A stretch of 64,000 nucleotides of DNA from Xanthobacteraceae bacterium (lineage in GTDB: Bacteria > Pseudomonadota > Alphaproteobacteria > Rhizobiales > Xanthobacteraceae), in assembly GCA_029239875.1 (NCBI GenBank), contig JARBUD010000007.1, forward strand, positions 62,001 through 126,000. The letters run 5' to 3'. Below the pieces are notes generated by a model that ran no database searches, was not told the DNA's origin, and worked only from the letters and a program-made list of their open reading frames with translations. Shown piece by piece: positions 1-64,000 of the stretch. The translations under genes were made by a program, and so were the position numbers. Positions within the stretch are counted from its first letter, which is position 1, and every line of letters begins with the position of its first letter.

Positions 1-467
1 TCGGCGCGCAGCGGCGTCTTCGGGTCGGAGGAAAAGCCGCCCGCCTCGAACATGCGCAGGCTCGCCACGGCGAGGCCTTCCGAGCGGGTGACGGTCAAGC
101 CCGTCGTCTCTTCGCGGTAGCGCCAGGCGTCTCCGGCGCCGGCGTCGAGCAGCACGCTGACCACCGCGAGGTCGATCATCACCCGGGCGCGCTCAGCCGC
201 CTCGACGCCTTCGAGCCTGCCTTCCAGCGGCGCCCAGCGGTCGACGCCGCCGGCATCAAAGTGCCGCCAGCGGCTGTGATAGGGGATGTCCAGAGTCGGA
301 TAGGCCTGCCGCGTCACCTGCGCGACATAGTCCGCCACCCCGTCCAGCGCCGCCTCGTCGACGGTGAAGTGCGGCGAGTGCCCGGCCTTCACATAGTCCA
401 GCACCTGATGGCAGCGGGCGCGCACCGCGGCGGGCGAGCGCAGGGCGACGAGTTCGGGCGGGGTCAT
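1..467 (-). CDS. URC4/Urg3-type uracil catabolism protein (DUF1688), partial
   Basis: The gene starts with ATG at 467 and runs off the left edge, so only about 155 N-terminal residues are seen of a family that is usually about 400 long. The protein begins MTPPELVALRSPAAVRAR and contains PTLDIPYHSRWRHFDAGG and VSVLLDAGAGDAWRYRE, which I recognise as DUF1688. In yeasts and many bacteria this family (URC4) is required for the URC route, which starts from UMP and releases ammonia, urea and 3-hydroxypropionate; its exact reaction is not settled to my knowledge. It lies downstream of and on the same strand as the damaged urc1 gene, separated by a dispersed palindromic repeat. The family call rests on recalled sequence similarity. 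Confidence 0.8.
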   Translation of the reverse strand, partial: MTPPELVALRSPAAVRARCHQVLDYVKAGHSPHFTVDEAALDGVADYVAQVTRQAYPTLDIPYHSRWRHFDAGGVDRWAPLEGRLEGVEAAERARVMIDLAVVSVLLDAGAGDAWRYREETTGLTVTRSEGLAVASLRMFEAGGFSSDPKTPLRA

Positions 468-489
468 GCAACTACTTTCTTCAATGCAT

Positions 490-596
490 CTCATCCTGAG
501 GTGCGAGCGCAGCGAGCCTCGAAGGATGCCCCTCCTGGGCGGCTCTGCGATGACTATCCTTCGAGGCCCGGCGTTGCCGGGCACCTCAGGATGAGG
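490..596. repeat. Dispersed palindromic repeat, family A copy 1
   Basis: Two inverted half-units face each other. The first runs from a CATCCTGAGGTGCGAG core to CCTCGAAGGATG, and the second is its inverse, ending CACCTCAGGATGAGG. Similar elements occur at 14053, 17689, 33088, 45682, 50366 and 61829. It lies between urc1 and urc4 and may form a large transcript hairpin between them. Confidence 0.85.
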
Positions 597-625
597 TTGT
601 ACGGAAGCGGAAGGAAGTCGGGGGC

Positions 626-1760
626 CTACTCCTCCAGCGCCCGCCCCTGCGTCTCGTCGAACTGGCTCTGGAAGCCGACACCGTAATAGCCAGCAGAGAC
701 CTTCGCCTCCATCTCGACGCGCGCGTCGGAGGGGATCAGCTCGTCGGGGATAGGCACCCGCTCGCCGACCTCGATGCCGGCGCGCGCCAGCGCGTTGAAC
801 TTCATGTCGCTCATCGAGGCGAAACGGTCGATGCGCCTGATGCCGAGCCAGTGGAACACGTCCGGCATCAGCTCCTGGAAGCGCATGTCCTGCACGCCGG
901 CGACGCATTCGGTGCGCTTGAAACACGCAGATCTCGATGCCATGGGCGAGATAGGGTCGGCAGGTGCAGATGTCGGAGGAGAACACGTCCGAGCCGTTGC
1001 ACTCGTCATGCACCCGGCAGGCGAGCGGGGTGACGCCATCGCCGATCCGCGAGGGGTCCCCGAACATGTACAGCGTCATACCGCCGATGGGCGGCAGGAA
1101 CACCTTGAGGTCGCCGCGCGTCACCAGTTCGGGGAACATGCCGCCCGTATGCTCGAACAGCGCGCGTCGCAGCGCGCCCTCGGAGACGCCGAAGCGCTCG
1201 GCAATGCCCGGCAGGTACCAGACCGGCTCGATCGCCGCCTTGGTGACACGCACGTCGCCCTTCGGGCCGATGATGTCGCCGTCGATGGCCAGCCGCCCGG
1301 CGCGGATCGCATCACGGATCTCCGGCATGTCGATATGGGCGCGGGTGATGGCGATGGTCGGGCGCACGTCGAGCCCGGCCGCTATCTCGCCGGCGAACAC
1401 CTCGCCCGCCATGTGGCCATAGGGATCTAGCGAGACAATAGCCTTCGGGTCACCCCATTGCGGGTGCGGGCCGATGGTGTCGGAGGGCGCGGTGTTGGTG
1501 AGGTCAGCGCGGAAATCGGCCGGCAGCGCCCCGGCGGCGATGGCGAGCGCGCGATAGACCGAATAGCCGCCGGCATGGGCGCCGATGGCGTTGCGGCGCT
1601 TCGGATCGGTGAGGGTGGCGACGACGGGTCCGCGCTCGGCGGGCGTGGGCGCCCCCCAGTTCAGGCTGGGCGCGTCAGCGGCGACGCCGGTCGGCGCCCC
1701 GTGGGAGGTGAGGACGATATGGTTGCGGGAACGACCGCCTGCATTGGCATTGACGGACAT
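626..1760 (-). pseudogene. GTP cyclohydrolase II-like URC1, broken by an internal frame-shifting deletion
   Basis: The first reading frame starts with ATG at 1760 (MSVNANAGGRSRNHIVL) and gives a typical URC1/GTP cyclohydrolase II protein for about 279 residues. It includes the cysteine-rich zinc region (HDECNGSDVFSSDICTC) and ends near HGIEICV at about 924. The expected C-terminus, FKRTECVAGVQDMRF through QGRALEE, continues only in another frame from 922 to the TAG at 626 (98 codons). The segment normally between them, which holds the RKEGRALGE-type catalytic arginine motif, is absent. Together the parts encode about 377 residues, some 40 short of the roughly 417 I recall for the family. I infer a deletion of a non-multiple of three bases. 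Urc1 acts in uracil breakdown with Urc4 and Upp. A sequencing or assembly error is possible. Confidence 0.8.
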
Positions 1761-1975
1761 GATCAGCTCGCTTCTCCGTCCGGCGCGACGCCGGACAACG
1801 GAAGCAACAGATGTGAGCGCGAAACCCCGGCTTCCGCAAGGGGGCGAGCCGGATCGAGACCAAAAATCGGACGAAATGGTCCGTTTCTTGTATCGCGTTT
1901 CGCGCTATCCTGCCCTCAAGGGAGACGCGACGGCCCGCCTCACGCGAGCTGCGCCACATAATCCAGAGCGAGCCC

Positions 1976-2641
1976 ATGAACGCGCCCACCGTGCTGACCG
2001 ACATTGCCCTGCCACCGACCACCATCGTCGTCGACCACCCGCTGATCCAGCACAAGCTGACCCTGATGCGCCGCTCGCGCACCCCGGCCAACGAGTTCCG
2101 GCTGCTGCTACGCGAGATCAGCATGCTGCTCGCCTATGAGGTGACGCGCGACATGCCGACCGAACTGATCGAGATCGAGACGCCGCTGGCGACTATGCAG
2201 GCGCCGATCCTGGCGGGGAAGAAGCTCTGCCTCGTCTCGGTGCTGCGCGCCGGCGGCGGCATCCTCGAAGGCATGCTAGAGATCCTGCCGGCGGCGCGCG
2301 TCGGCCATGTCGGGCTCTACCGCGACCCGGTCTCTCTGCAGGCGGTCGAGTACTATCTCAAGCTGCCGCGCGATATCTCCGAGCGCACCGCCATCGTGCT
2401 CGACCCGATGCTGGCGACCGGCAACTCGGCGGCGGCGGCGGTGGCGGAAGTGAAGGCGGCAGGCTGCCAGTCAATCAAGTTCGTCTGCCTCATCGCCGCG
2501 CCGGAAGGGCTGAAGGTGATGCACGAGGCGCATCCCGACGTGCCCGTCTATGCCGCGGCGGTCGACAGCCACCTCAACGACCACGGCTACATCGTGCCCG
2601 GCATAGGCGACGCCGGCGACCGCATCTTCGGCACCAAATAG
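1976..2641 (+). CDS. upp: Uracil phosphoribosyltransferase
   Basis: This 221-residue cytoplasmic enzyme makes UMP from uracil and PRPP. The central [15 protein letters not shown] segment and the PRPP-binding loop [15 protein letters not shown] (about residues 141-155) are typical, as is the C-terminal [18 protein letters not shown]. Length is close to the usual 208-215, with a slightly longer N-terminus. It is divergent from urc1, with about 215 bp between the start codons that must hold both promoters; I see no clear operator there. UMP is the entry compound of the URC uracil-degradation route, so upp next to urc1 and urc4 fits either a catabolic or a salvage role. If urc1 is truly dead, only salvage would remain. 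Confidence 0.95.
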
Positions 2642-2809
2642 CCGCGAATAGGCGGCCTTGGCACGGCCACTGCATGGACTGTGGCCGGGGGCGTGAAGCG
2701 GATTGACCGGGTCGCCCCCCGACCTATGCTCGCCGTGCCAAATCATCCTACGCAGACGTACGCACCGGGGTCTCCCGAAGGCGGCCTGCCTTTTCCACGA
2801 GGGATCGTC

Positions 2810-3433
2810 ATGTCCAACTTCGTCCCGTCCGGCGTCCGCCGTCACGCCACCCGCGGTGCGCTCGCCGCCCTGCTCGCGCTCAGCCCGAGCCTCGCCTTCG
2901 CCCATCCCGGCCATGGCGAGGCGGTCGGCTTCGCGCACGGCTTCTGGCACCCGATCGGCGGCCTTGATCATGTGCTGGCCATGGTCGCCGTCGGCATTTT
3001 CGCCGCCAATCTCGGCGGGCGCGCGCTGTGGGCGGTGCCGGCGACCTTCGTGGCGCTGATGGCAGCCGGCGGCGCGCTCGGCATGTATGGCGTCGAGGTT
3101 CCCTATGTCGAGATCGGCATCGCCGCCTCGGTGATCGTGCTCGGCGGCGCCGTGGCGCTGGGCTGGAAGAACTGGCCGCTCGGCGCGGCGATGGCGCTGG
3201 TCGGCTTCTTCGCCGTCTTCCACGGCCATGCCCACGGCGCCGAGATGCCGGCCGACGCCTCCGCGCTCACCTATGCCGCCGGCTTCATGCTGGCGACCGC
3301 GCTGCTGCACGTCGCGGGCATCGGTGCCGGAATCGCCATCGGCAAGGCCGGCGCCAACGCGCCGCGCCTGACCCAGGCGCTCGGCGCCGTGGTCGCGGTG
3401 GCCGGCGTCGGCCTGCTGACCGGCGTGATCTGA
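2810..3433 (+). CDS. HupE/UreJ-family nickel (cobalt) permease
   Basis: This 207-residue membrane protein has a cleavable-looking signal (ALAALLALSPSLAFA, residues about 17-31) followed by the family hallmark HPGHGE and later HPIGGLDHVLAMVAVG. Five or six further hydrophobic segments and a histidine-rich loop FHGHAHGAEMP follow. HupE/UreJ proteins are secondary nickel importers usually found with hydrogenase or urease genes. Here the next gene downstream is a guanidinase whose relatives need nickel, which suggests that the permease supplies that enzyme (inference). I chose the ATG at 2810, preceded by GAGGGATC; an in-frame start at 2681 would add residues upstream of the signal peptide. About 200 bp and a repeat separate it from the riboswitch, so it is probably not under riboswitch control. 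Confidence 0.88.
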   Translation: MSNFVPSGVRRHATRGALAALLALSPSLAFAHPGHGEAVGFAHGFWHPIGGLDHVLAMVAVGIFAANLGGRALWAVPATFVALMAAGGALGMYGVEVPYVEIGIAASVIVLGGAVALGWKNWPLGAAMALVGFFAVFHGHAHGAEMPADASALTYAAGFMLATALLHVAGIGAGIAIGKAGANAPRLTQALGAVVAVAGVGLLTGVI

Positions 3434-3450
3434 GCGCCCGCCCTTTTGAG

Positions 3451-3541
3451 CGTCATCCCGGACGGCCGACAGGCCGATCCGGGATCGCGTGCTGGATGGA
3501 GAGCGATCCCGGCTCTCCGCTTCGCTTCGGCCGGGATGACG
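3451..3541. repeat. Dispersed repeat, family B copy 1
   Basis: An imperfect palindrome starts CGTCATCCCGGACGG and ends GGCCGGGATGAC, with GATCCGGGATCG inside. Relatives occur at 45409-45652, 49119-49212 and 50284-50330. It lies just after the permease gene and could act as a transcript-end hairpin. Confidence 0.75.
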
Positions 3542-3637
3542 ATATGGGGCAGCCGCCGAAAACTTCGGCGCCGGCCCTCGGCATCTGCCGCAATTCCGGG
3601 CTTCCGGTACGCCGGGAGCCGATCTATCCTTCGATGC

Positions 3638-3752
3638 AAATGTCCCTAGGGTTCCGGCGCCTGTTGGTGCGGCTGGTCCGAGAGGGGCAGCCCGGCGGCG
3701 GAATGACATCGCCGGGTCCACGGCGGGACAAAAGCCCGGGAGGCTCGCGCGG
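3638..3752 (+). promoter_or_regulatory. Guanidine-I riboswitch (ykkC class)
   Basis: The highly conserved ykkC blocks appear in order and with normal spacing: CTAGGGTTCCG at 3646-3656, CTGGTCCGAGAG at 3673-3684, and ACGGCGGGACAAAAGCCCGGG at 3720-3740. An arm closed by CCCGGCG and CGCCGGG lies between the last two. This class binds free guanidinium and switches on genes for guanidine breakdown or export. It sits about 90 bases before the start codon of a ureohydrolase-family gene, so the ligand class and the enzyme point to the same compound. I identified it by eye; a covariance-model search should confirm it. Confidence 0.93.
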
Positions 3753-3810
3753 CGGCGTTCGCGGCGAAGACCCTCCGGCTTGTCCGCCCGGGGTCTCCTC
3801 CCAAAGGCCG

Positions 3811-3835
3811 CCTCAGGTCTTTCGGCGATGAGGAG
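3811..3835 (+). promoter_or_regulatory. Possible Shine-Dalgarno-masking stem of the riboswitch
   Basis: The Shine-Dalgarno sequence AGGAG (3831-3835) precedes the ATG at 3843. CCTCA at 3811-3815 can pair with TGAGG at 3829-3833 and cover part of it. Just upstream, AGACCC and GGGTCT can form a second hairpin around 3769-3796. Neither is followed by a run of U, so translational control looks more likely than transcription termination. Folding competition with the aptamer was not computed. Confidence 0.4.
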
Positions 3836-3842
3836 ACAGACG

Positions 3843-5063
3843 ATGCGTCATTTCCCCGAACCTACCGCCCCCCAGCGTTCCACCCGTGTCGCGGGCCTGC
3901 GCCCCGCCCCTTCGCGTCTGCGCCGGCATCATCCCAACTTCGAGATCAGGGAGATGCAGGGCTGGCGCGCGCTCGAAGCCGAGGAGAAGCTCTCCGAGAA
4001 CGGCTGGCGCAAGGAGCAGCAATGGGCGCTCGACATGGGCTTGCCCGGTGCCGATTCCATCACCGACAAGTCGATCCCGACCTTCGCGCGCGGCGAGCTT
4101 CCGCACTTCGCGGGCATCAATACCTTCCTCAAGGCTCCCTATGTCGAGAATGTGCGCGACGTCGGCCGCTACGACGCCGCCGTGCTCGGCATCCCCTTTG
4201 ACTCGGGAACGACCTATCGCCCCGGCACCCGCTTCGGGCCGCAGGGCATCCGCCGCATCTCGGCGCTCTACACGCCCTACAACTACGAGCTCGGCATCGA
4301 CCTGCGCGAGCAGATGACGCTGTGCGACGCCGGCGACGTGTTCACCATTCCCGCCAACCTCGAGAAGAGCTTCGACCAGATCTCCAAGGGCGTTTCCCAC
4401 GTCTTCTCGTCGGGCGCGCTGCCGATCATGCTCGGCGGCGATCATTCCATCGGCTTCCCCTGCGTGCGCGGCATCGCCGAATGCACCTCCAAGCGCATCG
4501 GCATCATCCATTTCGACCGCCACATCGACATCCAGGAGAAGGATCTCGATGAGCGCATGCACACGACGCCCTGGTACTGGGCGACGAACCTGCCCAACGT
4601 CTCGCCGAAGAACCTCGTGCAGCTCGGCATCGGTGGCTGGCAGGTCCCGCGCTACGGCGTGCAGGAGGCGAGGAAGCGCGGCACCAATGTGCTCACCATC
4701 GACGACATCGAGAAGATCGGGCTGGAGAAGACCGCCGAGATCGCGCTCGAACTCGCCTGGAAGGACGCCGACGCGGTCTACATCTCCTTCGACGTGGACT
4801 CGATCGATTGCGGCTTCGTACCCGGCACCGGCTGGCCGGAGCCCGGCGGCTTCCTGCCTCGCGAAGCGCTGAAGATCCTGGGGCTGGTGGCCGCCGAGGG
4901 CCTGTGCGGTCTGGAAGTGGTCGAGGTCTCGCCGCCGTACGATACCTCGGACATCACCGCCTTGTTTGGCCTGCGCGTCGTGGTCGAGGCGCTCGGCTCG
5001 ATGGTGGCGCATGGCAAGCTCGGCAGCCACAAGCACATGATCGACAAGCCGGTGAGCTTCTAG
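3843..5063 (+). CDS. gdmH: Guanidine hydrolase (Ni-dependent GdmH/Sll1077-like ureohydrolase)
   Basis: This 406-residue ureohydrolase-fold enzyme most likely splits guanidine into urea and ammonia. The metal ligands are visible: H201 in GGDHS, D225, H227 and D229 in HFDRHID, and D317 and D319 in SFDVDSID. The stretch FDRHIDIQEKDLDERMHT replaces the FDAHxD of agmatinases and matches what I recall of Sll1077/GdmH, which uses two Ni ions; so does the N-terminal extension of about 100 residues. A guanidine-I riboswitch precedes it, a His-rich protein follows after 2 bp, and a nickel permease lies upstream. The known GdmH maturation partners (HypA/HypB-like) are not in this window. Misannotation as agmatinase is likely. 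The substrate is inferred from riboswitch and motif together; guanidinobutyrase remains an alternative. Confidence 0.87.
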   Translation: MRHFPEPTAPQRSTRVAGLRPAPSRLRRHHPNFEIREMQGWRALEAEEKLSENGWRKEQQWALDMGLPGADSITDKSIPTFARGELPHFAGINTFLKAPYVENVRDVGRYDAAVLGIPFDSGTTYRPGTRFGPQGIRRISALYTPYNYELGIDLREQMTLCDAGDVFTIPANLEKSFDQISKGVSHVFSSGALPIMLGGDHSIGFPCVRGIAECTSKRIGIIHFDRHIDIQEKDLDERMHTTPWYWATNLPNVSPKNLVQLGIGGWQVPRYGVQEARKRGTNVLTIDDIEKIGLEKTAEIALELAWKDADAVYISFDVDSIDCGFVPGTGWPEPGGFLPREALKILGLVAAEGLCGLEVVEVSPPYDTSDITALFGLRVVVEALGSMVAHGKLGSHKHMIDKPVSF

Positions 5064-5065
5064 CC

Positions 5066-5563
5066 ATGCACAGCGGCCACGATCACCACCACCATGGAGC
5101 GGGTGGCCACAGCCACTCGCATTCCCATTCGCACGCTCACCATCCCGCTCCGAACCATGGCCACTCGCCGCGCCCCGCAGCGCAGTGGCAGACGCCGCAT
5201 CTGCCGCATCCCCCGGAAGCGGAGGATCACGATCACGCCGAGCCCGACCTCGACCTCGTCGAGAAGGCCTTCGTCGAAGGCTTTGCCGGCGCCTCCGACC
5301 CCACCTCCTTCCTGCGCCTCGCCAACGTCCCGTTCGACGCCATCACGACGGACGGAACCCGCGTCAGCCTTTTGCGCGTCGAGACCGACGAGGTCACCGA
5401 TGTCGGCGCGGTGATGCCGCATCTGGGCGGCGGCAGCTTCCGCTACGATCCGCTGCCGGCGCAGATGGTCTCGCGCCGCCAGCGCCTGCGCTTCGTCTAT
5501 TTCGACGGCCGCCAGACGCTGCCTTTGACCCTCGCTGAGGTACGCACGCTCGCGCAGACGTGA
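5066..5563 (+). CDS. Histidine-rich protein, candidate nickel chaperone for the guanidinase
   Basis: The protein is 165 residues. Its first 61 residues contain 19 histidines in runs such as HDHHHH and HSHSHSHSHAHH, then HDHAEPD. From about residue 62 a compact acidic domain follows (DLVEKAFVEGFAGASDPTSF, then LRVETDEVTDVGAVMP and RRQRLRFVYFDGRQTLPL) that I do not recognise. There is no signal peptide, so it should be cytoplasmic. It starts 2 bp after the guanidinase stop codon and must be co-transcribed and probably translationally coupled. His-rich tails are typical of nickel storage or delivery proteins (HypB, UreE, SlyD), so a metallochaperone role is a reasonable inference, but nothing shows it directly. 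Confidence 0.75.
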   Translation: MHSGHDHHHHGAGGHSHSHSHSHAHHPAPNHGHSPRPAAQWQTPHLPHPPEAEDHDHAEPDLDLVEKAFVEGFAGASDPTSFLRLANVPFDAITTDGTRVSLLRVETDEVTDVGAVMPHLGGGSFRYDPLPAQMVSRRQRLRFVYFDGRQTLPLTLAEVRTLAQT

Positions 5564-5712
5564 GGCAACGGCTTTTCCAATAGGCGCGCCCGATCGCCGC
5601 GTCCGGGTTTTCGCGGGTTGATCGGAACCGCTCCAAAGTTCATGTTGCCCGAAGAGCGCTCCTGTCCTTGCGGACAGCGGCCCGGTTGGGATGCGCCGAA
5701 TTGGGATGCACC

Positions 5713-6939
5713 ATGGACTACGCCCGCTTCTTCCAGACTGCCGTCGACACGCTCAAGGATGAGCGCCGCTATCGCACCTTCGCCGAGATCGAACGCGACA
5801 GCGCCCGCTTCCCGCATGCCGTCTGGCACTCGCCGCAGGGCGCGCGCGACATCGTCATCTGGTGCTCCAACGACTATCTCGGCATGGGCTGTCACGAGAC
5901 CGTGGTCGAGGCGATGTGCGCCACGGCCCGGCAGGCCGGCGCCGGCGCCGGCGGCACCCGCAACATCTCCGGCAACAGCCATGCCATCGTCGAACTGGAG
6001 GCCGAGCTCGCCGACCTGCACGGCAAGGACGCGGCGCTGGTCTTCACCTCCGGCTACGTCTCCAACCAGACCGGCATCTCGACGCTGGCCAAGCTGATCC
6101 CCGACTGCCTCGTGCTGTCGGACGCGCTGAACCACAATTCGATGATCGAGGGCGTACGCCAGGCCGGCCGCGACAAGCAGATCTTCCGCCACAACGACCT
6201 CGCCCATCTCGAGGAGCTGTTGAAGGCCGCCGGCGACCGGCCAAAGCTCATCGTGTTCGAGAGCGTCTATTCGATGGACGGCGACGTGGCGCCGATCAGC
6301 GCGATCTGCGACCTCGCCGAGCGCTACAATGCCATGACCTATCTCGACGAGGTGCACGCGGTCGGCATGTACGGCCCGCGTGGCGCCGGCGTCGCCGAGC
6401 GCGACGGGGTGATGCACCGGGTCGACGTCATCGAAGGCACTCTCGGCAAGGCGTTCGGCGTGGTTGGCGGCTACATCACCGCGAGGCGCGCCATCGTCGA
6501 TGCGGTGCGCTCCTATGCGCCGGGCTTCATCTTCACCACCGCCCTGCCGCCGGCCGTCGCCGCGGCGGCTGCCGCCTCGGTGCGCCACCTCAAGGCGTCC
6601 GGCACCGAGCGCGCCCGCCAGCAGGCGCAGGTCGCCAAGGTCAAGCGCGCGCTCGATCTCGCCGGCCTGCCGCAGATCGTCACCGATACCCACATCGTGC
6701 CGGTCATGGTCGGCGATGCCGAGGCGTGCAAGGCGGCGAGCGACATGCTGCTCGCCGATCACAGCATCTATATCCAGCCGATCAACTATCCCACCGTGCC
6801 GCGCGGCAGCGAGCGGCTGCGCATCACGCCCGGCCCGTTCCACGACGACGCGCTTGTCGCCCAGCTGGCACATGCGCTGGTGGATGTGTGGAGCCGGCTC
6901 GGCCTGCCCTTCGTCGTCCGCGCGGAAGCAGCGGAATAG
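5713..6939 (+). CDS. hemA: 5-Aminolevulinate synthase
   Basis: The enzyme condenses glycine with succinyl-CoA to 5-aminolevulinate, the first haem precursor in alphaproteobacteria. The 408-residue protein is of normal length and begins [21 protein letters not shown]. The glycine-rich [15 protein letters not shown] segment (77-90), the [19 protein letters not shown]-binding region (211-226) and the catalytic lysine K246 in EGTLGKAFG are present. I chose the ATG at 5713; an in-frame ATG at 5668 would add unconserved residues. The 149 bp upstream contain a lone TTGAT half-site at about 5618 but no full FixK box. Gene order with hemN and the fix genes suggests a haem and oxygen locus. Confidence 0.97.
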
Positions 6940-6958
6940 ATCGGCCGCGGAATAGCCT

Positions 6959-8071
6959 TCAGTCCTTCGGCTCGGTCTGGTCGATCTCGACATTCTCGGA
7001 CGGGATCGCCGCCCGGCCAAAGAATATCCGCGTCACCAGCGGGATCGCCAAAGCGAGCCCGAGGAAGCGGGTGAGGTGGTGCGCGGCCACGAAGGCCGGG
7101 TCGAGGCCCAGCACGAAGGCCATGATGGTCATCGCCTCCAGCGCGCCTGGCACATAGGCCAGCAGCACCTTGCTGAACGGCTCGCCGGCGAGCCAGGAGC
7201 CGAGGAAGGCGAAGGCGAGCGCCACCAAAGTGGCGATCAGCAGCGCCGCCATCGAATCCACCAGGAAATGGCGCAGCGTCTGCAGCTTGGTGCCGGCGAA
7301 GCGGCTGCCGGTATTGGCCCCCAGCACCACGAAGCCGATGATCAGGAAGATGTCGGGCAATCGGCCTTCGATCAGGCCGAAGCCGTGCACCAGCGCGCTC
7401 GACAGCATCGCGCCGACCATCGCGCCGCCGGGGAAGCGGATACGCTCGGCGATGAAGGCACCGGCGATGCCGACGCCGATCGATAGCAGCGCGGTCGCGA
7501 TATCCGGCACCACCGGGGTGATCGGCAGCGTTCCCGCCGGCTGGTGACCGAAGCCGCCGAGCGTCGGCGGCAGCAGCGTGACCAGGATGAACAGCCGGAT
7601 CGACTGGCCGAACACCACGCGCCGGGTGTCGGCGCCCGAGGTCTCCGCCATCACCAGCACGGTGGAGAGAGCGCCCGGCGCGGCGGCGAAGAAGGCGCTG
7701 CGGCGGTCCCAGCCGGCGAAGCGCTCCAGATAGAACACCACCGCCACCATCATCACCGGCACCGAGACGATCAGCACCAGCATCGTCACCGGCCAGGTGG
7801 TGATGCCGTGCAGGGTCTCCGGCGTCACCGCCGAGCCCATGGAGGTGCCGAGCAGGATGTAGGTGGCGAGGCGGATGTTCCGCTCGACCCCGACCGGCGC
7901 CCCCGCCAGGGCGGCGACACCGGTCGCCACCAGCGCCCCCGACAGCCAGCCCGCCGGCATGGCGAGCCAGGCGAAGAAGCCGCCGCCGGCGAAAGCAATG
8001 ACCAGCGTGGCGGCAAGCCAGGCGAGGCGGCGCGTGGGGGTGAGGCGCGTCAGGAAAGGCGGCAGGGGCAT
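6959..8071 (-). CDS. AbrB-family (duplicated-domain) membrane transporter
   Basis: The 370-residue protein has about ten hydrophobic segments arranged as two similar halves: LAWLAATLVIAFAGGGFFAW with LAMPAGWLSGALVATGVAAL in the first half, and later RFPGGAMVGAMLSSALVHGFG with LPDIFLIIGFVVLGANTGSR. The paired P-x-G-x-M/L-x-G-A motifs identify the AbrB domain family (COG3180), often mislabelled ammonia monooxygenase. The substrate is unknown. I chose the start at 8071 (MPLPPFLTRL) because upstream in-frame residues are not membrane-like. It is divergent from hemN with 100 bp between them, so the FixK-type box at 8124 could act on either gene. Confidence 0.82.
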   Translation of the reverse strand: MPLPPFLTRLTPTRRLAWLAATLVIAFAGGGFFAWLAMPAGWLSGALVATGVAALAGAPVGVERNIRLATYILLGTSMGSAVTPETLHGITTWPVTMLVLIVSVPVMMVAVVFYLERFAGWDRRSAFFAAAPGALSTVLVMAETSGADTRRVVFGQSIRLFILVTLLPPTLGGFGHQPAGTLPITPVVPDIATALLSIGVGIAGAFIAERIRFPGGAMVGAMLSSALVHGFGLIEGRLPDIFLIIGFVVLGANTGSRFAGTKLQTLRHFLVDSMAALLIATLVALAFAFLGSWLAGEPFSKVLLAYVPGALEAMTIMAFVLGLDPAFVAAHHLTRFLGLALAIPLVTRIFFGRAAIPSENVEIDQTEPKD

Positions 8072-8123
8072 AGGCGGACCGGCAGGTGCATGGCCGGCAA
8101 GTGGGCAGATCGCGGCCGGAGGT

Positions 8124-8137
8124 TTGCGCCGGATCAA
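8124..8137. promoter_or_regulatory. FixK/FNR-type binding site
   Basis: TTGCGCCGGATCAA fits the FixK2 consensus TTG(A/C)-N6-(T/G)CAA. Its centre lies about 41 bp before the hemN start codon and 59 bp before the abrB-like start. A FixK-family gene lies 1.5 kb away, and hemN is a classic FixK or FNR target, so anaerobic induction of hemN is the likely role. Confidence 0.65.
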
Positions 8138-8171
8138 TGCGCCGAATGGCGTTCCGGGTCAAACAATCAGC

Positions 8172-9491
8172 ATGCATAGTTCAACCCTGCTGCACGCAGA
8201 GCGGGCGGTTCCCCGCTACACTTCGTACCCGACGGCGCCGCACTTCACCGACGACATCGGCGCGCAGAATCATGCCGCGTGGCTCTCCGCGCTCGGCACC
8301 GGGGCGAACCTCTCGCTCTATCTGCACGTGCCCTTCTGCCCGGCGCTCTGCTTCTATTGCGGCTGCACCACCAAGGCGACGCGCCGGCCGGAGCCGGTGA
8401 CGGCCTATGTGGAGCGGCTGGAGCGGGAGATCGAACTCGTCGCCGCCCATGCCGGCGGGCGCACCGTCACCCACATCGCCTGGGGCGGCGGCACGCCGAG
8501 CCTTCTCGGCGGCGAGGCGCTGCGGCGGCTCTATGACCGAATCAGCGAAGCCTTCGATCTCGACCGGCTCGCCGAGCACGCCTTCGAGCTCGACCCGCGC
8601 GAGGTCGACGAGGGGATCGCCGACTCGCTCGCCGCTATCGGCGTCGACCGGGTGAGCCTCGGCGTGCAGGATTTCAGCGCCCATGTGCAGCGCGCCATCG
8701 GCCGGGTGCAGCCCTTCGGCACGGTGGAGCGCGCCGTCCGCCTGCTCCGCGAGGCCGGCGTCACCTCGGTCAATCTCGACCTGATGTACGGCCTGCCCCA
8801 CCAGACCGAGCGCGACGTGCGCCGCACCGCGCGTCTCGCCACCCTGCTCGCGCCGGAGCGGCTCGCTCTGTTCGGCTATGCCCACGTGCCGTGGATGCGG
8901 CCGAACCAGAAGATGATCGACGAGAAGGACCTCCCCGGCGCCGCCGAGCGGCTGGAGCAGGCGGAGGCCGCGCGCGAGGTGCTGCTCGCCAACGGCTATG
9001 CCGCCGTCGGGCTCGATCATTTCGCCCGCCCGAACGACCCGCTGGCCCGCGCCGCGGCGGCGGGACGCCTGCACCGCAACTTCCAGGGCTACACGGTCGA
9101 CGCGGCCGACGCGCTGATCGGCCTCGGCGCCTCCTCCATCAGCCGTTTCCCGCAGGGCTTCACCCAGAACGCGCCGGACGCCGCCTCCTATATGCGCGCC
9201 ATCGACGCCGGCCGCTTCGCCACCGTGCGCGGCATCGCCTTCACGCCCGAGGACATCGCCCGCGGCGCCTATATCGAGCGGCTGATGTGCGACCTGCAGG
9301 TCGACCTCGACACACCCACATTCGCCGAGGCGGCGCCGCATCTCGCCAGCCTCGCCGCCGACGGGCTCGTGACCATAGAAGGGCAGCACGTCGCCATGAC
9401 CGCCACCGGGCGCCCCTTCGTGCGCCTTGCCGCCGCCGCCCTCGACGCGCGGCTGCAGCAGTCGGCTGCGCGCCATTCGGCAGCGGTGTGA
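8172..9491 (+). CDS. hemN: Oxygen-independent coproporphyrinogen III dehydrogenase
   Basis: The 439-residue cytoplasmic radical-SAM enzyme oxidatively decarboxylates coproporphyrinogen III without oxygen. The start MHSSTLLHAERAVPRYTSYPTA, with its PRYTSYPTA signature, is typical of true HemN rather than HemW. The cluster motif CPALCFYCGC gives the CxxxCxxCxC pattern, followed by HIAWGGGTP and the C-terminal HemN domain (GYTVDAADALIGLGASSIS). I chose the ATG at 8172, since an upstream extension would cross the FixK box. Together with hemA it supplies haem under low oxygen. Confidence 0.96.
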   Translation: MHSSTLLHAERAVPRYTSYPTAPHFTDDIGAQNHAAWLSALGTGANLSLYLHVPFCPALCFYCGCTTKATRRPEPVTAYVERLEREIELVAAHAGGRTVTHIAWGGGTPSLLGGEALRRLYDRISEAFDLDRLAEHAFELDPREVDEGIADSLAAIGVDRVSLGVQDFSAHVQRAIGRVQPFGTVERAVRLLREAGVTSVNLDLMYGLPHQTERDVRRTARLATLLAPERLALFGYAHVPWMRPNQKMIDEKDLPGAAERLEQAEAAREVLLANGYAAVGLDHFARPNDPLARAAAAGRLHRNFQGYTVDAADALIGLGASSISRFPQGFTQNAPDAASYMRAIDAGRFATVRGIAFTPEDIARGAYIERLMCDLQVDLDTPTFAEAAPHLASLAADGLVTIEGQHVAMTATGRPFVRLAAAALDARLQQSAARHSAAV

Positions 9492-9505
9492 GCGGATGGC
9501 GATGC

Positions 9506-9537
9506 AAAAGAAAAACGCCCCGCGCGAGCGGGGCGTC
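9506..9537 (-). terminator. Intrinsic terminator of fixK
   Basis: Read on the minus strand, the inverted repeat ACGCCCCGC/GCGGGGCGT with a 4-base loop is followed by TTTTTCTTTT. It lies about 97 bp past the fixK stop codon and faces hemN, which ends at 9491. Confidence 0.75.
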
Positions 9538-9600
9538 GAGGCGATGGAAGGGATTGGTCGTCGCACGAAGCCGGCGATACGCAGCCGGGAATTCTCCGCG

Positions 9601-9657
9601 TCAGAGCGCGCCGGCGAGCCGGCGGCGGTCCGTTCAGAGTGCGCCGGCGAGCCGGCG
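9601..9657. repeat. Partial tandem duplication of the fixK 3' end
   Basis: TCAGAG(C/T)GCGCCGGCGAG and the following bases occur at 9601-9624 and again at 9634-9657, with 23 of 24 bases identical and a 33-bp period. The second copy carries the real fixK stop codon; the first lies just past it. This suggests a recent local duplication. Confidence 0.7.
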
Positions 9658-10275
9658 CATGCTTCCGCGGTCCTGTATGCGCACCTCGTCGGCGCGCTGC
9701 AATGCCACCAGGCCGCGCCGCTTCAATTCGGAGAAGGCCCGGCTCACCGTCTCCAGCGTCAGACCGAGGAAATCGGCGATCTCCTGCCGGGTCATGGAGA
9801 GGTGCAGCGTGCCGCCGACCATGCCCTCGGGCATGAGGCGCAGCAGGAAGAAGGCGACCCGCTCCAGCGCCGACATGCGGCCGAGCACCAGCGCGTGGGA
9901 ATGCATGACGCAGAGCTGCGCCTCGAAGCGGCGCAGCAGCCGGCTGGCGAGAACGGGATCCCGCTCCAGCGCACCGCGCTCATGGGTGGCGATGGTCGCC
10001 GGCGTCAGCGTCTCGGCCGAGCAGGCATAGGCGTCGTCATGGGCGAGGCCAAACACGTCGCCCGGCCCGAGCAGCTCGACCACTTGGCGGCGCCCGTCGG
10101 GCAGCAGCTTGGTGAGCATTACCGCCCCCTCGACCACCTCCATGATGCGCCGGGCCGGATCGCCCTCGTGCAGCACGGTGACATGGGCGGCGACGCGCAT
10201 GCCGGGAGAGTGCGGCTCGCCATAGGACGGCGGGCGCGTCGGGCTTCCGGTGCGTTCTTCGACGATCTGTCGCAT
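9634..10275 (-). CDS. fixK: Crp/FNR-family regulator, FixK type
   Basis: The 213-residue protein has a cyclic-nucleotide-fold sensor domain (LHEGDPARRIMEVVEGAVML, then RRQVVELLGPGDVFGL) and a C-terminal helix-turn-helix MTRQEIADFLGLTLETVSRA, whose E-x-x-S-R pattern reads FNR/FixK boxes (TTGAT-like). It lacks the N-terminal cysteine cluster of FNR/FnrN, which marks it as FixK rather than an oxygen-sensing FNR. I use the ATG at 10275, six bases after GGAG; a GTG at 10287 is also in frame. It follows fixL-fixJ and a receiver gene on the same strand. FixJ-phosphate normally activates fixK, and FixK then activates micro-oxic genes such as hemN. Confidence 0.88.
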   Translation of the reverse strand: MRQIVEERTGSPTRPPSYGEPHSPGMRVAAHVTVLHEGDPARRIMEVVEGAVMLTKLLPDGRRQVVELLGPGDVFGLAHDDAYACSAETLTPATIATHERGALERDPVLASRLLRRFEAQLCVMHSHALVLGRMSALERVAFFLLRLMPEGMVGGTLHLSMTRQEIADFLGLTLETVSRAFSELKRRGLVALQRADEVRIQDRGSMRRLAGAL

Positions 10276-10370
10276 CTGGCGCTCCACCTTCTGTGTGAAG
10301 CGACCTTAGGGGGCCGGCGGCGGTCGCACAGTTCGGTGGGCTGCGTAAGTGACTTTCCGGAGCGGCCGGA

Positions 10371-10733
10371 CTACTCGGCCGGCAGGACGCGGGTGATGGT
10401 GTCGGCGTCGAGCGGCTTGCGCACCAGCCAGGTGGGCTGCAACCCGCGCAGCTGATGATCGATGAAGCTCTGCGACTGGCCGGTGATCACCATCACGCGC
10501 GGCGGGGTGGCGAGGTTGAGCAGCCAACGCACCAATTGCGCGCCGGGAATGCCCGGCAGGCTGAGATCCACGATCACGGCGTCCCGTCCCTCCGGCGGCG
10601 GCGCCTTGAACAGGCTTTCCGCATCGGGATAGGCAACAACCTTGTGACCGACATTGCCGAGGATGAGGGAGAGCGAATCGCTCACCCCGGCGTCATCCTC
10701 CACTACATGGACGCGCAAAGACTTCTCTCCCAC
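10371..10733 (-). CDS. Stand-alone receiver-domain protein in the fix cluster
   Basis: The 120-residue protein is a single CheY-like receiver with no output domain. VVEDD near the start gives the acidic pocket, VIVDLSLPG carries the phosphorylatable aspartate, and VITGQS and VRKP supply the conserved Thr/Ser and Lys. The start is GTG at 10733. It sits between fixJ and fixK, with gaps of 100 and 95 bp, all on one strand. In Caulobacter a single-domain receiver, FixT, inhibits FixL as a feedback brake. The position here suggests a similar role, but I cannot show orthology. Another option is a phosphate sink for FixL. Confidence 0.8.
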   Translation of the reverse strand: MGEKSLRVHVVEDDAGVSDSLSLILGNVGHKVVAYPDAESLFKAPPPEGRDAVIVDLSLPGIPGAQLVRWLLNLATPPRVMVITGQSQSFIDHQLRGLQPTWLVRKPLDADTITRVLPAE

Positions 10734-10833
10734 GGTTTATTCCCGAAAGTGGGAAAGACCCGCCCCGTCAGCAATTCGTAGGGATGCGTAGAGGCTCCTG
10801 CCGCTCAGGCCCGCACGCCTTAAGCTCGCAGCC

Positions 10834-11451
10834 TCAAGCCCGCATGTCCTTGAGCACGATGCGCACCAGGTCGGCGGCGTTCTTGGCGCCGAGCTTCTCC
10901 ATGATGCGGGCGCGATGCACCTCGATGGTGCGCGGCGAGATGCCAAGCTTGCGTCCCGCTTCCTTGTTGGAGGCGCCGGAGGCGATCTGCACCAGTACCT
11001 CGCGCTCGCGCGGGGTCAGCATCTCGTGGCCGGGGAAATGCGCCGTCAGCAGGTCGCCCGGCTCCGAGGAGCCGCGCCGGCTGTGCGCGTCGATGGCGTC
11101 ACGTACGCGCTCGACCACCGTGTCGGCGTCGAACGGCTTCTCGATGAAGTCGAGCGCGCCGTGGCGGATGGCGTCGACCGCCATCGGGATGTCGCCCTGG
11201 CCGGAGATGATGAAGATCGGCGCCGGATAGCGGTCCGCCTCCAGTTCTTTCAGGATGTCGAGGCCGGAGCGGCCGGGCATGTGCACGTCGAGCACGATGC
11301 AGGCCGGCACATGGGCACGCGCTACCGAGAGGAAGGCGGCGCCGTCCGAGAAGCTGCGCACGTGATAGCCTTCGAGACTGAGCACCAGCGAGAGCGCGTC
11401 GCGCACCGCGGAATCGTCGTCGACGATGAAGACCTCACCCAGCTGCGCCAT
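10834..11451 (-). CDS. fixJ: Two-component response regulator FixJ
   Basis: The 205 residues match the length of known FixJ. The receiver has VDDD at 10-13, D55 in CIVLDVHMPG and K105 in FIEKPFDAD. The LuxR-type DNA-binding domain is LTPREREVLVQIASGASNKE and ISPRTIEVHRARIMEKLGA (about 145-188). FixL phosphorylates it under low oxygen and it then activates fixK. It begins 10 bp after the fixL stop codon, so the two form one operon. The tail NAADLVRIVLKDMRA is typical. Confidence 0.95.
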   Translation of the reverse strand: MAQLGEVFIVDDDSAVRDALSLVLSLEGYHVRSFSDGAAFLSVARAHVPACIVLDVHMPGRSGLDILKELEADRYPAPIFIISGQGDIPMAVDAIRHGALDFIEKPFDADTVVERVRDAIDAHSRRGSSEPGDLLTAHFPGHEMLTPREREVLVQIASGASNKEAGRKLGISPRTIEVHRARIMEKLGAKNAADLVRIVLKDMRA

Positions 11452-11461
11452 CGCCTGCTCC

Positions 11462-12613
11462 TCACCCCACGTCCGCCGGCGCGGCAGCCGCCGGCAGGAC
11501 CAGCGAAAAACACGCGCCCTTGCCGTTGCCGCCCGGATCCACCAGAAGGTCCCCCCCGTGGTTCTGGGCGATCGTCCGCGAAATCGCAAGGCCAAGACCC
11601 ATGCCGCGACGTTTTGAACTGGCGAAGGCCTCGAACAGCTTCGGCAGTGCTTCCGGCGCGATGCCCGGTCCGTTGTCCTGCACCTCCAGCACCACCGTGC
11701 CGTCGGCACTGCGGGTGCGGATATGGATCGCCGGATCGGTCATGCCGGCGGCCGCCTCTATGGCGTTGCGCACCAGATTGACCACGATCTGCTGCACCTG
11801 CACGGGGTCGACCGAGACCGGCGGCAGGTTGGTGCCCTGCTTGCGGTCGATGCGGATGCGGTGGCGCTGGCCGAGCAGGGTGAGGTCGATCGCCTCGTCG
11901 ATCAGCGGGTCGAGTTCGCGCACGTGCCGCTCCGGCTCGCGCTTCTCGACGAACTGGCGCATGCGCTGGATGATGTGGCCGGCGCGCTCGGCCTCGCCCG
12001 CCGCCTTGTCGAGAATCTCCCCCACGACCTTGACGATGTCGACGCCCTTGGCGTGGGCCCGACGGATCGCCTGCAGATAGAGCATCAGCGCCGTGAGGGG
12101 CTGGTTGAGCTCATGGGCGATGGCCGCGCCCATCTCGTCGATGGCCGAGACGCGGGCGAGATGGACGAGCTCGCTCTGCAGGTCGGCGAGGCGCTGCTCG
12201 CTCTCCTTGCGCGGGCGCAGGTCGCGCAGGATGCCGATGAACTGGCGTCCGTCCGGCGTCGCCGCCTCGCCGACCGACAGTTCCAGCGGGAAGATGGTGC
12301 CGTCGGCATGGCGCCCGCGCACCTCGCGGCCGATGCCGATGATCTTCTTCACGCCGGTGCGGATGTAGCTGCCGAGATACTCGTCGTGCTCCCGCGCATA
12401 CTCGATCGGCATGACGATCTTGACGTTCTGCCCGATCGCCTCGGCGGCCGCGATGCCGAACATCTTCTCGCAGGCCTTGTTGAAGATGAGGATGCGCGCG
12501 TGCTCGTCGATGACGATGATTCCGTCCGCCGCGGTGTCGAGCACCGACAGCAGTCGCGCTTCCGACACGGTCGGCGGCGGAAGCGGCCCGGGAGGAGAAC
12601 TGAATTCGCGCAT
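11462..12613 (-). CDS. fixL: Oxygen-sensing haem histidine kinase FixL
   Basis: The 383-residue protein has no membrane segment, so it is a soluble FixL like that of Bradyrhizobium but with a single PAS domain (about residues 20-135). The haem-binding histidine is H76 in YAREHDEYL, and the distal arginine that senses ligand state is R96 in KKIIGIGREV. The kinase part has H167 in AIAHELNQPLTAL, the ATPase N box NLVRNAIEAA, and DNGPGIAP and GMGLGLAIS. Oxygen bound to haem turns the kinase off; oxygen loss leads to phosphorylation of FixJ. The gene heads the fixLJ operon and has only 62 bp to the aminotransferase gene upstream. Confidence 0.95.
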   Translation of the reverse strand: MREFSSPPGPLPPPTVSEARLLSVLDTAADGIIVIDEHARILIFNKACEKMFGIAAAEAIGQNVKIVMPIEYAREHDEYLGSYIRTGVKKIIGIGREVRGRHADGTIFPLELSVGEAATPDGRQFIGILRDLRPRKESEQRLADLQSELVHLARVSAIDEMGAAIAHELNQPLTALMLYLQAIRRAHAKGVDIVKVVGEILDKAAGEAERAGHIIQRMRQFVEKREPERHVRELDPLIDEAIDLTLLGQRHRIRIDRKQGTNLPPVSVDPVQVQQIVVNLVRNAIEAAAGMTDPAIHIRTRSADGTVVLEVQDNGPGIAPEALPKLFEAFASSKRRGMGLGLAISRTIAQNHGGDLLVDPGGNGKGACFSLVLPAAAAPADVG

Positions 12614-12675
12614 ACAAACAGTCTGCGTCGCCGACGCGTCTTCTTCAAGGTATCAGATGACGTGTTTGCCTCGCG

Positions 12676-13884
12676 TCACCTCTTGAGCCAGCGCACCAGC
12701 CGGTCGGTCGCTTCCGCCACCTGCGCCTCGCCGCGGGCGAAGCATAGCCGGATATAGTCCTCGCCGCCGGGGCCGAAGGCGGTGCCGGGTGCGAGGCCGA
12801 TATTGGCTTCGTCCACCAGCTTGAGTGCGAGCTGGCGCGTGTCGTCCTCGCCCTCGACGCCGAAGAACATGTAGAAGGCGCCGTCCGGCTGGGCGAAGCG
12901 CACGCGGTTGGAGGAGGCGAGCCCCTCGGCGACGATGTCGCGCCCGCGCCTCGCCCGTTCGATCTGGTGGACGACGAAGCTCTCGCCGCGCTCGAGCGCG
13001 GCGACGCCCGCCCGCTGCATGAAGGCGGCGACACCCGAGTTCGAGTACTGGACCAGGTTCTCGATCACGTCGCCGAGCGAGGGATGCGCCTCCAGCCAGC
13101 CGACGCGCCAGCCGGTCATCGCCCAGTTCTTGGAGAAGGTCTGGACGAAGAGGATGCGCTCCTCCGGCTCCATGATGGAGTGGAAGGACGGCGCCAGTCC
13201 GCCCTCGCCGGCGGCGTAGTAGAAGCGGCCATAGATCTCGTCGGCGATGATCCACAGCCCGTGCCGGCGGGCGATGTCGAGCACCCCGCGCAGTTCGTCG
13301 AGCGAAGCCACGTAGCCGGTCGGGTTGGCCGGCGTGTTGATGAAGATCGCCCGGGTGCGCGGGGTGACGGCGCTCTCCAGCCGGTCGAGGTCGAGCCAGA
13401 AGCCGCGCCCCGCGTCGAAGGAGAACGGCACGTAGACCGGCCGCGCGCCGGCCGCCTCGGCGGCGGCGGCGATGTTCGGCCATTCCGGCGAGGGGATGAT
13501 CACCTCCTCGCCGGCCGAGACGGTGAGCGCCAGCGCGATCTGCACCGCGTGCATGCCCGAGCCGGTGACGTAGTAGCGCTCGGGATTCTCGGGCACGCCG
13601 TAAAGCCGGGTCATATAGCTCGCGATGGCGGCCCGCAGGTCCGGGATGCCGCGCTGCCAAGTGTAGAAGGTCTCGCCCGCCGCCAGCGAGCGCGTCGCCG
13701 CCTCAGCGATGAAGGAGGGCGTCGGCAGGTCGCCCTCGCCGGCCCAGAGCGGGATCAACCCCTCGCGCGTGCGGCCATAGTTGAACACCTCGACAATGCC
13801 GCTCTCCGGCAAAGCAAGCGCCTGCGGGCGGACATGGTCGATGAGCGGGGACGGCGTGAAGGAGGGCGCGAGCGAGGCGGGCAT
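12676..13884 (-). CDS. Class I/II pyridoxal phosphate aminotransferase
   Basis: The 402-residue protein has the class I/II aminotransferase layout: the TGSGMHAVQIAL phosphate-binding area, FINTPANPTG, IADEIYGRFYY, the PLP lysine in QTFSKNWAMTGWRVGW, and the C-terminal arginine segment YIRLCFARG that binds the substrate carboxylate. The N-terminal LPESGIVEVFNYGRTREGLIP region recalls aspartate or aromatic aminotransferase-like proteins of Rhizobiales. The amino acid substrate cannot be read from the sequence. It is probably transcribed alone from a promoter just upstream of 13884; no functional link to fixLJ is apparent. Confidence 0.85.
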   Translation of the reverse strand: MPASLAPSFTPSPLIDHVRPQALALPESGIVEVFNYGRTREGLIPLWAGEGDLPTPSFIAEAATRSLAAGETFYTWQRGIPDLRAAIASYMTRLYGVPENPERYYVTGSGMHAVQIALALTVSAGEEVIIPSPEWPNIAAAAEAAGARPVYVPFSFDAGRGFWLDLDRLESAVTPRTRAIFINTPANPTGYVASLDELRGVLDIARRHGLWIIADEIYGRFYYAAGEGGLAPSFHSIMEPEERILFVQTFSKNWAMTGWRVGWLEAHPSLGDVIENLVQYSNSGVAAFMQRAGVAALERGESFVVHQIERARRGRDIVAEGLASSNRVRFAQPDGAFYMFFGVEGEDDTRQLALKLVDEANIGLAPGTAFGPGGEDYIRLCFARGEAQVAEATDRLVRWLKR

Positions 13885-14052
13885 GTAAGGACCTGACGGG
13901 AAAGGATATCGCCCGTCAGTCTATAACCGAGCGGGCGGGCGGCATTCATGAAAAGACGTGAGGCGAGGATGAATGCCCGCGATGGTTTCAATGAGGCGGC
14001 AGGCCGTACACTCGGTCCCCTGCCCGTACGAGTCGCGCTCCTTCCGCACGAA

Positions 14053-14162
14053 CCTCATCCTGAGGTGCACGGCCGAAGGCCGGACCTCGAAGGATGCCTG
14101 CCCGGGCGCGCTATGACGACCATCCTTCGAGGCTCCGCGGCGCGGAGCGCCTCAGGATGAGG
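14053..14162. repeat. Dispersed palindromic repeat, family A copy 2
   Basis: Paired inverted half-units CCTCATCCTGAGG...CCTCGAAGGATG and CATCCTTCGAGG...CCTCAGGATGAGG. It fills most of the gap between the aminotransferase gene and the 3' end of rmlA. The rest of the 296-bp gap (13885-14180) shows no gene. Confidence 0.85.
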
Positions 14163-14180
14163 TGCATTGGGGTGTCGGCC

Positions 14181-15053
14181 TCAGAAGCCGTCCTCGGCGA
14201 GCCTCAGCAGATAGGCGCCGTAATTGGACTTCCTCTGCGCCTCGCCGAGCCTCCGCAGCTGGGCGGCATCGATGAAGCCGGCGCGGAAGGCGACCTCCTC
14301 CGGCGCGGCGATGCGCAGGCCCTGCCGCGTCTCGAGGATCTGCACGAACTGCGCCGCCTCCAGCAGCGAATCCGGCGTGCCGGTGTCGAGCCAGGCGAAG
14401 CCGCGGCCCATGAGCTGCACGCTGAGCTCGCCCCATTCCATGTAGGCGCGGTTGACGTCGGTGATCTCGATCTCGCCGCGCGCCGAGGGCTTGAGGTTGG
14501 CAGCGATCTCCACCACCCGATTGTCGTAGAAATAGAGCCCGGTCACCGCAAGGTTGGACTTCGGCCTCAAGGGCTTCTCCTCGATCGAGGTCACCTTGCC
14601 GTCCGCGGTCATCTCGACCACGCCGTAGCGCTCGGGATCCTTCACCGGGTAGCCGAACACGGTGGCGCCCGTCTCGCGCGCCACCGCCGCGCCGAGCAGC
14701 TCCGGCAGGCCGTGGCCGAAGAACAGATTGTCGCCCAGCACCAGCGCCACGCGCTCGTCGCCGACGAAGTCGCGCCCGACGATGAAGGCGTCGGCCAGGC
14801 CGCGCGGGCTCTCCTGCACCGCATAGGAGAGGCTCAGCCCGAACTGCGAGCCGTCGCCCAGCAGCTTCTGGAACAGCCCGCTGTCATGCGGCGTGGTGAT
14901 GATCAGGATTTCCCGGATCCCCGCCATCATCAGCGTGGTCAGGGGATAGTAGATCATCGGCTTGTCGTAGACCGGCAGCAGCTGCTTCGACACGACCAGC
15001 GTGATCGGGTGGAGCCGCGTGCCGGAGCCGCCGGCGAGGATGATGCCCTTCAT
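14181..15053 (-). CDS. rmlA: Glucose-1-phosphate thymidylyltransferase
   Basis: The first enzyme of dTDP-L-rhamnose synthesis joins dTTP and glucose-1-phosphate. The 290 residues are standard, starting [18 protein letters not shown] with the nucleotide-binding [17 protein letters not shown] (metal aspartate), YGVVEM, SIEEKP and [12 protein letters not shown] follow. It is the last gene of rmlCBDA; its ATG overlaps the rmlD stop codon as ATGA, which shows translational coupling. dTDP-rhamnose feeds lipopolysaccharide or exopolysaccharide assembly in the envelope. Confidence 0.97.
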
Positions 15054-15949
15054 GGTGCCTCTTGCGTGCGGGCGGGGCCGAGCAGCGCGTCGACCACCTC
15101 GGCCACGCGAAGCTGCCACGGCGCGGCCTCATAGCCCACCGTGCGGGCGAAGAGGGCGCTCGACAATTCGGAATTGGCCGGACGGCGCGCCGGGGTGGGA
15201 TAGTCAGCGGTGGCGATCGGCGCGACCTCGATATGCCGGCCGGTGTGGCGCGCGGCGCGCTCGACGATGACGCTGGCGAAGCCGTGCCAGGTGGTGACGC
15301 CGGTGCCGGCGATATGGTAGGTGCCGGGCTTCACGTCGCCGGTGGCAAGCTGCATCGCCGCCGTCAGCAGCCCCTCGGCGATGTCGCGGGTGGCGGTCGG
15401 GCAGCCGGTCTGGTCGGCGACCACGGTCAGCCGGTCGCGCGTCTCCGCCAGCCGCAGCATGGTCTTGAGGAAATTGGCGCCGTGGACGCCATAGACCCAG
15501 GAGGTGCGCACAATGAGATGGCGGTCGAGAGCCTCCCGCACCGCCCGCTCGCCCGCCTCCTTGGAGGCACCATAGACACCGAGCGGCGCGACGGGGTCGC
15601 TCTCCACATAGGCGCCTGTCTTGGTGCCGTCGAAAACGTAATCGGTCGAGATGTGGATCAGCCCCGCGCCATGGCTGGCGCAGGCCTGCGCGATCAGGCC
15701 GGGCGCCGTCGCGTTGATCAGGTTCGTCTTCTCCGGCTCGCTCTCCGCCTTGTCGACGGCGGTGTAGGCGGCGGCGTTGATCACCACCTGCGGCCGGTAC
15801 TGCTCCAGCGCCGCCTTCAGCGCGGCGGCATCGGTGATGTCGAGCCCGGCATGGTCGAGTGCGGTCAGGCTCTCCACCCGCCCCGGCGCCAGCGCCGCGA
15901 TCTCGCGGCCGACCTGCCCGCCCGCCCCCAGCAGCAGTACGCGCGTCAT
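15050..15949 (-). CDS. rmlD: dTDP-4-dehydrorhamnose reductase
   Basis: The 299-residue short-chain reductase performs the final NAD(P)H-dependent step to dTDP-L-rhamnose. It has GAGGQVGRE at the N-terminus, [21 protein letters not shown] and the catalytic YGASKEAGE (YxxxK). VRTSWVYG and DQTGCPT are RmlD signatures. The ATG at 15949 overlaps the rmlB stop codon (ATGA), as does its own stop codon with rmlA. A longer in-frame start at 16000 lies inside rmlB and is unlikely. Confidence 0.96.
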
Positions 15950-17010
15950 TTGGCGAGCCCGATGCGCGCCCGGTCGTAGCGCGCCTTCAGCGGCTCCCAC
16001 CAGGCGGCGTTGTCGAGATACCAGCGCACCGTCTTCTCGATGCCGCTCTCGAAATCATGCTCCGGCACCCAGCCGAGCTCGCCCTTCAGCTTGGAGGCGT
16101 CGATGGCGTAGCGCGCGTCATGGCCGGGCCGGTCGGTGACGAAGCGGATCAATCCCTCGCGCGGGCCGATCTTCGCATCCGGCATGACGCGATCCATGAT
16201 GGCGCAGATGGCGCGCACCACGTCGATGTTGCGCCGCTCATTCGAGCCACCGACATTGTAGCTCTCGCCCAGCCGCCCCCGCGTGGCGATCAACTCCAGC
16301 GCCGCCGCATGGTCCTCGACATAGAGCCAGTCGCGCACATTCTCGCCCTTGCCGTAGACCGGCAGCGGCGCCCCTTCCAGCGCATTGAGGATGGTGAGCG
16401 GGATCAGCTTCTCGGGGAAATGGTACGGCCCGTAATTGTTCGAGCAGTTCGACATCACCACCGGCAGGTCATAGGTGTGGAACCAGGCTCGCACCAGATG
16501 GTCGGACGCCGCCTTGGAGGCGGAATAGGGAGAGTTGGGCTGATAGGGCGTGTCCTCGCGGAACAGCCCGTCCTCCCCCAGCGTGCCGAACACCTCGTCG
16601 GTAGAGATGTGGTGGAAGCGGAAACGCTTCTGTGCAGCGGCATCGAGCGCGCGCCAGTAGCGCAGTGCTTCCTCCAGCAGCGTGTAGGTGCCGACGATGT
16701 TGGTGGCGATGAAGTCGCCCGGCCCGTCGATCGAGCGGTCGACATGGGATTCGGCGGCGAGGTGCATCACCAGGTCAGGACGGAAGCTCTCCAGCGCTTC
16801 GCGGAAGGCACGCCCGTCGCAGATGTCGGCCTGAAGGAAGCTGTGTCCGGGCAGGTTGTGCACCTCGGCGAGCGAAGCGATGTTGCCGGCATAGGTCAGC
16901 TTGTCATAGGTCAGCACCTGCCGGCCCTGGCGCACCAGACGGCGCACCACCGCCGAGCCGATGAAGCCGGCGCCACCGGTGACGAGGACGCGCTGGGCGA
17001 TGCTGGTCAT
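15946..17010 (-). CDS. rmlB: dTDP-glucose 4,6-dehydratase
   Basis: The 354-residue extended SDR enzyme converts dTDP-glucose to dTDP-4-keto-6-deoxyglucose. Visible features are [11 protein letters not shown] (NAD binding), [22 protein letters not shown], and [15 protein letters not shown] with the catalytic tyrosine and lysine. [17 protein letters not shown] and [10 protein letters not shown] follow. It starts 2 bp after the rmlC stop codon. Confidence 0.97.
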
Positions 17011-17012
17011 GG

Positions 17013-17594
17013 TCAGGCCTGCACCGTCTCGGGGGCGTAGATGAAGGGGCTGTCATAGTCGCGCAGGCGCGGCTGCACGCGGTCCTTGTCGGACAGCACC
17101 ACCGCGTCGGCTTTGAGCGGCCAGTCGATGGCGAGGTCGGGGTCGTCCCAGGCGATGCCGGCATCGTGCGGACGCGAATAGGGCGCGTCGACCTTATAGG
17201 CGATCAGCGTGTCCGGCTCGAGTGTACAGAAGCCGTGGGCGAAGCCGTGCGGGATGAAGAGCTGGTTGCCCTCCTCGGCCGTCAGCGTCGCCGCCACCCA
17301 TCTGCCGTAGCTCGGCGAGCCCTTCCGGATGTCGACGGCGACGTCGTAGATCGCCCCGCGCAGCGCCCGTACCAGCTTCGCCTGTGCCATGGGCGGGGTC
17401 TGGAAGTGCAGGCCGCGTACCACGCCGACCTGGCGGGAGAGCGATTCATTATCCTGCACGAAGGCGAGATCGATGCCGAAGGCGTCAAATTCCGGCTTCT
17501 TGTAGGTCTCACAGAAATAGCCGCGCCCGTCGCCATGCCGCACCGGCTGGACCAGCACGACGTCGGGTATGGCAAGGCGGGTGAACGCGACCAT
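17013..17594 (-). CDS. rmlC: dTDP-4-dehydrorhamnose 3,5-epimerase
   Basis: The 193-residue cupin epimerase acts on dTDP-4-keto-6-deoxyglucose. The catalytic histidine segment [10 protein letters not shown], then [13 protein letters not shown] and [16 protein letters not shown] are family signatures; FVQDNESLS is also typical. It is the first gene of rmlCBDA. The promoter must lie in 17595-17690, just before a family A repeat. Confidence 0.97.
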
Positions 17595-17688
17595 CGGCTC
17601 AGCGCATCTCCAAGGGGTTGGCAGCGCTTATAGCCAATGTCGCCTGGGCGTCCAAGCGGATGGGAGGCGCGCCTGATCCGCAACTGAC

Positions 17689-17796
17689 CCTCATCCTGAG
17701 GTGCGAGCACAGCGAGCCTCGAAGGATGGTCGGCACCTCGCACCCCGAACGAGCATCCTTCGAGGCCCGGCTGGCGCCGGGCACCTCAGGATGAGG
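17689..17796. repeat. Dispersed palindromic repeat, family A copy 3
   Basis: Inverted half-units CCTCATCCTGAGG...CCTCGAAGGATG and CATCCTTCGAGG...CACCTCAGGATGAGG, between the rmlC start codon and the mscL stop codon. Confidence 0.85.
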
Positions 17797-17826
17797 TCCC
17801 GCGGGAACAAGCGGGCCCTACGAGCC

Positions 17827-18255
17827 TCACACCTTCTTCGCCAGCAGGTCGCGGATCTCGGTGAGCAGCACCTCTTCCTTGGTCGGCCGCGCGGGCGGCG
17901 GCGGCTCGGCGGCGGCGTTGCGGCGCAGCCGGTTGATGCCCTTCACCACCAGGAACAGGATCCAGGCGACGACGAGGAAATTGATCACCACCGTCAGGAA
18001 GTGCCCATAGGCGAACACCGCGCCCTGCTCGCGGGCGGCGGTCAGGTTGTTCGCCGTGACCTGCGACGACAGGCCGACGAAGTAGTTGGAGAAGTCGAGG
18101 CCGCCGAAGATCGCGCCGACGACAGGCATGAACAGGTCGGAGACGACCGAGGTGACGATCTGGCCGAATGCGGCGCCGATGATCACGCCGATGGCGAGAT
18201 CGACGACGTTGCCCTTCACCGCGAATTCGCGGAATTCCGTCAGCACTTTGCTCAT
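17827..18255 (-). CDS. mscL: Large-conductance mechanosensitive channel
   Basis: The 142-residue inner-membrane channel opens on membrane tension to release solutes during osmotic downshock. [20 protein letters not shown] (TM1 start) and the second membrane helix [20 protein letters not shown] are typical, as is the charged C-terminal helix [15 protein letters not shown]. Length is near the usual 136-145. It stands alone, divergent from the hybrid kinase gene with 150 bp between. Confidence 0.97.
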
Positions 18256-18405
18256 GACAACCCCCGGTTCCATCCGCCCCGCGAACCTTACTGTGATCCG
18301 CGCGGGTGAGTCGGGCAACCCTTCGCGCCGCGCCTGAGGCCGCGTGCTTGCCGAGCCGGGCCGCGCCAGCGCATAAAGGGCGCGAAGATTTCGCCCGGGG
18401 ATTGC

Positions 18406-21400
18406 ATGCTTCAGGCATGGACCATTATCGCCGTCGCGCTCGTCTATATCGGCTTCCTCTTTGCCGTGGCGAGCTTCGGCGACCGGCGCCTGCCCCGCGG
18501 GCGGCGCCGCGGGCGGCCCTACATCTACTCGCTGTCCCTGGCAGTCTACTGCACCTCCTGGACCTTCTTCGGCTCGGTCGGCCTCGCCACCACGCAGGGC
18601 GTGAACTTCCTCACCATCTATGTCGGGCCGATCCTCGTCTTCGCTCTCGGCACGCCGTTCCTGCTGCGCATGGTGCGGCTCGCCAAAGGGCAGAACATCA
18701 CCTCCATCGCCGACTTCGTCGCCGCCCGCTACGGCAAGAGCCAGGGCGTGGCGGCACTGGTCGCCTGCGTCGCCATCGTCGGCTCGCTGCCCTACATCGC
18801 GCTGCAGCTCAAAGCGGTGTCGGCCTCGCTGCTCGCCATGCTCGGCGATTTCGAGGGGCTCGGCCTGCCCTATCCGGTAGTCGGCGACCTCGCCCTCACC
18901 ATCGCAGTGGCGATGGCGGTGTTCGCGGTGCTGTTCGGCACCCGCCACATCGACGCCACCGAGCACCAGGAAGGGCTGATGCTGGCGGTAGCAACGGAAT
19001 CCATCGTCAAGCTGGTCAGCTTCCTGGCAGTCGGCCTGTTCGTCGTCTTCGGCATGTTTTCCGGCCCCTTCGACCTGCTCGACCAGGCGGCCGAGAAGGG
19101 CGTGCTGCCGGTGCTGACGCAAGGCAGCACAGTCGGCAGCTGGGCCGCCATGACGCTGCTCTCGGCGCTCGCCATCCTGCTGCTGCCGCGCCAGTTCCAC
19201 GTCGCCGTGGTCGAGAACACCTCCGAGCAGGAGATCCGCACCGCCTCCTGGCTGTTCCCGCTCTACCTGGTGCTGATCAACATCTTCGTCATCCCGATCG
19301 CCATTGCCGGCCTCGTCGCCTTCCCGCCCGGCTTCATCGACGGCGACATGTATGTGGTGACCCTGCCGCTCTCGGCCGGCTCCCACGTCATGTCGCTCGT
19401 CGCCTTCGTCGGCGGCCTGTCGGCGGCGACCGCCATGGTGATCGTCGAGACGGTGGCGCTCGCCGTCATGGTGTCGAACGACATCTTCATGCCGCTGATG
19501 GTGCGCGGGCGCCGCCTGCGCGAGGCGGGCGAGACCGCCCGCACCGTCGCCGACGGCCCGCCGGATGTCGGCGTGGACGGACTGCCCGACGGCCACGCCG
19601 ACATGGGCCGCCGGCTGCTCACGGTCCGGCGCATCGCCATCTTCGCCATATTGCTGCTGGCCTATCTCTATTACCGCGTCACCGGCGAGGCGCAACTGGC
19701 GCAGATCGGCCTGCTCTCCTTCGCCGCCGTGGCGCAGTTCGGGCCGGCGCTGCTGCTCGGCCTCGTCTGGCGGCGCGGTACGGCGCTCGGCGCGCTCGCC
19801 GGCATTGCCGCCGGCATCGCGCTCTGGGCCTATACGCTGCTGCTGCCGAGCCTGGTCGATGCCGGGCTGTTCACCCACACCCTCCTGCAGAATGGACCGT
19901 TCGGCCTTTCCATGCTGCGCCCGCAGATGCTGCTCGGCGTGCAGGCGAGCCCGCTGGTGCACGGCGTGCTGTGGAGCCTCACCATCAACGTGCTGGTCTT
20001 CCTCGCCGTCTCGCTGATGCGCAAGCCGACGCCGATCGAGCGGCTGCAGGCGAGTGTCTTCGTCGAGGCGGACCACGCACCTTCCGCGCCGAGCTTCCGG
20101 CTCTGGCGCTCGCCGGTCACCGTGGGCGAGCTCGTCGCCACCGTGGCGCGCTATCTCGGCGAGGAGCGCACCCGCGCCTCCTTCGAGAGCATCTCGGCCA
20201 TGCGCGGTATCTCGCTGGAGCCCTCGCGCGAGGCCGATTTCCAGCTCATCCGCTATGCCGAGCACCTGCTCGCCTCGGCCATCGGCGCCGCCTCTTCGCG
20301 GCTCGTTCTGTCGCTGATGCTGAGGAAGCGCACCGTCTCCACCAAGGCGGCGCTCAAGCTGCTCGACGACGCCTCCGCCGCCATCCAGTACAACCGCGAA
20401 ATCTTGCAGACCGCGCTCGACCATGTGCGCCAGGGCATCGCGGTGTTCGACCGCGACCTCCGGTTGATCACCTGGAACCGCCAGTTCGGCGAAATGCTCG
20501 AACTGCCGCCGGAAATCCTGCGCATCGGCGTCGGCATCGACCAGATCATCCGCTTCAACGCCACCGGTGGCCAGTTCGGCCCTGGCCCGGTCGAAGAGAT
20601 CGTGCGCGAGAAGCTCGACCGCTACGCAAGGCGCAACGTCGTCTTCCAGGAGCGCCTCGCCCCGCGCGGCGTGGTCATGGAAGTGCGCGTCAACACCATG
20701 CCGGATGGCGGCGTGGTGGTGACATTCACCGACATCACGCCTTCGGTTGAAGCTGCCGAGGCGCTGGAGCGCGCCAACGAGACGCTGGAGCGGCGCGTGC
20801 GCGAGCGCACCAAGGCGCTGGAGAAGCTCAACACCCAGCTCGCCCAGGCCAAGTCCGAGGCGGAAGAGGCGAACATCTCCAAGACCCGCTTCCTCGCCGC
20901 CGCCAGCCACGACATCCTGCAGCCGCTCAATGCCGCGCGGCTCTACGCCACCAGCCTCGTGGAGCGTTCCGAGACCGGGGAGGAGACCCGCCTCGCCCGC
21001 AATGTCGACGCCTCGCTGGAGGCGGTCGAGGAGATCCTCGCAGCCCTGCTCGATATCTCCCGCCTCGATGCGGGGGCGCTGAAGCCCGACATCGCGCCGT
21101 TCCGGCTCGACGAGATCTTCCAGCAGCTCGAGCTCGAATTCGCGCCGATGGCGAAGGAGAAGGGCCTGGAGCTCACCTTCGTGCCGAGCTCGGCAGCGGT
21201 GCGCTCGGACCGGCGGCTGCTGCGCCGGCTCCTGCAGAACCTTGTCTCCAACGCCATCAAGTACACCCACAAGGGCGGCGTGCTGATCGGCGTGCGCCGT
21301 CGCCGTGGCAAGCTGCGGGTGCAGGTGCTCGACACCGGCGTCGGCGTGCCGTCGGGCAAGCAAAAGCTGATCTTCAAGGAGTTCCAGCGGCTCGACGAAG

Positions 21401-21978
21401 GCGCCAAGGCCGCGCGGGGCCTTGGCCTCGGCCTCTCCATCGTCGAGCGCATCGCCCGCGTGCTCGACCACCCGATCTCGCTCTCCTCGGCCTCTGGCAA
21501 GGGCAGCGTGTTCACCGTCGAATTGCCGGCCGCCCCGGCCATGCCGGCGCGCGGCCAGCCCTCGCCGCGCCCGGCCGCCCCGGTGGCGACGCTGCAGGGG
21601 CTGAGCGTGCTGTGCATCGACAACGACCCGGCGATCCTCGACGGCATGGAGACCCTGCTCACCGGCTGGGGCTGCGAGGTGCTCAAAGCGCCGGGCCTCA
21701 CCGAGGCGCTCGCCATGCTGCGCGAGCACCGCGCGCCGCCCGACGTGCTGCTGGTCGACTACCATCTCGACAAGGGTGACGGCATCGACGCCGCCAAGCA
21801 GCTGCGCTGGAAGCTCGGTGGCTCGCTGCCGGCGGTGCTGGTCACCGCCGACCGCTCGAAGCGCGTGCGCGACACCGCCCGCGCCACCGAGATGGAAGTG
21901 CTGAACAAACCGGTGCGCCCGGCCGCGCTGCGCGCGCTGCTCGCCGCCTGCCGCGCCACGCGGGCGGCCGCGGAGTAG
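18406..21978 (+). CDS. Symporter-domain hybrid sensor histidine kinase
   Basis: The 1190-residue protein has four parts. Residues about 1-545 form a sodium/solute symporter-like membrane domain with some 13 helices (for example [19 protein letters not shown] and [19 protein letters not shown]). About 660-790 is a PAS domain ([15 protein letters not shown]). A coiled coil then leads into HisKA with H835 in [15 protein letters not shown] and an HATPase domain ([13 protein letters not shown]). Residues about 1065-1190 are a receiver with D1118 in [12 protein letters not shown]. The layout is that of CbrA- and NahK-type kinases, where transport or ligand passage is thought to tune signalling; the ligand is unknown. 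The C-terminal receiver suggests phosphorelay or autoregulation. A LuxR-type regulator converges 6 bp away and is the likely partner. Confidence 0.9.
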
Positions 21979-21984
21979 CGGGGC

Positions 21985-22653
21985 TCAGCCTGCCGTCTGG
22001 GACCAGGTGCCGCCTTCGATCTTCGAGGCGGCGATCACCGCCTGGGTGCGGCTCTCCACCCCGAGCTTCTGCAGGATCGCCGAGACATGCGCCTTCACCG
22101 TCGCCTCGGAGACGCCGAGCTCATAGGCGATCTGCTTGTTGAGCAGCCCCTCGGACAGCATCATCAGCACCCGCACCTGCTGGGGCGTCAGGGTGGCGAG
22201 GCGGGCAACCAAAGCCTGTGTCTCCTTGTCGGCGCCGCCGGTGAGGTCGACCTCGGGCGGCGTCCAGGTCTGGCCTTCCAGCACGGCGGCGATCGCCTCG
22301 CGCAAGGTCTCGACCGCGCTGGTCTTGGGGATGAAGCCGGAGGCACCGAACTCCATGCAGTTGCGGATGACGCCGGCTTCCTCGTTGGCCGAGACCACCA
22401 CCACCGGAATGCCGGGATATTGCGCCCGCAGGTACATCAGGCCGGAGAAGCCGCGAACGCCGGGCATGGTGAGGTCGAGCAGGATGAGATCGAGGTCGCC
22501 CTCGCGCTCCAGCAGCGCCTGAAGGTCCTCTAAGCCGCCGGCCTCGAACAGCTCCGCCTGCGGGAACTGACGGGAGACGGCCTCGCGCAGCGCGCCCCGG
22601 AACAGCGGATGATCGTCGGCGATCACCAGCCGGAAACTCGTCGTCGTATCCAC
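21985..22653 (-). CDS. LuxR/NarL-family response regulator
   Basis: The protein is about 222 residues from a GTG at 22653, eleven bases after GGAGAGGG. An ATG at 22695 would add 14 poorly conserved residues. The receiver has IADDHPLFRGAL, the phospho-aspartate in ILLDLTMPGVRG and FIPKTS (Lys). The DNA-binding domain is LTPQQVRVLMMLSEGLLNKQ and LGVSEATVKAHVSAILQKLG. It lies tail to tail with the symporter-type hybrid kinase, a pairing found in many proteobacteria, so that kinase is the probable phosphodonor. Targets are unknown. Confidence 0.88.
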   Translation of the reverse strand: MDTTTSFRLVIADDHPLFRGALREAVSRQFPQAELFEAGGLEDLQALLEREGDLDLILLDLTMPGVRGFSGLMYLRAQYPGIPVVVVSANEEAGVIRNCMEFGASGFIPKTSAVETLREAIAAVLEGQTWTPPEVDLTGGADKETQALVARLATLTPQQVRVLMMLSEGLLNKQIAYELGVSEATVKAHVSAILQKLGVESRTQAVIAASKIEGGTWSQTAG

Positions 22654-22783
22654 CTGCGGCGGCCCTCTCCCCGCGCGAACATGCGCTCGCCGCATGCCGC
22701 TCCGCGATCATGGTGCGGCGGAACCGCTGCCGCAAGTCGTCCGGCCGGACCGCGACGGGCCGCACAGCGTCCCGCGACGACCT

Positions 22784-23248
22784 TTAGTAGGCCTCGCCGA
22801 CAAAGGCCACAACCAATTCGCGCCGGTGCGGGCGCGCCCGGTGCTCGATCAGATAGAGGCCCTGCCAGGTGCCGAGCGCCATGCGCCTGCCCATGACCGG
22901 CAGGCTCAGGCTGATGTCGCTCAGCATCGCCTTCACATGCGCCGGCATGTCGTCCGGCCCCTCCATGTCGTGCACCCAGCCCGCATCCTCCGGCGCCAAG
23001 CGGTCGAGCGCGGTCAACAGGTCGACCCGCACGTCCGGGTCGGCGTTCTCCTGGATGGTGAGCGAAGCCGAGGTGTGCCGGCAGAACACCGAGACCTCGC
23101 CCTCGCTTGCGCCGGCGGCGGTAAGGAAATCCGCCACCGCGTCGGTGATGTCGGTGAATCCGCGACCCGTCGTCTCAACGGCGAGCACCGCCGTGAAGCG
23201 CCGCGTCACCGTGCTTTCCCGCAAGTCGCCGCGGCTGATCCTGGCCAT
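22784..23248 (-). CDS. YjbQ/UPF0047 family protein
   Basis: The protein is 154 residues with the UPF0047 signatures VFCRHTSASLTIQENADPDV, FVHDMEGPDDMPAHVK-like (here WVHDMEGPDDMPAHVK) and GTWQGLYLIEHR. Conserved histidines suggest metal binding. Some members show weak thiamine phosphate synthase activity, but the physiological role is unclear. I chose the ATG at 23248; a longer frame upstream has no conserved residues. It is probably monocistronic and divergent from the hydrolase gene that starts at 23365. Confidence 0.9.
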   Translation of the reverse strand: MARISRGDLRESTVTRRFTAVLAVETTGRGFTDITDAVADFLTAAGASEGEVSVFCRHTSASLTIQENADPDVRVDLLTALDRLAPEDAGWVHDMEGPDDMPAHVKAMLSDISLSLPVMGRRMALGTWQGLYLIEHRARPHRRELVVAFVGEAY

Positions 23249-23364
23249 TGGCACTCTCCTGTCGCCGGGTCGGCGCTGGACGAATGGACCCGGCTGGGTT
23301 TGGATAGGACGGATCAGCCCCCGATGACAGGCCCACCCCACGCCACTTGGAGCGTCGCTGCCTT

Positions 23365-24357
23365 ATGTCCTCTCCGCTGCCCGAAACCCGTACCTTCTCC
23401 GCCGCCCCGCTCGTGGTCGATCCCGCTTTGTTCGAGGAGGCCGCGATCACGCCGGACACGCGGGCGATCAATGCCGGCATCGTCAAGGCGCTGGGGGCGA
23501 TACCGGATCGGTGGGTGTTCCCCATGGCGGTGCTGCGCAAGCTGCGGCTGGAGGGCAAGGGCCCGTTCCCCCTGGCGCCCGAGAGCCCCTATGCGCAGGT
23601 AATCGAGATCGACGGCCCGCACGGCCCGGTGCCGCTGCGCATCCTCACTCCGCCGACGCCGCCCAAGGGCGTCTACCTGCACATCCATGGCGGCGGCTGG
23701 TGCCTCGGCTCGGCCCGCGAGAACGACGGGCTCAACCACCGCTTCGTCGAGCGCACCGGCTTTGCCGTGGTCTCCGTGGAGTATCGCCTCGCGCCGGAAG
23801 AGCCGTGGCCCGCCGGCCCGGACGATTGCGAGGCCGCCGCACTATGGCTGGTGCGCGAGGGGGCGACCCGCTTCGGCACCGACCGCTTCGCCATAGGCGG
23901 CGAATCGGCGGGGGCGAACCTCTCCGTCTCGACCCTGCTGCGGCTGCGCGACAAGCACGGGCTCACCCCGTTCCGCGCCGCCAACCTCACCGCCGGCGCC
24001 TATGATCTCGGCCTCACGCCGAGCGCGCAGCAATGGGGCGACGAGCCGCTGGTGCTCAACACGCGGGACATCAACGTCTTCGTCGGCCACTATCTGCGCG
24101 AGGGCGGCGATATCGCCTTGCCCGACATCTCGCCGCTGCAGGCCGACCTGAAGGGCCTGCCGCCGGCACTGTTCACCATCGGCACCCGCGACGCGCTGCT
24201 GGACGACACGCTGTTCATGGCTCCGCGCTGGCTGGCGGCGGGCAATCCGGCCGAGCTCGCCATCTATCCCGGCGGCTGCCACGTCTTCATCGGGTTTCCC
24301 GGCTCGCTCGCCGACCAGGCACTAGCGCGCTCCCACGCCTTCGTGTCTGCCTGCTGA
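23365..24357 (+). CDS. Alpha/beta hydrolase of the hormone-sensitive lipase family
   Basis: The 330-residue cytoplasmic esterase-like protein has the oxyanion motif HIHGGGWCLGS, the nucleophile in GGESAGANLS, and candidate acid and base residues in GTRDALLDD and GGCHVFIGFP. This is the HSL/bHSL (family IV) arrangement, so it should cleave short-chain esters. The natural substrate is unknown. I chose the ATG at 23365; a TTG at 23347 is also in frame. Confidence 0.88.
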   Translation: MSSPLPETRTFSAAPLVVDPALFEEAAITPDTRAINAGIVKALGAIPDRWVFPMAVLRKLRLEGKGPFPLAPESPYAQVIEIDGPHGPVPLRILTPPTPPKGVYLHIHGGGWCLGSARENDGLNHRFVERTGFAVVSVEYRLAPEEPWPAGPDDCEAAALWLVREGATRFGTDRFAIGGESAGANLSVSTLLRLRDKHGLTPFRAANLTAGAYDLGLTPSAQQWGDEPLVLNTRDINVFVGHYLREGGDIALPDISPLQADLKGLPPALFTIGTRDALLDDTLFMAPRWLAAGNPAELAIYPGGCHVFIGFPGSLADQALARSHAFVSAC

Positions 24358-24362
24358 AGGCG

Positions 24363-24935
24363 TCAGAGGTTCTGGTCGTGCCCGCCCTCCTCGCGGCGCA
24401 GCCGGTCGACCATGTCGAAGAAGCGGCGGAACACCTGCTCGACCATGTCCATCGCCTGGTCGAGCCGCTTGCGCGCCTCGTCGGAGAGTTCTTGGTCGCC
24501 TTTCGGCGCCGGCTTCGCTGCGTCGGGCGGGCCGAGAGGCTCGCCTTTGGGCGCATCCTTCGGCGCTTCGGCGGAGGGCGGCGCCATGATGTCCGGTACG
24601 CCGGTCCCCGTGCCGCCGGTGCCCGTCCCGGCGCGGCCCTTCTCCAATCCGGCGACGCGCCGCTGCAGCCGGGAAATCTCCGCCTCCAGCGCCGCGCGAT
24701 CCTCCGGCACCGCCTCGCAGATCCAGGCTCCCGCGGCCGCGCCGCCGGCCTTGGCCGAGCAGAACGACATCGCCCCGGTCGTGGTGTCGAGCTTCATCAG
24801 CCCGCCCTCGACGGGCTGCATGGTGAATCGCGCGGCCTCCTGCGGACCGTTCGGCGGTGTCTTCGGAGGCGTTTGCGCCTGCGCGGGGTGAAGCATGGCG
24901 AGGGCGAGGCCCGCGCCGATCAGGGTCAGCCGCAT
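24363..24935 (-). CDS. Exported coiled-coil protein of unknown function
   Basis: The protein is 190 residues. MRLTLIGAGLALAMLHPAQA is a clear signal peptide with cleavage after AQA. A small domain with two cysteines follows (TGAMSFCSAKAG...WICEAVPEDR), then a heptad-like EAEISRLQRRVAGLEKG, a Pro/Gly/Ala-rich linker, and an amphipathic charged helix ARKRLDQAMDMVEQVFRRFFDMVD at the C-terminus. I recognise no named family. It lies downstream of the DsbA-like gene on the same strand with a 28-bp gap, so they may be co-transcribed. Confidence 0.75.
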   Translation of the reverse strand: MRLTLIGAGLALAMLHPAQAQTPPKTPPNGPQEAARFTMQPVEGGLMKLDTTTGAMSFCSAKAGGAAAGAWICEAVPEDRAALEAEISRLQRRVAGLEKGRAGTGTGGTGTGVPDIMAPPSAEAPKDAPKGEPLGPPDAAKPAPKGDQELSDEARKRLDQAMDMVEQVFRRFFDMVDRLRREEGGHDQNL

Positions 24936-24963
24936 ATCCGGCCCTCCTCTGGAAGGCGCGGCC

Positions 24964-25578
24964 TCACGGGGTGAACGGCGCGCGCCCGCTCGACAATGCC
25001 CGGTCGAGCATCTCGATCCGATCCTGCCCCCAGAAAACCTCGCCGTCGAGCACATAGGCCGGCGAACCGAACACGTCGGCCTCGACGGCGGCGTCGTGAT
25101 TGGCCTTGTAGATGACCGCGGTGCGGTCGCCCGCCGCTTCTTCCAGCAGGCTCTCCGGCAGGCCGAGCTCGGCCAGCGCCGCGCCGAGCGCCACCGGGTC
25201 GGCCATGTTCTCCTGCCGCTGCCAGACGCCGGAGGAGAGCCGCGACACCAGCGGCGCCACGTCATGGCCGGCGATCTGCGCGGCGATGACCAGCCTGTCG
25301 GCGGCGGCCGGGTCGAGCGGCCAATGCGCCGGGCTGAGATGGAAGTCGAGGCCGCGCGCCTCGCGCCAACGCTTCAATTCGACGAGGCGGTAGCGCTGGC
25401 GCGCTGGATGGCGCCGGGGGAGCGGCAGCCCGCCGGTATCGGCGAACAATTCACCGAGGAAAACCGGGCGGAAATTGATCCGCGCGCCGTGGCGCCGCGC
25501 GATGTCGAGGAAGAGCGGATGGCCGATGAAGGCCCAGGGGCTGGCGATCGAGAAGTAATAGTCGATGGAGCGGGACAT
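24964..25578 (-). CDS. 2-Hydroxychromene-2-carboxylate isomerase-like DsbA-family protein
   Basis: The 204-residue thioredoxin-fold protein begins MSRSIDYYFSIASPWAFIGH, where a serine stands in place of the CxxC motif. This is typical of the kappa-GST/HCCA isomerase branch. VFGSPAYVLDGEVFWGQDR near the end is the family signature (cis-proline loop and glutathione site). Such proteins isomerise aromatic ring-cleavage products with glutathione, but many genomes carry them without naphthalene pathways, so the substrate is open. A GTG nine bases upstream is in frame. Confidence 0.88.
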   Translation of the reverse strand: MSRSIDYYFSIASPWAFIGHPLFLDIARRHGARINFRPVFLGELFADTGGLPLPRRHPARQRYRLVELKRWREARGLDFHLSPAHWPLDPAAADRLVIAAQIAGHDVAPLVSRLSSGVWQRQENMADPVALGAALAELGLPESLLEEAAGDRTAVIYKANHDAAVEADVFGSPAYVLDGEVFWGQDRIEMLDRALSSGRAPFTP

Positions 25579-25644
25579 GGCGGGCACTCGGCATGCGAAT
25601 CTCTCCTCACGCTAGAGCACCCGTCCCTTTAACGCAGCCCCCCA

Positions 25645-25680
25645 AAAGCCGGCGGCGCCCGCAAGGGGCGCCGCCGGTCG
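25645..25680 (-). terminator. Intrinsic terminator of the MerR-type gene
   Basis: On the minus strand the perfect arms CCGGCGGCGCCC/GGGGCGCCGCCGG around a 4-base loop are followed by CTTTTGGGG. It lies about 35 bp after the stop codon at 25711. Confidence 0.65.
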
Positions 25681-25710
25681 GTCGTCAGGGGAGGAAGAGG
25701 TTGGGAAAGT

Positions 25711-26139
25711 TCAGGCGGCCGAGCGCGAGGAGAAGGCGGCGACCATCTGGCGAAGCTCGCCGATCGCTTCCTCGATCTCAGTCTTCTGGGTCTCAAGCAG
25801 AGCGAGTTGCTCGACGCATTTCTCGCGGGTCAGGGCGAGGCCGCCAGCCGGAGCGGTGCCTTCGCGCAACGCGACCATCGCCTTGATCTCGGCGAGGGTG
25901 AAGCCGAGCTTCTTGCCCTTCAGGATGATGGCGAGGCGCGAGCGCTCGGCCGGGCTGTAGAGCCGGGTCAGGCCTTCGCGGCGGGGGGCGAGGAGGCCCT
26001 TGTCCTCATAGAAGCGCAGCGCGCGCAGCGTGACGCCGAACTCGCGGGCGAGGTCGCCAATGGTAAAAAAGGCATTCTCGCCCGAGGGGGCGGCATGCGT
26101 GTCTGCGGTGCGTTCGGCCTCGAAGGAGGTGAAATCCAT
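25711..26139 (-). CDS. MerR-family transcriptional regulator
   Basis: The 142-residue protein has a MerR winged helix: FFTIGDLAREFGVTLRALRF, then YEDKGLLAPRREGLTRLYSP. A coiled-coil dimer helix follows at about 100-135. The single cysteine in REKCVEQL does not match the metal-binding patterns of MerR, CueR or SoxR, so the inducer is unknown. The N-terminal extension of about 24 residues is non-conserved. A perfect palindrome, CCCTA-CGT-TAGGG, lies 90 bp upstream at 26229 and may be its operator. Confidence 0.88.
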   Translation of the reverse strand: MDFTSFEAERTADTHAAPSGENAFFTIGDLAREFGVTLRALRFYEDKGLLAPRREGLTRLYSPAERSRLAIILKGKKLGFTLAEIKAMVALREGTAPAGGLALTREKCVEQLALLETQKTEIEEAIGELRQMVAAFSSRSAA

Positions 26140-26228
26140 GTCGGCAACTCCGGGTAAGGGGCAGGACAGCGCGTCAGCGATGTTGCCGTACTGTCGCAGA
26201 GAGGTTGCCGCTAGGGGAGAAAGTCACA

Positions 26229-26241
26229 CCCTACGTTAGGG
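26229..26241. promoter_or_regulatory. Palindrome CCCTACGTTAGGG, possible MerR operator
   Basis: Perfect 5-base arms around CGT lie in the AT-richer region between the MerR gene (minus) and the SEL1 protein gene (plus). MerR-family sites are short dyads of this kind, but no spacing to a -35/-10 pair could be fixed by eye. The rest of 26140-26566 shows no other convincing gene. Confidence 0.35.
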
Positions 26242-26566
26242 CAACTTACTGTTAAATGACGGAAGAAAGCATTGTCTTTCATAGGCTTGTGTCGACATGG
26301 CGCGAGGTGCCGCGAGGGGAGGCAAGCTTGACGGCGGCAGACGTCGGACGCGATGTCAGCGGGAGTTAGCTGCACGCAGGGGATGTCGGCGGCTCCGCGC
26401 CGGACTTTCCGGGGCGGCTCCCCGCCGGCCGAAGCCCGGACAAAAGCTTAATGGCGGTAGCGAATTAACGCAGCATTTACCAAGAATCGAAACAGTTGCG
26501 TCAGCAGCCTCCAGCGCCGCTGCGGCGATTCTCGCCACGCCGGTGCCCGACGCGACGGAGAACAAG

Positions 26567-29500
26567 GTGAGGCAAGGGGCCCCTTCGACGGCCGGGCAGA
26601 TCGCTCCGGAAGCCTGGCGAGCCATGAGCGAGGCGGCGCAGCGGGCCGGCATGCCTCTGGAGGAATGGCTGAAGAGCCAGCTCTTCGGCACCATGACCGC
26701 CGGCACGCCCGCGCCCGGAACTCCGGACCCGGTCGGCAGCGTCGCCGACCTGCAGCGCCGCATCGAGCAGCTTTCCGGCCAGATCGAGCAGCTCGGCGGC
26801 TCCGCCGCTGCCCCGGCCGAGCCGCCGCCGCCCCCCGCGCCGGTGAAGGCCGACGACCGCCTCGAATCGACCATTCGCGAACTCAACGAGCGGCTGGAAG
26901 CGCTGAACGTGATGCCCGCGCGCGCCGAGGCACCGGCCTATGCTCCGGCTGCTCCGGTAGCCCGCGCGGCCGACCCGGTGGAGATCGCGGTCGCCGAGAT
27001 CGCCGCCCGCCAGCACGAGCTCGACGGCGAGATCGCCCGTCGCCGCACCCTGCCGGCCTCCGAGCCACCCCGTGCGCCGGCTTCCTCCCTGCGGGAGAAC
27101 GTGGCGCGCGATACCCTCCGCGACCGCTTCATCCGCGATCCCTTCGCCGGCGGCCCCTTCCCCACCCGCGCGAATCCCGTGCCGCCGTCGCCCGTGCCGT
27201 CCTCGCACCCGGTTGCGCCGCCGATCGCGCCGCTGGCCCCATCGGTGCCGCCGCGCTCGCCGATCAACGACGCGCTCTCGGCGCTGCAGGGCGAACTCGG
27301 CGACATGCGCCAGTCGCTCGGCACGCTGGCGCCGCGTCGCGCCGTCGACGAATTGCAACGCGTCGTCCAGCAGCTCGCCGACCGCGTCGAGCGCTCCGGC
27401 ACGCGCGACGAGGACCTGCGCGCCACCCTGCTCGCGCTGCGCGACATGATCGGCGGCCTGAAGCTCCCCGAGCATCCGGCGCTGCTGCTCGGCCGCATCG
27501 ACACGCTCGAGCGCAAGCTCGACATCGTCAACGCCAAGGCGGTCGACGGGGCGACCATCGCCCGCCTTCAGGCGCAGGCGACCGAGATCCGCGACCTGCT
27601 CGCGCGCTCGCTTTCCGCCGATTCCGTGCGCCTCCTGGCCGAGCAGGTGTCGCTGCTCGCCACCAAGGTGTCGGAGATGGCAGCCAACGAGGACCGGGCG
27701 ATCCGCTCGGCCGTCGGCTCGCTGGAGCGGCGCCTCGACACGCTGGCCGACCGCATCGCCAGCCAGCCGGCGCCGGTCCTGCCGCTGAACGACCTCATCG
27801 CCCGACTCGATTCCATCCAGTCGAGCCTTGCCAGCGCCCGGCACGAGATGCCGCCGGGGCTGGAGGCGATGCTGCGCGGTCTCGCCGACCGCATGGAGCG
27901 GATCGAGAGGCCGGAAGAGAATCTGCGCCTCGACGTGCTGGGCCGGCAGATCTCCGAGCTGACGCAGAAGATCGAGAAGGCGGTGGCAGGGGCGGAGATC
28001 GCCGGCCAGCTCGCCAGCATCGAGCGCGCGGTCAACGACCTGTTCATCCAGATGGAGGAGACCCGCGCCACCTTCCTCGCCACCGGCTCGCGTCCCCGTC
28101 CGCCGGCGGGCGGCAGCCCGAATGGCGGCACGGCGCGGATCAAACGCGAGATCGCGGCGCTGGAAGCCGAGCGCGAAGCCCCTCCGGCAGCGTCCATGGC
28201 TTCGGCGTCCATGCCTACCGCCGTCGCGGCGCCGGTCGAGGCAGCCGCCCCGGCGGTGCCGGAAGCCAATTTCTCGCCGCCGCCGGCGTCGATCCCCAAG
28301 CCGTTCGAGCCGCAGCTCATGCGCGCCGCGCTGGAAGAGCTGAGCCGCTCCGCCGAGGCCGCCTCGCTGCGCGGGGAAACCGTGCCGGCTCCCGAAGCCG
28401 TTGCCGCACCCGAGACAGGGGCTGCCACCCCGCTCGACGACGAATTCGATTTCCGTCCCGTCGACCTCGACGCGCAGGCGGCAGCCAACGCCGCCGCGCG
28501 CGCTGCCGCCCCGACAGTGCCGAACGTGGCGCGCCCGGTCGGTCCTGCCACGGCGCCCGGCGCCCCGAACCGCGCCGCCTTCATCGCCCAGGCGCGGCGC
28601 GCCACCCTGCCGGCCGGCGCCGGCACGCCGGAGCTGCGCAGCCACATCACCGAGCGCAACCGCCGTCAGCCGACCCGCTGGCTGGCGCGCATCCGCGCCA
28701 TGCTGCTGATCGGTCTGTGCGGTTCGGCGCTGGCCTACGGTTCCTGGCATTTCCTGGCGCAGATGCGCGAGCAACAGCTGCGCGCCGCTGCGCCGGCCGT
28801 GTCCAACACCGCCAAGCTACCCTCCGCCGCCAAGCCCACCCCGCCCGGCAGCCTGCCGGCCCCCGAGGACATCACCGGCTCGGTCGGCAAGAGCGCGCCG
28901 CGCGCGCAGCCGCCGGCACAGGCCCCCGCCGAGCCGCCGGCCGCCGCTCCGGAGGCCGCCCCGCCGGCGCCGGCGCCGATCGGTCCGTCCAGCATGTCGC
29001 TGCCGACCGAGCTGCCGGGCGGCATCGCCAGCCAGGCGCTGCGTGCGGCGGCGCTCGCCGGCGATCCCGCCGCCGCCTTCGAGATCGCCCGCCGCTTCAC
29101 CGATGGCGAGGGCGTGCCGCCGAGCCCGGCGCGCGCCGCCGAATGGCTCGCCTATGCGGCGAAGAACGGCTCGATCCCCGCGGCCTACCGGCTCGGTACC
29201 GTCTACGAGAAGGGCATGGACGGCGTGCCGCGCGACGTCGCCAAGGCGCGCCAGCTCTATGAGCAGGCGGCCAATGCCGGCAACGTCGCCGCCATGCACA
29301 ATCTCGGCGTGATGCTCGCCTCCGGCGGCGCCGGCCAGCCCGACTACCGCACCGCCGTGACGTGGTTCACCCTCGCCGCCGAGCGCGGCGTGCGCGACAG
29401 CCAGTACAATCTCGCCGTGCTCTATGCCCGCGGCTTCGGCGTCACCGCCAATCCGGCCGAGGCCTGGCGCTGGTTCGCGCTGGCCGCCGCCCGCGGCGAC

Positions 29501-29671
29501 GGCGAGGCGGCGCTGAAGCGCGACGAGGTCGCCGCCAAGGTCGACGCCAGGACGCTGGCGACGCTGCGCAGCACGGTGGAGAGCTGGGCGCCGCTGATGG
29601 TCGACGCCAAGGCCAACGACACGCCGGCGGTGAGCTGGGACGACGTCCCGCGCAAGACGGCCTCGCGTTGA
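26567..29671 (+). CDS. SEL1-repeat membrane protein, PodJ-like
   Basis: The protein is about 1034 residues from a GTG at 26567 (GGAG nine bases upstream). Other in-frame starts are ATG 26297 and ATG 26624, and the true start is uncertain. Near the N-terminus SEAAQRAGMPLEEWLKSQLF is the short helix typical of Rhizobiales PodJ-like proteins. A long Pro/Ala-rich and coiled-coil region follows (VGSLERRLDTLADRIASQ, VAGAEIAGQLASIERAVNDL), then one membrane helix RAMLLIGLCGSALAYGSWHF at about 28690-28750. The periplasmic C-terminus has about four SEL1 repeats (AYRLGTVYEKGMDGV, YNLAVLYARGFGV). Caulobacter and Agrobacterium PodJ organise cell poles. A polar scaffold role is inferred from layout only. 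Confidence 0.75.
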   Translation: MRQGAPSTAGQIAPEAWRAMSEAAQRAGMPLEEWLKSQLFGTMTAGTPAPGTPDPVGSVADLQRRIEQLSGQIEQLGGSAAAPAEPPPPPAPVKADDRLESTIRELNERLEALNVMPARAEAPAYAPAAPVARAADPVEIAVAEIAARQHELDGEIARRRTLPASEPPRAPASSLRENVARDTLRDRFIRDPFAGGPFPTRANPVPPSPVPSSHPVAPPIAPLAPSVPPRSPINDALSALQGELGDMRQSLGTLAPRRAVDELQRVVQQLADRVERSGTRDEDLRATLLALRDMIGGLKLPEHPALLLGRIDTLERKLDIVNAKAVDGATIARLQAQATEIRDLLARSLSADSVRLLAEQVSLLATKVSEMAANEDRAIRSAVGSLERRLDTLADRIASQPAPVLPLNDLIARLDSIQSSLASARHEMPPGLEAMLRGLADRMERIERPEENLRLDVLGRQISELTQKIEKAVAGAEIAGQLASIERAVNDLFIQMEETRATFLATGSRPRPPAGGSPNGGTARIKREIAALEAEREAPPAASMASASMPTAVAAPVEAAAPAVPEANFSPPPASIPKPFEPQLMRAALEELSRSAEAASLRGETVPAPEAVAAPETGAATPLDDEFDFRPVDLDAQAAANAAARAAAPTVPNVARPVGPATAPGAPNRAAFIAQARRATLPAGAGTPELRSHITERNRRQPTRWLARIRAMLLIGLCGSALAYGSWHFLAQMREQQLRAAAPAVSNTAKLPSAAKPTPPGSLPAPEDITGSVGKSAPRAQPPAQAPAEPPAAAPEAAPPAPAPIGPSSMSLPTELPGGIASQALRAAALAGDPAAAFEIARRFTDGEGVPPSPARAAEWLAYAAKNGSIPAAYRLGTVYEKGMDGVPRDVAKARQLYEQAANAGNVAAMHNLGVMLASGGAGQPDYRTAVTWFTLAAERGVRDSQYNLAVLYARGFGVTANPAEAWRWFALAAARGDGEAALKRDEVAAKVDARTLATLRSTVESWAPLMVDAKANDTPAVSWDDVPRKTASR

Positions 29672-29701
29672 CTCTCCACACACCTTTCCATCCGAACGAC
29701 G

Positions 29702-29783
29702 TCATGGCTGGGCTTGTCCCGGCCATCCACGTCTTTGGGGTCAGAAAGTCGTGGATCCCCGGGCCAAGCCGGGGGATGACGGG
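29702..29783. repeat. Dispersed repeat, family C copy 1
   Basis: CATGGCTGGGCTTGTCCCGG...ATCCACG is followed by the inverse GTGGATCCCCGGGCCAAGCC and GGGGATGAC. A related copy lies at about 45465-45545. It separates the convergent SEL1 and pdeM genes. Confidence 0.7.
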
Positions 29784-29798
29784 GTTCCCTAGGCTTTT

Positions 29799-30506
29799 TC
29801 AGCCCGCGCGATCCGGCAGGCAGGCGTGGTGGGCGATGCGGTAGATGCGGGCGCCGCCGACCAGGTGCGCCGCATAGGCACCGGGGAACAGCCGCGCCAG
29901 CGCGGCGTCGCGGATGTTCAGCCCGCCGGCATAGGCACCGAGCGCCGGCATGACGAGGCGGGCGCCATCGGTGGCGAAGCAGCGCCGGCGCAATCCCCGC
30001 CCGCGCACCATTAGGCGCGCCACGGGATGGAAATGCCCGGCGACCTCGCCCGCGCCGTCGCCCGAAGGCTCGTGGCGGAGCGTGAGCGGGCCGGCGCGCA
30101 GTTCGTCGACATGGAGGCCGCCGAGGCCCGGCATGGGATCGGGATCGTGGTTGCCGGCGACCCAGATCATCTCCCGTCCGCGCATCAGCGCGGCGATGCC
30201 CGCCCGCTCCTCCTCGCCCAGGCGATCGGCGCCGCGGCGGTCGTGGAAGCTGTCGCCCAGCGCGACGATGCTGCGCGGGCGGCGGCGCTCGACCACCTGC
30301 GCCAGCAAAGCGAGTGTCGCCCTTGTGTCATAGGGCGGCAGCGGCACGCCGCGGGCGGCGAAGGAGGAGCCTTTCTCCAGATGCAAATCGGCGACAATGA
30401 GCATGCGCTCGGCCGGCCACCAGAGGGCGCCGGCGGGATCGAGCACGAGGCGCGCGCCGGCGATGACGAGGCCGTCCTCAGCCTCGCCCGTCTCCTCCAG
30501 CGCCAT
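29799..30506 (-). CDS. pdeM: Ligase-associated DNA damage response endonuclease PdeM
   Basis: The 235-residue metallophosphoesterase has the metal motifs VADLHLEKGSSFAARG (DxH), ALGDSFHD (GDxxHD), WVAGNHDPDP (GNHD) and VAGHFHPVAR (GHxHP). This subgroup is the PdeM protein that travels with an Lhr-type helicase, a beta-CASP exonuclease and an ATP-dependent ligase. Its ATG lies inside the helicase 3' end (29-base overlap), so both are co-translated. All four members occur within 7 kb here. Confidence 0.92.
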   Translation of the reverse strand: MALEETGEAEDGLVIAGARLVLDPAGALWWPAERMLIVADLHLEKGSSFAARGVPLPPYDTRATLALLAQVVERRRPRSIVALGDSFHDRRGADRLGEEERAGIAALMRGREMIWVAGNHDPDPMPGLGGLHVDELRAGPLTLRHEPSGDGAGEVAGHFHPVARLMVRGRGLRRRCFATDGARLVMPALGAYAGGLNIRDAALARLFPGAYAAHLVGGARIYRIAHHACLPDRAG

Positions 30507-33009
30507 CCCATGCGATATCGACACCGTCCATCGCCTCCCTGACCAGTTCGTCCTCGGCCTCGGCGAGCAGCGCCTCATGCGCCTCGCCCGCCACCATCTC
30601 CCGCCCGATCTCCAGCATCACCGGCACGGCGAGCGGGGAGACGCGCGGCAGGGCGATGTGGTCGATTCGCCCCCTTATGCGCGTGAGCATGTCGGAGAGG
30701 CGGCGAATGTCCAGAAGCCCGGTGGCCGCGTCCTGCCGCGCGGCGCGCAGCAGGACATGGCCGGGCTCGTGCCGGCGCAGCACGTCATAGACGAGGTCGG
30801 TGGACATCGTCACCTGCCGGGAGTTCTTTTCCTTGCCCGGAAAGCGCCGCTCGATCAGCCCGGCAATCACCGCGCATTTGCGGAAGGTCCGCTTCATCAG
30901 CGCCGATTCCGCCAGCCAGTCCTCAAGATCATCGCCGAGCATGTCGGCATCGAATAGAGCATCGAGATCGAGCCGCCCCTGCTCGATCGCCAGCGACATG
31001 TCGGAGATGCCGTAGATGGCGAGCGCATAGTCGTTGGCCACGAAGCCGAGCGGGCGCAGCCGCGCGCGGTCGAGCCGGCGCGTCAGCAGCATGCCGAGCG
31101 TCTGGTGGGCGAGCCGCCCCTCGAAGGGATAGGCGACGAGATAATGCCGCCCGCCGCGCGGAAATGTCTCCACCAGCAGGTCCGCCCGCCCCGGCAGGCG
31201 CGAGCGCAGCTTCTGCAGGTCGAGCCATTCATGCACCTGTCCCGGCAGGGTCGACCAGCGGGCCGGCTCGGCCAGCAGCGCCCGCACCCGCGAGGCGAGG
31301 AACGTGGAGAGCGGGAATTTGCCGCCTTCATAGGAGGGAACTTTGGGCTCGGCGGCGCTGGTGCGCGTCGCGCGCACCTCATCCTCGACGATGGAGAGGA
31401 ACTCCAGCACCTCTCCGGCGAAGACGAAGGTGTCGCCGGGACTTAGCTGTTCGGCAAAATATTCCTCAACCTCGCCCAGCACCCGCCCGCCATAGCGGGA
31501 TTTCGCGCTGGCGAGGCGCACTTTCAGCATCGTCGCCTCGACGATGGTGCCGACGTTCAGCCGATATTGCTGCGCCACCATAGGGTTAGTCACGCGCCAG
31601 CGGCCGTCCTTCATCTGCCGGATGCGGGCGAAGCGCTCATAGGCACGCAGTGCATAGCCACCAGTGGCGACAAACGCGACAACATCGTCGAAATCGGTGC
31701 GCGAAAGTCCCGCATAGGGCTCGGCAGATGTCACCTCGCCATAGAGCTCATCGGAGGCGAAGGGACCGGCGCAGGCCATGCCGAGCACGTGCTGCGCGAG
31801 CACGTCGAGCGCGCCGGAACGCTCCACCGCGCTGTCCTGCGCCCCCGCCCGCACCGCTTCCAACGCCGCCCGGCATTCCAGCACCTCGAAGCGGTTGGCG
31901 GGCACGAGCACGGCGCGGCTCGGCTCGTCGAGGCGGTGATTGGCCCGGCCGATGCGCTGCATCAGCCGCGAGGAGCCTTTCGGCGCGCCGACATTGATGA
32001 CGAGGTCGACCGCGCCCCAGTCGATGCCGAGATCGAGCGAGGAGGTGCAGACCACCGCCTTCAGCCGGCCCTCGCCCATCGCCGCCTCGACGCGGCGGCG
32101 CTGCGAGACGTCGAGCGAACCGTGATGCAGGGCGATCGGTAAATTGGCATCGTTGATGCGCCACAGCTCCTGGAACAGCAGCTCGGCCTGCATGCGGGTA
32201 TTGACGAAGACCAGCGTCGTCGTGTTGGCCTTGATGAGGGCGTAGATTTCCTTGAGCGAATGGCGCGCCGTATGGCCGGCCCAGGGCACCTGGGCGACGC
32301 TGTCCAGCATCGAGAGGCTGGGGGCCGCGCCGGCTTCGGCAATGACGAGGTCACCCATCTCGTTTTCGCCCGTCTGCGGCACCAGCCAGCGGCGCAGCGT
32401 CTCCGGGTCGGCGACGGTGGCGGACAACCCGACCGTCTGCGCCTGCGGGGCAATTTTGCGCAGGCGCGCGAGGCCGAGCGAGAGCAGATCGCCGCGCTTG
32501 GAGCCGGCGAGCGCGTGCAACTCGTCCAGCACGACGCGGCGGAGATCGCCGAACAAATGCTCGGCATCGGCCGAGGCCAGCAGCAGCGCGATCTGCTCGG
32601 GCGTGGTCAGCAGAATGTCCGGCGGGTCCCGGCGCTGGCGCTGCCGGCGCGACGCCGGCGTATCGCCTGTGCGGGTCTCGATACGGATGGGCAGCGCCAT
32701 CTCTTCGGCCGGCCGCTCCAGATTGCGGGCGACATCGACCGCCAGCGCCTTGAGCGGCGAGATGTAGAGCGTGTGCACGCCGGGCGGGCGTACGCTGTTG
32801 CGGGCGCGGGGGCGTCCGGAAAGCTCGACCAGGCTCGGCAGGAAGCCGGCCAGCGTCTTGCCGGCACCGGTCGGGGCGATCAGCAGGGTGGAGCGCCCCT
32901 CCCGCGCCTTGGCCAGCAGTTCGAGTTGATGCGCGCGCGGCGCCCAGCCGCGGCCGGCGAACCAGCTTCGGAACGGCTCGGGGAGTTGGTCGTCGCGGGC
33001 GGCATCCAT
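30478..33009 (-). CDS. Ligase-associated DEXH-box helicase (Lhr type)
   Basis: The 843-residue superfamily 2 helicase has APTGAGKTLAGFLP (Walker A), VVLDELHAL (DELH box), GLSATV (motif III) and VFVNTRMQAE (motif Ia/IV area). QRIGRANHRLDEPSRA is motif VI. It also carries the long Lhr-core and winged-helix C-terminal region. It belongs to the bacterial ligase-associated Lhr group (about 800-850 residues), shorter than E. coli Lhr. Its 3' end overlaps pdeM. It is thought to unwind RNA:DNA or DNA during repair with the ligase and nucleases encoded nearby. Confidence 0.94.
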   Translation of the reverse strand: MDAARDDQLPEPFRSWFAGRGWAPRAHQLELLAKAREGRSTLLIAPTGAGKTLAGFLPSLVELSGRPRARNSVRPPGVHTLYISPLKALAVDVARNLERPAEEMALPIRIETRTGDTPASRRQRQRRDPPDILLTTPEQIALLLASADAEHLFGDLRRVVLDELHALAGSKRGDLLSLGLARLRKIAPQAQTVGLSATVADPETLRRWLVPQTGENEMGDLVIAEAGAAPSLSMLDSVAQVPWAGHTARHSLKEIYALIKANTTTLVFVNTRMQAELLFQELWRINDANLPIALHHGSLDVSQRRRVEAAMGEGRLKAVVCTSSLDLGIDWGAVDLVINVGAPKGSSRLMQRIGRANHRLDEPSRAVLVPANRFEVLECRAALEAVRAGAQDSAVERSGALDVLAQHVLGMACAGPFASDELYGEVTSAEPYAGLSRTDFDDVVAFVATGGYALRAYERFARIRQMKDGRWRVTNPMVAQQYRLNVGTIVEATMLKVRLASAKSRYGGRVLGEVEEYFAEQLSPGDTFVFAGEVLEFLSIVEDEVRATRTSAAEPKVPSYEGGKFPLSTFLASRVRALLAEPARWSTLPGQVHEWLDLQKLRSRLPGRADLLVETFPRGGRHYLVAYPFEGRLAHQTLGMLLTRRLDRARLRPLGFVANDYALAIYGISDMSLAIEQGRLDLDALFDADMLGDDLEDWLAESALMKRTFRKCAVIAGLIERRFPGKEKNSRQVTMSTDLVYDVLRRHEPGHVLLRAARQDAATGLLDIRRLSDMLTRIRGRIDHIALPRVSPLAVPVMLEIGREMVAGEAHEALLAEAEDELVREAMDGVDIAWDGAGGDGRG

Positions 33010-33087
33010 CGGCACCGCGAGAAGCTAATGCCTCGCCGGCGAATTGCGAGGGGGAGCGCGCGTCCCCCTTTTTTCCCGGCCTGCGTG

Positions 33088-33194
33088 CTTCGAGGCCGGC
33101 CTGACGGCCGGCACCTCAGCATGAGGGACCTTCTTCAGATCCCAAAGCAACCTCATCCTGAGGTGCGAGCCGAAGGCGAGCCTCGAAGGATGCT
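33088..33194. repeat. Dispersed palindromic repeat, family A copy 4 (diverged)
   Basis: The half-units are in the opposite order to the other copies. A degenerate CTTCGAGGCC...CACCTCAGCATGAGG half comes first, then CCTCATCCTGAGG...CCTCGAAGGATG. It lies between the helicase start codon and the methyltransferase stop codon. Confidence 0.75.
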
Positions 33195-33202
33195 TGGTGG
33201 AC

Positions 33203-34129
33203 TCAGTCCGCCCGCAATGCCACCACCACCAGCCCCGGCACCGGCTGCTCCTTCTCCTTCCGCGTCGATTCCGCCTCGCAGGAGACGACCGCCAGCCCGG
33301 CCTCCGCCAGCGCCTCGCGCACATAGGCTTCCGCATGTGCGTAGCGCAGCGTGTCGCGCAGCAGGATACCCTCACCCGCATGGGTCTCGACGGTGAAGGC
33401 GATCAGCCCGCCAGGCTCCAGCACGCGGCGGCTTTCCGTCAGGATGGGGTGGAGGTCAGCAAGATAGCAGAAGGCGTCGCCGGCGAAGATCAGGTCGGTG
33501 TCCTCTGCCGGCCGTCCGGCGAGAAAGGCGACCATCTCGCCGGCCACCAGTCGCTCATAAACCCCGCGCTTCGTCGCCTCGGCGATCATGTTGGGCGACA
33601 GGTCGACGCCTTCCAGCGCCCCGACGTGATCGGAGAGGCGCGCGGCCACCAGCCCGGTGCCGCAGCCGAGGTCGAGTCCGCGCGCAAAGGCATAGGACCG
33701 GCCGAGGGCACCGCACGCGGCGGCGAGCGCGTCGTCAATCAGCTCCGGGCCGCGATAGTCCAGCCGCGCCAGGGCCGCATCGAAGCGGCCGGCATACTGG
33801 TCGAACAGAACGCGCACATAGGCCTCGCTCATGTTCGCCACCTCGCCTTCGAGCCGCGCGAGGCGCAGCGTCGCGCCGAGCATGTCCTCGGGGTCGAGGG
33901 CGAGTGCCTGCTCGAAGGCATGGCGCGCCTGCGCGGTGTCACCGGCCCCTTCCCGCGCCTCGCCGAGCAGGAACCAGCCCGGAGCATAGGCGCCCGCCCG
34001 CTCCATCGCCTCGCCCAGCAACGCGGCCGCATCGGCCGGGTTGCCCTCTTCTATCAGCGCGCGCGCCCACTCGATCCGGCGATCGACCGTCGGGTCGCCG
34101 GAGGAGAGGATGAGCCTGCCTGCACTCAT
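33203..34129 (-). CDS. TPR-containing class I SAM-dependent methyltransferase
   Basis: The protein is 308 residues. About 1-90 form two or three TPR-like repeats (PGWFLLGEAREGAGDTAQ, RHAFEQALALDPED). A class I methyltransferase follows, with SAM motif LDLGCGTGLVAARL at about 158, VDLSPNMIAEA and DLIFAGDAFCYL. The FDQYAGRFDAALARLDYRGP segment is typical of a TPR-methyltransferase group seen in alphaproteobacteria. The substrate is unknown. It sits between the two halves of the ligase-associated repair set, a position worth noting, though no direct link is known. Confidence 0.85.
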   Translation of the reverse strand: MSAGRLILSSGDPTVDRRIEWARALIEEGNPADAAALLGEAMERAGAYAPGWFLLGEAREGAGDTAQARHAFEQALALDPEDMLGATLRLARLEGEVANMSEAYVRVLFDQYAGRFDAALARLDYRGPELIDDALAAACGALGRSYAFARGLDLGCGTGLVAARLSDHVGALEGVDLSPNMIAEATKRGVYERLVAGEMVAFLAGRPAEDTDLIFAGDAFCYLADLHPILTESRRVLEPGGLIAFTVETHAGEGILLRDTLRYAHAEAYVREALAEAGLAVVSCEAESTRKEKEQPVPGLVVVALRAD

Positions 34130-34206
34130 GCGGGTGGTTCTCTGACGTGGCCGCCGCGAGTGCCTCTCGCGAAAAATCGGGCGCGCCGCCCTATATAGGT
34201 TCCGCG

Positions 34207-35265
34207 ATGCGCCCGGAAGAGCTTCTCCATTCCACGCCGCAGGGCCTCTATTCCCCCGCCGGCGATTTCTTCATCGACCCGACGCGGCTGGTGCCGCGCG
34301 CGCTCATCACCCACGGCCATTCCGATCATGCGCGTGCCGGCCACGGCGCGGTGATGGCGACGCGCCAGACACTCGACATCATGGCGATCCGCTATGGTGA
34401 GGGCTTCGCCGGCGCGACGCAGGCGGCGGAATATGGGAAACGCGTCGAGTTGAACGGCGTCGGCGTCACCTTCCATCCCGCCGGCCACATCCTGGGCAGC
34501 GCGCAGATTGCGCTCGACCACAAGGGCTGCACCATCGTGGCCTCGGGCGACTACAAGCCGGGCGCCGACCCGACCGCCCTGCCGTTCGAGCCGATCCGCT
34601 GCACCATCTTCATCTCGGAAGCGACCTTCGGCCTGCCGGTGTTCCGCCATCCCGACCCGACTGAGGAGACCGCCAAGCTCACGGACTCGCTCGCCTTGTT
34701 CCCCGAGCGGGCGCATCTCGTCGGCGCCTATGCGCTCGGCAAGGCGCAGCGTGTGATGGCGCTGCTTCGCGCCGCCGGGCACGACAGGCCCATCCTCATC
34801 CACGGCGCGATGGAGCGGCTGACCGGGTACTATCAATCGCAAGGCATTCCGCTCGGCGACATTCGCCTCGCCCGCGAGGTGAAGCCGGCCGAGCTCGCCG
34901 GCTCGGTCGTCATCTGCCCGCCCAGCGCGATGACCGATGTGTGGTCGCGCCGCTTCCCCGATCCGGTCACCGCCTTCGCCTCGGGCTGGATGCGCATCCG
35001 CGCCCGCGCCCGGCAGAACGGCGTCGAGCTGCCGCTGATCATCTCGGATCACGCCGACTGGGACGATTTGCAGGACGCCATCCTCGCCACCGGCTGCGAG
35101 GAATTGTGGGTCACTCACGGCCAGGAGGACGCCCTTGTCCACTGGGCGCTGCTGGCCGGCCTGCGCGCGCGTCCGCTACATATGGTCGGCTATGGCGAGG
35201 AGGAAGCGGAGACCACCGCAGCGCCTGACACGGCCGCCCCGGAAACTCCGGAGGCGCAGCCGTGA
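34207..35265 (+). CDS. Ligase-associated DNA exonuclease (metallo-beta-lactamase/beta-CASP)
   Basis: The 352-residue protein has the metal motif THGHSDHARAG (HxHxDH), FHPAGHILGSAQI, VASGDYKPGADPT and the C-terminal ISDHADWDDL. This is the short beta-lactamase/beta-CASP family annotated as mRNA 3'-end processing factor or as ligase-associated exonuclease when next to a ligase. Its stop codon overlaps the GTG of the ligase gene, so the two are translationally coupled. It should trim DNA (or RNA) ends before ligation. Confidence 0.92.
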   Translation: MRPEELLHSTPQGLYSPAGDFFIDPTRLVPRALITHGHSDHARAGHGAVMATRQTLDIMAIRYGEGFAGATQAAEYGKRVELNGVGVTFHPAGHILGSAQIALDHKGCTIVASGDYKPGADPTALPFEPIRCTIFISEATFGLPVFRHPDPTEETAKLTDSLALFPERAHLVGAYALGKAQRVMALLRAAGHDRPILIHGAMERLTGYYQSQGIPLGDIRLAREVKPAELAGSVVICPPSAMTDVWSRRFPDPVTAFASGWMRIRARARQNGVELPLIISDHADWDDLQDAILATGCEELWVTHGQEDALVHWALLAGLRARPLHMVGYGEEEAETTAAPDTAAPETPEAQP

Positions 35266-36965
35266 ACCGCTTCGCCGCTTTGCTCGACCGCCTCGCCTAT
35301 GAGCCGCGCCGGAATGGCAAGATCCGGCTCATCGCCGATTATTTCGCCCACACGCCCGATCCCGAGCGCGGCTTCGCTCTCGCCGCGCTCACCGGCGCGC
35401 TGTCCTTTCGCAATGCCAAGCCGGGGCTGATCCGCCAGCTCATCTCCGAGCGCACCGACCCGGTGCTGTTCGCGCTGTCCTACGACTATGTCGGCGACCT
35501 CTCCGAGACGGTGGCGCTGATGTGGCCGGCGCCGCACGGGCTCAACCACACTGAGCCGCCGCCGCTCTCGGCCATCGTCCACGCCTTCACCCATATGGGA
35601 AAAGCCGAGCTGCCCGCCGTGCTCGCGAGCCTGCTCGACCGGCTGGACGAGACCGGCCGCTGGGCGCTGCTCAAGCTCATCACCGGCGGCCTGCGCATCG
35701 GCGTCTCCGCCCGCCTCGCCAAGACCGCCGTGGCGGCGCTGGGGGAACGCACGCCGGACGAGATCGAGCTGGTCTGGCCGGGGCTGGAACCGCCCTATGA
35801 GGCGCTCTTCGCCTGGGCGGAGGGCCGCGGCGAACGGCCGGAGACCGACGATCCCGCGCCGTTCCGCCCGGTGATGCTGTCGCATCCGCTGGAGGACACG
35901 GACTTCGAAAACCTCGACCCCGCCCAGTTCCGCGCCGAATGGAAATGGGACGGCATCCGCATCCAGGCGGCGCGGGGCGCCGGCGCGGACGGGCGCCACG
36001 TCACCCGGCTCTACAGCCGCACCGGCGAGGACATCTCCGGGGCCTTCCCCGACCTTGCCGGCGCACTCGCCTTCGACGGGGCGGTGGACGGCGAATTGCT
36101 GATCCTGAGCGAGGGCCGCGTGCAGTCCTTCAACGTGCTGCAGCAGCGGCTCAACCGTAAGGTCGTCTCGCCGAAGCTGATCATGGAGTTCCCCGCCCAT
36201 ATCCGCGCCTACGACCTGCTGTTCGAGGCGGGAGAGGATCTACGGGACCTGCCCTTCGACGCCCGCCGCGCCCGGCTGGAAGCCTTGATCGCCGCCCATC
36301 CGCAGGACGGGCGGATCGACCTCTCGCCCATCGTGTCCTTCGAAAGCTGGGACGATCTCGCGGCCGCCCGCGCCGATCCGGCCTCGCATGGCGCCGGCGA
36401 CGATGCCGAGGCGGTCGAAGGCGTCATGCTCAAGCGCGCCGACAGCTTCTATGTCCCCGGCCGCCCCAAGGGTCCGTGGTGGAAGTGGAAGCGCGACCCG
36501 CACAGCGTCGACGCCGTGCTGATGTATGCCCAGCGCGGCCACGGCAAGCGATCCTCCTTCTATTCCGACTACACGTTCGGCGTCTGGACCGGCGCGACGT
36601 CCGGCGAGGGCGAACTGGTGCCGGTGGGCAAGGCCTATTTCGGCTTCACCGATGCCGAGCTGATGGAGATCGACCGCTTCGTGCGCCGCAACACCGTCAA
36701 CCGCTTCGGTCCGGTGCGGGAGGTGGTGCACACGGCCACCGAAGGGCTGGTGCTGGAGGTGGCCTTCGAGGGCCTCGCCCGCTCCACCCGCCACCGCTCG
36801 GGCCTTGCCATGCGCTTCCCCCGCATCGCCCGGCTGCGCTGGGACAAGCCGCCCGGCGAGGCCGACCGGCTGGAGACGCTGGAGCGGATGATTGGCGATG
36901 AAGGACGCGCTCCCCGCCGGCCCTCCCTCGTGCTAGGGAAGCAGCAACCTGCCGAGGAAGCGTAA
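35262..36965 (+). CDS. ATP-dependent DNA ligase (LigC/bacterial ligase I-like)
   Basis: The 567-residue protein has an N-terminal DNA-binding domain (LLKLITGGLRIGVSARLAKT at about 130-150), then the nucleotidyl transferase domain with catalytic K228 in EWKWDGIRIQ (KxDG). LYSRTGEDIS, DGELLI and EGVMLKR (motifs III-V) and WWKWKRDP follow, then an OB domain. It is the ligase of the Lhr/exonuclease/PdeM repair set and lacks LigD nuclease or primase domains. The start is GTG at 35262, sharing bases with the exonuclease stop codon. Confidence 0.94.
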   Translation: MNRFAALLDRLAYEPRRNGKIRLIADYFAHTPDPERGFALAALTGALSFRNAKPGLIRQLISERTDPVLFALSYDYVGDLSETVALMWPAPHGLNHTEPPPLSAIVHAFTHMGKAELPAVLASLLDRLDETGRWALLKLITGGLRIGVSARLAKTAVAALGERTPDEIELVWPGLEPPYEALFAWAEGRGERPETDDPAPFRPVMLSHPLEDTDFENLDPAQFRAEWKWDGIRIQAARGAGADGRHVTRLYSRTGEDISGAFPDLAGALAFDGAVDGELLILSEGRVQSFNVLQQRLNRKVVSPKLIMEFPAHIRAYDLLFEAGEDLRDLPFDARRARLEALIAAHPQDGRIDLSPIVSFESWDDLAAARADPASHGAGDDAEAVEGVMLKRADSFYVPGRPKGPWWKWKRDPHSVDAVLMYAQRGHGKRSSFYSDYTFGVWTGATSGEGELVPVGKAYFGFTDAELMEIDRFVRRNTVNRFGPVREVVHTATEGLVLEVAFEGLARSTRHRSGLAMRFPRIARLRWDKPPGEADRLETLERMIGDEGRAPRRPSLVLGKQQPAEEA

Positions 36966-36983
36966 TCCGGGAGCCTGATTCTC

Positions 36984-37253
36984 ATGGCCGATAACCAGTT
37001 CGCCCGCTGGATGGGCGGCTCGCCCTTCTGGGTGCTGCTGCGCCTCATCGCGCTGTCGGTCGTGGTCGGCGTCATCCTCTCGGCGCTCGGGCTCGATCCG
37101 ATGAACATCCTCTCGAGCCTCGAGAGCCTCGTCCGCCATCTGTTCAATTTCGGCTTCGACACGGTCGAGCGGCTGTGGCGCTACTTCCTGCTCGGCGCGG
37201 CGATCGTCATCCCGCTCTGGCTGATCACGCGCCTGGCGAGCCGGGGGCGCTGA
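36984..37253 (+). CDS. DUF6460 small membrane protein
   Basis: The 89-residue protein has two membrane helices: WVLLRLIALSVVVGVILSAL at about 16-35, and YFLLGAAIVIPLWLITRLAS at about 67-86. A middle segment LGLDPMNILSSLESLVRHLF lies between them. I recognise it as DUF6460, common in Rhizobiales and of unknown function. It follows the ligase gene by 18 bp and precedes the MATE transporter by 5 bp, so the genes may form one transcript. Confidence 0.85.
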   Translation: MADNQFARWMGGSPFWVLLRLIALSVVVGVILSALGLDPMNILSSLESLVRHLFNFGFDTVERLWRYFLLGAAIVIPLWLITRLASRGR

Positions 37254-37258
37254 CCCTC

Positions 37259-38584
37259 GTGGCGCTCGCCGCCGCGGGCCGGGTGGAGGTCACTTCCCGG
37301 CGCTTCCTCGCCATCGCCCTGCCGGCGACGCTGGCGCAGATGACGACGCCGCTGCTGGGGCTGGTCGCCACCGGCGCCATCGGCCGGCTGGGCGACGCGG
37401 TGCTGCTCGGCGCGGTGGCGGTCGGTGCGCTGCTGTTCGACTTCGTGTTCTGGATCTTCGGCTCGCTGCGCATGGGCACGGCGGGGCTGACCGCGCAGGC
37501 GCTCGGGCGCGGCGAGACGGTGGAGCTGCGCGCCGTGCTCATCCGCGCGCTGCTGATCTCCGCCGCCATCGGCATCGCCCTGATCATCGTGCACCTACCG
37601 CTCGCCCATGTCGCCTTCCTCGCCATGGGCGCCAGCGAGGGCGTGCACGAGGCGGCGGCGCTGTATTTCTCGGTGCGCATCCTCTCGGCGCCCTTCGCCA
37701 TCGGCAATTTCGCCGTGCTCGGCTGGCTGGTCGGCATCGCCCGCACCGATATCGGCCTCGGCCTGCAGATCCTCATCGCCGGCGTGAACGCCGCCGCCAC
37801 CGTGCTCCTCGTCCTCTACTGGGATTTCGGCATCGCCGGCGCCGCCACCGCCAACGTGCTGGCGGAGATGGTGGGCACGCTGTTCGGCCTGGGCATCGCC
37901 GCCCGGCTGCTCGGGCGCGACTGGCGGGTACCCTGGCGCACGGTGCTCGACAGGGCGCGGCTGATCGAGACGGTGGCGGTCAACAGCGACATCATGATCC
38001 GCACCGGCCTGCTCATGCTGGTGCTGGTGTTCTTCACCGCGCAGGGCGCGCGGCAGGACGACGTGACGCTCGCCGCCAACGCCGTGCTCTACAACATCGT
38101 CATGGTGAGCGCGTTCTTCCTCGACGGCTTCGCCACCGCTGCCGAGCAGATCTGCGGCCAGAGCATCGGCGCACGCGACCGGCCGGGCTTCCGCCGTGCC
38201 GTGCGCATGGTGCTGCTCTGGGGCTTCGGCTTCGCCGCGCCGGCGAGCCTGCTCCTGCTGTTCGGCGGTGGCGGGCTGATCGACCTGCTCTCGGCCAACC
38301 CCGATGTGCGCCTCGTCGGCCGCGAGTTCCTGCCGCTGGCGGCGGCGACGCCGCTGCTAGGCGTCGCCGCCTTCGCCTATGACGGCATCTATTCCGGCTC
38401 GACCTGGGCGCGCGACATGCGCAACCTCATGGTGCCGGCCGTGGCGCTGTTCTTCCTCGCCTGGTGGCTCACCTTGCCGCTCGGCAACACCGGATTGTGG
38501 CTGGCTTACCTCTGCTTCATGGCCGGCCGCGGCATATTCCTGGCTCTGCGCCTCCCGGTGCTGGAGCGGCGGACTTTCGCGTAA
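37259..38584 (+). CDS. MATE-family efflux transporter (DinF-like)
   Basis: About 441 residues from a GTG at 37259, five bases after the DUF6460 stop codon. Twelve membrane segments are visible in two similar halves, including ALPATLAQMTTPLLGLVATG near the start and ANAVLYNIVMVSAFFLDGFA with AEQICGQSIGARDRPGF in the second half. The FLDGFATAAEQICGQ segment points to the DinF branch of MATE. Such proteins export cationic drugs or metabolites using sodium or proton gradients. The substrate is unknown. A possible upstream start at 37175 lies inside the preceding gene. Confidence 0.9.
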   Translation: MALAAAGRVEVTSRRFLAIALPATLAQMTTPLLGLVATGAIGRLGDAVLLGAVAVGALLFDFVFWIFGSLRMGTAGLTAQALGRGETVELRAVLIRALLISAAIGIALIIVHLPLAHVAFLAMGASEGVHEAAALYFSVRILSAPFAIGNFAVLGWLVGIARTDIGLGLQILIAGVNAAATVLLVLYWDFGIAGAATANVLAEMVGTLFGLGIAARLLGRDWRVPWRTVLDRARLIETVAVNSDIMIRTGLLMLVLVFFTAQGARQDDVTLAANAVLYNIVMVSAFFLDGFATAAEQICGQSIGARDRPGFRRAVRMVLLWGFGFAAPASLLLLFGGGGLIDLLSANPDVRLVGREFLPLAAATPLLGVAAFAYDGIYSGSTWARDMRNLMVPAVALFFLAWWLTLPLGNTGLWLAYLCFMAGRGIFLALRLPVLERRTFA

Positions 38585-38598
38585 GGGGACGGATGATC

Positions 38599-40476
38599 AT
38601 GGCGGGGAAACTCACGAGCTTCGCGCGCAGGCTGTTCTCCGGCGAACCCGCGGAGCGGGCCGCGCCGCCTCCGGCGGCGTTCGAACCCTTGAGCGCCACG
38701 GCTCAGGTCGACGGCCACGACCCGCACGCGCTGGAAGCCACCGTGCCGAAGGTGCGCACGCTGGAGGAGCGCATCCTCATCGCCACGCGCTGCCGCGATG
38801 CCGACGTCCTGCCGCGGGCGCCCAATGCCGGCGCGGTGGTCGAGGAGGCGGACGGCACTCGCGTGCAGATCATGCACAACGGCATCAGGGTCGTCGCCGG
38901 CGGCTATTACGGCGACTGGATGCAGGAGCTGATCCAGCGCTGCGGCGGCGTGCACGAGCCGCAGGAGGAGGTGCTGTTCGCCGAAGTCGTCAAACACCTG
39001 CCGGACGACGCCTCCATGCTGGAGCTAGGCGGCTATTGGAGCTTCTATTCGGTCTGGTTCCAGCACGGCGCCTCGCGGCGGCGCAGCGTCGTCGTCGAGC
39101 CTGATCCCGTCCATATCGAGGTCGGCCGCGCCAATGCCCGCCTCAACGGGTGCGAGCCGACCTTCGTGAACGCCTTCGTAGGCGGCCGCTCCGCCCCGCC
39201 GGCGCCGTTCCCGACCGAGCGCGCCGGCACGATCGACCTGCCCTGCGTCAGCGTGCCGGACCTGATGGCGGCGCACGGTATCGATCGCCTCGACCTGCTG
39301 CATTGCGACACCCAGGGCGCGGAGCTCGCGGTGATCGAGAGCTGCGCCCCACTCGCCGCCGCCGGCCGCCTCGGCTGGCTGATCGTCTCGACGCATGTGG
39401 ACTACATCACCGGCGATCCGCTGACCCACCAGCGCTGCCTCGGCGCACTGCGGGCGCTGGGCGCCACCGTCCTCGCCGAGCACGATGTGCACGAATCCTT
39501 CAGCGGCGACGGGCTGATCCTCGCCAGGTTCGGCGCGGTGCCGGCGGACTGGCGCGCGCCGGCGCTGAGCTACAACCGCTATTCGGAGAGCCTCTTTCGC
39601 AACCCGCTCTACGACCTGGCGGAGACGAGGGCGCGGAAGGCGGCCGAGACGCCACTGCCGCCGGATGTCGGGCTGCTCGCGGGCAACCCGTTCTTCGCCC
39701 GGCGCGGCACGCTGGTCGAGATCACCGCCGACGGCGACTTTGGGCCAAGGGGCGAGACGATGCTCCTGCCGCACGACGGGACGATCTTCCCGACGGTCGT
39801 TCAAGCTGGCGGATGGTCTCGCGATATGGTCGATTTCTATGCCGACCACATGGATCCCAGCCAACGTTATACGCTGGTCGATATCGGTGCGAATGTCGGC
39901 CTGTTCTCTCGTCAGTGCGCCTATCGTTTTTCCAACATCGACCGCTTCGTTTGCGTCGAGCCGGATCCGGGAAATTTCCAGGCGCTGCGGTACAATCTCG
40001 GCCGCGCGGCCGGCACCCGGGCGGAGCTGTTCAATGTCGCGCTCTCGGATGCGGACGGCGAAGCCGAGTTTTTCCGGGACGTGGAAAACATCGGCAACTA
40101 CTCGCTGGCGGACGACGCCATGCGCAACCGCTCCTTCGCCGTCACCAAGGTCGGCTCCGTCGCCACCGACCGATGGATGAGGCAAAGCCTGAACCCCGGC
40201 GCGCAGGACCGGCTGCTCTGGAAGTCGGACACCCAAGGCTATGACGAACTGATCATCTCGCGCACGCCGATGGACATCTGGCGGCGAGTCCATTGCGCCA
40301 GCGTCGAAGTCTGGCGCATCCGCAAGCCGGCCTTCGACCGGGATGCCTTCGCCACGCGGATCGACGACTTCCCGCACAAGGCACTCGGGATCGGCAATCC
40401 CGTCACGACCGCCGACGTCCTCGCTTATCTCGACAACGACGACTGGACGTTCACCGACCTGTATCTCTGGCGCTAG
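38599..40476 (+). CDS. Double FkbM-family methyltransferase fusion
   Basis: About 625 residues from the ATG at 38599, nine bases after AGGGGA; another ATG lies at 38593. Two FkbM-like methyltransferase domains lie in tandem. The first, at about 130-300, has [33 protein letters not shown] and [13 protein letters not shown]. The second, at about 415-600, has [33 protein letters not shown] and [13 protein letters not shown]. Both keep the SAM glycine motif and the xDTQG motif. FkbM proteins O-methylate sugars or polyketides, so an envelope glycan is the likely target. The second domain looks less GC-rich than the first, which may reflect a separate origin. The stop codon overlaps pyrD. Confidence 0.85.
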
Positions 40477-41549
40477 CCCGGAAACGGCTCCGCCACGATC
40501 TGCCGCGCCCGTCGGCCGGTGAGCTCATTGAGCGTCGCGTGCTCCTTCGCCAGTCGGGCGAGGATGCCAGCCTTGAGGCGCGGCACCAGCCCGAGCCCCT
40601 CATAGACCAGCCCGGAATAGAGCTGGATCAGGCCGGCGCCGGCCTCGATCTTGGCGAGTGCCGTCTCGGCGCTGTCGATGCCGCCGACGCCGACGATCGG
40701 GAAGGCGCCGTCGACGCGGACATAAGTCTCGGCCAGCATGCGGGTCGAGAGCGCGAAGAGCGGCCGGCCAGAGAGCCCGCCGGTCTCGCCTTTCTGCGGC
40801 GAGCGCAGGCCGGCGGGGCGGGAGATGGTGGTGTTGGAGACGATCAGCCCGTCGATCCGCCGCCGGCGCGTCACCTCGACCACCCCGTCGAGATGCGGCA
40901 ACGCGAGGTCGGGCGCGATCTTCAGCAGCAGCGGCACGCCCGGCGCATGGCGGTCGCGCGCCTCGATGGTGCGGGCGAGCAGATCGTCGAGCGCCTTCTC
41001 CTCCTGCAGGTCGCGCAGCCCCGGCGTGTTGGGCGAGGAGACGTTGGCTGTAAAATAATCGGCCAGCCCGGCGAAAGCGGCGATCCCCGCCACATAATCG
41101 GCGGCACGGTCCACCGTCTCCTTGTTCGCCCCGACATTTACCCCGACGATGCCCGGCCGCCCTTTTCTCGCCACCAGCCGCCCCTTGGCCGGGCCGTGGC
41201 CGCCGGAATTGAAGCCGTAGCGGTTGATCACCGCGCGGTCCTCGGTGAGGCGGAAATTGCGCGGGCGCGGATTGCCGGGCTGCGGGTGCGGCGTGATCGT
41301 GCCGACCTCGACGAAGCCGAAGCCGGCGCCGAGCATGGCGTCCGGCACTTCGGCCTCCTTGTCGAAGCCCGCCGCCAGCCCCACGGGGTTCGGGAAGCTC
41401 AGTCCGAACGCCTCGACCTTCAGCCGCGCATCGTCCGGCTCGGGCGCGCGCAGCGGCAGGCAGCCGAGCGCACGTATGGCGAGGCGGTGCGCATTCTCCG
41501 GGTCCATCAGCCGGGCGAAGGGCAGAGCGAGATCGAACAGCGCGCTCAC
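40473..41549 (-). CDS. pyrD: Dihydroorotate dehydrogenase (quinone), class 2
   Basis: The 358-residue membrane-associated flavoenzyme oxidises dihydroorotate to orotate with quinone in pyrimidine synthesis. [44 protein letters not shown], the catalytic serine region [16 protein letters not shown], and [17 protein letters not shown] are class 2 signatures. The start is GTG at 41549, two bases after the upstream DUF952 stop codon. Its TAG shares CTAG at 40473-40476 with the stop codon of the convergent FkbM gene. Confidence 0.97.
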
Positions 41550-41551
41550 GA

Positions 41552-41908
41552 TCAGCCCTCGAAGGCAGGAAAGAGGTGACGGCCATGCGGGCCGAGCGGC
41601 AGCTCGCGCACCCACGCGACCGCGCCGAGGTCGAGCGGGCCGTAGAGATGCGGAAACAGGTCGCCGCCGCGCGAGGGCTCGTAGCGCAGCAGCGCCGGAT
41701 CGAGCCGCTCCGTGCGTATCGCCACTAGGAGAAGATCGTCCTGCCCGGTGAAGTGCTTCGCAGCGGTCTCGGCGACCTGGACGCTCGTGGAGAAATGGAT
41801 GAAGCCGTCCGCCACGTCGACCGGCGCGCCCTCGAAGCGCCCGGCCGCTTCCGCCGCCTGCCAGAGCGCCCGCGGCGCGATCTTGTAGATGATGTCGTGC
41901 GTCGTCAT
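41552..41908 (-). CDS. DUF952 family protein
   Basis: The 118-residue cytoplasmic protein has the DUF952 signatures [37 protein letters not shown] and [16 protein letters not shown]. The fold resembles ADP-ribosyltransferase-like or glutathione-transferase-associated domains, but no function is established. It is commonly encoded directly before pyrD in Rhizobiales. Here it ends 2 bp before the pyrD start, so the two are co-translated. Confidence 0.92.
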
Positions 41909-41947
41909 CGCTCGCCTGTCGGCGCGGCCCGCCCGCGCCCTCAGGCT

Positions 41948-43381
41948 CTAGCCGCGCGCGGCCGAACTGGCAACGGAGCGCCAGCAACCGATGATCGCTT
42001 GCGCCGAGAGGTAAATGTCCTCCTGCGTGGTCGCGGCATTGCTGATCGAGATGCGCATCGCCCAGTGCCCGCGCCATTTCGAGCCCCCGGCGAAGCAGGT
42101 GCCCTCCGCCTGGATGGCGGCAATGGCGGCGAGCGTGAGTGCGTCGCCGGCCTCGTCGGCTTCGTCCTCACCGAAGCGCACCAGCACCTGGTTCAGCACC
42201 ACGTCATTGAGCACGGCGATGCCGGGCTCGGCGCGCAGCAGTTCGGCCATCAGCCGGGCCTGCTTGCAATTGGCCGCGACCATCGCCGCGACGCCGGCAC
42301 GGCCGAGATGGCGCAGCATCGCCCAGGTGGCGAAGCCGCGGGCGCGCCGCGACAGCTCGGGCACGTAGTGGGAAGGGTCGCGCTCGGCGCCGCTCACCGG
42401 CGGCAAATAGCTCGCGGCGATCGTCATCGCCCGGCGATGCGCCTCGGCGTCGCGCACGATGGCGTAGCCACAATCATAGGGCGTCTGCAGCCATTTATGG
42501 CCGTCCGTCGCCCAGGAATCCGCCAGTTCCACGCCGGCCGCGAGGTCGGCCGTGTCGGGGCAGGCACGCGCCCACAGGCCGAAGGCACCGTCGACATGCA
42601 CCCAGGCGCCCCGCGCCTTGGCGGGCGGGACGATCTCCGCATGCGGGTCGATGGCGCCGGTGTTGATCTGCCCGGCCTGCGTCACCACGATGAGTGGGCC
42701 GCTCTCCGGCAGCGCCCGCTCGAAGGCATCGGCGCGCATAACGCCCTGCCCGTCAGTGGCGACGCGAATGAGGTTTGAGCGGCCGAAGCCGAGATATTGC
42801 AGGGCGGAGAAGACGCTGGCGTGGGCGTCGTCGCCGATGACGACGCGCACCGGCGGCGCGCCGGCGAGCCCGTTCTCCTCGATGTCCCAGCCGACGCGGC
42901 GCAGCACCTCACCACGCGCGGCGGCGAGACCGACGAAATTGGCCATGGTGGCGCCGGTGACGAAGCCCACGGACGCCTCCTCCGGCAGGCGCAGCACATC
43001 GAGCAGCCAGCGTGCCGCCACCGTCTCGGCCGCCGCCGCCGCGGGGGCGGCGACATGATTGGCGGCGTTCTGGCCCCAAGCGGCGGTCAGCCAGTCGGCG
43101 ACGACGCCCACCGGGTGCGAGCCGCCGATCACCCAGCCGAAGAAGCGCGGCCCGGTGGTCGCGCTCAGGCCCGGTCCGGCGCGGCGGACGAGATCGTCGA
43201 GCACTTCGCCCGCCGCCTCGCCCTCCTCGCTCAGCGCACCGTCGAAGGCGGCGACCGCCTCTTCATAGGTGAAGGCCGGCGCGTGACGGAGCGGGTCGGC
43301 GGCACGGAAGGCGCTCGCATGGCGCGCCGTGCTCGCCAGCAGCGCCTGCATGGCCTCGCGCTCTTCGTTCCTTGCCAGCAT
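41948..43381 (-). CDS. Group II pyridoxal-dependent decarboxylase
   Basis: The 477-residue protein is of the glutamate/aromatic amino acid decarboxylase group. [18 protein letters not shown] lies in the PLP phosphate area, [15 protein letters not shown] carries the aspartate that pairs with the PLP nitrogen, and [18 protein letters not shown] carries the PLP lysine. The substrate cannot be assigned; aspartate, tyrosine or tryptophan are all possible. It is divergent from the S24 regulator gene with about 130 bp between. Confidence 0.88.
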
Positions 43382-43461
43382 GCGCGACTCCTGCGTTGGA
43401 CGGGGCGGGCATCCTAGGTGGCGCGGCCGGCCTGTCCAGAGCCGACTGGACTTCGGTCGTG

Positions 43462-43479
43462 ATAGGGTATAATTCCTAT
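43462..43479. promoter_or_regulatory. Palindrome over a -10 box, possible operator of the S24 repressor
   Basis: ATAGG...CCTAT arms surround GTATAATT, which contains a TATAAT -10 hexamer at 43468-43473. It is 34 bp upstream of the repressor start codon. Repressor binding here would block the promoter, the usual pattern of autorepression. No convincing -35 was seen. Confidence 0.4.
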
Positions 43480-43512
43480 GCTGCTGATAAAATTCCGATT
43501 CGCGGAGCTCCC

Positions 43513-44133
43513 ATGCTGACCCACGCCCAGATCTGGCGGGCCGTCGACCAGCTGGCGGAGCGCCACGGGCTGAGCGCCTCCGCGCTCGCCAAGCGGGCGG
43601 GGCTGGACCCCACCACCTTCAACCGCTCCAAGCGCGAGCAGCCGGACGGGCGCGCGCGCTGGCCTTCCACCGAAAGCATCGCCAAGATCCTCGCCGCCAC
43701 CGGCACCAGCCTCGACGACTTCATGGCGCTGATCGGCGGCGGCACGCGGCGGGCGATCCCGCTCATCGGCTTCGCGCAGGCCGGCGGCGGCGGCTATTTC
43801 GACGATGCCGGCTTCCCGGTCGGCGGCGCCTGGGACCAGATCGAGTTCCCCAATGTCGGCGACGAGCACGCCTATGCGCTGGAGATCGCCGGCGATTCCA
43901 TGCTGCCGCTCTACCGCGACGGCGACATCGTCGTCGTCTCGCCGGCGGCGGTCACGCGGCGCGGCGACCGGGTGATCGTCAAGACCCGCGAGGGCGAGGT
44001 GATGGCCAAGGAACTCAAGCGCCGCACGGCCAAGACGGTCGAGCTGCGCTCGCTCAACCCGGAGCATCCCGACCGCTTGTTCCAGGAAGGCGAGATCGCC
44101 TGGATCGCCCGCGTGCTGTGGGCCAGCCAGTAG
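43513..44133 (+). CDS. XRE/S24-peptidase repressor (CI/LexA-like)
   Basis: The protein is 206 residues. The N-terminal helix-turn-helix is LSASALAKRAGLDPTTFNR (about 21-39). The C-terminal S24 domain has the self-cleavage nucleophile S129 in GDSMLPLYRDGD and the general base K157 in VIVKTREG. An Ala-Gly cleavage site may lie in FAQAGGGGYF (about 87-96). This is a common chromosomal S24 protein in alphaproteobacteria with unknown targets; no prophage genes lie nearby. Whether RecA triggers cleavage is unknown. Confidence 0.88.
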   Translation: MLTHAQIWRAVDQLAERHGLSASALAKRAGLDPTTFNRSKREQPDGRARWPSTESIAKILAATGTSLDDFMALIGGGTRRAIPLIGFAQAGGGGYFDDAGFPVGGAWDQIEFPNVGDEHAYALEIAGDSMLPLYRDGDIVVVSPAAVTRRGDRVIVKTREGEVMAKELKRRTAKTVELRSLNPEHPDRLFQEGEIAWIARVLWASQ

Positions 44134-44162
44134 CGCAGGCGGTCCGCGAGCGCGCGCAACGT

Positions 44163-44195
44163 CAAAAGGGACGGCCCCGGCGGGCCGCCCCCAAA
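44163..44195 (-). terminator. Intrinsic terminator of the lipoprotein gene
   Basis: On the minus strand a GC-rich hairpin (GGCGGCCC/GGGCCGTC around GCCGG) is followed by CCTTTTGACG. It lies about 70 bp past the lipoprotein stop codon and just after the convergent repressor gene. Confidence 0.5.
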
Positions 44196-44263
44196 TCCCT
44201 AGACTTGGTACATCAGACGCAGGGCGTCAGACCGGGTTGGCGTTTCCCGGAAGTCCCGCGGCG

Positions 44264-44521
44264 TCAGCAGCGCACCGCGACGCGGCGGCCCCAGCGGTCA
44301 TAGGCGTAGCAGTCGCCGGGCGAGGTCGCGGCGCCGATCACGCCACCGGCCACGGCGCCGGCGCCCGCGCCCCACGCCGCGCCCGTTCCGCCGCCGGCGA
44401 TGCCGCCGATCACCGCGCCGGTACCGGCACCGATCAGGGCACCGCCCGCCGTGCGCTGCTGCGTGGTGGTGCAGGCTGCGAGGCTGAGCGCGACGGCGGA
44501 AATAGCAACGATCCTGAGCAT
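44264..44521 (-). CDS. Glycine-zipper lipoprotein
   Basis: The protein is 85 residues. MLRIVAISAVALSLAAC ends in a lipobox (LAAC), so the mature protein is a lipid-anchored envelope protein. The core has GxxxG repeats (GGALIGAGTGAVIGGIAGG and GAGAGAVAGGVIGAA), as in Rick_17kDa/OsmB-type stress lipoproteins. The C-terminus CYAYDRWGRRVAVRC ends in cysteine. An exact EcfG-type promoter lies about 100 bp upstream, so it is probably a general stress response gene. Confidence 0.88.
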   Translation of the reverse strand: MLRIVAISAVALSLAACTTTQQRTAGGALIGAGTGAVIGGIAGGGTGAAWGAGAGAVAGGVIGAATSPGDCYAYDRWGRRVAVRC

Positions 44522-44620
44522 GATGTCCTCTCCAGAACTTGGCCGTCAGGTGCCCCTGATACGCGGCCTTGGCCCCGGCCCGACCCAGCGCACGGACGGC
44601 GCGGCCTGACCCGCAGCACT

Positions 44621-44645
44621 AACGCCCGCGCCCGCCGCGGGTTCC
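44621..44645 (-). promoter_or_regulatory. EcfG-type promoter of the glycine-zipper lipoprotein gene
   Basis: On the minus strand GGAAC is followed by exactly 16 bases and CGTT, the alphaproteobacterial general stress sigma consensus. The leader to the ATG at 44521 would be about 95 bases. Confidence 0.75.
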
Positions 44646-44673
44646 CTACGTTACCTAAGTAGCACGATCGCGC

Positions 44674-44704
44674 TTCCTACGGAGAGTTCTGCGCATTATA
44701 ATGC
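44674..44704 (+). promoter_or_regulatory. Promoter with a palindromic -10 region before the peroxiredoxin gene
   Basis: TTCCTA (44674-44679) and TATAAT (44697-44702) are 17 bp apart. The -10 box lies inside a perfect 12-base palindrome, GCATTATAATGC (44693-44704). The surrounding 80 bp are unusually AT-rich. A regulator binding the palindrome would occlude RNA polymerase. Confidence 0.45.
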
Positions 44705-44745
44705 AAAGACAGAATTACTCTGTATTTAGCCAGCTAGAGGCCGCC

Positions 44746-45381
44746 ATGACCATCCGCCTTGGAGACGTCGTCCCCGATTTCGAAGCCGAGACCACCGAAG
44801 GTCCGATCCGCTTCCACGAGTGGCTCGGCAGCTCCTGGGGCGTGCTGTTCTCGCATCCGAAGAACTTCACCCCCGTCTGCACCACCGAGCTCGGCCAGGT
44901 GGCGCGCCTCAAGCCTGAGTTCGACCGCCGCAACGTCAAGGTGATCGGCCTCTCCGTCGATCCGCTCGACGCCCATGCGAAGTGGTCGGGGGACATCGCC
45001 GAGACACAGGGCTATGCGCCGAACTTCCCGCTGATCGCCGATCCCGACCGCAAGGTCTCCGACCTCTACGACATGATCCACCCGAACGCCTCCGACACCA
45101 TGACGGTGCGCTCGGTGTTCATCGTCGGGCCGGACAAGAAGCTGAAGCTTTCCCTCACCTATCCGGCGAGCGCGGGCCGTAACTTCGACGAAATCCTGCG
45201 GGTGATCGACTCGCTCCAGCTCACCGCCACCCATTCCGTCGCCACCCCGGCGAACTGGAAGAACGGCGACGACGTCATCATCGTCCCCTCGGTGAGCGAC
45301 GAGGCGGCGAAGGAGAAGTTTCCCGAAGGCTGGAAGACGCTAAAGCCGTACCTCCGCGTCGTGCCGCAGCCGGGGAAGTGA
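44746..45381 (+). CDS. 1-Cys peroxiredoxin (Prx6/AhpC-TSA family)
   Basis: The 211-residue cytoplasmic peroxidase removes hydrogen peroxide and organic peroxides. The peroxidatic cysteine is C45 in HPKNFTPVCTTELG. No resolving cysteine is present, and the C-terminal FPEGWKTLKPYLRVVPQP is typical of the Prx6 type. I chose the ATG at 44746; an earlier ATG at 44701 falls in the promoter. Thioredoxin or glutathione would be needed for recycling. Other genes around include stress-regulated envelope proteins, but this promoter does not show the EcfG motif. Confidence 0.95.
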   Translation: MTIRLGDVVPDFEAETTEGPIRFHEWLGSSWGVLFSHPKNFTPVCTTELGQVARLKPEFDRRNVKVIGLSVDPLDAHAKWSGDIAETQGYAPNFPLIADPDRKVSDLYDMIHPNASDTMTVRSVFIVGPDKKLKLSLTYPASAGRNFDEILRVIDSLQLTATHSVATPANWKNGDDVIIVPSVSDEAAKEKFPEGWKTLKPYLRVVPQPGK

Positions 45382-45408
45382 AGGTCGAGCCGGTCGTCCT
45401 GACCAAGA

Positions 45409-45652
45409 CGTCATCCCGGCCGAAGGCAAAGCCGTAGAGCCAGGATCGCGCACCGCCAGAACGCCGTCATCCCCGGGCTTGGCCCGGGGATCCACGACTT
45501 GCCGATAGACAGGCGTCATGACCGGGCCAAGCCCGGCCATGACGGACCACATTCTACTGACGTCATCCCGGCCGAAGCGCAGCGGAGAGCCGGGATCGCT
45601 CCCCAATTCCTACGCGATCCCGGATCGGCCTAACGGCCGTCCGGGATGACGG
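45409..45652. repeat. Composite of dispersed repeat families B and C
   Basis: Segments run in order: CGTCATCCCGGCCGAAGG, then CGTCATCCCCGGGCTTGG with CGGGGATCCACGA, an inverse CATGACCGGGCCAAGCC, a second CGTCATCCCGGCCGAAGCG, and GATCCCGGATCGG...CCGTCCGGGATGACGG. Together with the following family A copy it fills the gap of about 435 bp between the peroxiredoxin and GNAT genes. No gene is seen in it. Confidence 0.75.
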
Positions 45653-45681
45653 CTTGGGCTTTGCCGCCTACCTACCGAACA

Positions 45682-45790
45682 CCCTCATCCTGAGGTGCCC
45701 GGCCAACGGCCGAGCCTCGAAGGATGCTCATCGGGGCGCGCTGCAACGAGCATCCTTCGAGGCTCGCTGCGCTCGCGCCTCAGGATGAGG
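45682..45790. repeat. Dispersed palindromic repeat, family A copy 5
   Basis: Inverted half-units CCTCATCCTGAGG...CCTCGAAGGATG and CATCCTTCGAGG...CCTCAGGATGAGG, directly 3' of the GNAT gene. Confidence 0.85.
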
Positions 45791-45816
45791 TTTGTTCGTG
45801 GAAATAGGCCGCCCGC

Positions 45817-46266
45817 TCAGCAGCCCGTCATCTTCCGGTACTGGATGAATCCCGTCCGCTCGGCGACCGCATTGTAGAGCCGCTGCGCCGTCGTGTTGGT
45901 CTCGTGCGTCAGCCAGTAGACCTTCGGCGCGCCCTTGGCCGCGGCATCGGCATGGACGTGGTCGATCAGCGCTCGGCCGACGCCCTTGCCGCGCAGGCCG
46001 GGATCAACGAACAGGTCGTTCAGATAGCAGGAATTGCCCTCGCTCCAGGTCGAGCGGTGGAACAGCCAGTGGGCGAGGCCCACGGCGCGGCCTTCTTCGT
46101 CGAAAGCGAGCGCGCCGTGCATCGGCTCGGCGGAATCGAGCAGGCGCTGCCAGGTGGTGCGCGTCACCGCCTCCGGCAGTTCCGCTTCGTAGAAGGTGAG
46201 ATAACCCTGCCAGAGCGGCAGCCAAGCCGCATGGTCGGCTTCCTCGACACGCCTTATCGTCGTCAT
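45817..46266 (-). CDS. GNAT-family N-acetyltransferase
   Basis: The 149-residue protein has the acetyl-CoA loop [18 protein letters not shown] at about 94-111 and the fold elements YLNDLFVDP and [15 protein letters not shown]. The substrate is unknown; diamine acetyltransferase-like proteins look similar. Its ATG overlaps the fmt stop codon as ATGA, so it is translated with fmt. In many relatives truA follows def-fmt; here a GNAT gene takes that place. Confidence 0.9.
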
Positions 46267-47180
46267 GCCAGCACCGTCCCCTTGGTGAGTTCATTGCCGC
46301 GCAGGAAGTCGCCCGCGCCCATCGCCTTGCTGCCGGCCTTCTGCACCTCGACGAGCCGCACCGCGCCGTCCCCGCAGGCAATGGTCAGCTGGTCGTCGAT
46401 CACCTCGCCCGGCCGGCCCGCGCCGGCGGCAAGCGTCGAACGCAGCACCTTCACCCGCACGCCCCCGAACTCGAACCAGGCGCCGGGAAAGGGCGACAGC
46501 CCGCGAATATGGTCATGCACCTGCTTCGCCGGCTTCGACCAGTCGATGCGGGTCTCACCCTTCTCGATCTTGGCGGCGTAGGTGACGCCGGCTTCCGGCT
46601 GCGGCGTGAAGTTCAACCCGCCGCGCTCCAGCGCCGCCAGCGCCCTTCCCATCAGGTCGCCGCCGACGATCATCAGCCGGTCGTGCAACTCGCCCGCCGT
46701 CATGTCCGCGCCGATGGCGACGCGCTCGACCAGGCCGACCGGGCCGGTGTCGAGCCCGGCTTCCATCTTCATCACCGCGACGCCACTCTCGGCGTCGCCG
46801 GCCATGATGGCGCGCTGGATCGGTGCGGCGCCGCGCCAGCGCGGCAGCAGCGAGGCGTGCAGGTTCAGGCAGCCGAGCTTCGGCGCGTCGAGGATCACCT
46901 GCGGCAGGATGCGGCCATAGGCGACCACCACGGCGACGTCGGCTTCATGCGCGGCGAAGGTCTCGGCAGCCTCTTCCGTGCGCAGAGTGGAGGGCGTCAG
47001 CACGGGCACGCCGAGCTTCTCGGCCGCGCGGTGCACCGGCGAGGGCACCAGCTCCAGCCCGCGCCGCCCGGACGCCGCCGGCGCGCGCGTATAGGCAGCC
47101 ACCACCTCGTGCCCGCCGCCGACGATTTCGGCGAGCGTCGAGACCGCGAAGTCGGGCGTGCCCATGAAGACGATGCGCAT
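46263..47180 (-). CDS. fmt: Methionyl-tRNA formyltransferase
   Basis: The 305-residue enzyme formylates initiator Met-tRNA with 10-formyl-THF. [39 protein letters not shown] (with the catalytic NxHxSLLPxxRGxxP motif) and METGLDTGP-like [11 protein letters not shown] are present, as is the C-terminal tRNA-binding domain ([11 protein letters not shown]). It follows def by 46 bp, as in most bacteria. The GNAT gene overlaps its end. Confidence 0.97.
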
Positions 47181-47226
47181 GAGAACTCCCGAATGCGGCA
47201 GGCAATGAGGCGAAGCGCGCCGGGGC

Positions 47227-47775
47227 TCAGGCCTCGTCGCGTTCCTTCTGCTTGGCGAGCTTGGTGAACTTGGTCATCACCCGGTCGCGCTTGAGCTTGG
47301 AGATGTGGTCGATGAACAAGACGCCGTTGAGGTGGTCGATCTCGTGCTGCACGCAGGTGGCGAGCAGGTCGTCGGCGTCGATCTCCTGCGTCTCGCCGTT
47401 GAGGTCCATGTAGCGGACCTTCACCCGCGCAGGCCGCTCGACGTCGGCGTAATATTCCGGAATCGACAGGCAGCCTTCCGAATAGACCGAGATCTCCTCG
47501 GACGAAGAGATGATCTCCGGGTTGATCAGCGCGAGCGGGTTCTTCTTGGGTTCCTCGCCCTCGGCGCTCCCATCCTCGCGCTCGGCGACATCCACGGTGA
47601 CGATGCGCTCGGGGATGCCGACCTGGATCGCCGCCAGCCCGATGCCGGGGGCGTCGTACATGGTCTCGAACATGTCCTCGACGATGGCGCGCACCCGCGC
47701 ATCGACCCGCACGATGGGGTCGGAGATCAGCCGCAGCCGGGAATCGGGGATGATGACAAGAGGACGTATGGACAT
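47227..47775 (-). CDS. def: Peptide deformylase
   Basis: The 182-residue metalloenzyme removes the N-formyl group from nascent proteins. All three motifs are present: [20 protein letters not shown] (metal Cys) and QHEIDHLNG (HExxH). There is a short acidic insertion ([15 protein letters not shown]) common in alphaproteobacterial versions. It begins an operon with fmt and the GNAT gene and is divergent from rmuC. Confidence 0.97.
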
Positions 47776-47884
47776 GCCGTGGAGATAAGCGCTGACCGTG
47801 CGCCGGTCAACGGAGCGGAGGCGCCGGCGGGGGATATGTTCACTTTACGTTCGCGGCTCCGCTCGAATCTGCTAGAAGGGCGCG

Positions 47885-49081
47885 ATGGATCAGGTCCTCT
47901 TCGTCGTCGGCACGCATCCGGTGACGCTGGCGCAGGCGCTTGCCGGCGCGGCGGCGCTCGGCTTCCTCATGCTGGTCCTAGTGCTGCGCGCGGTCTCGCG
48001 CAATGCCCGCCAGAGCGCACTGGAGGCCGACGAGCAGGCCCGCCGCGCCGACGAATTGGAGACCCGCCTCGTCGAGCTCGCCCGCACCCAGGCCGAGACG
48101 GTCGGGCGGGTGCAGTCCATGGCCGAGGTGCTGGCCCAGCGCCAGGGCGAACTCGCCCGCGCCGTCGCCGAGCGGCTGGACGCCACCACCCACCGCATGG
48201 GCGAGAGCCTCGCTCGTTCCGCCGAGGCGACGCATGAGAACCTCACCAAGCTGAACGAGCGGCTCGCGCTGGTCGATCAGGCGCGCCTCAGCCTCGGCGA
48301 ATTGTCCGGGCAGGTGATGAGCCTGCGCGAGACGCTGTCGAACAAGCAGGCGCGCGGCGCCTTCGGCGAGGGGCGCCTGCAGGCGCTGGTCTCGGACGGC
48401 CTGCCACGCGACAGCTTCGCCTTCCAGCACACTCTTGCGAATGGACGGCGCGCGGACTGCGCCATCTTCCTGCCCGGCGACAAGCGCCCGCTGCTGGTCG
48501 ATTCCAAGTTCCCGCTGGAGGCGGTGACCGCCTTCCGCGAGGCGCAGACCGACGACGCACGCAAGCAGGCTCAGACCCGGCTCAAGGGCGACGTCGGCAA
48601 GCATGTGAAGGACATCGCCGAGCGCTACCTCGTCAGCGGCGAGACGCAGGACATCGCGCTGATGTTCGTGCCCTCGGAGTCGGTCTATGCCGAGCTGCAC
48701 GAGCATTTCGACGAGGTGATCCAGCAGGCGTTCCGCGCCCGCGTGGTGATCGTCTCGCCCTCTCTGCTGATGCTGGCGGTGCAGGTGGTGCAGGCCATCT
48801 GCAAGGATGCGCGCATGCGCGAGCAGGCCGATCTCATCCGCGCCGAATGCGGCAAGCTGGTCGCCGACGTGATCCGCCTGCGCGACCGGGTCGGCAATCT
48901 GCAGAAGCATTTCGGCCAGGTGAACGAGGATGTGGCGCAGGCGCTGACCTCCGCCGACAAGATCGCCAAGCGCGGCGCGCGCATCGAGCAGCTGGAGTTC
49001 GAGGGCGAGGCGATCCCGGTGGCCGAGCCGGAGCTGCCCGACACGCTGCCCATGCTCGGCCTCAGGGGCGCGGCGGAGTAG
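47885..49081 (+). CDS. rmuC: RmuC family DNA recombination protein
   Basis: The protein is 398 residues. An N-terminal membrane helix (LAGAAALGFLMLVLVLRAVS, about 20-39) is followed by a long coiled coil (about 45-140) and the nuclease-like RmuC domain: KQARGAFGEGRLQALVSDGL, LVDSKFPLEAVTAF and VPSESVYAELHEHFDEVIQQ. RmuC limits inversions at short inverted repeats in E. coli and has a predicted endonuclease fold. In a chromosome full of palindromic repeats this may matter, but that is speculation. Confidence 0.94.
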   Translation: MDQVLFVVGTHPVTLAQALAGAAALGFLMLVLVLRAVSRNARQSALEADEQARRADELETRLVELARTQAETVGRVQSMAEVLAQRQGELARAVAERLDATTHRMGESLARSAEATHENLTKLNERLALVDQARLSLGELSGQVMSLRETLSNKQARGAFGEGRLQALVSDGLPRDSFAFQHTLANGRRADCAIFLPGDKRPLLVDSKFPLEAVTAFREAQTDDARKQAQTRLKGDVGKHVKDIAERYLVSGETQDIALMFVPSESVYAELHEHFDEVIQQAFRARVVIVSPSLLMLAVQVVQAICKDARMREQADLIRAECGKLVADVIRLRDRVGNLQKHFGQVNEDVAQALTSADKIAKRGARIEQLEFEGEAIPVAEPELPDTLPMLGLRGAAE

Positions 49082-49118
49082 GCCTCCGCCCGCCAACATC
49101 ATCCGAGCCGTTCTCTCG

Positions 49119-49212
49119 TCGTCATTCCGGCCGGAGGCGAAGCCGCAGAGCCGGGATTGCTCTCCAATCGGGTCACGATCCCGGATCGGCCTGAAGGCCG
49201 TCCCGGGATGAC
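49119..49212. repeat. Dispersed repeat, family B copy 3
   Basis: CGTCGTCATTCCGGCCGG...CCGGGATTG is followed by the inverse GATCCCGGATCGGCC...GTCCCGGGATGACGG. It lies in the 280-bp gap between rmuC and the LysR gene. Confidence 0.75.
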
Positions 49213-49311
49213 GGTTCGACGTGGCGGAGACGACGGCCTGGAGAGCAGCCCCCACGCGCTTCTTAGTCTCACATCACTCCAATTCGCAGCGGCGAGCTTC
49301 TCTGATAGTCT

Positions 49312-49328
49312 GATAGAATCCTTCTATC
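49312..49328. promoter_or_regulatory. LysR-type dyad GATAGAA-N3-TTCTATC
   Basis: Perfect 7-base arms lie 34 bp before the LysR start codon. The core reads ATAG-N7-CTAT, the half-site pattern used by OxyR and several other LysR proteins. A further ATAG lies 9 bp upstream at about 49304. Autoregulation by the adjacent LysR protein is likely. Confidence 0.55.
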
Positions 49329-49361
49329 GTACCCGCCGTACCGCGTCAGGAAGCGTCCCGC

Positions 49362-50261
49362 GTGATCGACCGTTTCGAACTTCTGCTCGCCCTCGCCAAG
49401 GAGCGCCATTTCGGCCGTGCCGCCGAGTCCTGCGGCGTCACCCAGCCCACGCTTTCCGCCGGCCTCAAGCAGCTCGAGGAGCAGCTCGGCGTGCGCCTCG
49501 TCGAGCGCGGCTCGCGCTTCATCGGCTTCACGCCGGAGGGCGAGCGCGCGCTGCAATGGGCGCGGCGGGTGATCGGCGACGTGCGCGCCATGCGCCAGGA
49601 GATCGCCGGCATGCGCAAGGGCCTCAGCGGCCATCTGCGCATCGCCGGCATCCCGACCGCGATGCCAATGCTCTCCGAGCTCACCACGCCCTTCCACGAG
49701 AAGCATGGCGACGTGCGCTTCACCCTGATGTCGGCCTCCTCCAACGAGATATTGCGGCTGATCGAGAACCTCGAGGCCGATGCCGGCGTCACCTATCTCG
49801 ACAACGACCCGCTCGGCCGGGTGAAGACGGTGCCGCTCTATCAGGAGGGCTACCGCTTCCTCACCGCCGTCGACGCCCCGCTCGGCGACCGCGCCAAGGT
49901 GACGTGGGAGGAGATCGGCCAGGTGCCGCTCTGCCTGCTCACCCCCGACATGCAGAACCGCCGCATCGTCGACAAGCAGCTCACCGAGGCCGGCCACGCC
50001 GTGGTGCCGATGCTGGAGGCGAACTCGACGCTCGCCCTGCTCTCGCATGTGCGCACCGGCAAATGGGCGAGCGTCGTCGCCAATACGCTGGCGGACGTCT
50101 TCGCCTTCCCCGAGAATATCCGCTCGATCCCGATCGAGGGGCCGGAGGTGCTGCACCAGATGGGCCTCGTCGTGCTCGACCGCGAGCCGCTGACCCCCAT
50201 CGTCACCGCGCTGATCGCCGAGGCCCGCGCCATCGCTCCGGAGCTGTCGGCGCGGATCTGA
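49362..50261 (+). CDS. LysR-family transcriptional regulator
   Basis: The 299-residue protein has the LysR helix-turn-helix FGRAAESCGVTQPTLSAGLK (about 17-36) and a normal inducer-binding domain. VPLCLLTPDMQNRRIVDKQL recalls LysR proteins found beside NAD-dependent formate dehydrogenase genes in methylotrophic Rhizobiales, but no such operon is in this window, so this is only a hint. It lacks the redox cysteine pair of OxyR. The start is GTG at 49362. A clear dyad upstream suggests autoregulation. Confidence 0.85.
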   Translation: MIDRFELLLALAKERHFGRAAESCGVTQPTLSAGLKQLEEQLGVRLVERGSRFIGFTPEGERALQWARRVIGDVRAMRQEIAGMRKGLSGHLRIAGIPTAMPMLSELTTPFHEKHGDVRFTLMSASSNEILRLIENLEADAGVTYLDNDPLGRVKTVPLYQEGYRFLTAVDAPLGDRAKVTWEEIGQVPLCLLTPDMQNRRIVDKQLTEAGHAVVPMLEANSTLALLSHVRTGKWASVVANTLADVFAFPENIRSIPIEGPEVLHQMGLVVLDREPLTPIVTALIAEARAIAPELSARI

Positions 50262-50283
50262 AGGCGGTTCCCCGCCCACCCGC

Positions 50284-50330
50284 GTCGTCATCCCGGCCGA
50301 GCACAGCGAGAGCCCGGATCGCTCTCCGAT
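50284..50330. repeat. Dispersed repeat, family B half copy
   Basis: CGTCGTCATCCCGGCCGAGC...GAGCCCGGATCGCTCTCC without its inverse partner, just after the LysR gene. Confidence 0.55.
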
Positions 50331-50365
50331 GTTCGGGCTTTTCTGCCCCCACCCGCTGATGACCC

Positions 50366-50472
50366 CCATCCTGAGGTGCCCGGCCGCAGGCCGGGCCTCG
50401 AAGGAGACTCCCTCCGGGTACACTCAACCGACCATCCTTCGAGGCTCGCTGCGCTCGCTCCTCAGGATGAGG
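50366..50472. repeat. Dispersed palindromic repeat, family A copy 6
   Basis: Inverted half-units CCATCCTGAGG...CCTCGAAGGAG and CATCCTTCGAGG...CTCAGGATGAGG. Together with the preceding half copy it fills most of 50262-50510. Confidence 0.85.
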
Positions 50473-50510
50473 TTGCTGAGGGGTGAGCCGTGAGGGTTCA
50501 CCCTCCTTCG

Positions 50511-50535
50511 GGAACCCTATGCCGGCTCAGCGGTT
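50511..50535 (+). promoter_or_regulatory. Near-match EcfG-type promoter of the DUF1328 gene
   Basis: GGAAC is followed by 16 bases and GGTT (consensus CGTT, one mismatch). It is about 55 bp before the DUF1328 start codon. Confidence 0.45.
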
Positions 50536-50590
50536 GTTCCGGCAACGCAGGTGCGCTCCGGCGTGCCGCACCGTAGCAGTGGAGGCAACC

Positions 50591-50770
50591 ATGCTGGGTT
50601 GGGCGCTCACCTTTCTCGTGATCGCGCTGATCGCAGCGGTGCTGGGTTTCGGCGGCATCGCCGGCACCGCCATCGAGATCGCCAAGATCATCTTCTTCGT
50701 CGCCATCATCCTGTTCCTGGTATCGGCCGTCGTGGGGTTGCTGCGCGGCCGCTCCGGCCCGGTTCCGTGA
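50591..50770 (+). CDS. DUF1328 small membrane protein
   Basis: The 59-residue protein has two membrane helices ([20 protein letters not shown] and [20 protein letters not shown]) joined by AGTAIEIAK. This matches DUF1328 (YtjA-like), stress-associated inner-membrane proteins of unknown function. GGAGG at 50581 gives a strong ribosome site. A likely EcfG-type promoter and a terminator frame it as a single gene beside the stress sigma locus. Confidence 0.92.
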
Positions 50771-50801
50771 ACCGGACCTCGCCGCTCACACCGGCGATGT
50801 A

Positions 50802-50835
50802 GAACGCCCCCGGTCACACCGGGGGCGTTCTCGTT
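50802..50835 (+). terminator. Terminator between the DUF1328 gene and ecfG
   Basis: Perfect arms GAACGCCCCCGG/CCGGGGGCGTTC around TCACA are followed by TCGTTTG. It ends the DUF1328 transcript and may also stop ecfG transcription from the other side. Confidence 0.7.
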
Positions 50836-50876
50836 TGCGACGGGCGATGGAAGGTCGATGTCGGCAGAAGGAAGGC

Positions 50877-51428
50877 TCAGGCGCGCTCGGCGGCGAGCAC
50901 GGCGCGGGTGGTCTTGTCGGGGCCGAAATCCTCGGCATCCTCGATGGCGAGCAGTTCGCCCAGCCGCTTGCGCGCGCGGTTCACCCGGCTCTTGATGGTG
51001 CCGACGGCGCACTGGCAAATATCGGCCGCTTCCTCGTAGGAGAAGCCCGAGGCCCCCACCAGCACCAGCGCCTCGCGCTGGTCCGGCGGCAGCTTGTCCA
51101 GCGCCGTGCGGAAATCCTCGAAGTCGAGATGCGTCGCCTGGTCCGGATTGGTGGTCAGCGTCGCTGCGAAGGCGCCGTCGGAATCCGGCACCTCGCGCCG
51201 CCGCTTGCGGTATTCCGAGCGGAACAGGTTGCGCAGGATGGTGAACAGCCAGGCCGGCAGGTTGGTGCCCGGCCGGAAGCTGGAGATGTTCGCGAAGGCA
51301 CGCAGCAGCGTCTCCTGCACCAGATCGTCGGCGCGGTCGACACTGCCGCTGAGCGAAATGGCGAAGGCACGCAGGTTCGGTATCGCGGCGATGATCTCGT
51401 CGCGTAGCGCCGGATCAAATTGGCTCAC
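50877..51428 (-). CDS. ecfG: General stress response ECF sigma factor EcfG
   Basis: The 183-residue ECF sigma factor has a region 2 (AFAISLSGSVDRADDLVQET and NLPAWLFTILRNLFRSEYRK) and a region 4 (LPPDQREALVLVGASGFSYEEAA and VGTIKSRVNRARKRL) typical of the EcfG class. It directs RNA polymerase to GGAAC-N16-CGTT promoters under stress. NepR holds it until phosphorylated PhyR takes NepR away. Its GTG start shares bases with the nepR stop codon (GTGA), so the two are translated together. Confidence 0.94.
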   Translation of the reverse strand: MSQFDPALRDEIIAAIPNLRAFAISLSGSVDRADDLVQETLLRAFANISSFRPGTNLPAWLFTILRNLFRSEYRKRRREVPDSDGAFAATLTTNPDQATHLDFEDFRTALDKLPPDQREALVLVGASGFSYEEAADICQCAVGTIKSRVNRARKRLGELLAIEDAEDFGPDKTTRAVLAAERA

Positions 51429-51682
51429 CGAGACCCTCCGTCCTCGGACGTCTTCGGTCCCGCGTTCTTGTCGAGTTGCGACAGCAGGTCCATGAAGCGA
51501 TCGGGCACGCCCTGACGGACCACATCGTCATACATGGCACGCAGATGCTGGCCGATCTTGGCCTGGATGTCGCTTCCGAGCGCCGTCGCCCGGTCTCCCC
51601 GAATCGGCGTATGTGGGAGGGAGTCCGCGGTCACGGACTGGCCCTCAGACTGATCGTCGTTCATAGTCTTCTTTCCCGACAT
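51425..51682 (-). CDS. nepR: Anti-sigma factor NepR
   Basis: About 85 residues from the ATG at 51682, preceded by GGGGG. An in-frame ATG at 51736 falls at or before the transcription start expected from the EcfG promoter, and ATG 51664 is another option. The conserved core IGQHLRAMYDDVVRQGVPDRF with FMDLLSQL is the NepR helix pair that binds either EcfG or the sigma-like part of PhyR. It heads the nepR-ecfG operon, divergent from phyR. Confidence 0.93.
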   Translation of the reverse strand: MSGKKTMNDDQSEGQSVTADSLPHTPIRGDRATALGSDIQAKIGQHLRAMYDDVVRQGVPDRFMDLLSQLDKNAGPKTSEDGGSR

Positions 51683-51740
51683 TGAGCCCCCAGGAATATG
51701 AAAGAGGTGAGGACGGCTCCGTCGCTTCATGCCCACTCAT

Positions 51741-51765
51741 AACGGCCGGAGGGCGCGGCGGTTCC
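51741..51765 (-). promoter_or_regulatory. EcfG-type promoter of nepR-ecfG
   Basis: On the minus strand GGAAC, 16 bases and CGTT match the consensus exactly. This gives the usual positive autoregulation of the sigma operon. Confidence 0.88.
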
Positions 51766-51806
51766 GGAACTGATGCGAATTTTGTCAGATTTTTCATGCC
51801 TACTCT

Positions 51807-51831
51807 GGAACCGAATGACTCACGGGGCGTT
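51807..51831 (+). promoter_or_regulatory. EcfG-type promoter of phyR
   Basis: GGAAC at 51807, a 16-base spacer and CGTT at 51828 match the consensus exactly. It is 40 bp before the GTG chosen as the phyR start and so supports that start. Confidence 0.88.
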
Positions 51832-51870
51832 AACGACCGCTTCACTTATGCAGAATTCGGGGAGACGCGT

Positions 51871-52674
51871 GTGAGCACTTCTCAACTTGTCGCGCAGCAC
51901 CTGCCGTTCCTGCGCCGCTATGCGCGCGCGCTCAGCGGCAGCCAGTCCGCCGGCGACGCCTATGTAACGGCGATGCTCGAAACACTCATCGCCGATCCTG
52001 CCATCTTGGACCGTGACGCCGATCCCCGCGTCGCCCTCTACCGCCTCCTGACCCGCCTTTGGGATTCGGTGGCGTTGAACGCCAAGGTCGACCAGCCACC
52101 GGCGGCGATCCAAGGCGAGCACCGCCTCGGCCACATCACCCCGGTGGTCCGTCAGGCCTTCCTGCTGGTCTCGCTCGAAGGCTTCAGCGAAGAGGACGCC
52201 GCGGATATCCTTGAGATCGAGGTGCCTACCCTGCGCAACCTCGTCGAGGATGCCGGGCGCGAGTTGGCGGCCGAGATCGCCACCGACGTCCTGATCATCG
52301 AGGACGAGCCCTTCATCGCGCTGGACCTGGAAGGCCTCGTGGAGAGCCTCGGCCATCGCGTCACCGGCATAGCCCGCACCCATACCGAGGCGGTCGAGCT
52401 CGCCCGCCGCAAGGCGCCAGGCCTGATCCTCGCTGACATCCAGCTCGCCGACGGCTCCTCCGGCCTCGACGCCGTGAACGAGCTGATCGCCAAGGTCGAG
52501 GTGCCGGTGATCTTCATCACCGCCTATCCCGAGCGCTTCCTCACTGGCGTGCGGCCGGAGCCGGCCTTCCTGATCGCGAAGCCCTTCCAGCCCTCGACGG
52601 TCGCGGCCGTCATCAGCCAGGCGTTGTTCTTCGAGCGTCGGGCGCGTCCCCGGGAGCAGCGCGCGACCGCCTGA
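51871..52674 (+). CDS. phyR: General stress response regulator PhyR
   Basis: The protein is 267 residues. Residues 1-135 are a degenerate ECF-sigma-like domain (QLVAQHLPFLRRYARALSGS, VRQAFLLVSLEGFSEEDAADIL). About 140-260 is a receiver with IIEDEPFIALDLEG, phospho-aspartate D189 in LILADIQLADGSSG and K238 region LIAKPFQPS. When phosphorylated the sigma-like part binds NepR and frees EcfG (partner switching). The start is GTG at 51871 after GGGGAGA, downstream of the EcfG promoter. The kinase gene follows by 8 bp. Confidence 0.95.
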   Translation: MSTSQLVAQHLPFLRRYARALSGSQSAGDAYVTAMLETLIADPAILDRDADPRVALYRLLTRLWDSVALNAKVDQPPAAIQGEHRLGHITPVVRQAFLLVSLEGFSEEDAADILEIEVPTLRNLVEDAGRELAAEIATDVLIIEDEPFIALDLEGLVESLGHRVTGIARTHTEAVELARRKAPGLILADIQLADGSSGLDAVNELIAKVEVPVIFITAYPERFLTGVRPEPAFLIAKPFQPSTVAAVISQALFFERRARPREQRATA

Positions 52675-52682
52675 TCCCGCCG

Positions 52683-54011
52683 ATGTCCCCGATCACGCTC
52701 GATCTCATCGACGATGCCGCGCGATGGGTGACCATCCTGTCGTCGCTCGCCATCGCGGTGGGACTGTTGCGCCTGCTGCGGCTGCGGCCGGACTTCTCCG
52801 GCCGCACGCGGCTGCTCACGGCGCTGCTCATCGCGCTGGTCAGCATGTTCGCGCTGCTGATGCTGCTGGCGATCTTCAACGGCAGCCGCATGAGCCCGGA
52901 CTGGCTGCAATCGGCGGTGCGGATGGGCATCGCCGCGCTCAGCGCCGTCGGCGCGACCGCGCTGTGGATCAATTTCCGGTCGCTGGTCAGCATGCCCTCG
53001 CCCGGCCATGTGGCGAGCGAGCAGCGCCGCCTGACGCTTGAGCTCGCCACCGCCCTGCAGCGCTACGAGATGGCGTTGCGCGGCTCGAAGGTCGCCATCT
53101 TCACCCAGGACCGCGACCTCCGTTACACCTCGGTGTCGAAGCCGCTGTTCGGCTATCCGGTCGAGCAGGTGCTGGGCTCCACCGACGCCGACCTGCTCGG
53201 CGAGGCGCAGTCGCAGCCGATCGCGCTCATCAAGCGCGAATCCCTCTCCGCCTCCGCCGCCCGCAAGGGCGAGACCGAGGTGAGCGAGGACGGCGGCCGG
53301 TTCTGGTACGACATCCATATCGAGCCGTTGCGCGACCTCTCCGGCGCCACCGTCGGCCTGACCGGTGCCGTGGTCGACGTCACCGAGCGCAAGGAGAACG
53401 AACAGCATCTGCGCCTTCTTATGCGCGAGCTGACCCACCGCTCGAAGAACCTGCTTGCGGTGATCCAGGCGATGGCGCGCCAGACCGCCCGCCATGCCGG
53501 CTCGATCGACGACTTCGTCGAGATTTTCAGCGCCCGCCTGCAGGCGCTGTCGCGCTCGCACGACCTGCTGGTGCAGGAGAGCTGGCACGGCGCGGCGCTG
53601 ATCGACATGGTGCGCTCGCAGCTTGGCCATCACATCGACCGCGAGAACAGCCAGGTCAGCGTCACCGGGCCGAACATCTTCCTCAAGCCTGAGGCGGCGC
53701 AGAACATCGGCCTCGCCTTGCACGAGCTCTCCACCAACGCCGCCAAATACGGCGCGCTCTCGGTGCCGAGCGGCCATGTCGACATCACCTGGGCGCGCCG
53801 CATGGCGGAAGCCGGCGGCGGCTTCGAGCTCTCCTGGCGCGAGAGCGGCGGCCCGCCGGTCACCGTCCCGAGCGGGCGCGGCTTCGGCTCGCTGGTCATC
53901 GAGCGCAACCTCGCGCGCGCGCTCGACGGGGAGGTCGACCTCGATTTTGCCCCGGCCGGCCTCATCTGCCACGTCACCGTGCCCGAGCACCACCTGACCG
54001 CCGGCCGCTAG
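52683..54011 (+). CDS. HWE/HisKA_2 sensor kinase, probable PhyR kinase
   Basis: The protein is 442 residues. Three N-terminal membrane helices (about 17-33, 43-65 and 80-97) have almost no periplasmic loop. A PAS domain follows (AIFTQDRDLRYTSVSKPLFG, about 135-245), then HisKA_2 with H252 in RELTHRSKNLLAVIQAMARQ and an ATPase domain with HELSTNAAKYGALS and GRGFGSLVIERNL. This kinase type (PhyK, Pak, LovK relatives) phosphorylates PhyR in the general stress response. It lies 8 bp after phyR in the same operon, which supports the pairing. The signal is unknown. Confidence 0.9.
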   Translation: MSPITLDLIDDAARWVTILSSLAIAVGLLRLLRLRPDFSGRTRLLTALLIALVSMFALLMLLAIFNGSRMSPDWLQSAVRMGIAALSAVGATALWINFRSLVSMPSPGHVASEQRRLTLELATALQRYEMALRGSKVAIFTQDRDLRYTSVSKPLFGYPVEQVLGSTDADLLGEAQSQPIALIKRESLSASAARKGETEVSEDGGRFWYDIHIEPLRDLSGATVGLTGAVVDVTERKENEQHLRLLMRELTHRSKNLLAVIQAMARQTARHAGSIDDFVEIFSARLQALSRSHDLLVQESWHGAALIDMVRSQLGHHIDRENSQVSVTGPNIFLKPEAAQNIGLALHELSTNAAKYGALSVPSGHVDITWARRMAEAGGGFELSWRESGGPPVTVPSGRGFGSLVIERNLARALDGEVDLDFAPAGLICHVTVPEHHLTAGR

Positions 54012-54057
54012 CTACCCGGCGCCTCCGGCGCTACGCGCGAAAACGTGATCACGCAAG

Positions 54058-54082
54058 GGAACCAGAACCCCTTCCACACGTT
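54058..54082 (+). promoter_or_regulatory. EcfG-type promoter of the gene at 54232
   Basis: GGAAC, 16 bases, CGTT: an exact match. The leader would be about 140 bases, which is long. Confidence 0.75.
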
Positions 54083-54231
54083 AACCATGCGAGTGGGCGG
54101 CTGAACTGTGGCCGTCATTTTTCAAAAGAACATTCGCTCGCGGAAGAGATCCGGCGGGAGGGGCGGTACGCACCTTCGTCAGGCAGGTATGCTCACGTCC
54201 GTTCGAGCGTCGGCCGGGAAGGGGAAAGACC

Positions 54232-54663
54232 ATGGCTGGCCTCGTCAGTACCGTCTTCAAAGGTTCCGCCTATCTGCTCGGCTTCGCGACCGGCGCGGCC
54301 CTCATGGTGCCGGTCACGGCAGGCGCGCTCAGCGCCGGCGCCATCGCCCGCATCACCCCTCACCCCGTAGCCATCGAGATGATGGGTCCGCCTGCCACCT
54401 TGCGCGCGCCGGTGGTTAATCGCGCCGCCAAGGGCCCGCGGCTGGACATCGGCCCGGCCGGTGCGCCGGCCGCCGTGGCCCCGGCCGGCGTCGCCACCCG
54501 TCCGGTGGTGGACAGCGCGGTGCCGGCGCCTGTCAGCCCGCCGCGGGTAATGCGGACCCCCAAGGGGTGTCTCTCGGCCATCGGTGTGACGAAATCCAAC
54601 CTGGCGACGGAAGAACTTACCGTCTGCGTGGCGGATGCGTCGATCATCAACAGCCTGAACTGA
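54232..54663 (+). CDS. Membrane-anchored or exported protein of unknown function, stress-regulated
   Basis: The protein is 143 residues. A hydrophobic N-terminal segment (GSAYLLGFATGAALMVPVTAGAL, about residues 10-32, described as parts GSAYLLGFATGAAL and MVPVTAGAL) may be an anchor. A Pro/Ala/Val-rich linker follows, then a compact tail TPKGCLSAIGVTKSNLATEE ending CVADASIINSLN with two cysteines. I recognise no family. GGGAAGGGG lies just upstream of the ATG. An exact EcfG promoter lies 150 bp upstream, beside the phyR locus, so it should be a general stress gene. Confidence 0.7.
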   Translation: MAGLVSTVFKGSAYLLGFATGAALMVPVTAGALSAGAIARITPHPVAIEMMGPPATLRAPVVNRAAKGPRLDIGPAGAPAAVAPAGVATRPVVDSAVPAPVSPPRVMRTPKGCLSAIGVTKSNLATEELTVCVADASIINSLN

Positions 54664-54722
54664 ATAGATCAGATCGCCACGGTTCAGATCATCCCTCGCG
54701 GGATCAAATCCTCTGCGCGAAG

Positions 54723-54747
54723 GAACCAAATATAACCTCCGGCGTTT
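54723..54747 (+). promoter_or_regulatory. EcfG-type promoter of the PRC-barrel gene
   Basis: GGAAC, 16 bases, CGTT: an exact match 70 bp before the start codon at 54817. Confidence 0.85.
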
Positions 54748-54816
54748 CTTCCGCAGCCGATCATTGAGATCGCAAATCACGACATCAGGTCAGTGAATCA
54801 CCTACGGGAGAAGACG

Positions 54817-55398
54817 ATGACCAGCAAGCTTGCGACCCTGACCGCCGCCGCTGCCTTGGCGCTCGCCCCGGCGGTCGCATTCAGCCAGAGCCCGGCTCCG
54901 GAATCCACCACCCCGCCGGCGGCCAGCCCGACCGCGCCGGATGCCGGCACGCCGCAGGCCCCGGCTTCCGAGATGCCGAACACCACGGCTCCGAGCGCGA
55001 CCCCGGCCACGCCACCTTCCGGTGACACCGCGGCGGCGAAGCCCGCGCCCTCGACGCCGAAGTTCGTCAGCACCCAGAGCTCGGGCCAGTGGCTCGGCTC
55101 CGACCTGATCGGCACCGCCGTCGTCACCTCGACCGACGAGAAGCTCGGCTCGATCAGCGACCTCGTGCTGGAGCGCGACGGCAGCGTCATCGCCGCGGTG
55201 ATCGACGTCGGCGGCTTCCTCGGCATCGGCGCCAAGCCGGTCGCGGTGTCCTTCGACTCGCTCACCCCGACGCCGACCGACGACGGCCAGAAGATCGTCG
55301 TCGCCCTCACCAAGGAGGAGCTGAACACGGCGCCGGAATTCAAGTCGCTTGAGCAGATGCGCAGCGAGACCTCGGACGCCGGCGCCAAGACCAACTAA
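54817..55398 (+). CDS. Exported PRC-barrel domain protein
   Basis: The protein is 193 residues. A signal peptide (LATLTAAAALALAPAVAFSQ) is followed by a Pro/Ala/Thr-rich linker to about residue 85. A PRC-barrel then follows: WLGSDLIGTAVVTSTDEKLG, ISDLVLERDGSVIAAVIDVG and GIGAKPVAVSFDSL. Such periplasmic proteins are common, highly expressed stress proteins in Rhizobiales, with no defined biochemical role. I chose the ATG at 54817 after GGGAG; a GTG at 54793 is less likely. An exact EcfG promoter precedes it and a terminator follows. Confidence 0.88.
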   Translation: MTSKLATLTAAAALALAPAVAFSQSPAPESTTPPAASPTAPDAGTPQAPASEMPNTTAPSATPATPPSGDTAAAKPAPSTPKFVSTQSSGQWLGSDLIGTAVVTSTDEKLGSISDLVLERDGSVIAAVIDVGGFLGIGAKPVAVSFDSLTPTPTDDGQKIVVALTKEELNTAPEFKSLEQMRSETSDAGAKTN

Positions 55399-55479
55399 GG
55401 CGCTGACCCGAGACTACCGGTTCGGCCGCGCAGCGGCCCCCGCCTAGCGACGCCCCGGGTCCCCGGAGACGTCAGGAGC

Positions 55480-55514
55480 GCATGCCCGGCCTAGTGCCGG
55501 GCATGTTGCTTTTG
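55480..55514 (+). terminator. Intrinsic terminator of the PRC-barrel gene
   Basis: CATGCCCGGC-CTAGT-GCCGGGCATG hairpin followed by TTGCTTTTG, 80 bp past the stop codon. Confidence 0.7.
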
Positions 55515-55602
55515 AAGCCCTCCTTAGCCCATCCCTATGCGGCGCACGATGACGGCGCCGGCCGGATCGGCTAAAGCGGTATCCGACCAGCCAGGCTTGC
55601 CC

Positions 55603-58401
55603 ATGACCGATACCCGCCGACGCCGCCGCACCGACCATCCCTTCAAGGAACTGTTCGATATCGACGCCATGCGCGAGGAGCTTTCCGCCCTCGCCCGGCA
55701 GGTGCTCGACGACGGCAAGGCGGGCCGCGAGATCGAGCTGCGCGGACAGATGGCCCGGCGGCTCAAGCTTGCCTACCAGCAGGGGCACAAGACCGCCGAG
55801 CGCTGGCTGATGGAGGAAGGTTCCGGCCGGCGCTGCGCCGAGCGGCTCTCTCGCCTGCAGGACGAGATCATCGGCCTCGTCCACGAGCTGGCGGTGAAGT
55901 TCCTCTACCGCTCCGACAACCCCTCCACCGCCGAGCGCATGGCGATCGTCGCCGTCGGCGGCTATGGCCGCGGGCTGATGGCGCCGGGCTCGGACACCGA
56001 CATCCTGTTCCTCCTGCCCTACAAGCAGACCGCCTGGGGCGAGAGCGTCGCCGAGGCGATCCTCTACGTGCTGTGGGACATGGGGCTGAAGGTCGGCCAC
56101 GCCACGCGCTCGGTCGACGAGTGCATCCGCCAGGCGCGCGCGGACATGACCATCCGCACCGCGCTGCTGGAAGCGCGGCTGCTGCTCGGCGAGAAGAGCC
56201 TGTTCGAGGAACTGACCGTCCGCTTCGACAAGGAAGTGGTGCAGGGCACCGCCGTCGAGTTCGTCGCCGCCAAGCTGGCCGAGCGCGAGGAGCGGCTGAA
56301 GCGCGCGGGCCAGTCGCGCTACGTCGTCGAACCGAACGTCAAGGACGGCAAGGGCGGCCTGCGCGACCTGCACACGCTGTTCTGGATCGCCAAATACGTC
56401 TACCGCGTGCACGAGACCCGCGACCTTGTCGCCAAGGGCGTGTTCACGCCAGAGGAGGCGGCGGTGTTCCGCCGCTGCGAGGACTTCCTCTGGTCGGTAC
56501 GCTGCCATCTGCACTTCCTCGCCGGCAAGGCCGAGGAGCGCCTCTCCTTCGACCTGCAGCGCGAGATGGCCGAGCGGCTCGGCTACACCGCCCATCCCGG
56601 CCTGAAGGATGTCGAGCGCTTCATGAAGCACTACTTCCTGGTGGCCAAGGACGTCGGCGACCTCACCGCCATCGTCTCGGCGGCGCTGGAGGAACGGCAC
56701 GACAAGCCGGTGCCGCGGCTGAACCGGGTGATCGCCCGGCTGCGCCGCTCGCCGCGCCGCACGCTGAAGGAAAGCGCCGACTTCATCGTCGACAACGACC
56801 GCATCAACGTCGCCGACGCCAGCGCCTTCGGCCGCGATCCCATCAACCTGATCCGCATCTTCCAGCTCGCCGGCAAGCACGGCCTCGCCTTCCATCCGGA
56901 CGCGATGCGCCTCGCCACCCGTTCGCTCAAGCTGATCGACCAGCGGGTGCGCGAAACCCCCGAGGCGAACAAGCTCTTCCTCGAGATCCTGTGCTCGCGC
57001 GAGGCGCCGGAGATCGTGCTGCGGCGGATGAACGAGACCGGCGTGCTCGGCCGCTTCATCCCGGAATTCGGCCGCGTCGTGGCGATGATGCAGTTCAACA
57101 TGTACCACTCCTACACGGTGGACGAGCATCTCATCCGCTCCATCGGCGTGCTCGGGCAGATCGAGCGCGGCGACCGGCCGGATCTCGGCCTCGCCAACGA
57201 GCTGGTGCAGCAGATCAAGAACCGCACCCTGCTCTATGTCGCGGTGTTCCTGCACGACATCGCCAAGGGCCGGCCGGAGGACCACTCGATCGCCGGCGCC
57301 CGCGTCGCCCGCAAGCTGTGCCCGCGCTTCGGCCTGAGCCCGGTCGATACCGACACGGTGGCGTGGCTGATCGAGCAGCACCTCACCATGTCCACCATCG
57401 CCCAGTCGCGCGACCTCTCCGACCGCAAGACCATCGAAAACTTCGCCGCGGTGGTGCAGAACCTGGAGCGGATGAAGCTGCTGCTCATCCTCACCACGGC
57501 AGACATCCGCGCCGTCGGCCCGGGCGTGTGGAACAACTGGAAGTCCCAGCTGCTGCGTACGCTCTATTACGAGACCGAGCCGGTCATCACCGGCGGCTTC
57601 TCCGAGAGCAACCGCAACCAGCGCGTCGCCCGCGCCCAGGCCGAGTTCCGGGCCGCCCTGTCCGACTGGGCGCCGGAGGAGGTCGAGGCCTATCTCGCCC
57701 GCCACTACCAGACATACTGGTTGCAGACCGACCGCGAGCAACAGGCGGAGCATGCCCGCTTCATCCGCGCCGCCGAGGCGGAAGGCCGTGCGCTCGCCAC
57801 CGCCGCCCATACCGATGCGGGGCGCGGCGTCACCGAGCTCACCGTCTTCGCCCCCGACCATCCCAAACTGCTCGCCGTCATCGCCGGCGCCTGCGCCAGC
57901 GCCGGGGCCCACATCGTCGACGCGCAGATCAGCACGACGACGGACGGGCGCGCGCTAGACACCATCTCGCTGACCCGCGCCTTCGAGCAGGATTCCGACG
58001 AGCTGCGCCGCACCGAGCGCATCGCCGCGGCGATCCAGAAGTCGCTGTCCGGCGAGATCCGCCTGCCGGAGATCGTCGCCAAGCGCATCCCCAAACGCCC
58101 GCGCGCCTTCACCGTCGAGCCCGAGGTGACGCTGAACAATTCCTGGTCCAACCGCCACACCGTGGTCGAGGTTTCCGGCCTCGACCGGCCGGGCCTGCTC
58201 TACGGGCTGACGCAGACGCTGTCGCGGCTGAACCTCAACATCGCCTCGGCCCATATCGCCACCTTCGGCGAGCGGGCGGTGGACGTCTTCTACGTCACCG
58301 ACCTGATGGGCGCGAAGATCATCGGCGCCGCCCGCCACTCCGCCATCCGCCGCGCGCTGCTGCAGGTACTGGACGCCGACGACGAGGCGAACGCGGCGTA
58401 G
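55603..58401 (+). CDS. glnD: Bifunctional [protein-PII] uridylyltransferase / uridylyl-removing enzyme
   Basis: The 932-residue cytoplasmic nitrogen sensor adds UMP to PII proteins when glutamine is low and removes it when glutamine is high. The nucleotidyltransferase motif is GYGRGLMAPGSDTDILFLL (about 115-133). The HD domain has FLHDIAKGRPEDHS (about 548-561). Two ACT domains at the end (ELTVFAPDHPKLLAVIAGAC and VVEVSGLDRPGLLYGLTQTL) bind glutamine. Length is normal. The ATG at 55603 is preferred. Its presence fits the nitrogen-salvage genes at the left end of the window only in a general way. Confidence 0.97.
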   Translation: MTDTRRRRRTDHPFKELFDIDAMREELSALARQVLDDGKAGREIELRGQMARRLKLAYQQGHKTAERWLMEEGSGRRCAERLSRLQDEIIGLVHELAVKFLYRSDNPSTAERMAIVAVGGYGRGLMAPGSDTDILFLLPYKQTAWGESVAEAILYVLWDMGLKVGHATRSVDECIRQARADMTIRTALLEARLLLGEKSLFEELTVRFDKEVVQGTAVEFVAAKLAEREERLKRAGQSRYVVEPNVKDGKGGLRDLHTLFWIAKYVYRVHETRDLVAKGVFTPEEAAVFRRCEDFLWSVRCHLHFLAGKAEERLSFDLQREMAERLGYTAHPGLKDVERFMKHYFLVAKDVGDLTAIVSAALEERHDKPVPRLNRVIARLRRSPRRTLKESADFIVDNDRINVADASAFGRDPINLIRIFQLAGKHGLAFHPDAMRLATRSLKLIDQRVRETPEANKLFLEILCSREAPEIVLRRMNETGVLGRFIPEFGRVVAMMQFNMYHSYTVDEHLIRSIGVLGQIERGDRPDLGLANELVQQIKNRTLLYVAVFLHDIAKGRPEDHSIAGARVARKLCPRFGLSPVDTDTVAWLIEQHLTMSTIAQSRDLSDRKTIENFAAVVQNLERMKLLLILTTADIRAVGPGVWNNWKSQLLRTLYYETEPVITGGFSESNRNQRVARAQAEFRAALSDWAPEEVEAYLARHYQTYWLQTDREQQAEHARFIRAAEAEGRALATAAHTDAGRGVTELTVFAPDHPKLLAVIAGACASAGAHIVDAQISTTTDGRALDTISLTRAFEQDSDELRRTERIAAAIQKSLSGEIRLPEIVAKRIPKRPRAFTVEPEVTLNNSWSNRHTVVEVSGLDRPGLLYGLTQTLSRLNLNIASAHIATFGERAVDVFYVTDLMGAKIIGAARHSAIRRALLQVLDADDEANAA

Positions 58402-58811
58402 AGGCGCCGTGCTACCATCCTATTTACTAGAGCACCTCTGAACTCCATATGAAAATAAGCTGAATTCTGCTGCATTGAAGGCTAACTTCCGTCGCGGATG
58501 CGGATTCTGGGCGGGCGCAGCAACGTGAGAGTACCAGTATTTTCGGCTTGGCCAGCGGCCAGCGTCACGACCGATTCAGGTACTGGCACACCTTTCATTC
58601 GTAAGAACGAAGTCATACTCAATGCCGATTTCTGCCTATGCTTGGCGACAACCAGTGGGCTCCACGATAGATCGAGTCTTGACATGACTTGGCCGAGCGG
58701 CCTTTCACCTACTGGACTGGGGCCGCTCGGGAGACCCAAGCCAGACAGCGCCGCACGTCGAACTTCGGCTGACGCGCGCCGACGGACTGCTTCCTCGTGA
58801 GACTCCGCTAG
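58402..58811. other. AT-richer intergenic region without a convincing gene
   Basis: This 410-bp stretch is clearly less GC-rich than its surroundings (for example 58425-58490 and 58560-58660). Short frames on both strands (58498-58800 plus, 58482-58739 minus) have no recognisable motifs or ribosome sites. It carries one copy of a 20-base sequence found again at 61766. It may hold the promoter of the acetylation cluster or remnants of transferred DNA. Confidence 0.5.
58496..58515 (+). repeat. 20-base direct repeat, left copy
   Basis: GGATGCGGATTCTGGGCGGG; the right copy at 61766-61785 differs at one base. The two copies enclose the MBOAT/SGNH cluster and the exported protein gene. Confidence 0.5.
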
Positions 58812-60026
58812 ATGATTTTCACGAGCTATTGGTTTGTCGTCTTTGCGGCTATCTTCTTTACGTCGTTCTACCTGGCACCGTATCCCATCCTGAGATACAT
58901 AATTCTACTTGCCGGCTCGATCGTCTTTCACGGTCATTTTGCCGGTCCTTCTGGCGTCCTGCCGGTGATCATACTCGGCGTCATCACCTATGCGGCGGCG
59001 CTGACGGGCAAGAAATGGGTCATAGTATCGGCTATCGTCGCCAATGCAGCCGCCCTTATCTTCTATAAGTACACGATCTTCCTCAGCACCAGCCTGATAG
59101 GTATCTTCTCGGCCGACTATGCCGAGATGGCAAAAGAATTTGCCCGCAGCCGGCTTCTTCCGGCAACTCCACCGCTTGCCATCAGCTTTTTTGTCTTCGA
59201 GTTCGTGCATTATCTTGTCGATGTGATGCACGGTCAGAAAACGATCCGAAGCCCATTCAAGTTCACCTTGTTCGGCATCTTCTGGCCGTCGGTAGTCGCG
59301 GGACCACTGAAGCGCTACGAGCAGTTTCTTCCCTCGGTCGAGCATGCGATCGGCCGACGGGCGGATGCGGACGACGTCATCTGGGGCGCCGTCCGCGTGG
59401 CGATCGGCTTTCTCAAGAAAGTCGTCGCCGACAACATGACCATCTGGATCACCGCCTTCGACGCCCAGTTCACCGTATTGCCGGTCGGAGATCGATGGCT
59501 GATGTTCCTCGCCATCGGGTTCAGAATCCTGCTGGACTTCAGCGGCTACAGCGACATGGCCATCGGCTTCGCGCGCATGATGGGCATTCGCCTGCCTGAG
59601 AACTTCAACTGGCCCTATATCGCGACGTCGCCCATCGAGTTCTGGCGGCGCTGGCACATTTCCCTGAGCACTTGGATCCGCGACTATATCTACATCCCGC
59701 TCGGCGGCGGCCGCGTCCCGGTGCTGCGTCGCCTTTTTAACGCCATCGTCGCGTTTGCCCTGTGCGGGCTGTGGCACGGAGCCGGATGGAACTTCGCGGT
59801 CTGGGGCATCTATCACGGCATCGGGGTGGCGTTGACGACGGCGTTGTTCGTCTATTGCGGCGAGCGCTTTAGCCGGATGTCGGCTCTCGTCCGATATCCC
59901 GTCGCCCTCGTCGGCTGGGCCGCCACTATGATCTTCGTGTTCGTCGGATGGCTGCCGTTCTTCTATCCGCTCGGTAGGTCCATGGAGATGCTGGCCTCCC
60001 TTCTTTCCACGGTGCCGCTGCCATGA
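58812..60026 (+). CDS. MBOAT-family O-acyltransferase (AlgI-like)
   Basis: The 404-residue inner-membrane protein has about ten helices. The MBOAT core is FWPSVVAGPLKRYEQFLP, ILLDFSGYSDMAIGFARMMG, ENFNWPYIATSPIEFWRRWH and ISLSTWIRDYIYIPLGG, with the catalytic histidine H322 in CGLWHGAGWNFAVWG. This is the AlgI/DltB group, which hands acyl groups across the membrane to polysaccharides. The gene is less GC-rich than its neighbours, especially in its first 300 bp, which suggests transfer. The SGNH-like protein encoded 10 bp downstream is the likely periplasmic partner. Confidence 0.93.
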   Translation: MIFTSYWFVVFAAIFFTSFYLAPYPILRYIILLAGSIVFHGHFAGPSGVLPVIILGVITYAAALTGKKWVIVSAIVANAAALIFYKYTIFLSTSLIGIFSADYAEMAKEFARSRLLPATPPLAISFFVFEFVHYLVDVMHGQKTIRSPFKFTLFGIFWPSVVAGPLKRYEQFLPSVEHAIGRRADADDVIWGAVRVAIGFLKKVVADNMTIWITAFDAQFTVLPVGDRWLMFLAIGFRILLDFSGYSDMAIGFARMMGIRLPENFNWPYIATSPIEFWRRWHISLSTWIRDYIYIPLGGGRVPVLRRLFNAIVAFALCGLWHGAGWNFAVWGIYHGIGVALTTALFVYCGERFSRMSALVRYPVALVGWAATMIFVFVGWLPFFYPLGRSMEMLASLLSTVPLP

Positions 60027-60036
60027 GACGCCTGCC

Positions 60037-61122
60037 ATGAGAAGAATGATCGCGTTCCTGACCGGCTTCCTCATCGGTTTCAGCGGTCTGGCCGTTACGG
60101 GGGCGGCGCTTCCCTACGCCATTCCCTTCGAGCCGTTCCGCCGCTTCCCGCGCGACCTGATGCCAGAGACGCTATTCCATCCGACCGCGGCGCATATCGA
60201 GGCTCTGACCCTGTCCCGCTTCGTCAAAGGTCGCACGATGGTGATCATCGGTGGGAACTCGATCCTGAGAGGCGTGGGACAGCACACCGGCACCGAGTGG
60301 AGCGCCGAGCTGTCGCAGTTGCTGGGCGACAAGTTCACCGTGCTCAACCTGGCGGCCAATGGCGGCTGGGTTCCGGGCTATGGCTATACCGCGGCGCGCC
60401 TGCTGCTGGAGCAGGGCAAACCGGTCATCTTCATCGCCAATCTTCCCAACGGCTTCAGACCGGACGGTCATCCGTTCTACCGCAACTTCTATTACGACGC
60501 GCTCGTGGCCGGTCTGCTACCGCGGAGTGCCGACGAGAAGATGGCGCCCTCCCTCACGCCTGAAGACCAGCAGGAGCGCCAGGAACTACTTATTAGGGCC
60601 TGGACAAACCGGCTGTTCCACACTGACGACCTCTGGACGACGCTCGGCTATTGCTGCTTCTTTACCACTTGGACGCGCCTCACTTATGACGACCCCTGGA
60701 TGGCACGGCGCTATCGTCCAGACTCGGAGGCAGCACCCTTCCCCCACCGCTACAGCATGCCTGACGCCGACATGGAGGTGGTTCGCCGGATCGCGAATGG
60801 CGGGCGCTGGCTGGCGCCAGCCCAGGTAGAAGACCTCATTTTGCCCGACATGGCGAAGAAGACCATTTTCGCCATCACCGGAGAATCGCCCTTCTATCTT
60901 TCCCGCTTGTCGGAGGAGGAGAGAAAGAAAATGGACGCGTCGCGTGCCGATGCCGTAACCGTCGTCGAGGCCGCCGGCGCGCATGCGGTGATCGTCGGCA
61001 AGCTGACGGCGGATGATTTCGTCGACCGCACGCATCTGTCGCCGAGCGGTGGGCGTGCATTGGCGCAGGCCGTGGCGCCGGTGGTTCTCCGGGTCGCCGA
61101 AGAAGAAGGTTATCCTCGATGA
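60037..61122 (+). CDS. SGNH/AlgJ-like periplasmic acetylation protein
   Basis: The protein is 361 residues with an N-terminal anchor or signal (MIAFLTGFLIGFSGLAVTGA). The fold elements are VIIGGNSILRGVG, where S75 sits in a GNS variant of GDS, LNLAANGGWVPGYGYTAARL, and the C-terminal D330-x-x-H333 in FVDRTHLSPSGG. This arrangement resembles AlgX/AlgJ/WssH-type SGNH proteins, which receive acetyl groups from an MBOAT partner. Overall similarity to known families is weak. It forms an operon with the MBOAT gene, and its stop codon overlaps the next small gene. Confidence 0.75.
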   Translation: MRRMIAFLTGFLIGFSGLAVTGAALPYAIPFEPFRRFPRDLMPETLFHPTAAHIEALTLSRFVKGRTMVIIGGNSILRGVGQHTGTEWSAELSQLLGDKFTVLNLAANGGWVPGYGYTAARLLLEQGKPVIFIANLPNGFRPDGHPFYRNFYYDALVAGLLPRSADEKMAPSLTPEDQQERQELLIRAWTNRLFHTDDLWTTLGYCCFFTTWTRLTYDDPWMARRYRPDSEAAPFPHRYSMPDADMEVVRRIANGGRWLAPAQVEDLILPDMAKKTIFAITGESPFYLSRLSEEERKKMDASRADAVTVVEAAGAHAVIVGKLTADDFVDRTHLSPSGGRALAQAVAPVVLRVAEEEGYPR

Positions 61123-61232
61123 AGGAAGCGCTGATCTACGCCGCGCTCGGCTTGTTCGTCGGCATCACCCTGCACTATTACCTCTACCGCGTGGGGCTGC
61201 CGATCGTGCCCTTCGTCTATCAGGCGTTCTGA
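61119..61232 (+). CDS. 37-residue single-pass membrane protein
   Basis: ATG at 61119 overlaps the preceding stop codon as ATGA. The frame encodes MKEALIYAALGLFVGIT followed by LHYYLYRVGLPIVPFVYQAF and stops at 61230. One membrane helix (residues about 4-24) and an aromatic tail are visible. The overlap, composition and position make it a plausible real gene that length cut-offs would miss. A role as a small subunit of the acetylation machinery is speculative. Confidence 0.6.
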   Translation: MKEALIYAALGLFVGITLHYYLYRVGLPIVPFVYQAF

Positions 61233-61280
61233 GCCGCCGGCGTTTGGCGCACTCGCGCAACGCCCACCCATTACCGCAAC

Positions 61281-61305
61281 GGAACGTCCACTTCCGGCAG
61301 TCGTT
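61281..61305 (+). promoter_or_regulatory. EcfG-type promoter of the gene at 61340
   Basis: GGAAC, 16 bases, CGTT: an exact match 35 bp before the start codon. Confidence 0.85.
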
Positions 61306-61339
61306 CTCCTCTTGCCGATGCAACGGCAAGGAGGAGACC

Positions 61340-61765
61340 ATGAAGACCACCGCCATCATCCTCGGCGCGGCGCTGGCTAGCATCAGCGCCAGCGCCTATG
61401 CCGGTCCCTGCACCGAGCGCATCGCCGCGATGGAGAAATCGCTCTCCACCAGCGACGCCGGCTCGGGCCCCACCAAATCCACCGACGCCATGACCAGCGC
61501 GCCCAATCCCGGTGTGCCGAAGGCCGGCGAGACACCCGGCACCGGCGGCACCGCCGGCATGAACGCGACCGTCGGCGACAAGGCGGCCTCCCCGGCGGAC
61601 GTCCGCTCGCAGACCTCCGGCGGCGGCACCGCCGCGCAGGGCGGCGCGTCCTCGTCGCAGCAGGTCAGCGCCGCCATGAGCCGCGCCAAGGCCGCCGACC
61701 AGTCCGGCGACGCCGCCGCCTGCGGGCGCGCGCTCGACGAGGCGCAGCAATTGCTGAAGGGGTGA
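61340..61765 (+). CDS. Exported Gly/Ala/Thr-rich protein, stress-regulated
   Basis: The protein is 141 residues with a signal peptide MKTTAIILGAALASISASAYA. The mature part starts GPCTERIAAMEKSLSTSD, has a low-complexity Gly/Thr/Ala middle, and ends in a helix with AMSRAKAADQSGDAAACGRA (second cysteine) and LDEAQQLLKG. The two cysteines could form a disulphide. No family is recognised, though small exported proteins with this tail are common in Rhizobiales. GGAGGAG precedes the ATG, and an exact EcfG promoter places it in the general stress regulon. Confidence 0.8.
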   Translation: MKTTAIILGAALASISASAYAGPCTERIAAMEKSLSTSDAGSGPTKSTDAMTSAPNPGVPKAGETPGTGGTAGMNATVGDKAASPADVRSQTSGGGTAAQGGASSSQQVSAAMSRAKAADQSGDAAACGRALDEAQQLLKG

Positions 61766-61785
61766 GGATGCGGATTCCGGGCGGG
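61766..61785 (+). repeat. 20-base direct repeat, right copy
   Basis: GGATGCGGATTCCGGGCGGG, one base different from the copy at 58496-58515. Confidence 0.5.
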
Positions 61786-61828
61786 ACAAACTGAGGATCA
61801 GCCTGATACTTGCTCTCCGCCCCCCGAC

Positions 61829-61936
61829 CCTCATCCTGAGGTGCCCGGCGTCCGGCCGGGCCTCGAAGGATGCTCGTCCGGGCGCACTCTCACGACCATC
61901 CTTCGAGGCTCGCTGCGCTCACACCTCAGGATGAGG
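61829..61936. repeat. Dispersed palindromic repeat, family A copy 7
   Basis: Inverted half-units CCTCATCCTGAGG...CCTCGAAGGATG and CATCCTTCGAGG...CACCTCAGGATGAGG. It occupies the first part of the 346-bp gap 61766-62111. The remaining 175 bp hold no gene and presumably carry the promoter of the penicillin-binding protein gene. Confidence 0.85.
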
Positions 61937-62111
61937 ATGTACCGGGATCCAAGTAAGGCTTCGACCACGGGGCCTCGCCTCACCGCGGCTCTGGAAAACC
62001 GCCGCCGATGCCCCTCTCCCGCCCCAATCTCTCCCCTTAACGCCCCCTTAAAAGCCCTGATTTAGGGTTCGTTTACCGGCAGTTACGGGGTGCCCTGCGG
62101 GGCGGGGATTC

Positions 62112-64000
62112 ATGTTCGGACGGCGTGGCGAGAGGGAACGGCGCGAGCCGATGCTGGGAGCATCCGGCGGCTTCGGCGACATGCGCCTGAATGCCGACGA
62201 CCGCCCGACCGTGATGGCGCGCGAGCGTGCCTCATCGCGCGCCAAGAAGCCCTCCTCGCGCTCGGAATCCGACGGAGGCAGCCGCGGTAGCGGCCGTACT
62301 TCCGGCAGACGCCGCCGCTCGCCCAAGCGCGGCGGCTTCGGCCGCCTCGTCTACTGGACGGTGGTGCTGGGCATATGGGGCGTCATCGGCCTCGCCGGGC
62401 TGATCTTCTATGAGGCGAGCCAGCTTCCGCCGATCCAGAACCTCGCCATCCCCGACCGGCCGCCCACCGTCATCATCCAGGGCGCCGACGGCAAGGCCAT
62501 CGCAACGCGCGGCGAGATGGGCGGCACGAACGTGCCGCTGCGGGCGCTGCCGCCCTATCTGCCGCAGGCTTTCGTCGCCATCGAGGACCGGCGCTTCTAC
62601 CAGCATTACGGGCTCGACCCGCTCGGCCTGGTGCGCGCGGTCTTCGTGAACCTCACCTCGGGCCGGGTGCGCGAGGGCGGCTCGACGCTGACCCAGCAGC
62701 TCGCCAAGAACCTGTTCCTCACCCAGGAGCGCACGCTCTCGCGAAAAGTGCAGGAGCTCATCCTCTCGATCTGGCTGGAGACGAAATACTCCAAGAACGA
62801 GCTGCTCGAGCTCTACATGAACCGCGTCTATTTCGGCGCCGGCGCCTATGGCGTCGAGGCGGCAGCGCAACGCTATTTCGGCAAGTCGGCGCGGCAGGTG
62901 ACGCTGTCGGAGGCCGCCATGCTCGCCGGCCTCGTCAAGTCGCCCTCGGCGCTCGCCCCCACCCGCAACCTGGAAGGTGCGCAGGCGCGCGCCGAGGTGG
63001 TGCTGGCGGCGATGCAGGACGAAGGCTTCATCACCGCGCAGATGCGCCAGACCGCGCTCGCCCGCCCGGCGACGCTGGCGAAGTCGCAGGGGCCGGACAG
63101 CTTCGGCTATGTCGCCGACTGGGTGATGGAGCAACTGAAATCCATCGTCGGCCCGATCACCACGGACCTCACCGTCCAGACCACGCTTGATCCCACGCTG
63201 CAGGCTGCCGCAGACAAGGCGCTGAAGGACGCGCTGGCGAAGAACGGCAAGAAGCTCGGCGTCGACCAGGGTGCGCTCGTGGTGATGGACACCGAGGGCG
63301 GCGTACGTGCGCTCGTGGGCGGACGCTCCTATGAGGAGAGCCAGTACAACCGCGCGGTCACCGCCCGGCGTCAGCCCGGCTCCTCCTTCAAGCCCTTCGT
63401 GTATCTCACCGCTATGGAGCGCGGCCTCACCCCGGAGACGGTGCGCGAGGACGCCCCGATTTCGATCAAGGGCTGGCGGCCGGAGAACTTCTCCAGGGAA
63501 TATCGCGGCGCGGTCGACCTGAAGACGGCGCTCGCCTTCTCGCTCAATACGGTGGCGGTGCGGCTTGCGCTGGAGGTGGGCCCGGACGAGGTGGTGAAGA
63601 CCGCCCATCGCCTCGGCATCAACTCCAAGCTGGAGCCCAACGCCTCCATCGCGCTCGGCACCTCGGAAGTATCGGTGCTGGAAATGGCGGCCGCCTATGC
63701 GCCCTTCGCCAATGGCGGCGTCGGCGTCCCCCCGCACGTCATCGCGCAGGTGCGCGACAAGTCCGGCAAGGTGCTGTTCTCCTATGCGCAGGAGAGCCGC
63801 GGCATGGTGATGGCGCCGCCGCATGTCGCCATGATGAACCGGATGATGCAGGACGTGCTGCGGGTCGGCACCGCCCGCCGCGCGGACCTGCCGGGTTGGC
63901 CGGCGGCGGGCAAGACCGGCACCAGCCAGGATTACCGCGACGCCTGGTTCATGGGCTACACCGGCCGCTTCGTCGCCGGCGTCTGGCTCGGCAACGACGA
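62112..64000 (+). CDS. Class A penicillin-binding protein (PBP1A type), partial
   Basis: The gene runs off the right edge; about 629 residues are seen. A basic N-terminal tail of about 75 residues (RGSGRTSGRRRRSPKRGG) precedes a membrane helix (LVYWTVVLGIWGVIGLAGLI). The transglycosylase domain has EDRRFYQHYGLDP, GGSTLTQQLAKNLFL and RVYFGAGAYGVEAAAQ. The transpeptidase domain has the active-site serine in RQPGSSFKPFVYL (SxxK), SLNTVAVR (SxN) and AAGKTGTSQDYRDAW (KTGT). The enzyme polymerises and cross-links peptidoglycan in the periplasm. The ATG at 62112 is preferred. Confidence 0.93.
   Translation, partial: MFGRRGERERREPMLGASGGFGDMRLNADDRPTVMARERASSRAKKPSSRSESDGGSRGSGRTSGRRRRSPKRGGFGRLVYWTVVLGIWGVIGLAGLIFYEASQLPPIQNLAIPDRPPTVIIQGADGKAIATRGEMGGTNVPLRALPPYLPQAFVAIEDRRFYQHYGLDPLGLVRAVFVNLTSGRVREGGSTLTQQLAKNLFLTQERTLSRKVQELILSIWLETKYSKNELLELYMNRVYFGAGAYGVEAAAQRYFGKSARQVTLSEAAMLAGLVKSPSALAPTRNLEGAQARAEVVLAAMQDEGFITAQMRQTALARPATLAKSQGPDSFGYVADWVMEQLKSIVGPITTDLTVQTTLDPTLQAAADKALKDALAKNGKKLGVDQGALVVMDTEGGVRALVGGRSYEESQYNRAVTARRQPGSSFKPFVYLTAMERGLTPETVREDAPISIKGWRPENFSREYRGAVDLKTALAFSLNTVAVRLALEVGPDEVVKTAHRLGINSKLEPNASIALGTSEVSVLEMAAAYAPFANGGVGVPPHVIAQVRDKSGKVLFSYAQESRGMVMAPPHVAMMNRMMQDVLRVGTARRADLPGWPAAGKTGTSQDYRDAWFMGYTGRFVAGVWLGND

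Follow-up and report, generated by a model that had tools for sequence, protein, structure and literature searches.

A histidine-rich protein that travels with a guanidinase-type enzyme in Alphaproteobacteria is a candidate nickel-loading partner

Introduction

In the alphaproteobacteria sampled, a small histidine-rich protein travels with a guanidinase-type ureohydrolase and is a good candidate for the helper that loads the nickel of this enzyme. We describe the pair in a window of 64,000 nucleotides (the whole stretch of DNA analysed) from a Xanthobacteraceae bacterium, in which a guanidine-I riboswitch aptamer precedes the enzyme gene (Table 1). Aptamer, guanidinase and permease together form an already known kind of system; the 165-aa partner protein is the new part. 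The aptamer, the clade and signature residues of the enzyme, the gene order, the near-perfect co-occurrence and the lack of detectable HypA/HypB in the loci were all computed, and we consider it probable that the locus is a guanidine-to-urea module in which the histidine-rich protein acts as the dedicated nickel-delivery partner of the alphaproteobacterial guanidinase, independently of HypA/HypB. Such a role would entail nickel binding by the tail, docking on the enzyme and transfer of the metal.

Table 1. Features of the guanidinase locus, in window coordinates
Feature	Position	Strand	Evidence
HupE/UreJ-type (nickel) permease, 207 aa	2810..3433	+	PF04955, E 2.8e-57; upstream of aptamer
Guanidine-I riboswitch aptamer	3635..3744	+	RF00442, 91.4 bits (gathering 63), E 3.6e-15
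Candidate expression platform	3768..3837	+	Sequence and folding
Guanidinase-type ureohydrolase, 406 aa	3843..5063	+	PF00491, E 1.1e-76
His-rich partner protein, 165 aa	5066..5563	+	No Pfam/NCBIfam match at E<=1
His-rich N-terminus of partner protein	5066-5248	+	
Conserved C-terminal domain of partner protein	5249-5560	+	

Results

Aptamer and Candidate Expression Platform

The first-pass annotation of the window had placed a near-perfect guanidine-I aptamer ahead of a ureohydrolase, and the covariance search that it proposed bore this out, with a match spanning the full RF00442 model (1-107) and scoring far above the family threshold. Nothing else in the window reaches an Rfam gathering score, and the genome has no other above-threshold RF00442 copy, its second site reaching 34.4 bits. 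An aptamer, detected with a local model and re-checked with Rfam for a sample, lies 5' of the enzyme gene in 71 of the 80 named loci (the best 80 of 138). Within the candidate platform, AGACCC (3768-3773) is able to pair with GGGTCT (3791-3796), and GTCTCCTC (3793-3800), which overlaps the latter, can form a stem with GAGGAGAC (3830-3837) that covers the ribosome site. By eye, these elements recur in relatives. The folding z values of the platform (-0.64 and -1.76) were not significant, and neither was the ribosome-site stem, which was equalled in the window by 20 of 300 shuffles of its upstream part; the stem fared worse than this in 16 of 18 relatives, the best of them giving 16 of 300.

The annotation had also joined the aptamer, the enzyme and the metal supply into one module. 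The aptamer and the enzyme class support this, whereas the permease lies outside the riboswitch transcript: its gene is 5' of the aptamer, therefore the riboswitch cannot control it in cis.

The Ureohydrolase Is of the Guanidinase Type

By clade and signature residues, the ureohydrolase is classed as a guanidinase-type enzyme. It scored 540.7 bits against the solved Sll1077 chain (7esr) and 523.1 bits against the Nitrospira inopinata chain (9fek), the next-best PDB chain being 3nio with 176 bits. In the phylogeny that the annotation had called for, which holds six distinct paralogs from the same genome, the enzyme joined the two solved guanidinases at a node of 14 sequences (support 0.996) and thus grouped with GdmH, not with the guanidinobutyrase, guanidinopropionase or proclavaminate hydrolase references. 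The DRHID motif, noted earlier in place of DAHxD, is real and occupies residues 225-229; both solved guanidinases have DRHVD, whereas three other PDB enzymes aligned with ours have DAHxD. Six positions that we take to be the metal ligands of the ureohydrolase fold (H201, D225, H227, D229, D317 and D319) align with the solved guanidinases, and the alignment retains the guanidinase signature T124, H240, W331 and E361. With a mapping that uses an inferred two-residue chain offset, T124 and W331 correspond to T97 and W305 of Sll1077, the specificity residues named together with a His and a Glu of the N. inopinata enzyme (PMC11410670, in excerpt). Membership of another ureohydrolase class, guanidinobutyrase and others, was ruled out by scores, tree and residues. 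We infer that the enzyme acts on guanidine and that its metal is nickel.

That the true substrate is another guanidino compound, which the aptamer would report indirectly, seems very improbable. The N. inopinata guanidinase has a high reported Km (13.6 mM), close to that of its Synechocystis counterpart, and another possible substrate has been discussed (PMC11410670, in excerpt), but this reading is hard to reconcile with an aptamer over the family threshold and with the presence of all four signature residues. In the order-level genome draw described below, one genome (G175) holds only a weaker enzyme relative (57%), in which the guanidine Trp is lost (W331 to Ser).

A Histidine-Rich Protein with a Conserved C-Terminal Domain

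As the annotation had stated, the partner gene starts 2 bp past the enzyme stop codon, and 19 His fall within the first 61 residues of its product; the protein has 20 His in all and no Cys. Domain scans of 18 family members yielded stray single-member matches to other families (best E 0.087), and a profile search of PDB sequences with the family gave a best E of 0.39. We modelled the C-terminal domain (mean pLDDT 81.7, pTM 0.69) and the whole protein (mean pLDDT 74.5, pTM 0.53), and a PDB fold search with both models returned no match at E<=0.001, which, because the models are moderate, is only weak evidence for a new fold. Within the closer subgroup (45 sequences), 21 positions of the C-terminal domain do not vary. 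Mean column identity is 59% in this domain and 47% over the full length of the protein. His counts of the 79 named proteins (from the best 80 of 138 loci) range from 7 to 28, and 78 of them have a GHN motif in the His-rich tail.

HypB, UreE, SlyD and CooJ are His-rich nickel proteins and candidate functional analogues of the partner, which resembles them in having a His-rich stretch adjoining a folded domain and differs from them in carrying no GTPase, UreE or FKBP domain (Pfam/NCBIfam, E<=1). We considered these identities in turn. HypA, which has zinc-binding cysteines, was rejected as the protein has no PF01155 or other Pfam match at E<=1 and no Cys; a HypB/UreG GTPase was rejected for lack of a Pfam/NCBIfam match at E<=1, and UreE or FKBP-type SlyD for lack of both a domain match at E<=1 and a PDB fold match at E<=0.001. 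Plasmid copies of the family are annotated 'hypothetical protein', and no description of the protein was found in the literature searched. The suggestion that this partner set may be undescribed therefore holds up within that search, with a conserved unnamed family tied to the enzyme.

Enzyme and Partner Co-occur and Are Paired in Order

The same pair of enzyme and histidine-rich gene recurs across Alphaproteobacteria, with loci in Bradyrhizobium and Mesorhizobium among others, so the pair in the window is not due to chance. We searched three draws of genomes, in which related genomes are not independent samples and misses are possible because only the best 4 to 12 first-look candidates per genome were scored: among 297 genomes of the order, the enzyme was found in 32, the histidine-rich protein in 32 and both in 31; among 385 genomes of the class, the protein was found in 13, the enzyme in 11 and both in 11; and among 284 genomes of the phylum, each was found in the same five, four of which were already in the other draws. 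The two class genomes with a histidine-rich match and no enzyme have a fragment (G455) and a match with a transporter fragment joined (G692). In 79 of the 80 named loci (the best 80 of 138), the histidine-rich gene follows the enzyme gene in the same orientation, and it lies behind a DRHxD enzyme in 30 of 30 genus loci; at the exception, L110, it is about 7 kb away. The gap between the genes has a median of 8 bp to the first upstream ATG, a choice of start that can make gaps too short, and of 14 nt to the first aligned residue.

This tight pairing with short gaps could also be expected if the partner were a guanidinase subunit without catalytic function, or a factor that helps the enzyme to fold, the His tail then being of secondary importance. 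The stronger conservation of the C-terminal domain relative to the tail would fit such a role, and metformin hydrolase offers a precedent for a ureohydrolase that depends on a second subunit (PMC11399263, in excerpt). We nevertheless regard it as quite improbable, given that 78 of the 79 named proteins (best 80 of 138 loci) retain GHN in their His-rich tail and that the N. inopinata guanidinase is active without such a subunit (PMC11410670, in excerpt).

An enzyme relative was found in 11 plasmid records. The four actinobacterial records among them had no histidine-rich match, and a profile search of three actinobacterial plasmid loci at E<=1 found no such protein; one of these plasmid loci without a match, that of Rubrobacter indicoceani, has both the aptamer and the T/W residues. 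A partner is not needed everywhere: these four plasmids carry the enzyme without the histidine-rich protein, and, in the excerpted text of PMC11410670, comammox guanidinase loci are reported without Ni chaperones and activity is reported for N. inopinata enzyme expressed in the absence of helpers.

Nickel-Related Genes in the Loci and the Genome

We then turned to the other genes of nickel supply. The HupE/UreJ permease reported ahead of the enzyme is indeed a member of that family (PF04955, 193.6 bits against a cut-off of 23), which we take to carry nickel. Across the best 80 of 138 loci, hupE occurs in 38; it precedes the aptamer in 10 of the 21 Ancylobacter-type loci among them, and no more than 250 nt behind the histidine-rich gene in 28 of the other 59. 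An ABC importer is part of the operon in 51 of these 59 non-Ancylobacter-type loci.

The earlier statement that the window has no HypA/HypB-like pair was confirmed by phmmer with the genome's own pair as queries, which matched no ORF at E<=1. Likewise, tblastn (1e-6/1e-15) found hypA/hypB in none of the 80 named loci (the best 80 of 138), 67 of which extend for the complete 8 kb to either side, and phmmer at E<=1 with the same own-genome queries, which could miss more distant HypA/HypB-like proteins, gave one match among ORFs of at least 60 aa in these best 80 of 138 loci, namely UreG, which the HypB cut-off of the tblastn search (1e-15) had left out. Elsewhere, on another contig (C14), the genome holds one HypA (PF01155) with HypB beside it, the latter with a His-rich N-terminus of its own, and this pair could also load the guanidinase. 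The genome has three urease alpha genes.

The presence of hypA/hypB elsewhere in the genome, together with the wide spread in tail length and His number (7 to 28 in 79 proteins from the best 80 of 138 loci), would agree with the partner being a general nickel store or buffer that neither docks nor loads, the guanidinase taking its metal from HypA/HypB or the cytosol. The protein would then keep a nickel pool or protect the cell, being co-expressed with a metal-hungry enzyme. We consider this unlikely: the protein accompanies the enzyme in 31 of 32 and 11 of 11 enzyme genomes, and its C-terminal domain retains 21 invariant positions across 45 closer-subgroup sequences, neither of which one would look for in a buffer.

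Discussion

The nearest counterpart of the locus is the GdmH (Sll1077) operon of Synechocystis sp. PCC 6803, which shares the guanidine-I riboswitch and the signature residues and, like 51 of 59 non-Ancylobacter-type loci (among the best 80 of 138), an ABC importer. GdmH is Ni-dependent and requires accessory Ni-delivery proteins (PMC12186494, in excerpt), and Synechocystis has HypA/HypB-type accessory genes (PMC8390497; PMC12186494, both in excerpt). In contrast, our loci have a protein of unrelated sequence in that place, and differ further in that hupE is near in 38 of the best 80 of 138. The N. inopinata locus also combines a guanidine-I riboswitch with a T/W-signature guanidinase, although with an APC permease instead of an ABC importer, and Ni chaperone genes are absent nearby, just as HypA/HypB went undetected here; the excerpted text reports no dedicated nickel-loading protein, whereas a candidate is present in our loci (PMC11410670). 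In Aminobacter and Pseudomonas, the metformin/dimethylguanidine hydrolase operon comprises hypA, hypB, two ureohydrolase genes and hupE (PMC11399263). It thus resembles our locus in linking a Ni-dependent-type ureohydrolase to hupE, but encodes a two-subunit enzyme with HypA/HypB chaperones, and the term histidine-rich is absent from the main text of that paper.

In the dedicated-delivery mechanism that we favour, guanidine would bind the aptamer and switch on expression of the nickel-type guanidinase, which would split guanidine into urea and ammonia, with urease encoded elsewhere in the genome completing urea breakdown. The flexible His-rich tail of the partner would collect Ni(II) supplied by HupE-type permeases, while the conserved C-terminal domain would dock on apo-guanidinase and hand the metal over, so that the partner would fill the role that a HypA/HypB-like pair has in the activation of GdmH in Synechocystis. 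More tentatively, and with some reservation, we propose that the family could represent a new class of nickel metallochaperone, in which a single small protein that lacks a nucleotide-binding domain, and whose C-terminal fold is unmatched in the PDB, takes the place of the two-protein HypA/HypB route for one particular enzyme, with which it has co-evolved across Alphaproteobacteria.

Synechocystis uses HypA/HypB-like helpers for the nickel supply of its guanidinase, whereas the comammox loading mechanism is stated to be unclear and the recombinant enzyme suggested to be not fully loaded (PMC11410670, in excerpt). A small protein tied to the guanidinase in dozens of genomes offers a directly testable alternative route of nickel loading. 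If this holds true, the family, which is labelled 'hypothetical protein' in its plasmid copies, would gain a function, and the protein could help to make active guanidinase for the removal of guanidine from waste water.

Identity of the Window Enzyme

The locus lies in the window (C16:62001-126000) of a 5.07-Mb draft genome. The first-pass annotation had called a guanidine-I aptamer and, directly behind the enzyme, a His-rich protein; the covariance score of the former exceeds the gathering threshold, and of the first 61 residues of the latter 19 are His, while Cys is lacking altogether, so that both calls were upheld.

Features of the guanidine locus, in window coordinates
Feature	Position	Strand	Remarks
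HupE/UreJ permease	2810-3433	+	
Guanidine-I aptamer	3635-3744	+	91.4 bits (gathering 63)
Ureohydrolase, 406 aa	3843-5063	+	PF00491, E 1.1e-76
His-rich partner, 165 aa	5066-5563	+	starts 2 bp past ureohydrolase gene
Aminotransferase-family gene	5713-6936		PF00155; 3' of partner gene

The enzyme also matched NCBIfam models for agmatinase, arginase and hutG, in each case below cut-off. Compared with PDB sequences, it scored 540.7 bits to Sll1077 (7esr/7oi1) and 523.1 bits to the N. inopinata guanidinase (9fek). The guanidinobutyrase in the PDB, at 176.2 bits, and the other matches there fell far below both; on scores, tree and residues together we rejected the reading of the enzyme as a guanidinobutyrase or another ureohydrolase class. 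The specificity residues of Sll1077 are Thr97 and Trp305, and those named for the N. inopinata enzyme are Thr105, His222, Trp313 and Glu344 (PMC11410670). In the alignment all four are kept, as T124, H240, W331 and E361 of the window enzyme, a mapping that assumes the PDB chains to be numbered two residues off, as inferred from the same alignment. In a midpoint-rooted FastTree phylogeny of 28 sequences (one gene entered twice), those alphaproteobacterial enzymes that have a His-rich partner formed one group (12 sequences, support 0.953), which together with Sll1077 and N. inopinata made up a 14-sequence node (support 0.996); the own-genome paralogs and three other reference enzymes fell outside it. 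Bit scores, tree node and T/H/W/E residues thus bear out the earlier placement with GdmH rather than with other ureohydrolases.

Upstream of the permease, at 3-1799 (-) and 1976-2641 (+), a uracil phosphoribosyltransferase gene (PF14681) stands opposite a two-gene stretch; the reading frames there we take to be GTP cyclohydrolase II-like, shifting near 915-930 (a possible frameshift), and then DUF1688-like. Together these genes look like a pyrimidine-breakdown cluster. The element CGTCATCCCGG is a REP-like intergenic repeat with 16 copies in the window at ≤1 mismatch against 3.8 expected (e.g., 3451-3541 and 45409-45651), and one inverted pair sits between hupE and the aptamer.

Co-occurrence of Partner and Enzyme

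With the window partner as query, matches were found in 33 of 61 relatives (genus 30/30, rest of the family 0/7, rest of the order 3/24), and in each of the 30 genus loci the partner gene lies behind that of a DRHxD enzyme. From the order Rhizobiales, 297 genomes were drawn evenly (partner E≤1e-3, enzyme E≤1e-110); partner and enzyme each occurred in 32 of them and together in 31. The sole partner-only genome (G101) has a weak match, E 6.8e-4, with two stops; the sole enzyme-only genome (G175) encodes a 57% relative of the enzyme, and a separate partner was sought at its locus, L204, and not found. This ureohydrolase (L204 7584-9508) has Ser at the guanidine-Trp position and His-rich stretches within itself, with hupE 2 bp downstream. 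The partner lay behind the enzyme in 28/28 order-draw loci (L045-L072, three from genomes already sampled earlier; gaps ≤477 nt), which include partners merely 27-34% identical to the window protein.

A draw of 385 alphaproteobacterial genomes, searched with an 18-member partner profile and an enzyme query at E≤1e-100, gave the partner in 13 and the enzyme in 11, and 11/11 enzyme genomes also had the partner. The match without enzyme in G455 is a fragment; in G692 (L205 9019-10035), an aptamer accompanies a broken transporter gene joined to a partner-like C-terminal part, with no guanidinase, an arrangement due to deletion or an assembly fault. Among 284 Pseudomonadota genomes, partner and enzyme occurred in the same five, all Alphaproteobacteria and four already present in earlier draws. 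Fisher tests gave extreme values, 9e-40 (order) and 1e-19 (class), which are tempered by the relatedness of the genomes, by the overlap of the draws and by the scoring of only the top 4 to 12 candidates in each genome. In these sequence searches the partner family is tightly tied to the enzyme within Alphaproteobacteria.

As a control outside the class, we searched 72,556 plasmid records (enzyme E≤1e-80, partner E≤1e-3), which held the enzyme in 11 and the partner in 7. All seven alphaproteobacterial plasmids with the enzyme also had the partner; the four actinobacterial ones (two Rubrobacter, Nonomuraea, Embleya) had the enzyme without it, and in three of these four loci the partner profile gave no match at E≤1, having recovered the Limimaricola copy at 4e-44. 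The Rubrobacter indicoceani plasmid (L221) has a guanidine-I aptamer and the T/W residues despite having no partner match. The partner is therefore not required by every such enzyme. At L221 4789-7768, the aptamer, T/W-type guanidinase and sodium:solute symporter are adjoined by formamidase and urease genes, a guanidine operon arranged in another way.

Gene Order in Named Genomes

We extracted the best 80 of 138 relatives from named genomes with up to 8 kb of flank per side (full flanks in 67/80), spanning Ancylobacter, Bradyrhizobium, Mesorhizobium, Jiella, Aurantimonas, Sinorhizobium, Devosia, Nisaea, Geminicoccaceae, Pseudogemmobacter and others. The partner lies downstream of the enzyme on the same strand in 79 of these best 80; in the sole exception, from Jiella endophytica (L110), it is ~7 kb away. 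The gap has a median of 8 bp by automatic start choice (≤2 bp in 26/79, maximum 344); measured as far as the residue at which the alignment begins, the median is 14 nt (maximum 358). A local covariance model built on 20 aptamers from these loci detected an aptamer in 71 of the best 80, 5' of the enzyme every time. The Rfam model confirmed 5/5 tested of the 71 (L119, L151, L101, L093, L111), found no aptamer in six of the nine loci negative by the local model and, on four further loci, confirmed L207, L209 and L213 and not L208.

Within the best 80 of 138, the two most frequent orders were aptamer, three-gene ABC importer, enzyme, partner, in 26 loci, and the same plus hupE, in 26; the window-type order without ABC genes was seen in 18, nine with hupE upstream. 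hupE occurs in 28 of the 59 non-Ancylobacter-type loci, each time ≤250 nt 3' of the partner. The best named matches of the window partner itself are from Ancylobacter, for which reason we regard the source as a bacterium of the Ancylobacter type. Queried with the own genome's pair (identity checked), the best 80 loci yielded no HypA/HypB; one weak HypB match proved to be UreG.

Architecture of the Partner

The partner N-terminus has a median of 27.5% His (automatic cut). The GHN motif is kept in 78/79 named partners and WQxPH in 76/79, with LHSH instead in a distant subgroup (9/28 order proteins), and Cys is absent from 72/79. Over 45 sequences of the closer subgroup, 21 positions of the C-terminal domain never vary; over 18 sequences of both subgroups, 15 positions of the whole protein are invariant. 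AlphaFold2 predicted the C-terminal domain as a pair of helices followed by strands and ending in a short helix (mean pLDDT 81.7), with a low-confidence tail in the model; Foldseek matched the partner models to no PDB chain at E≤0.001. In a plasmid record a partner copy is annotated as 'hypothetical protein' and the enzyme as 'agmatinase family protein'.

A Proposed Scheme for Nickel Delivery

Genes for hypA, hypB and ABC proteins are frequent in guanidinase operons (PMC8390497; PMC12186494). The metformin-hydrolase operon contains hypA, hypB and hupE, and its activity depends on HypA/HypB (PMC11399263), whereas no hypA/hypB was detected in the best 80 of 138 named partner loci. Comammox guanidinase loci are described as having neither chaperone nor ABC genes, and the authors call nickel loading there unclear (PMC11410670); two non-comammox Nitrospirales enzymes are described as having no riboswitch (PMC12342949). 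Among the papers listed in searches of the open-access literature, none describes a His-rich guanidinase partner; earlier mention is possible in supplements or papers beyond these, including the founding GdmH and 2017 riboswitch papers.

The system probably works as follows. Guanidine at the aptamer would lift repression, enzyme and partner would be co-produced, the His tail of the partner would collect Ni(II) and its C-terminal domain hand it to the enzyme, and urease would finish the pathway; the own genome has three urease alpha-subunit matches. Transcriptional action is described for the guanidine-I class (PMC11410670). Two overlapping complementary elements 3' of the aptamer could, judging from the leader and short of statistical significance, hide or expose the ribosome site. 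An ABC importer on another contig of the own genome (C59; L234 4684-7741), unlinked to the window, is 46-56% identical to that of related guanidine operons, and no aptamer scored above threshold there.

The enzyme and its riboswitch are a sound addition to already known guanidinase systems. The new element here is the unnamed partner family, plausibly a nickel-delivery protein that acts on its own.
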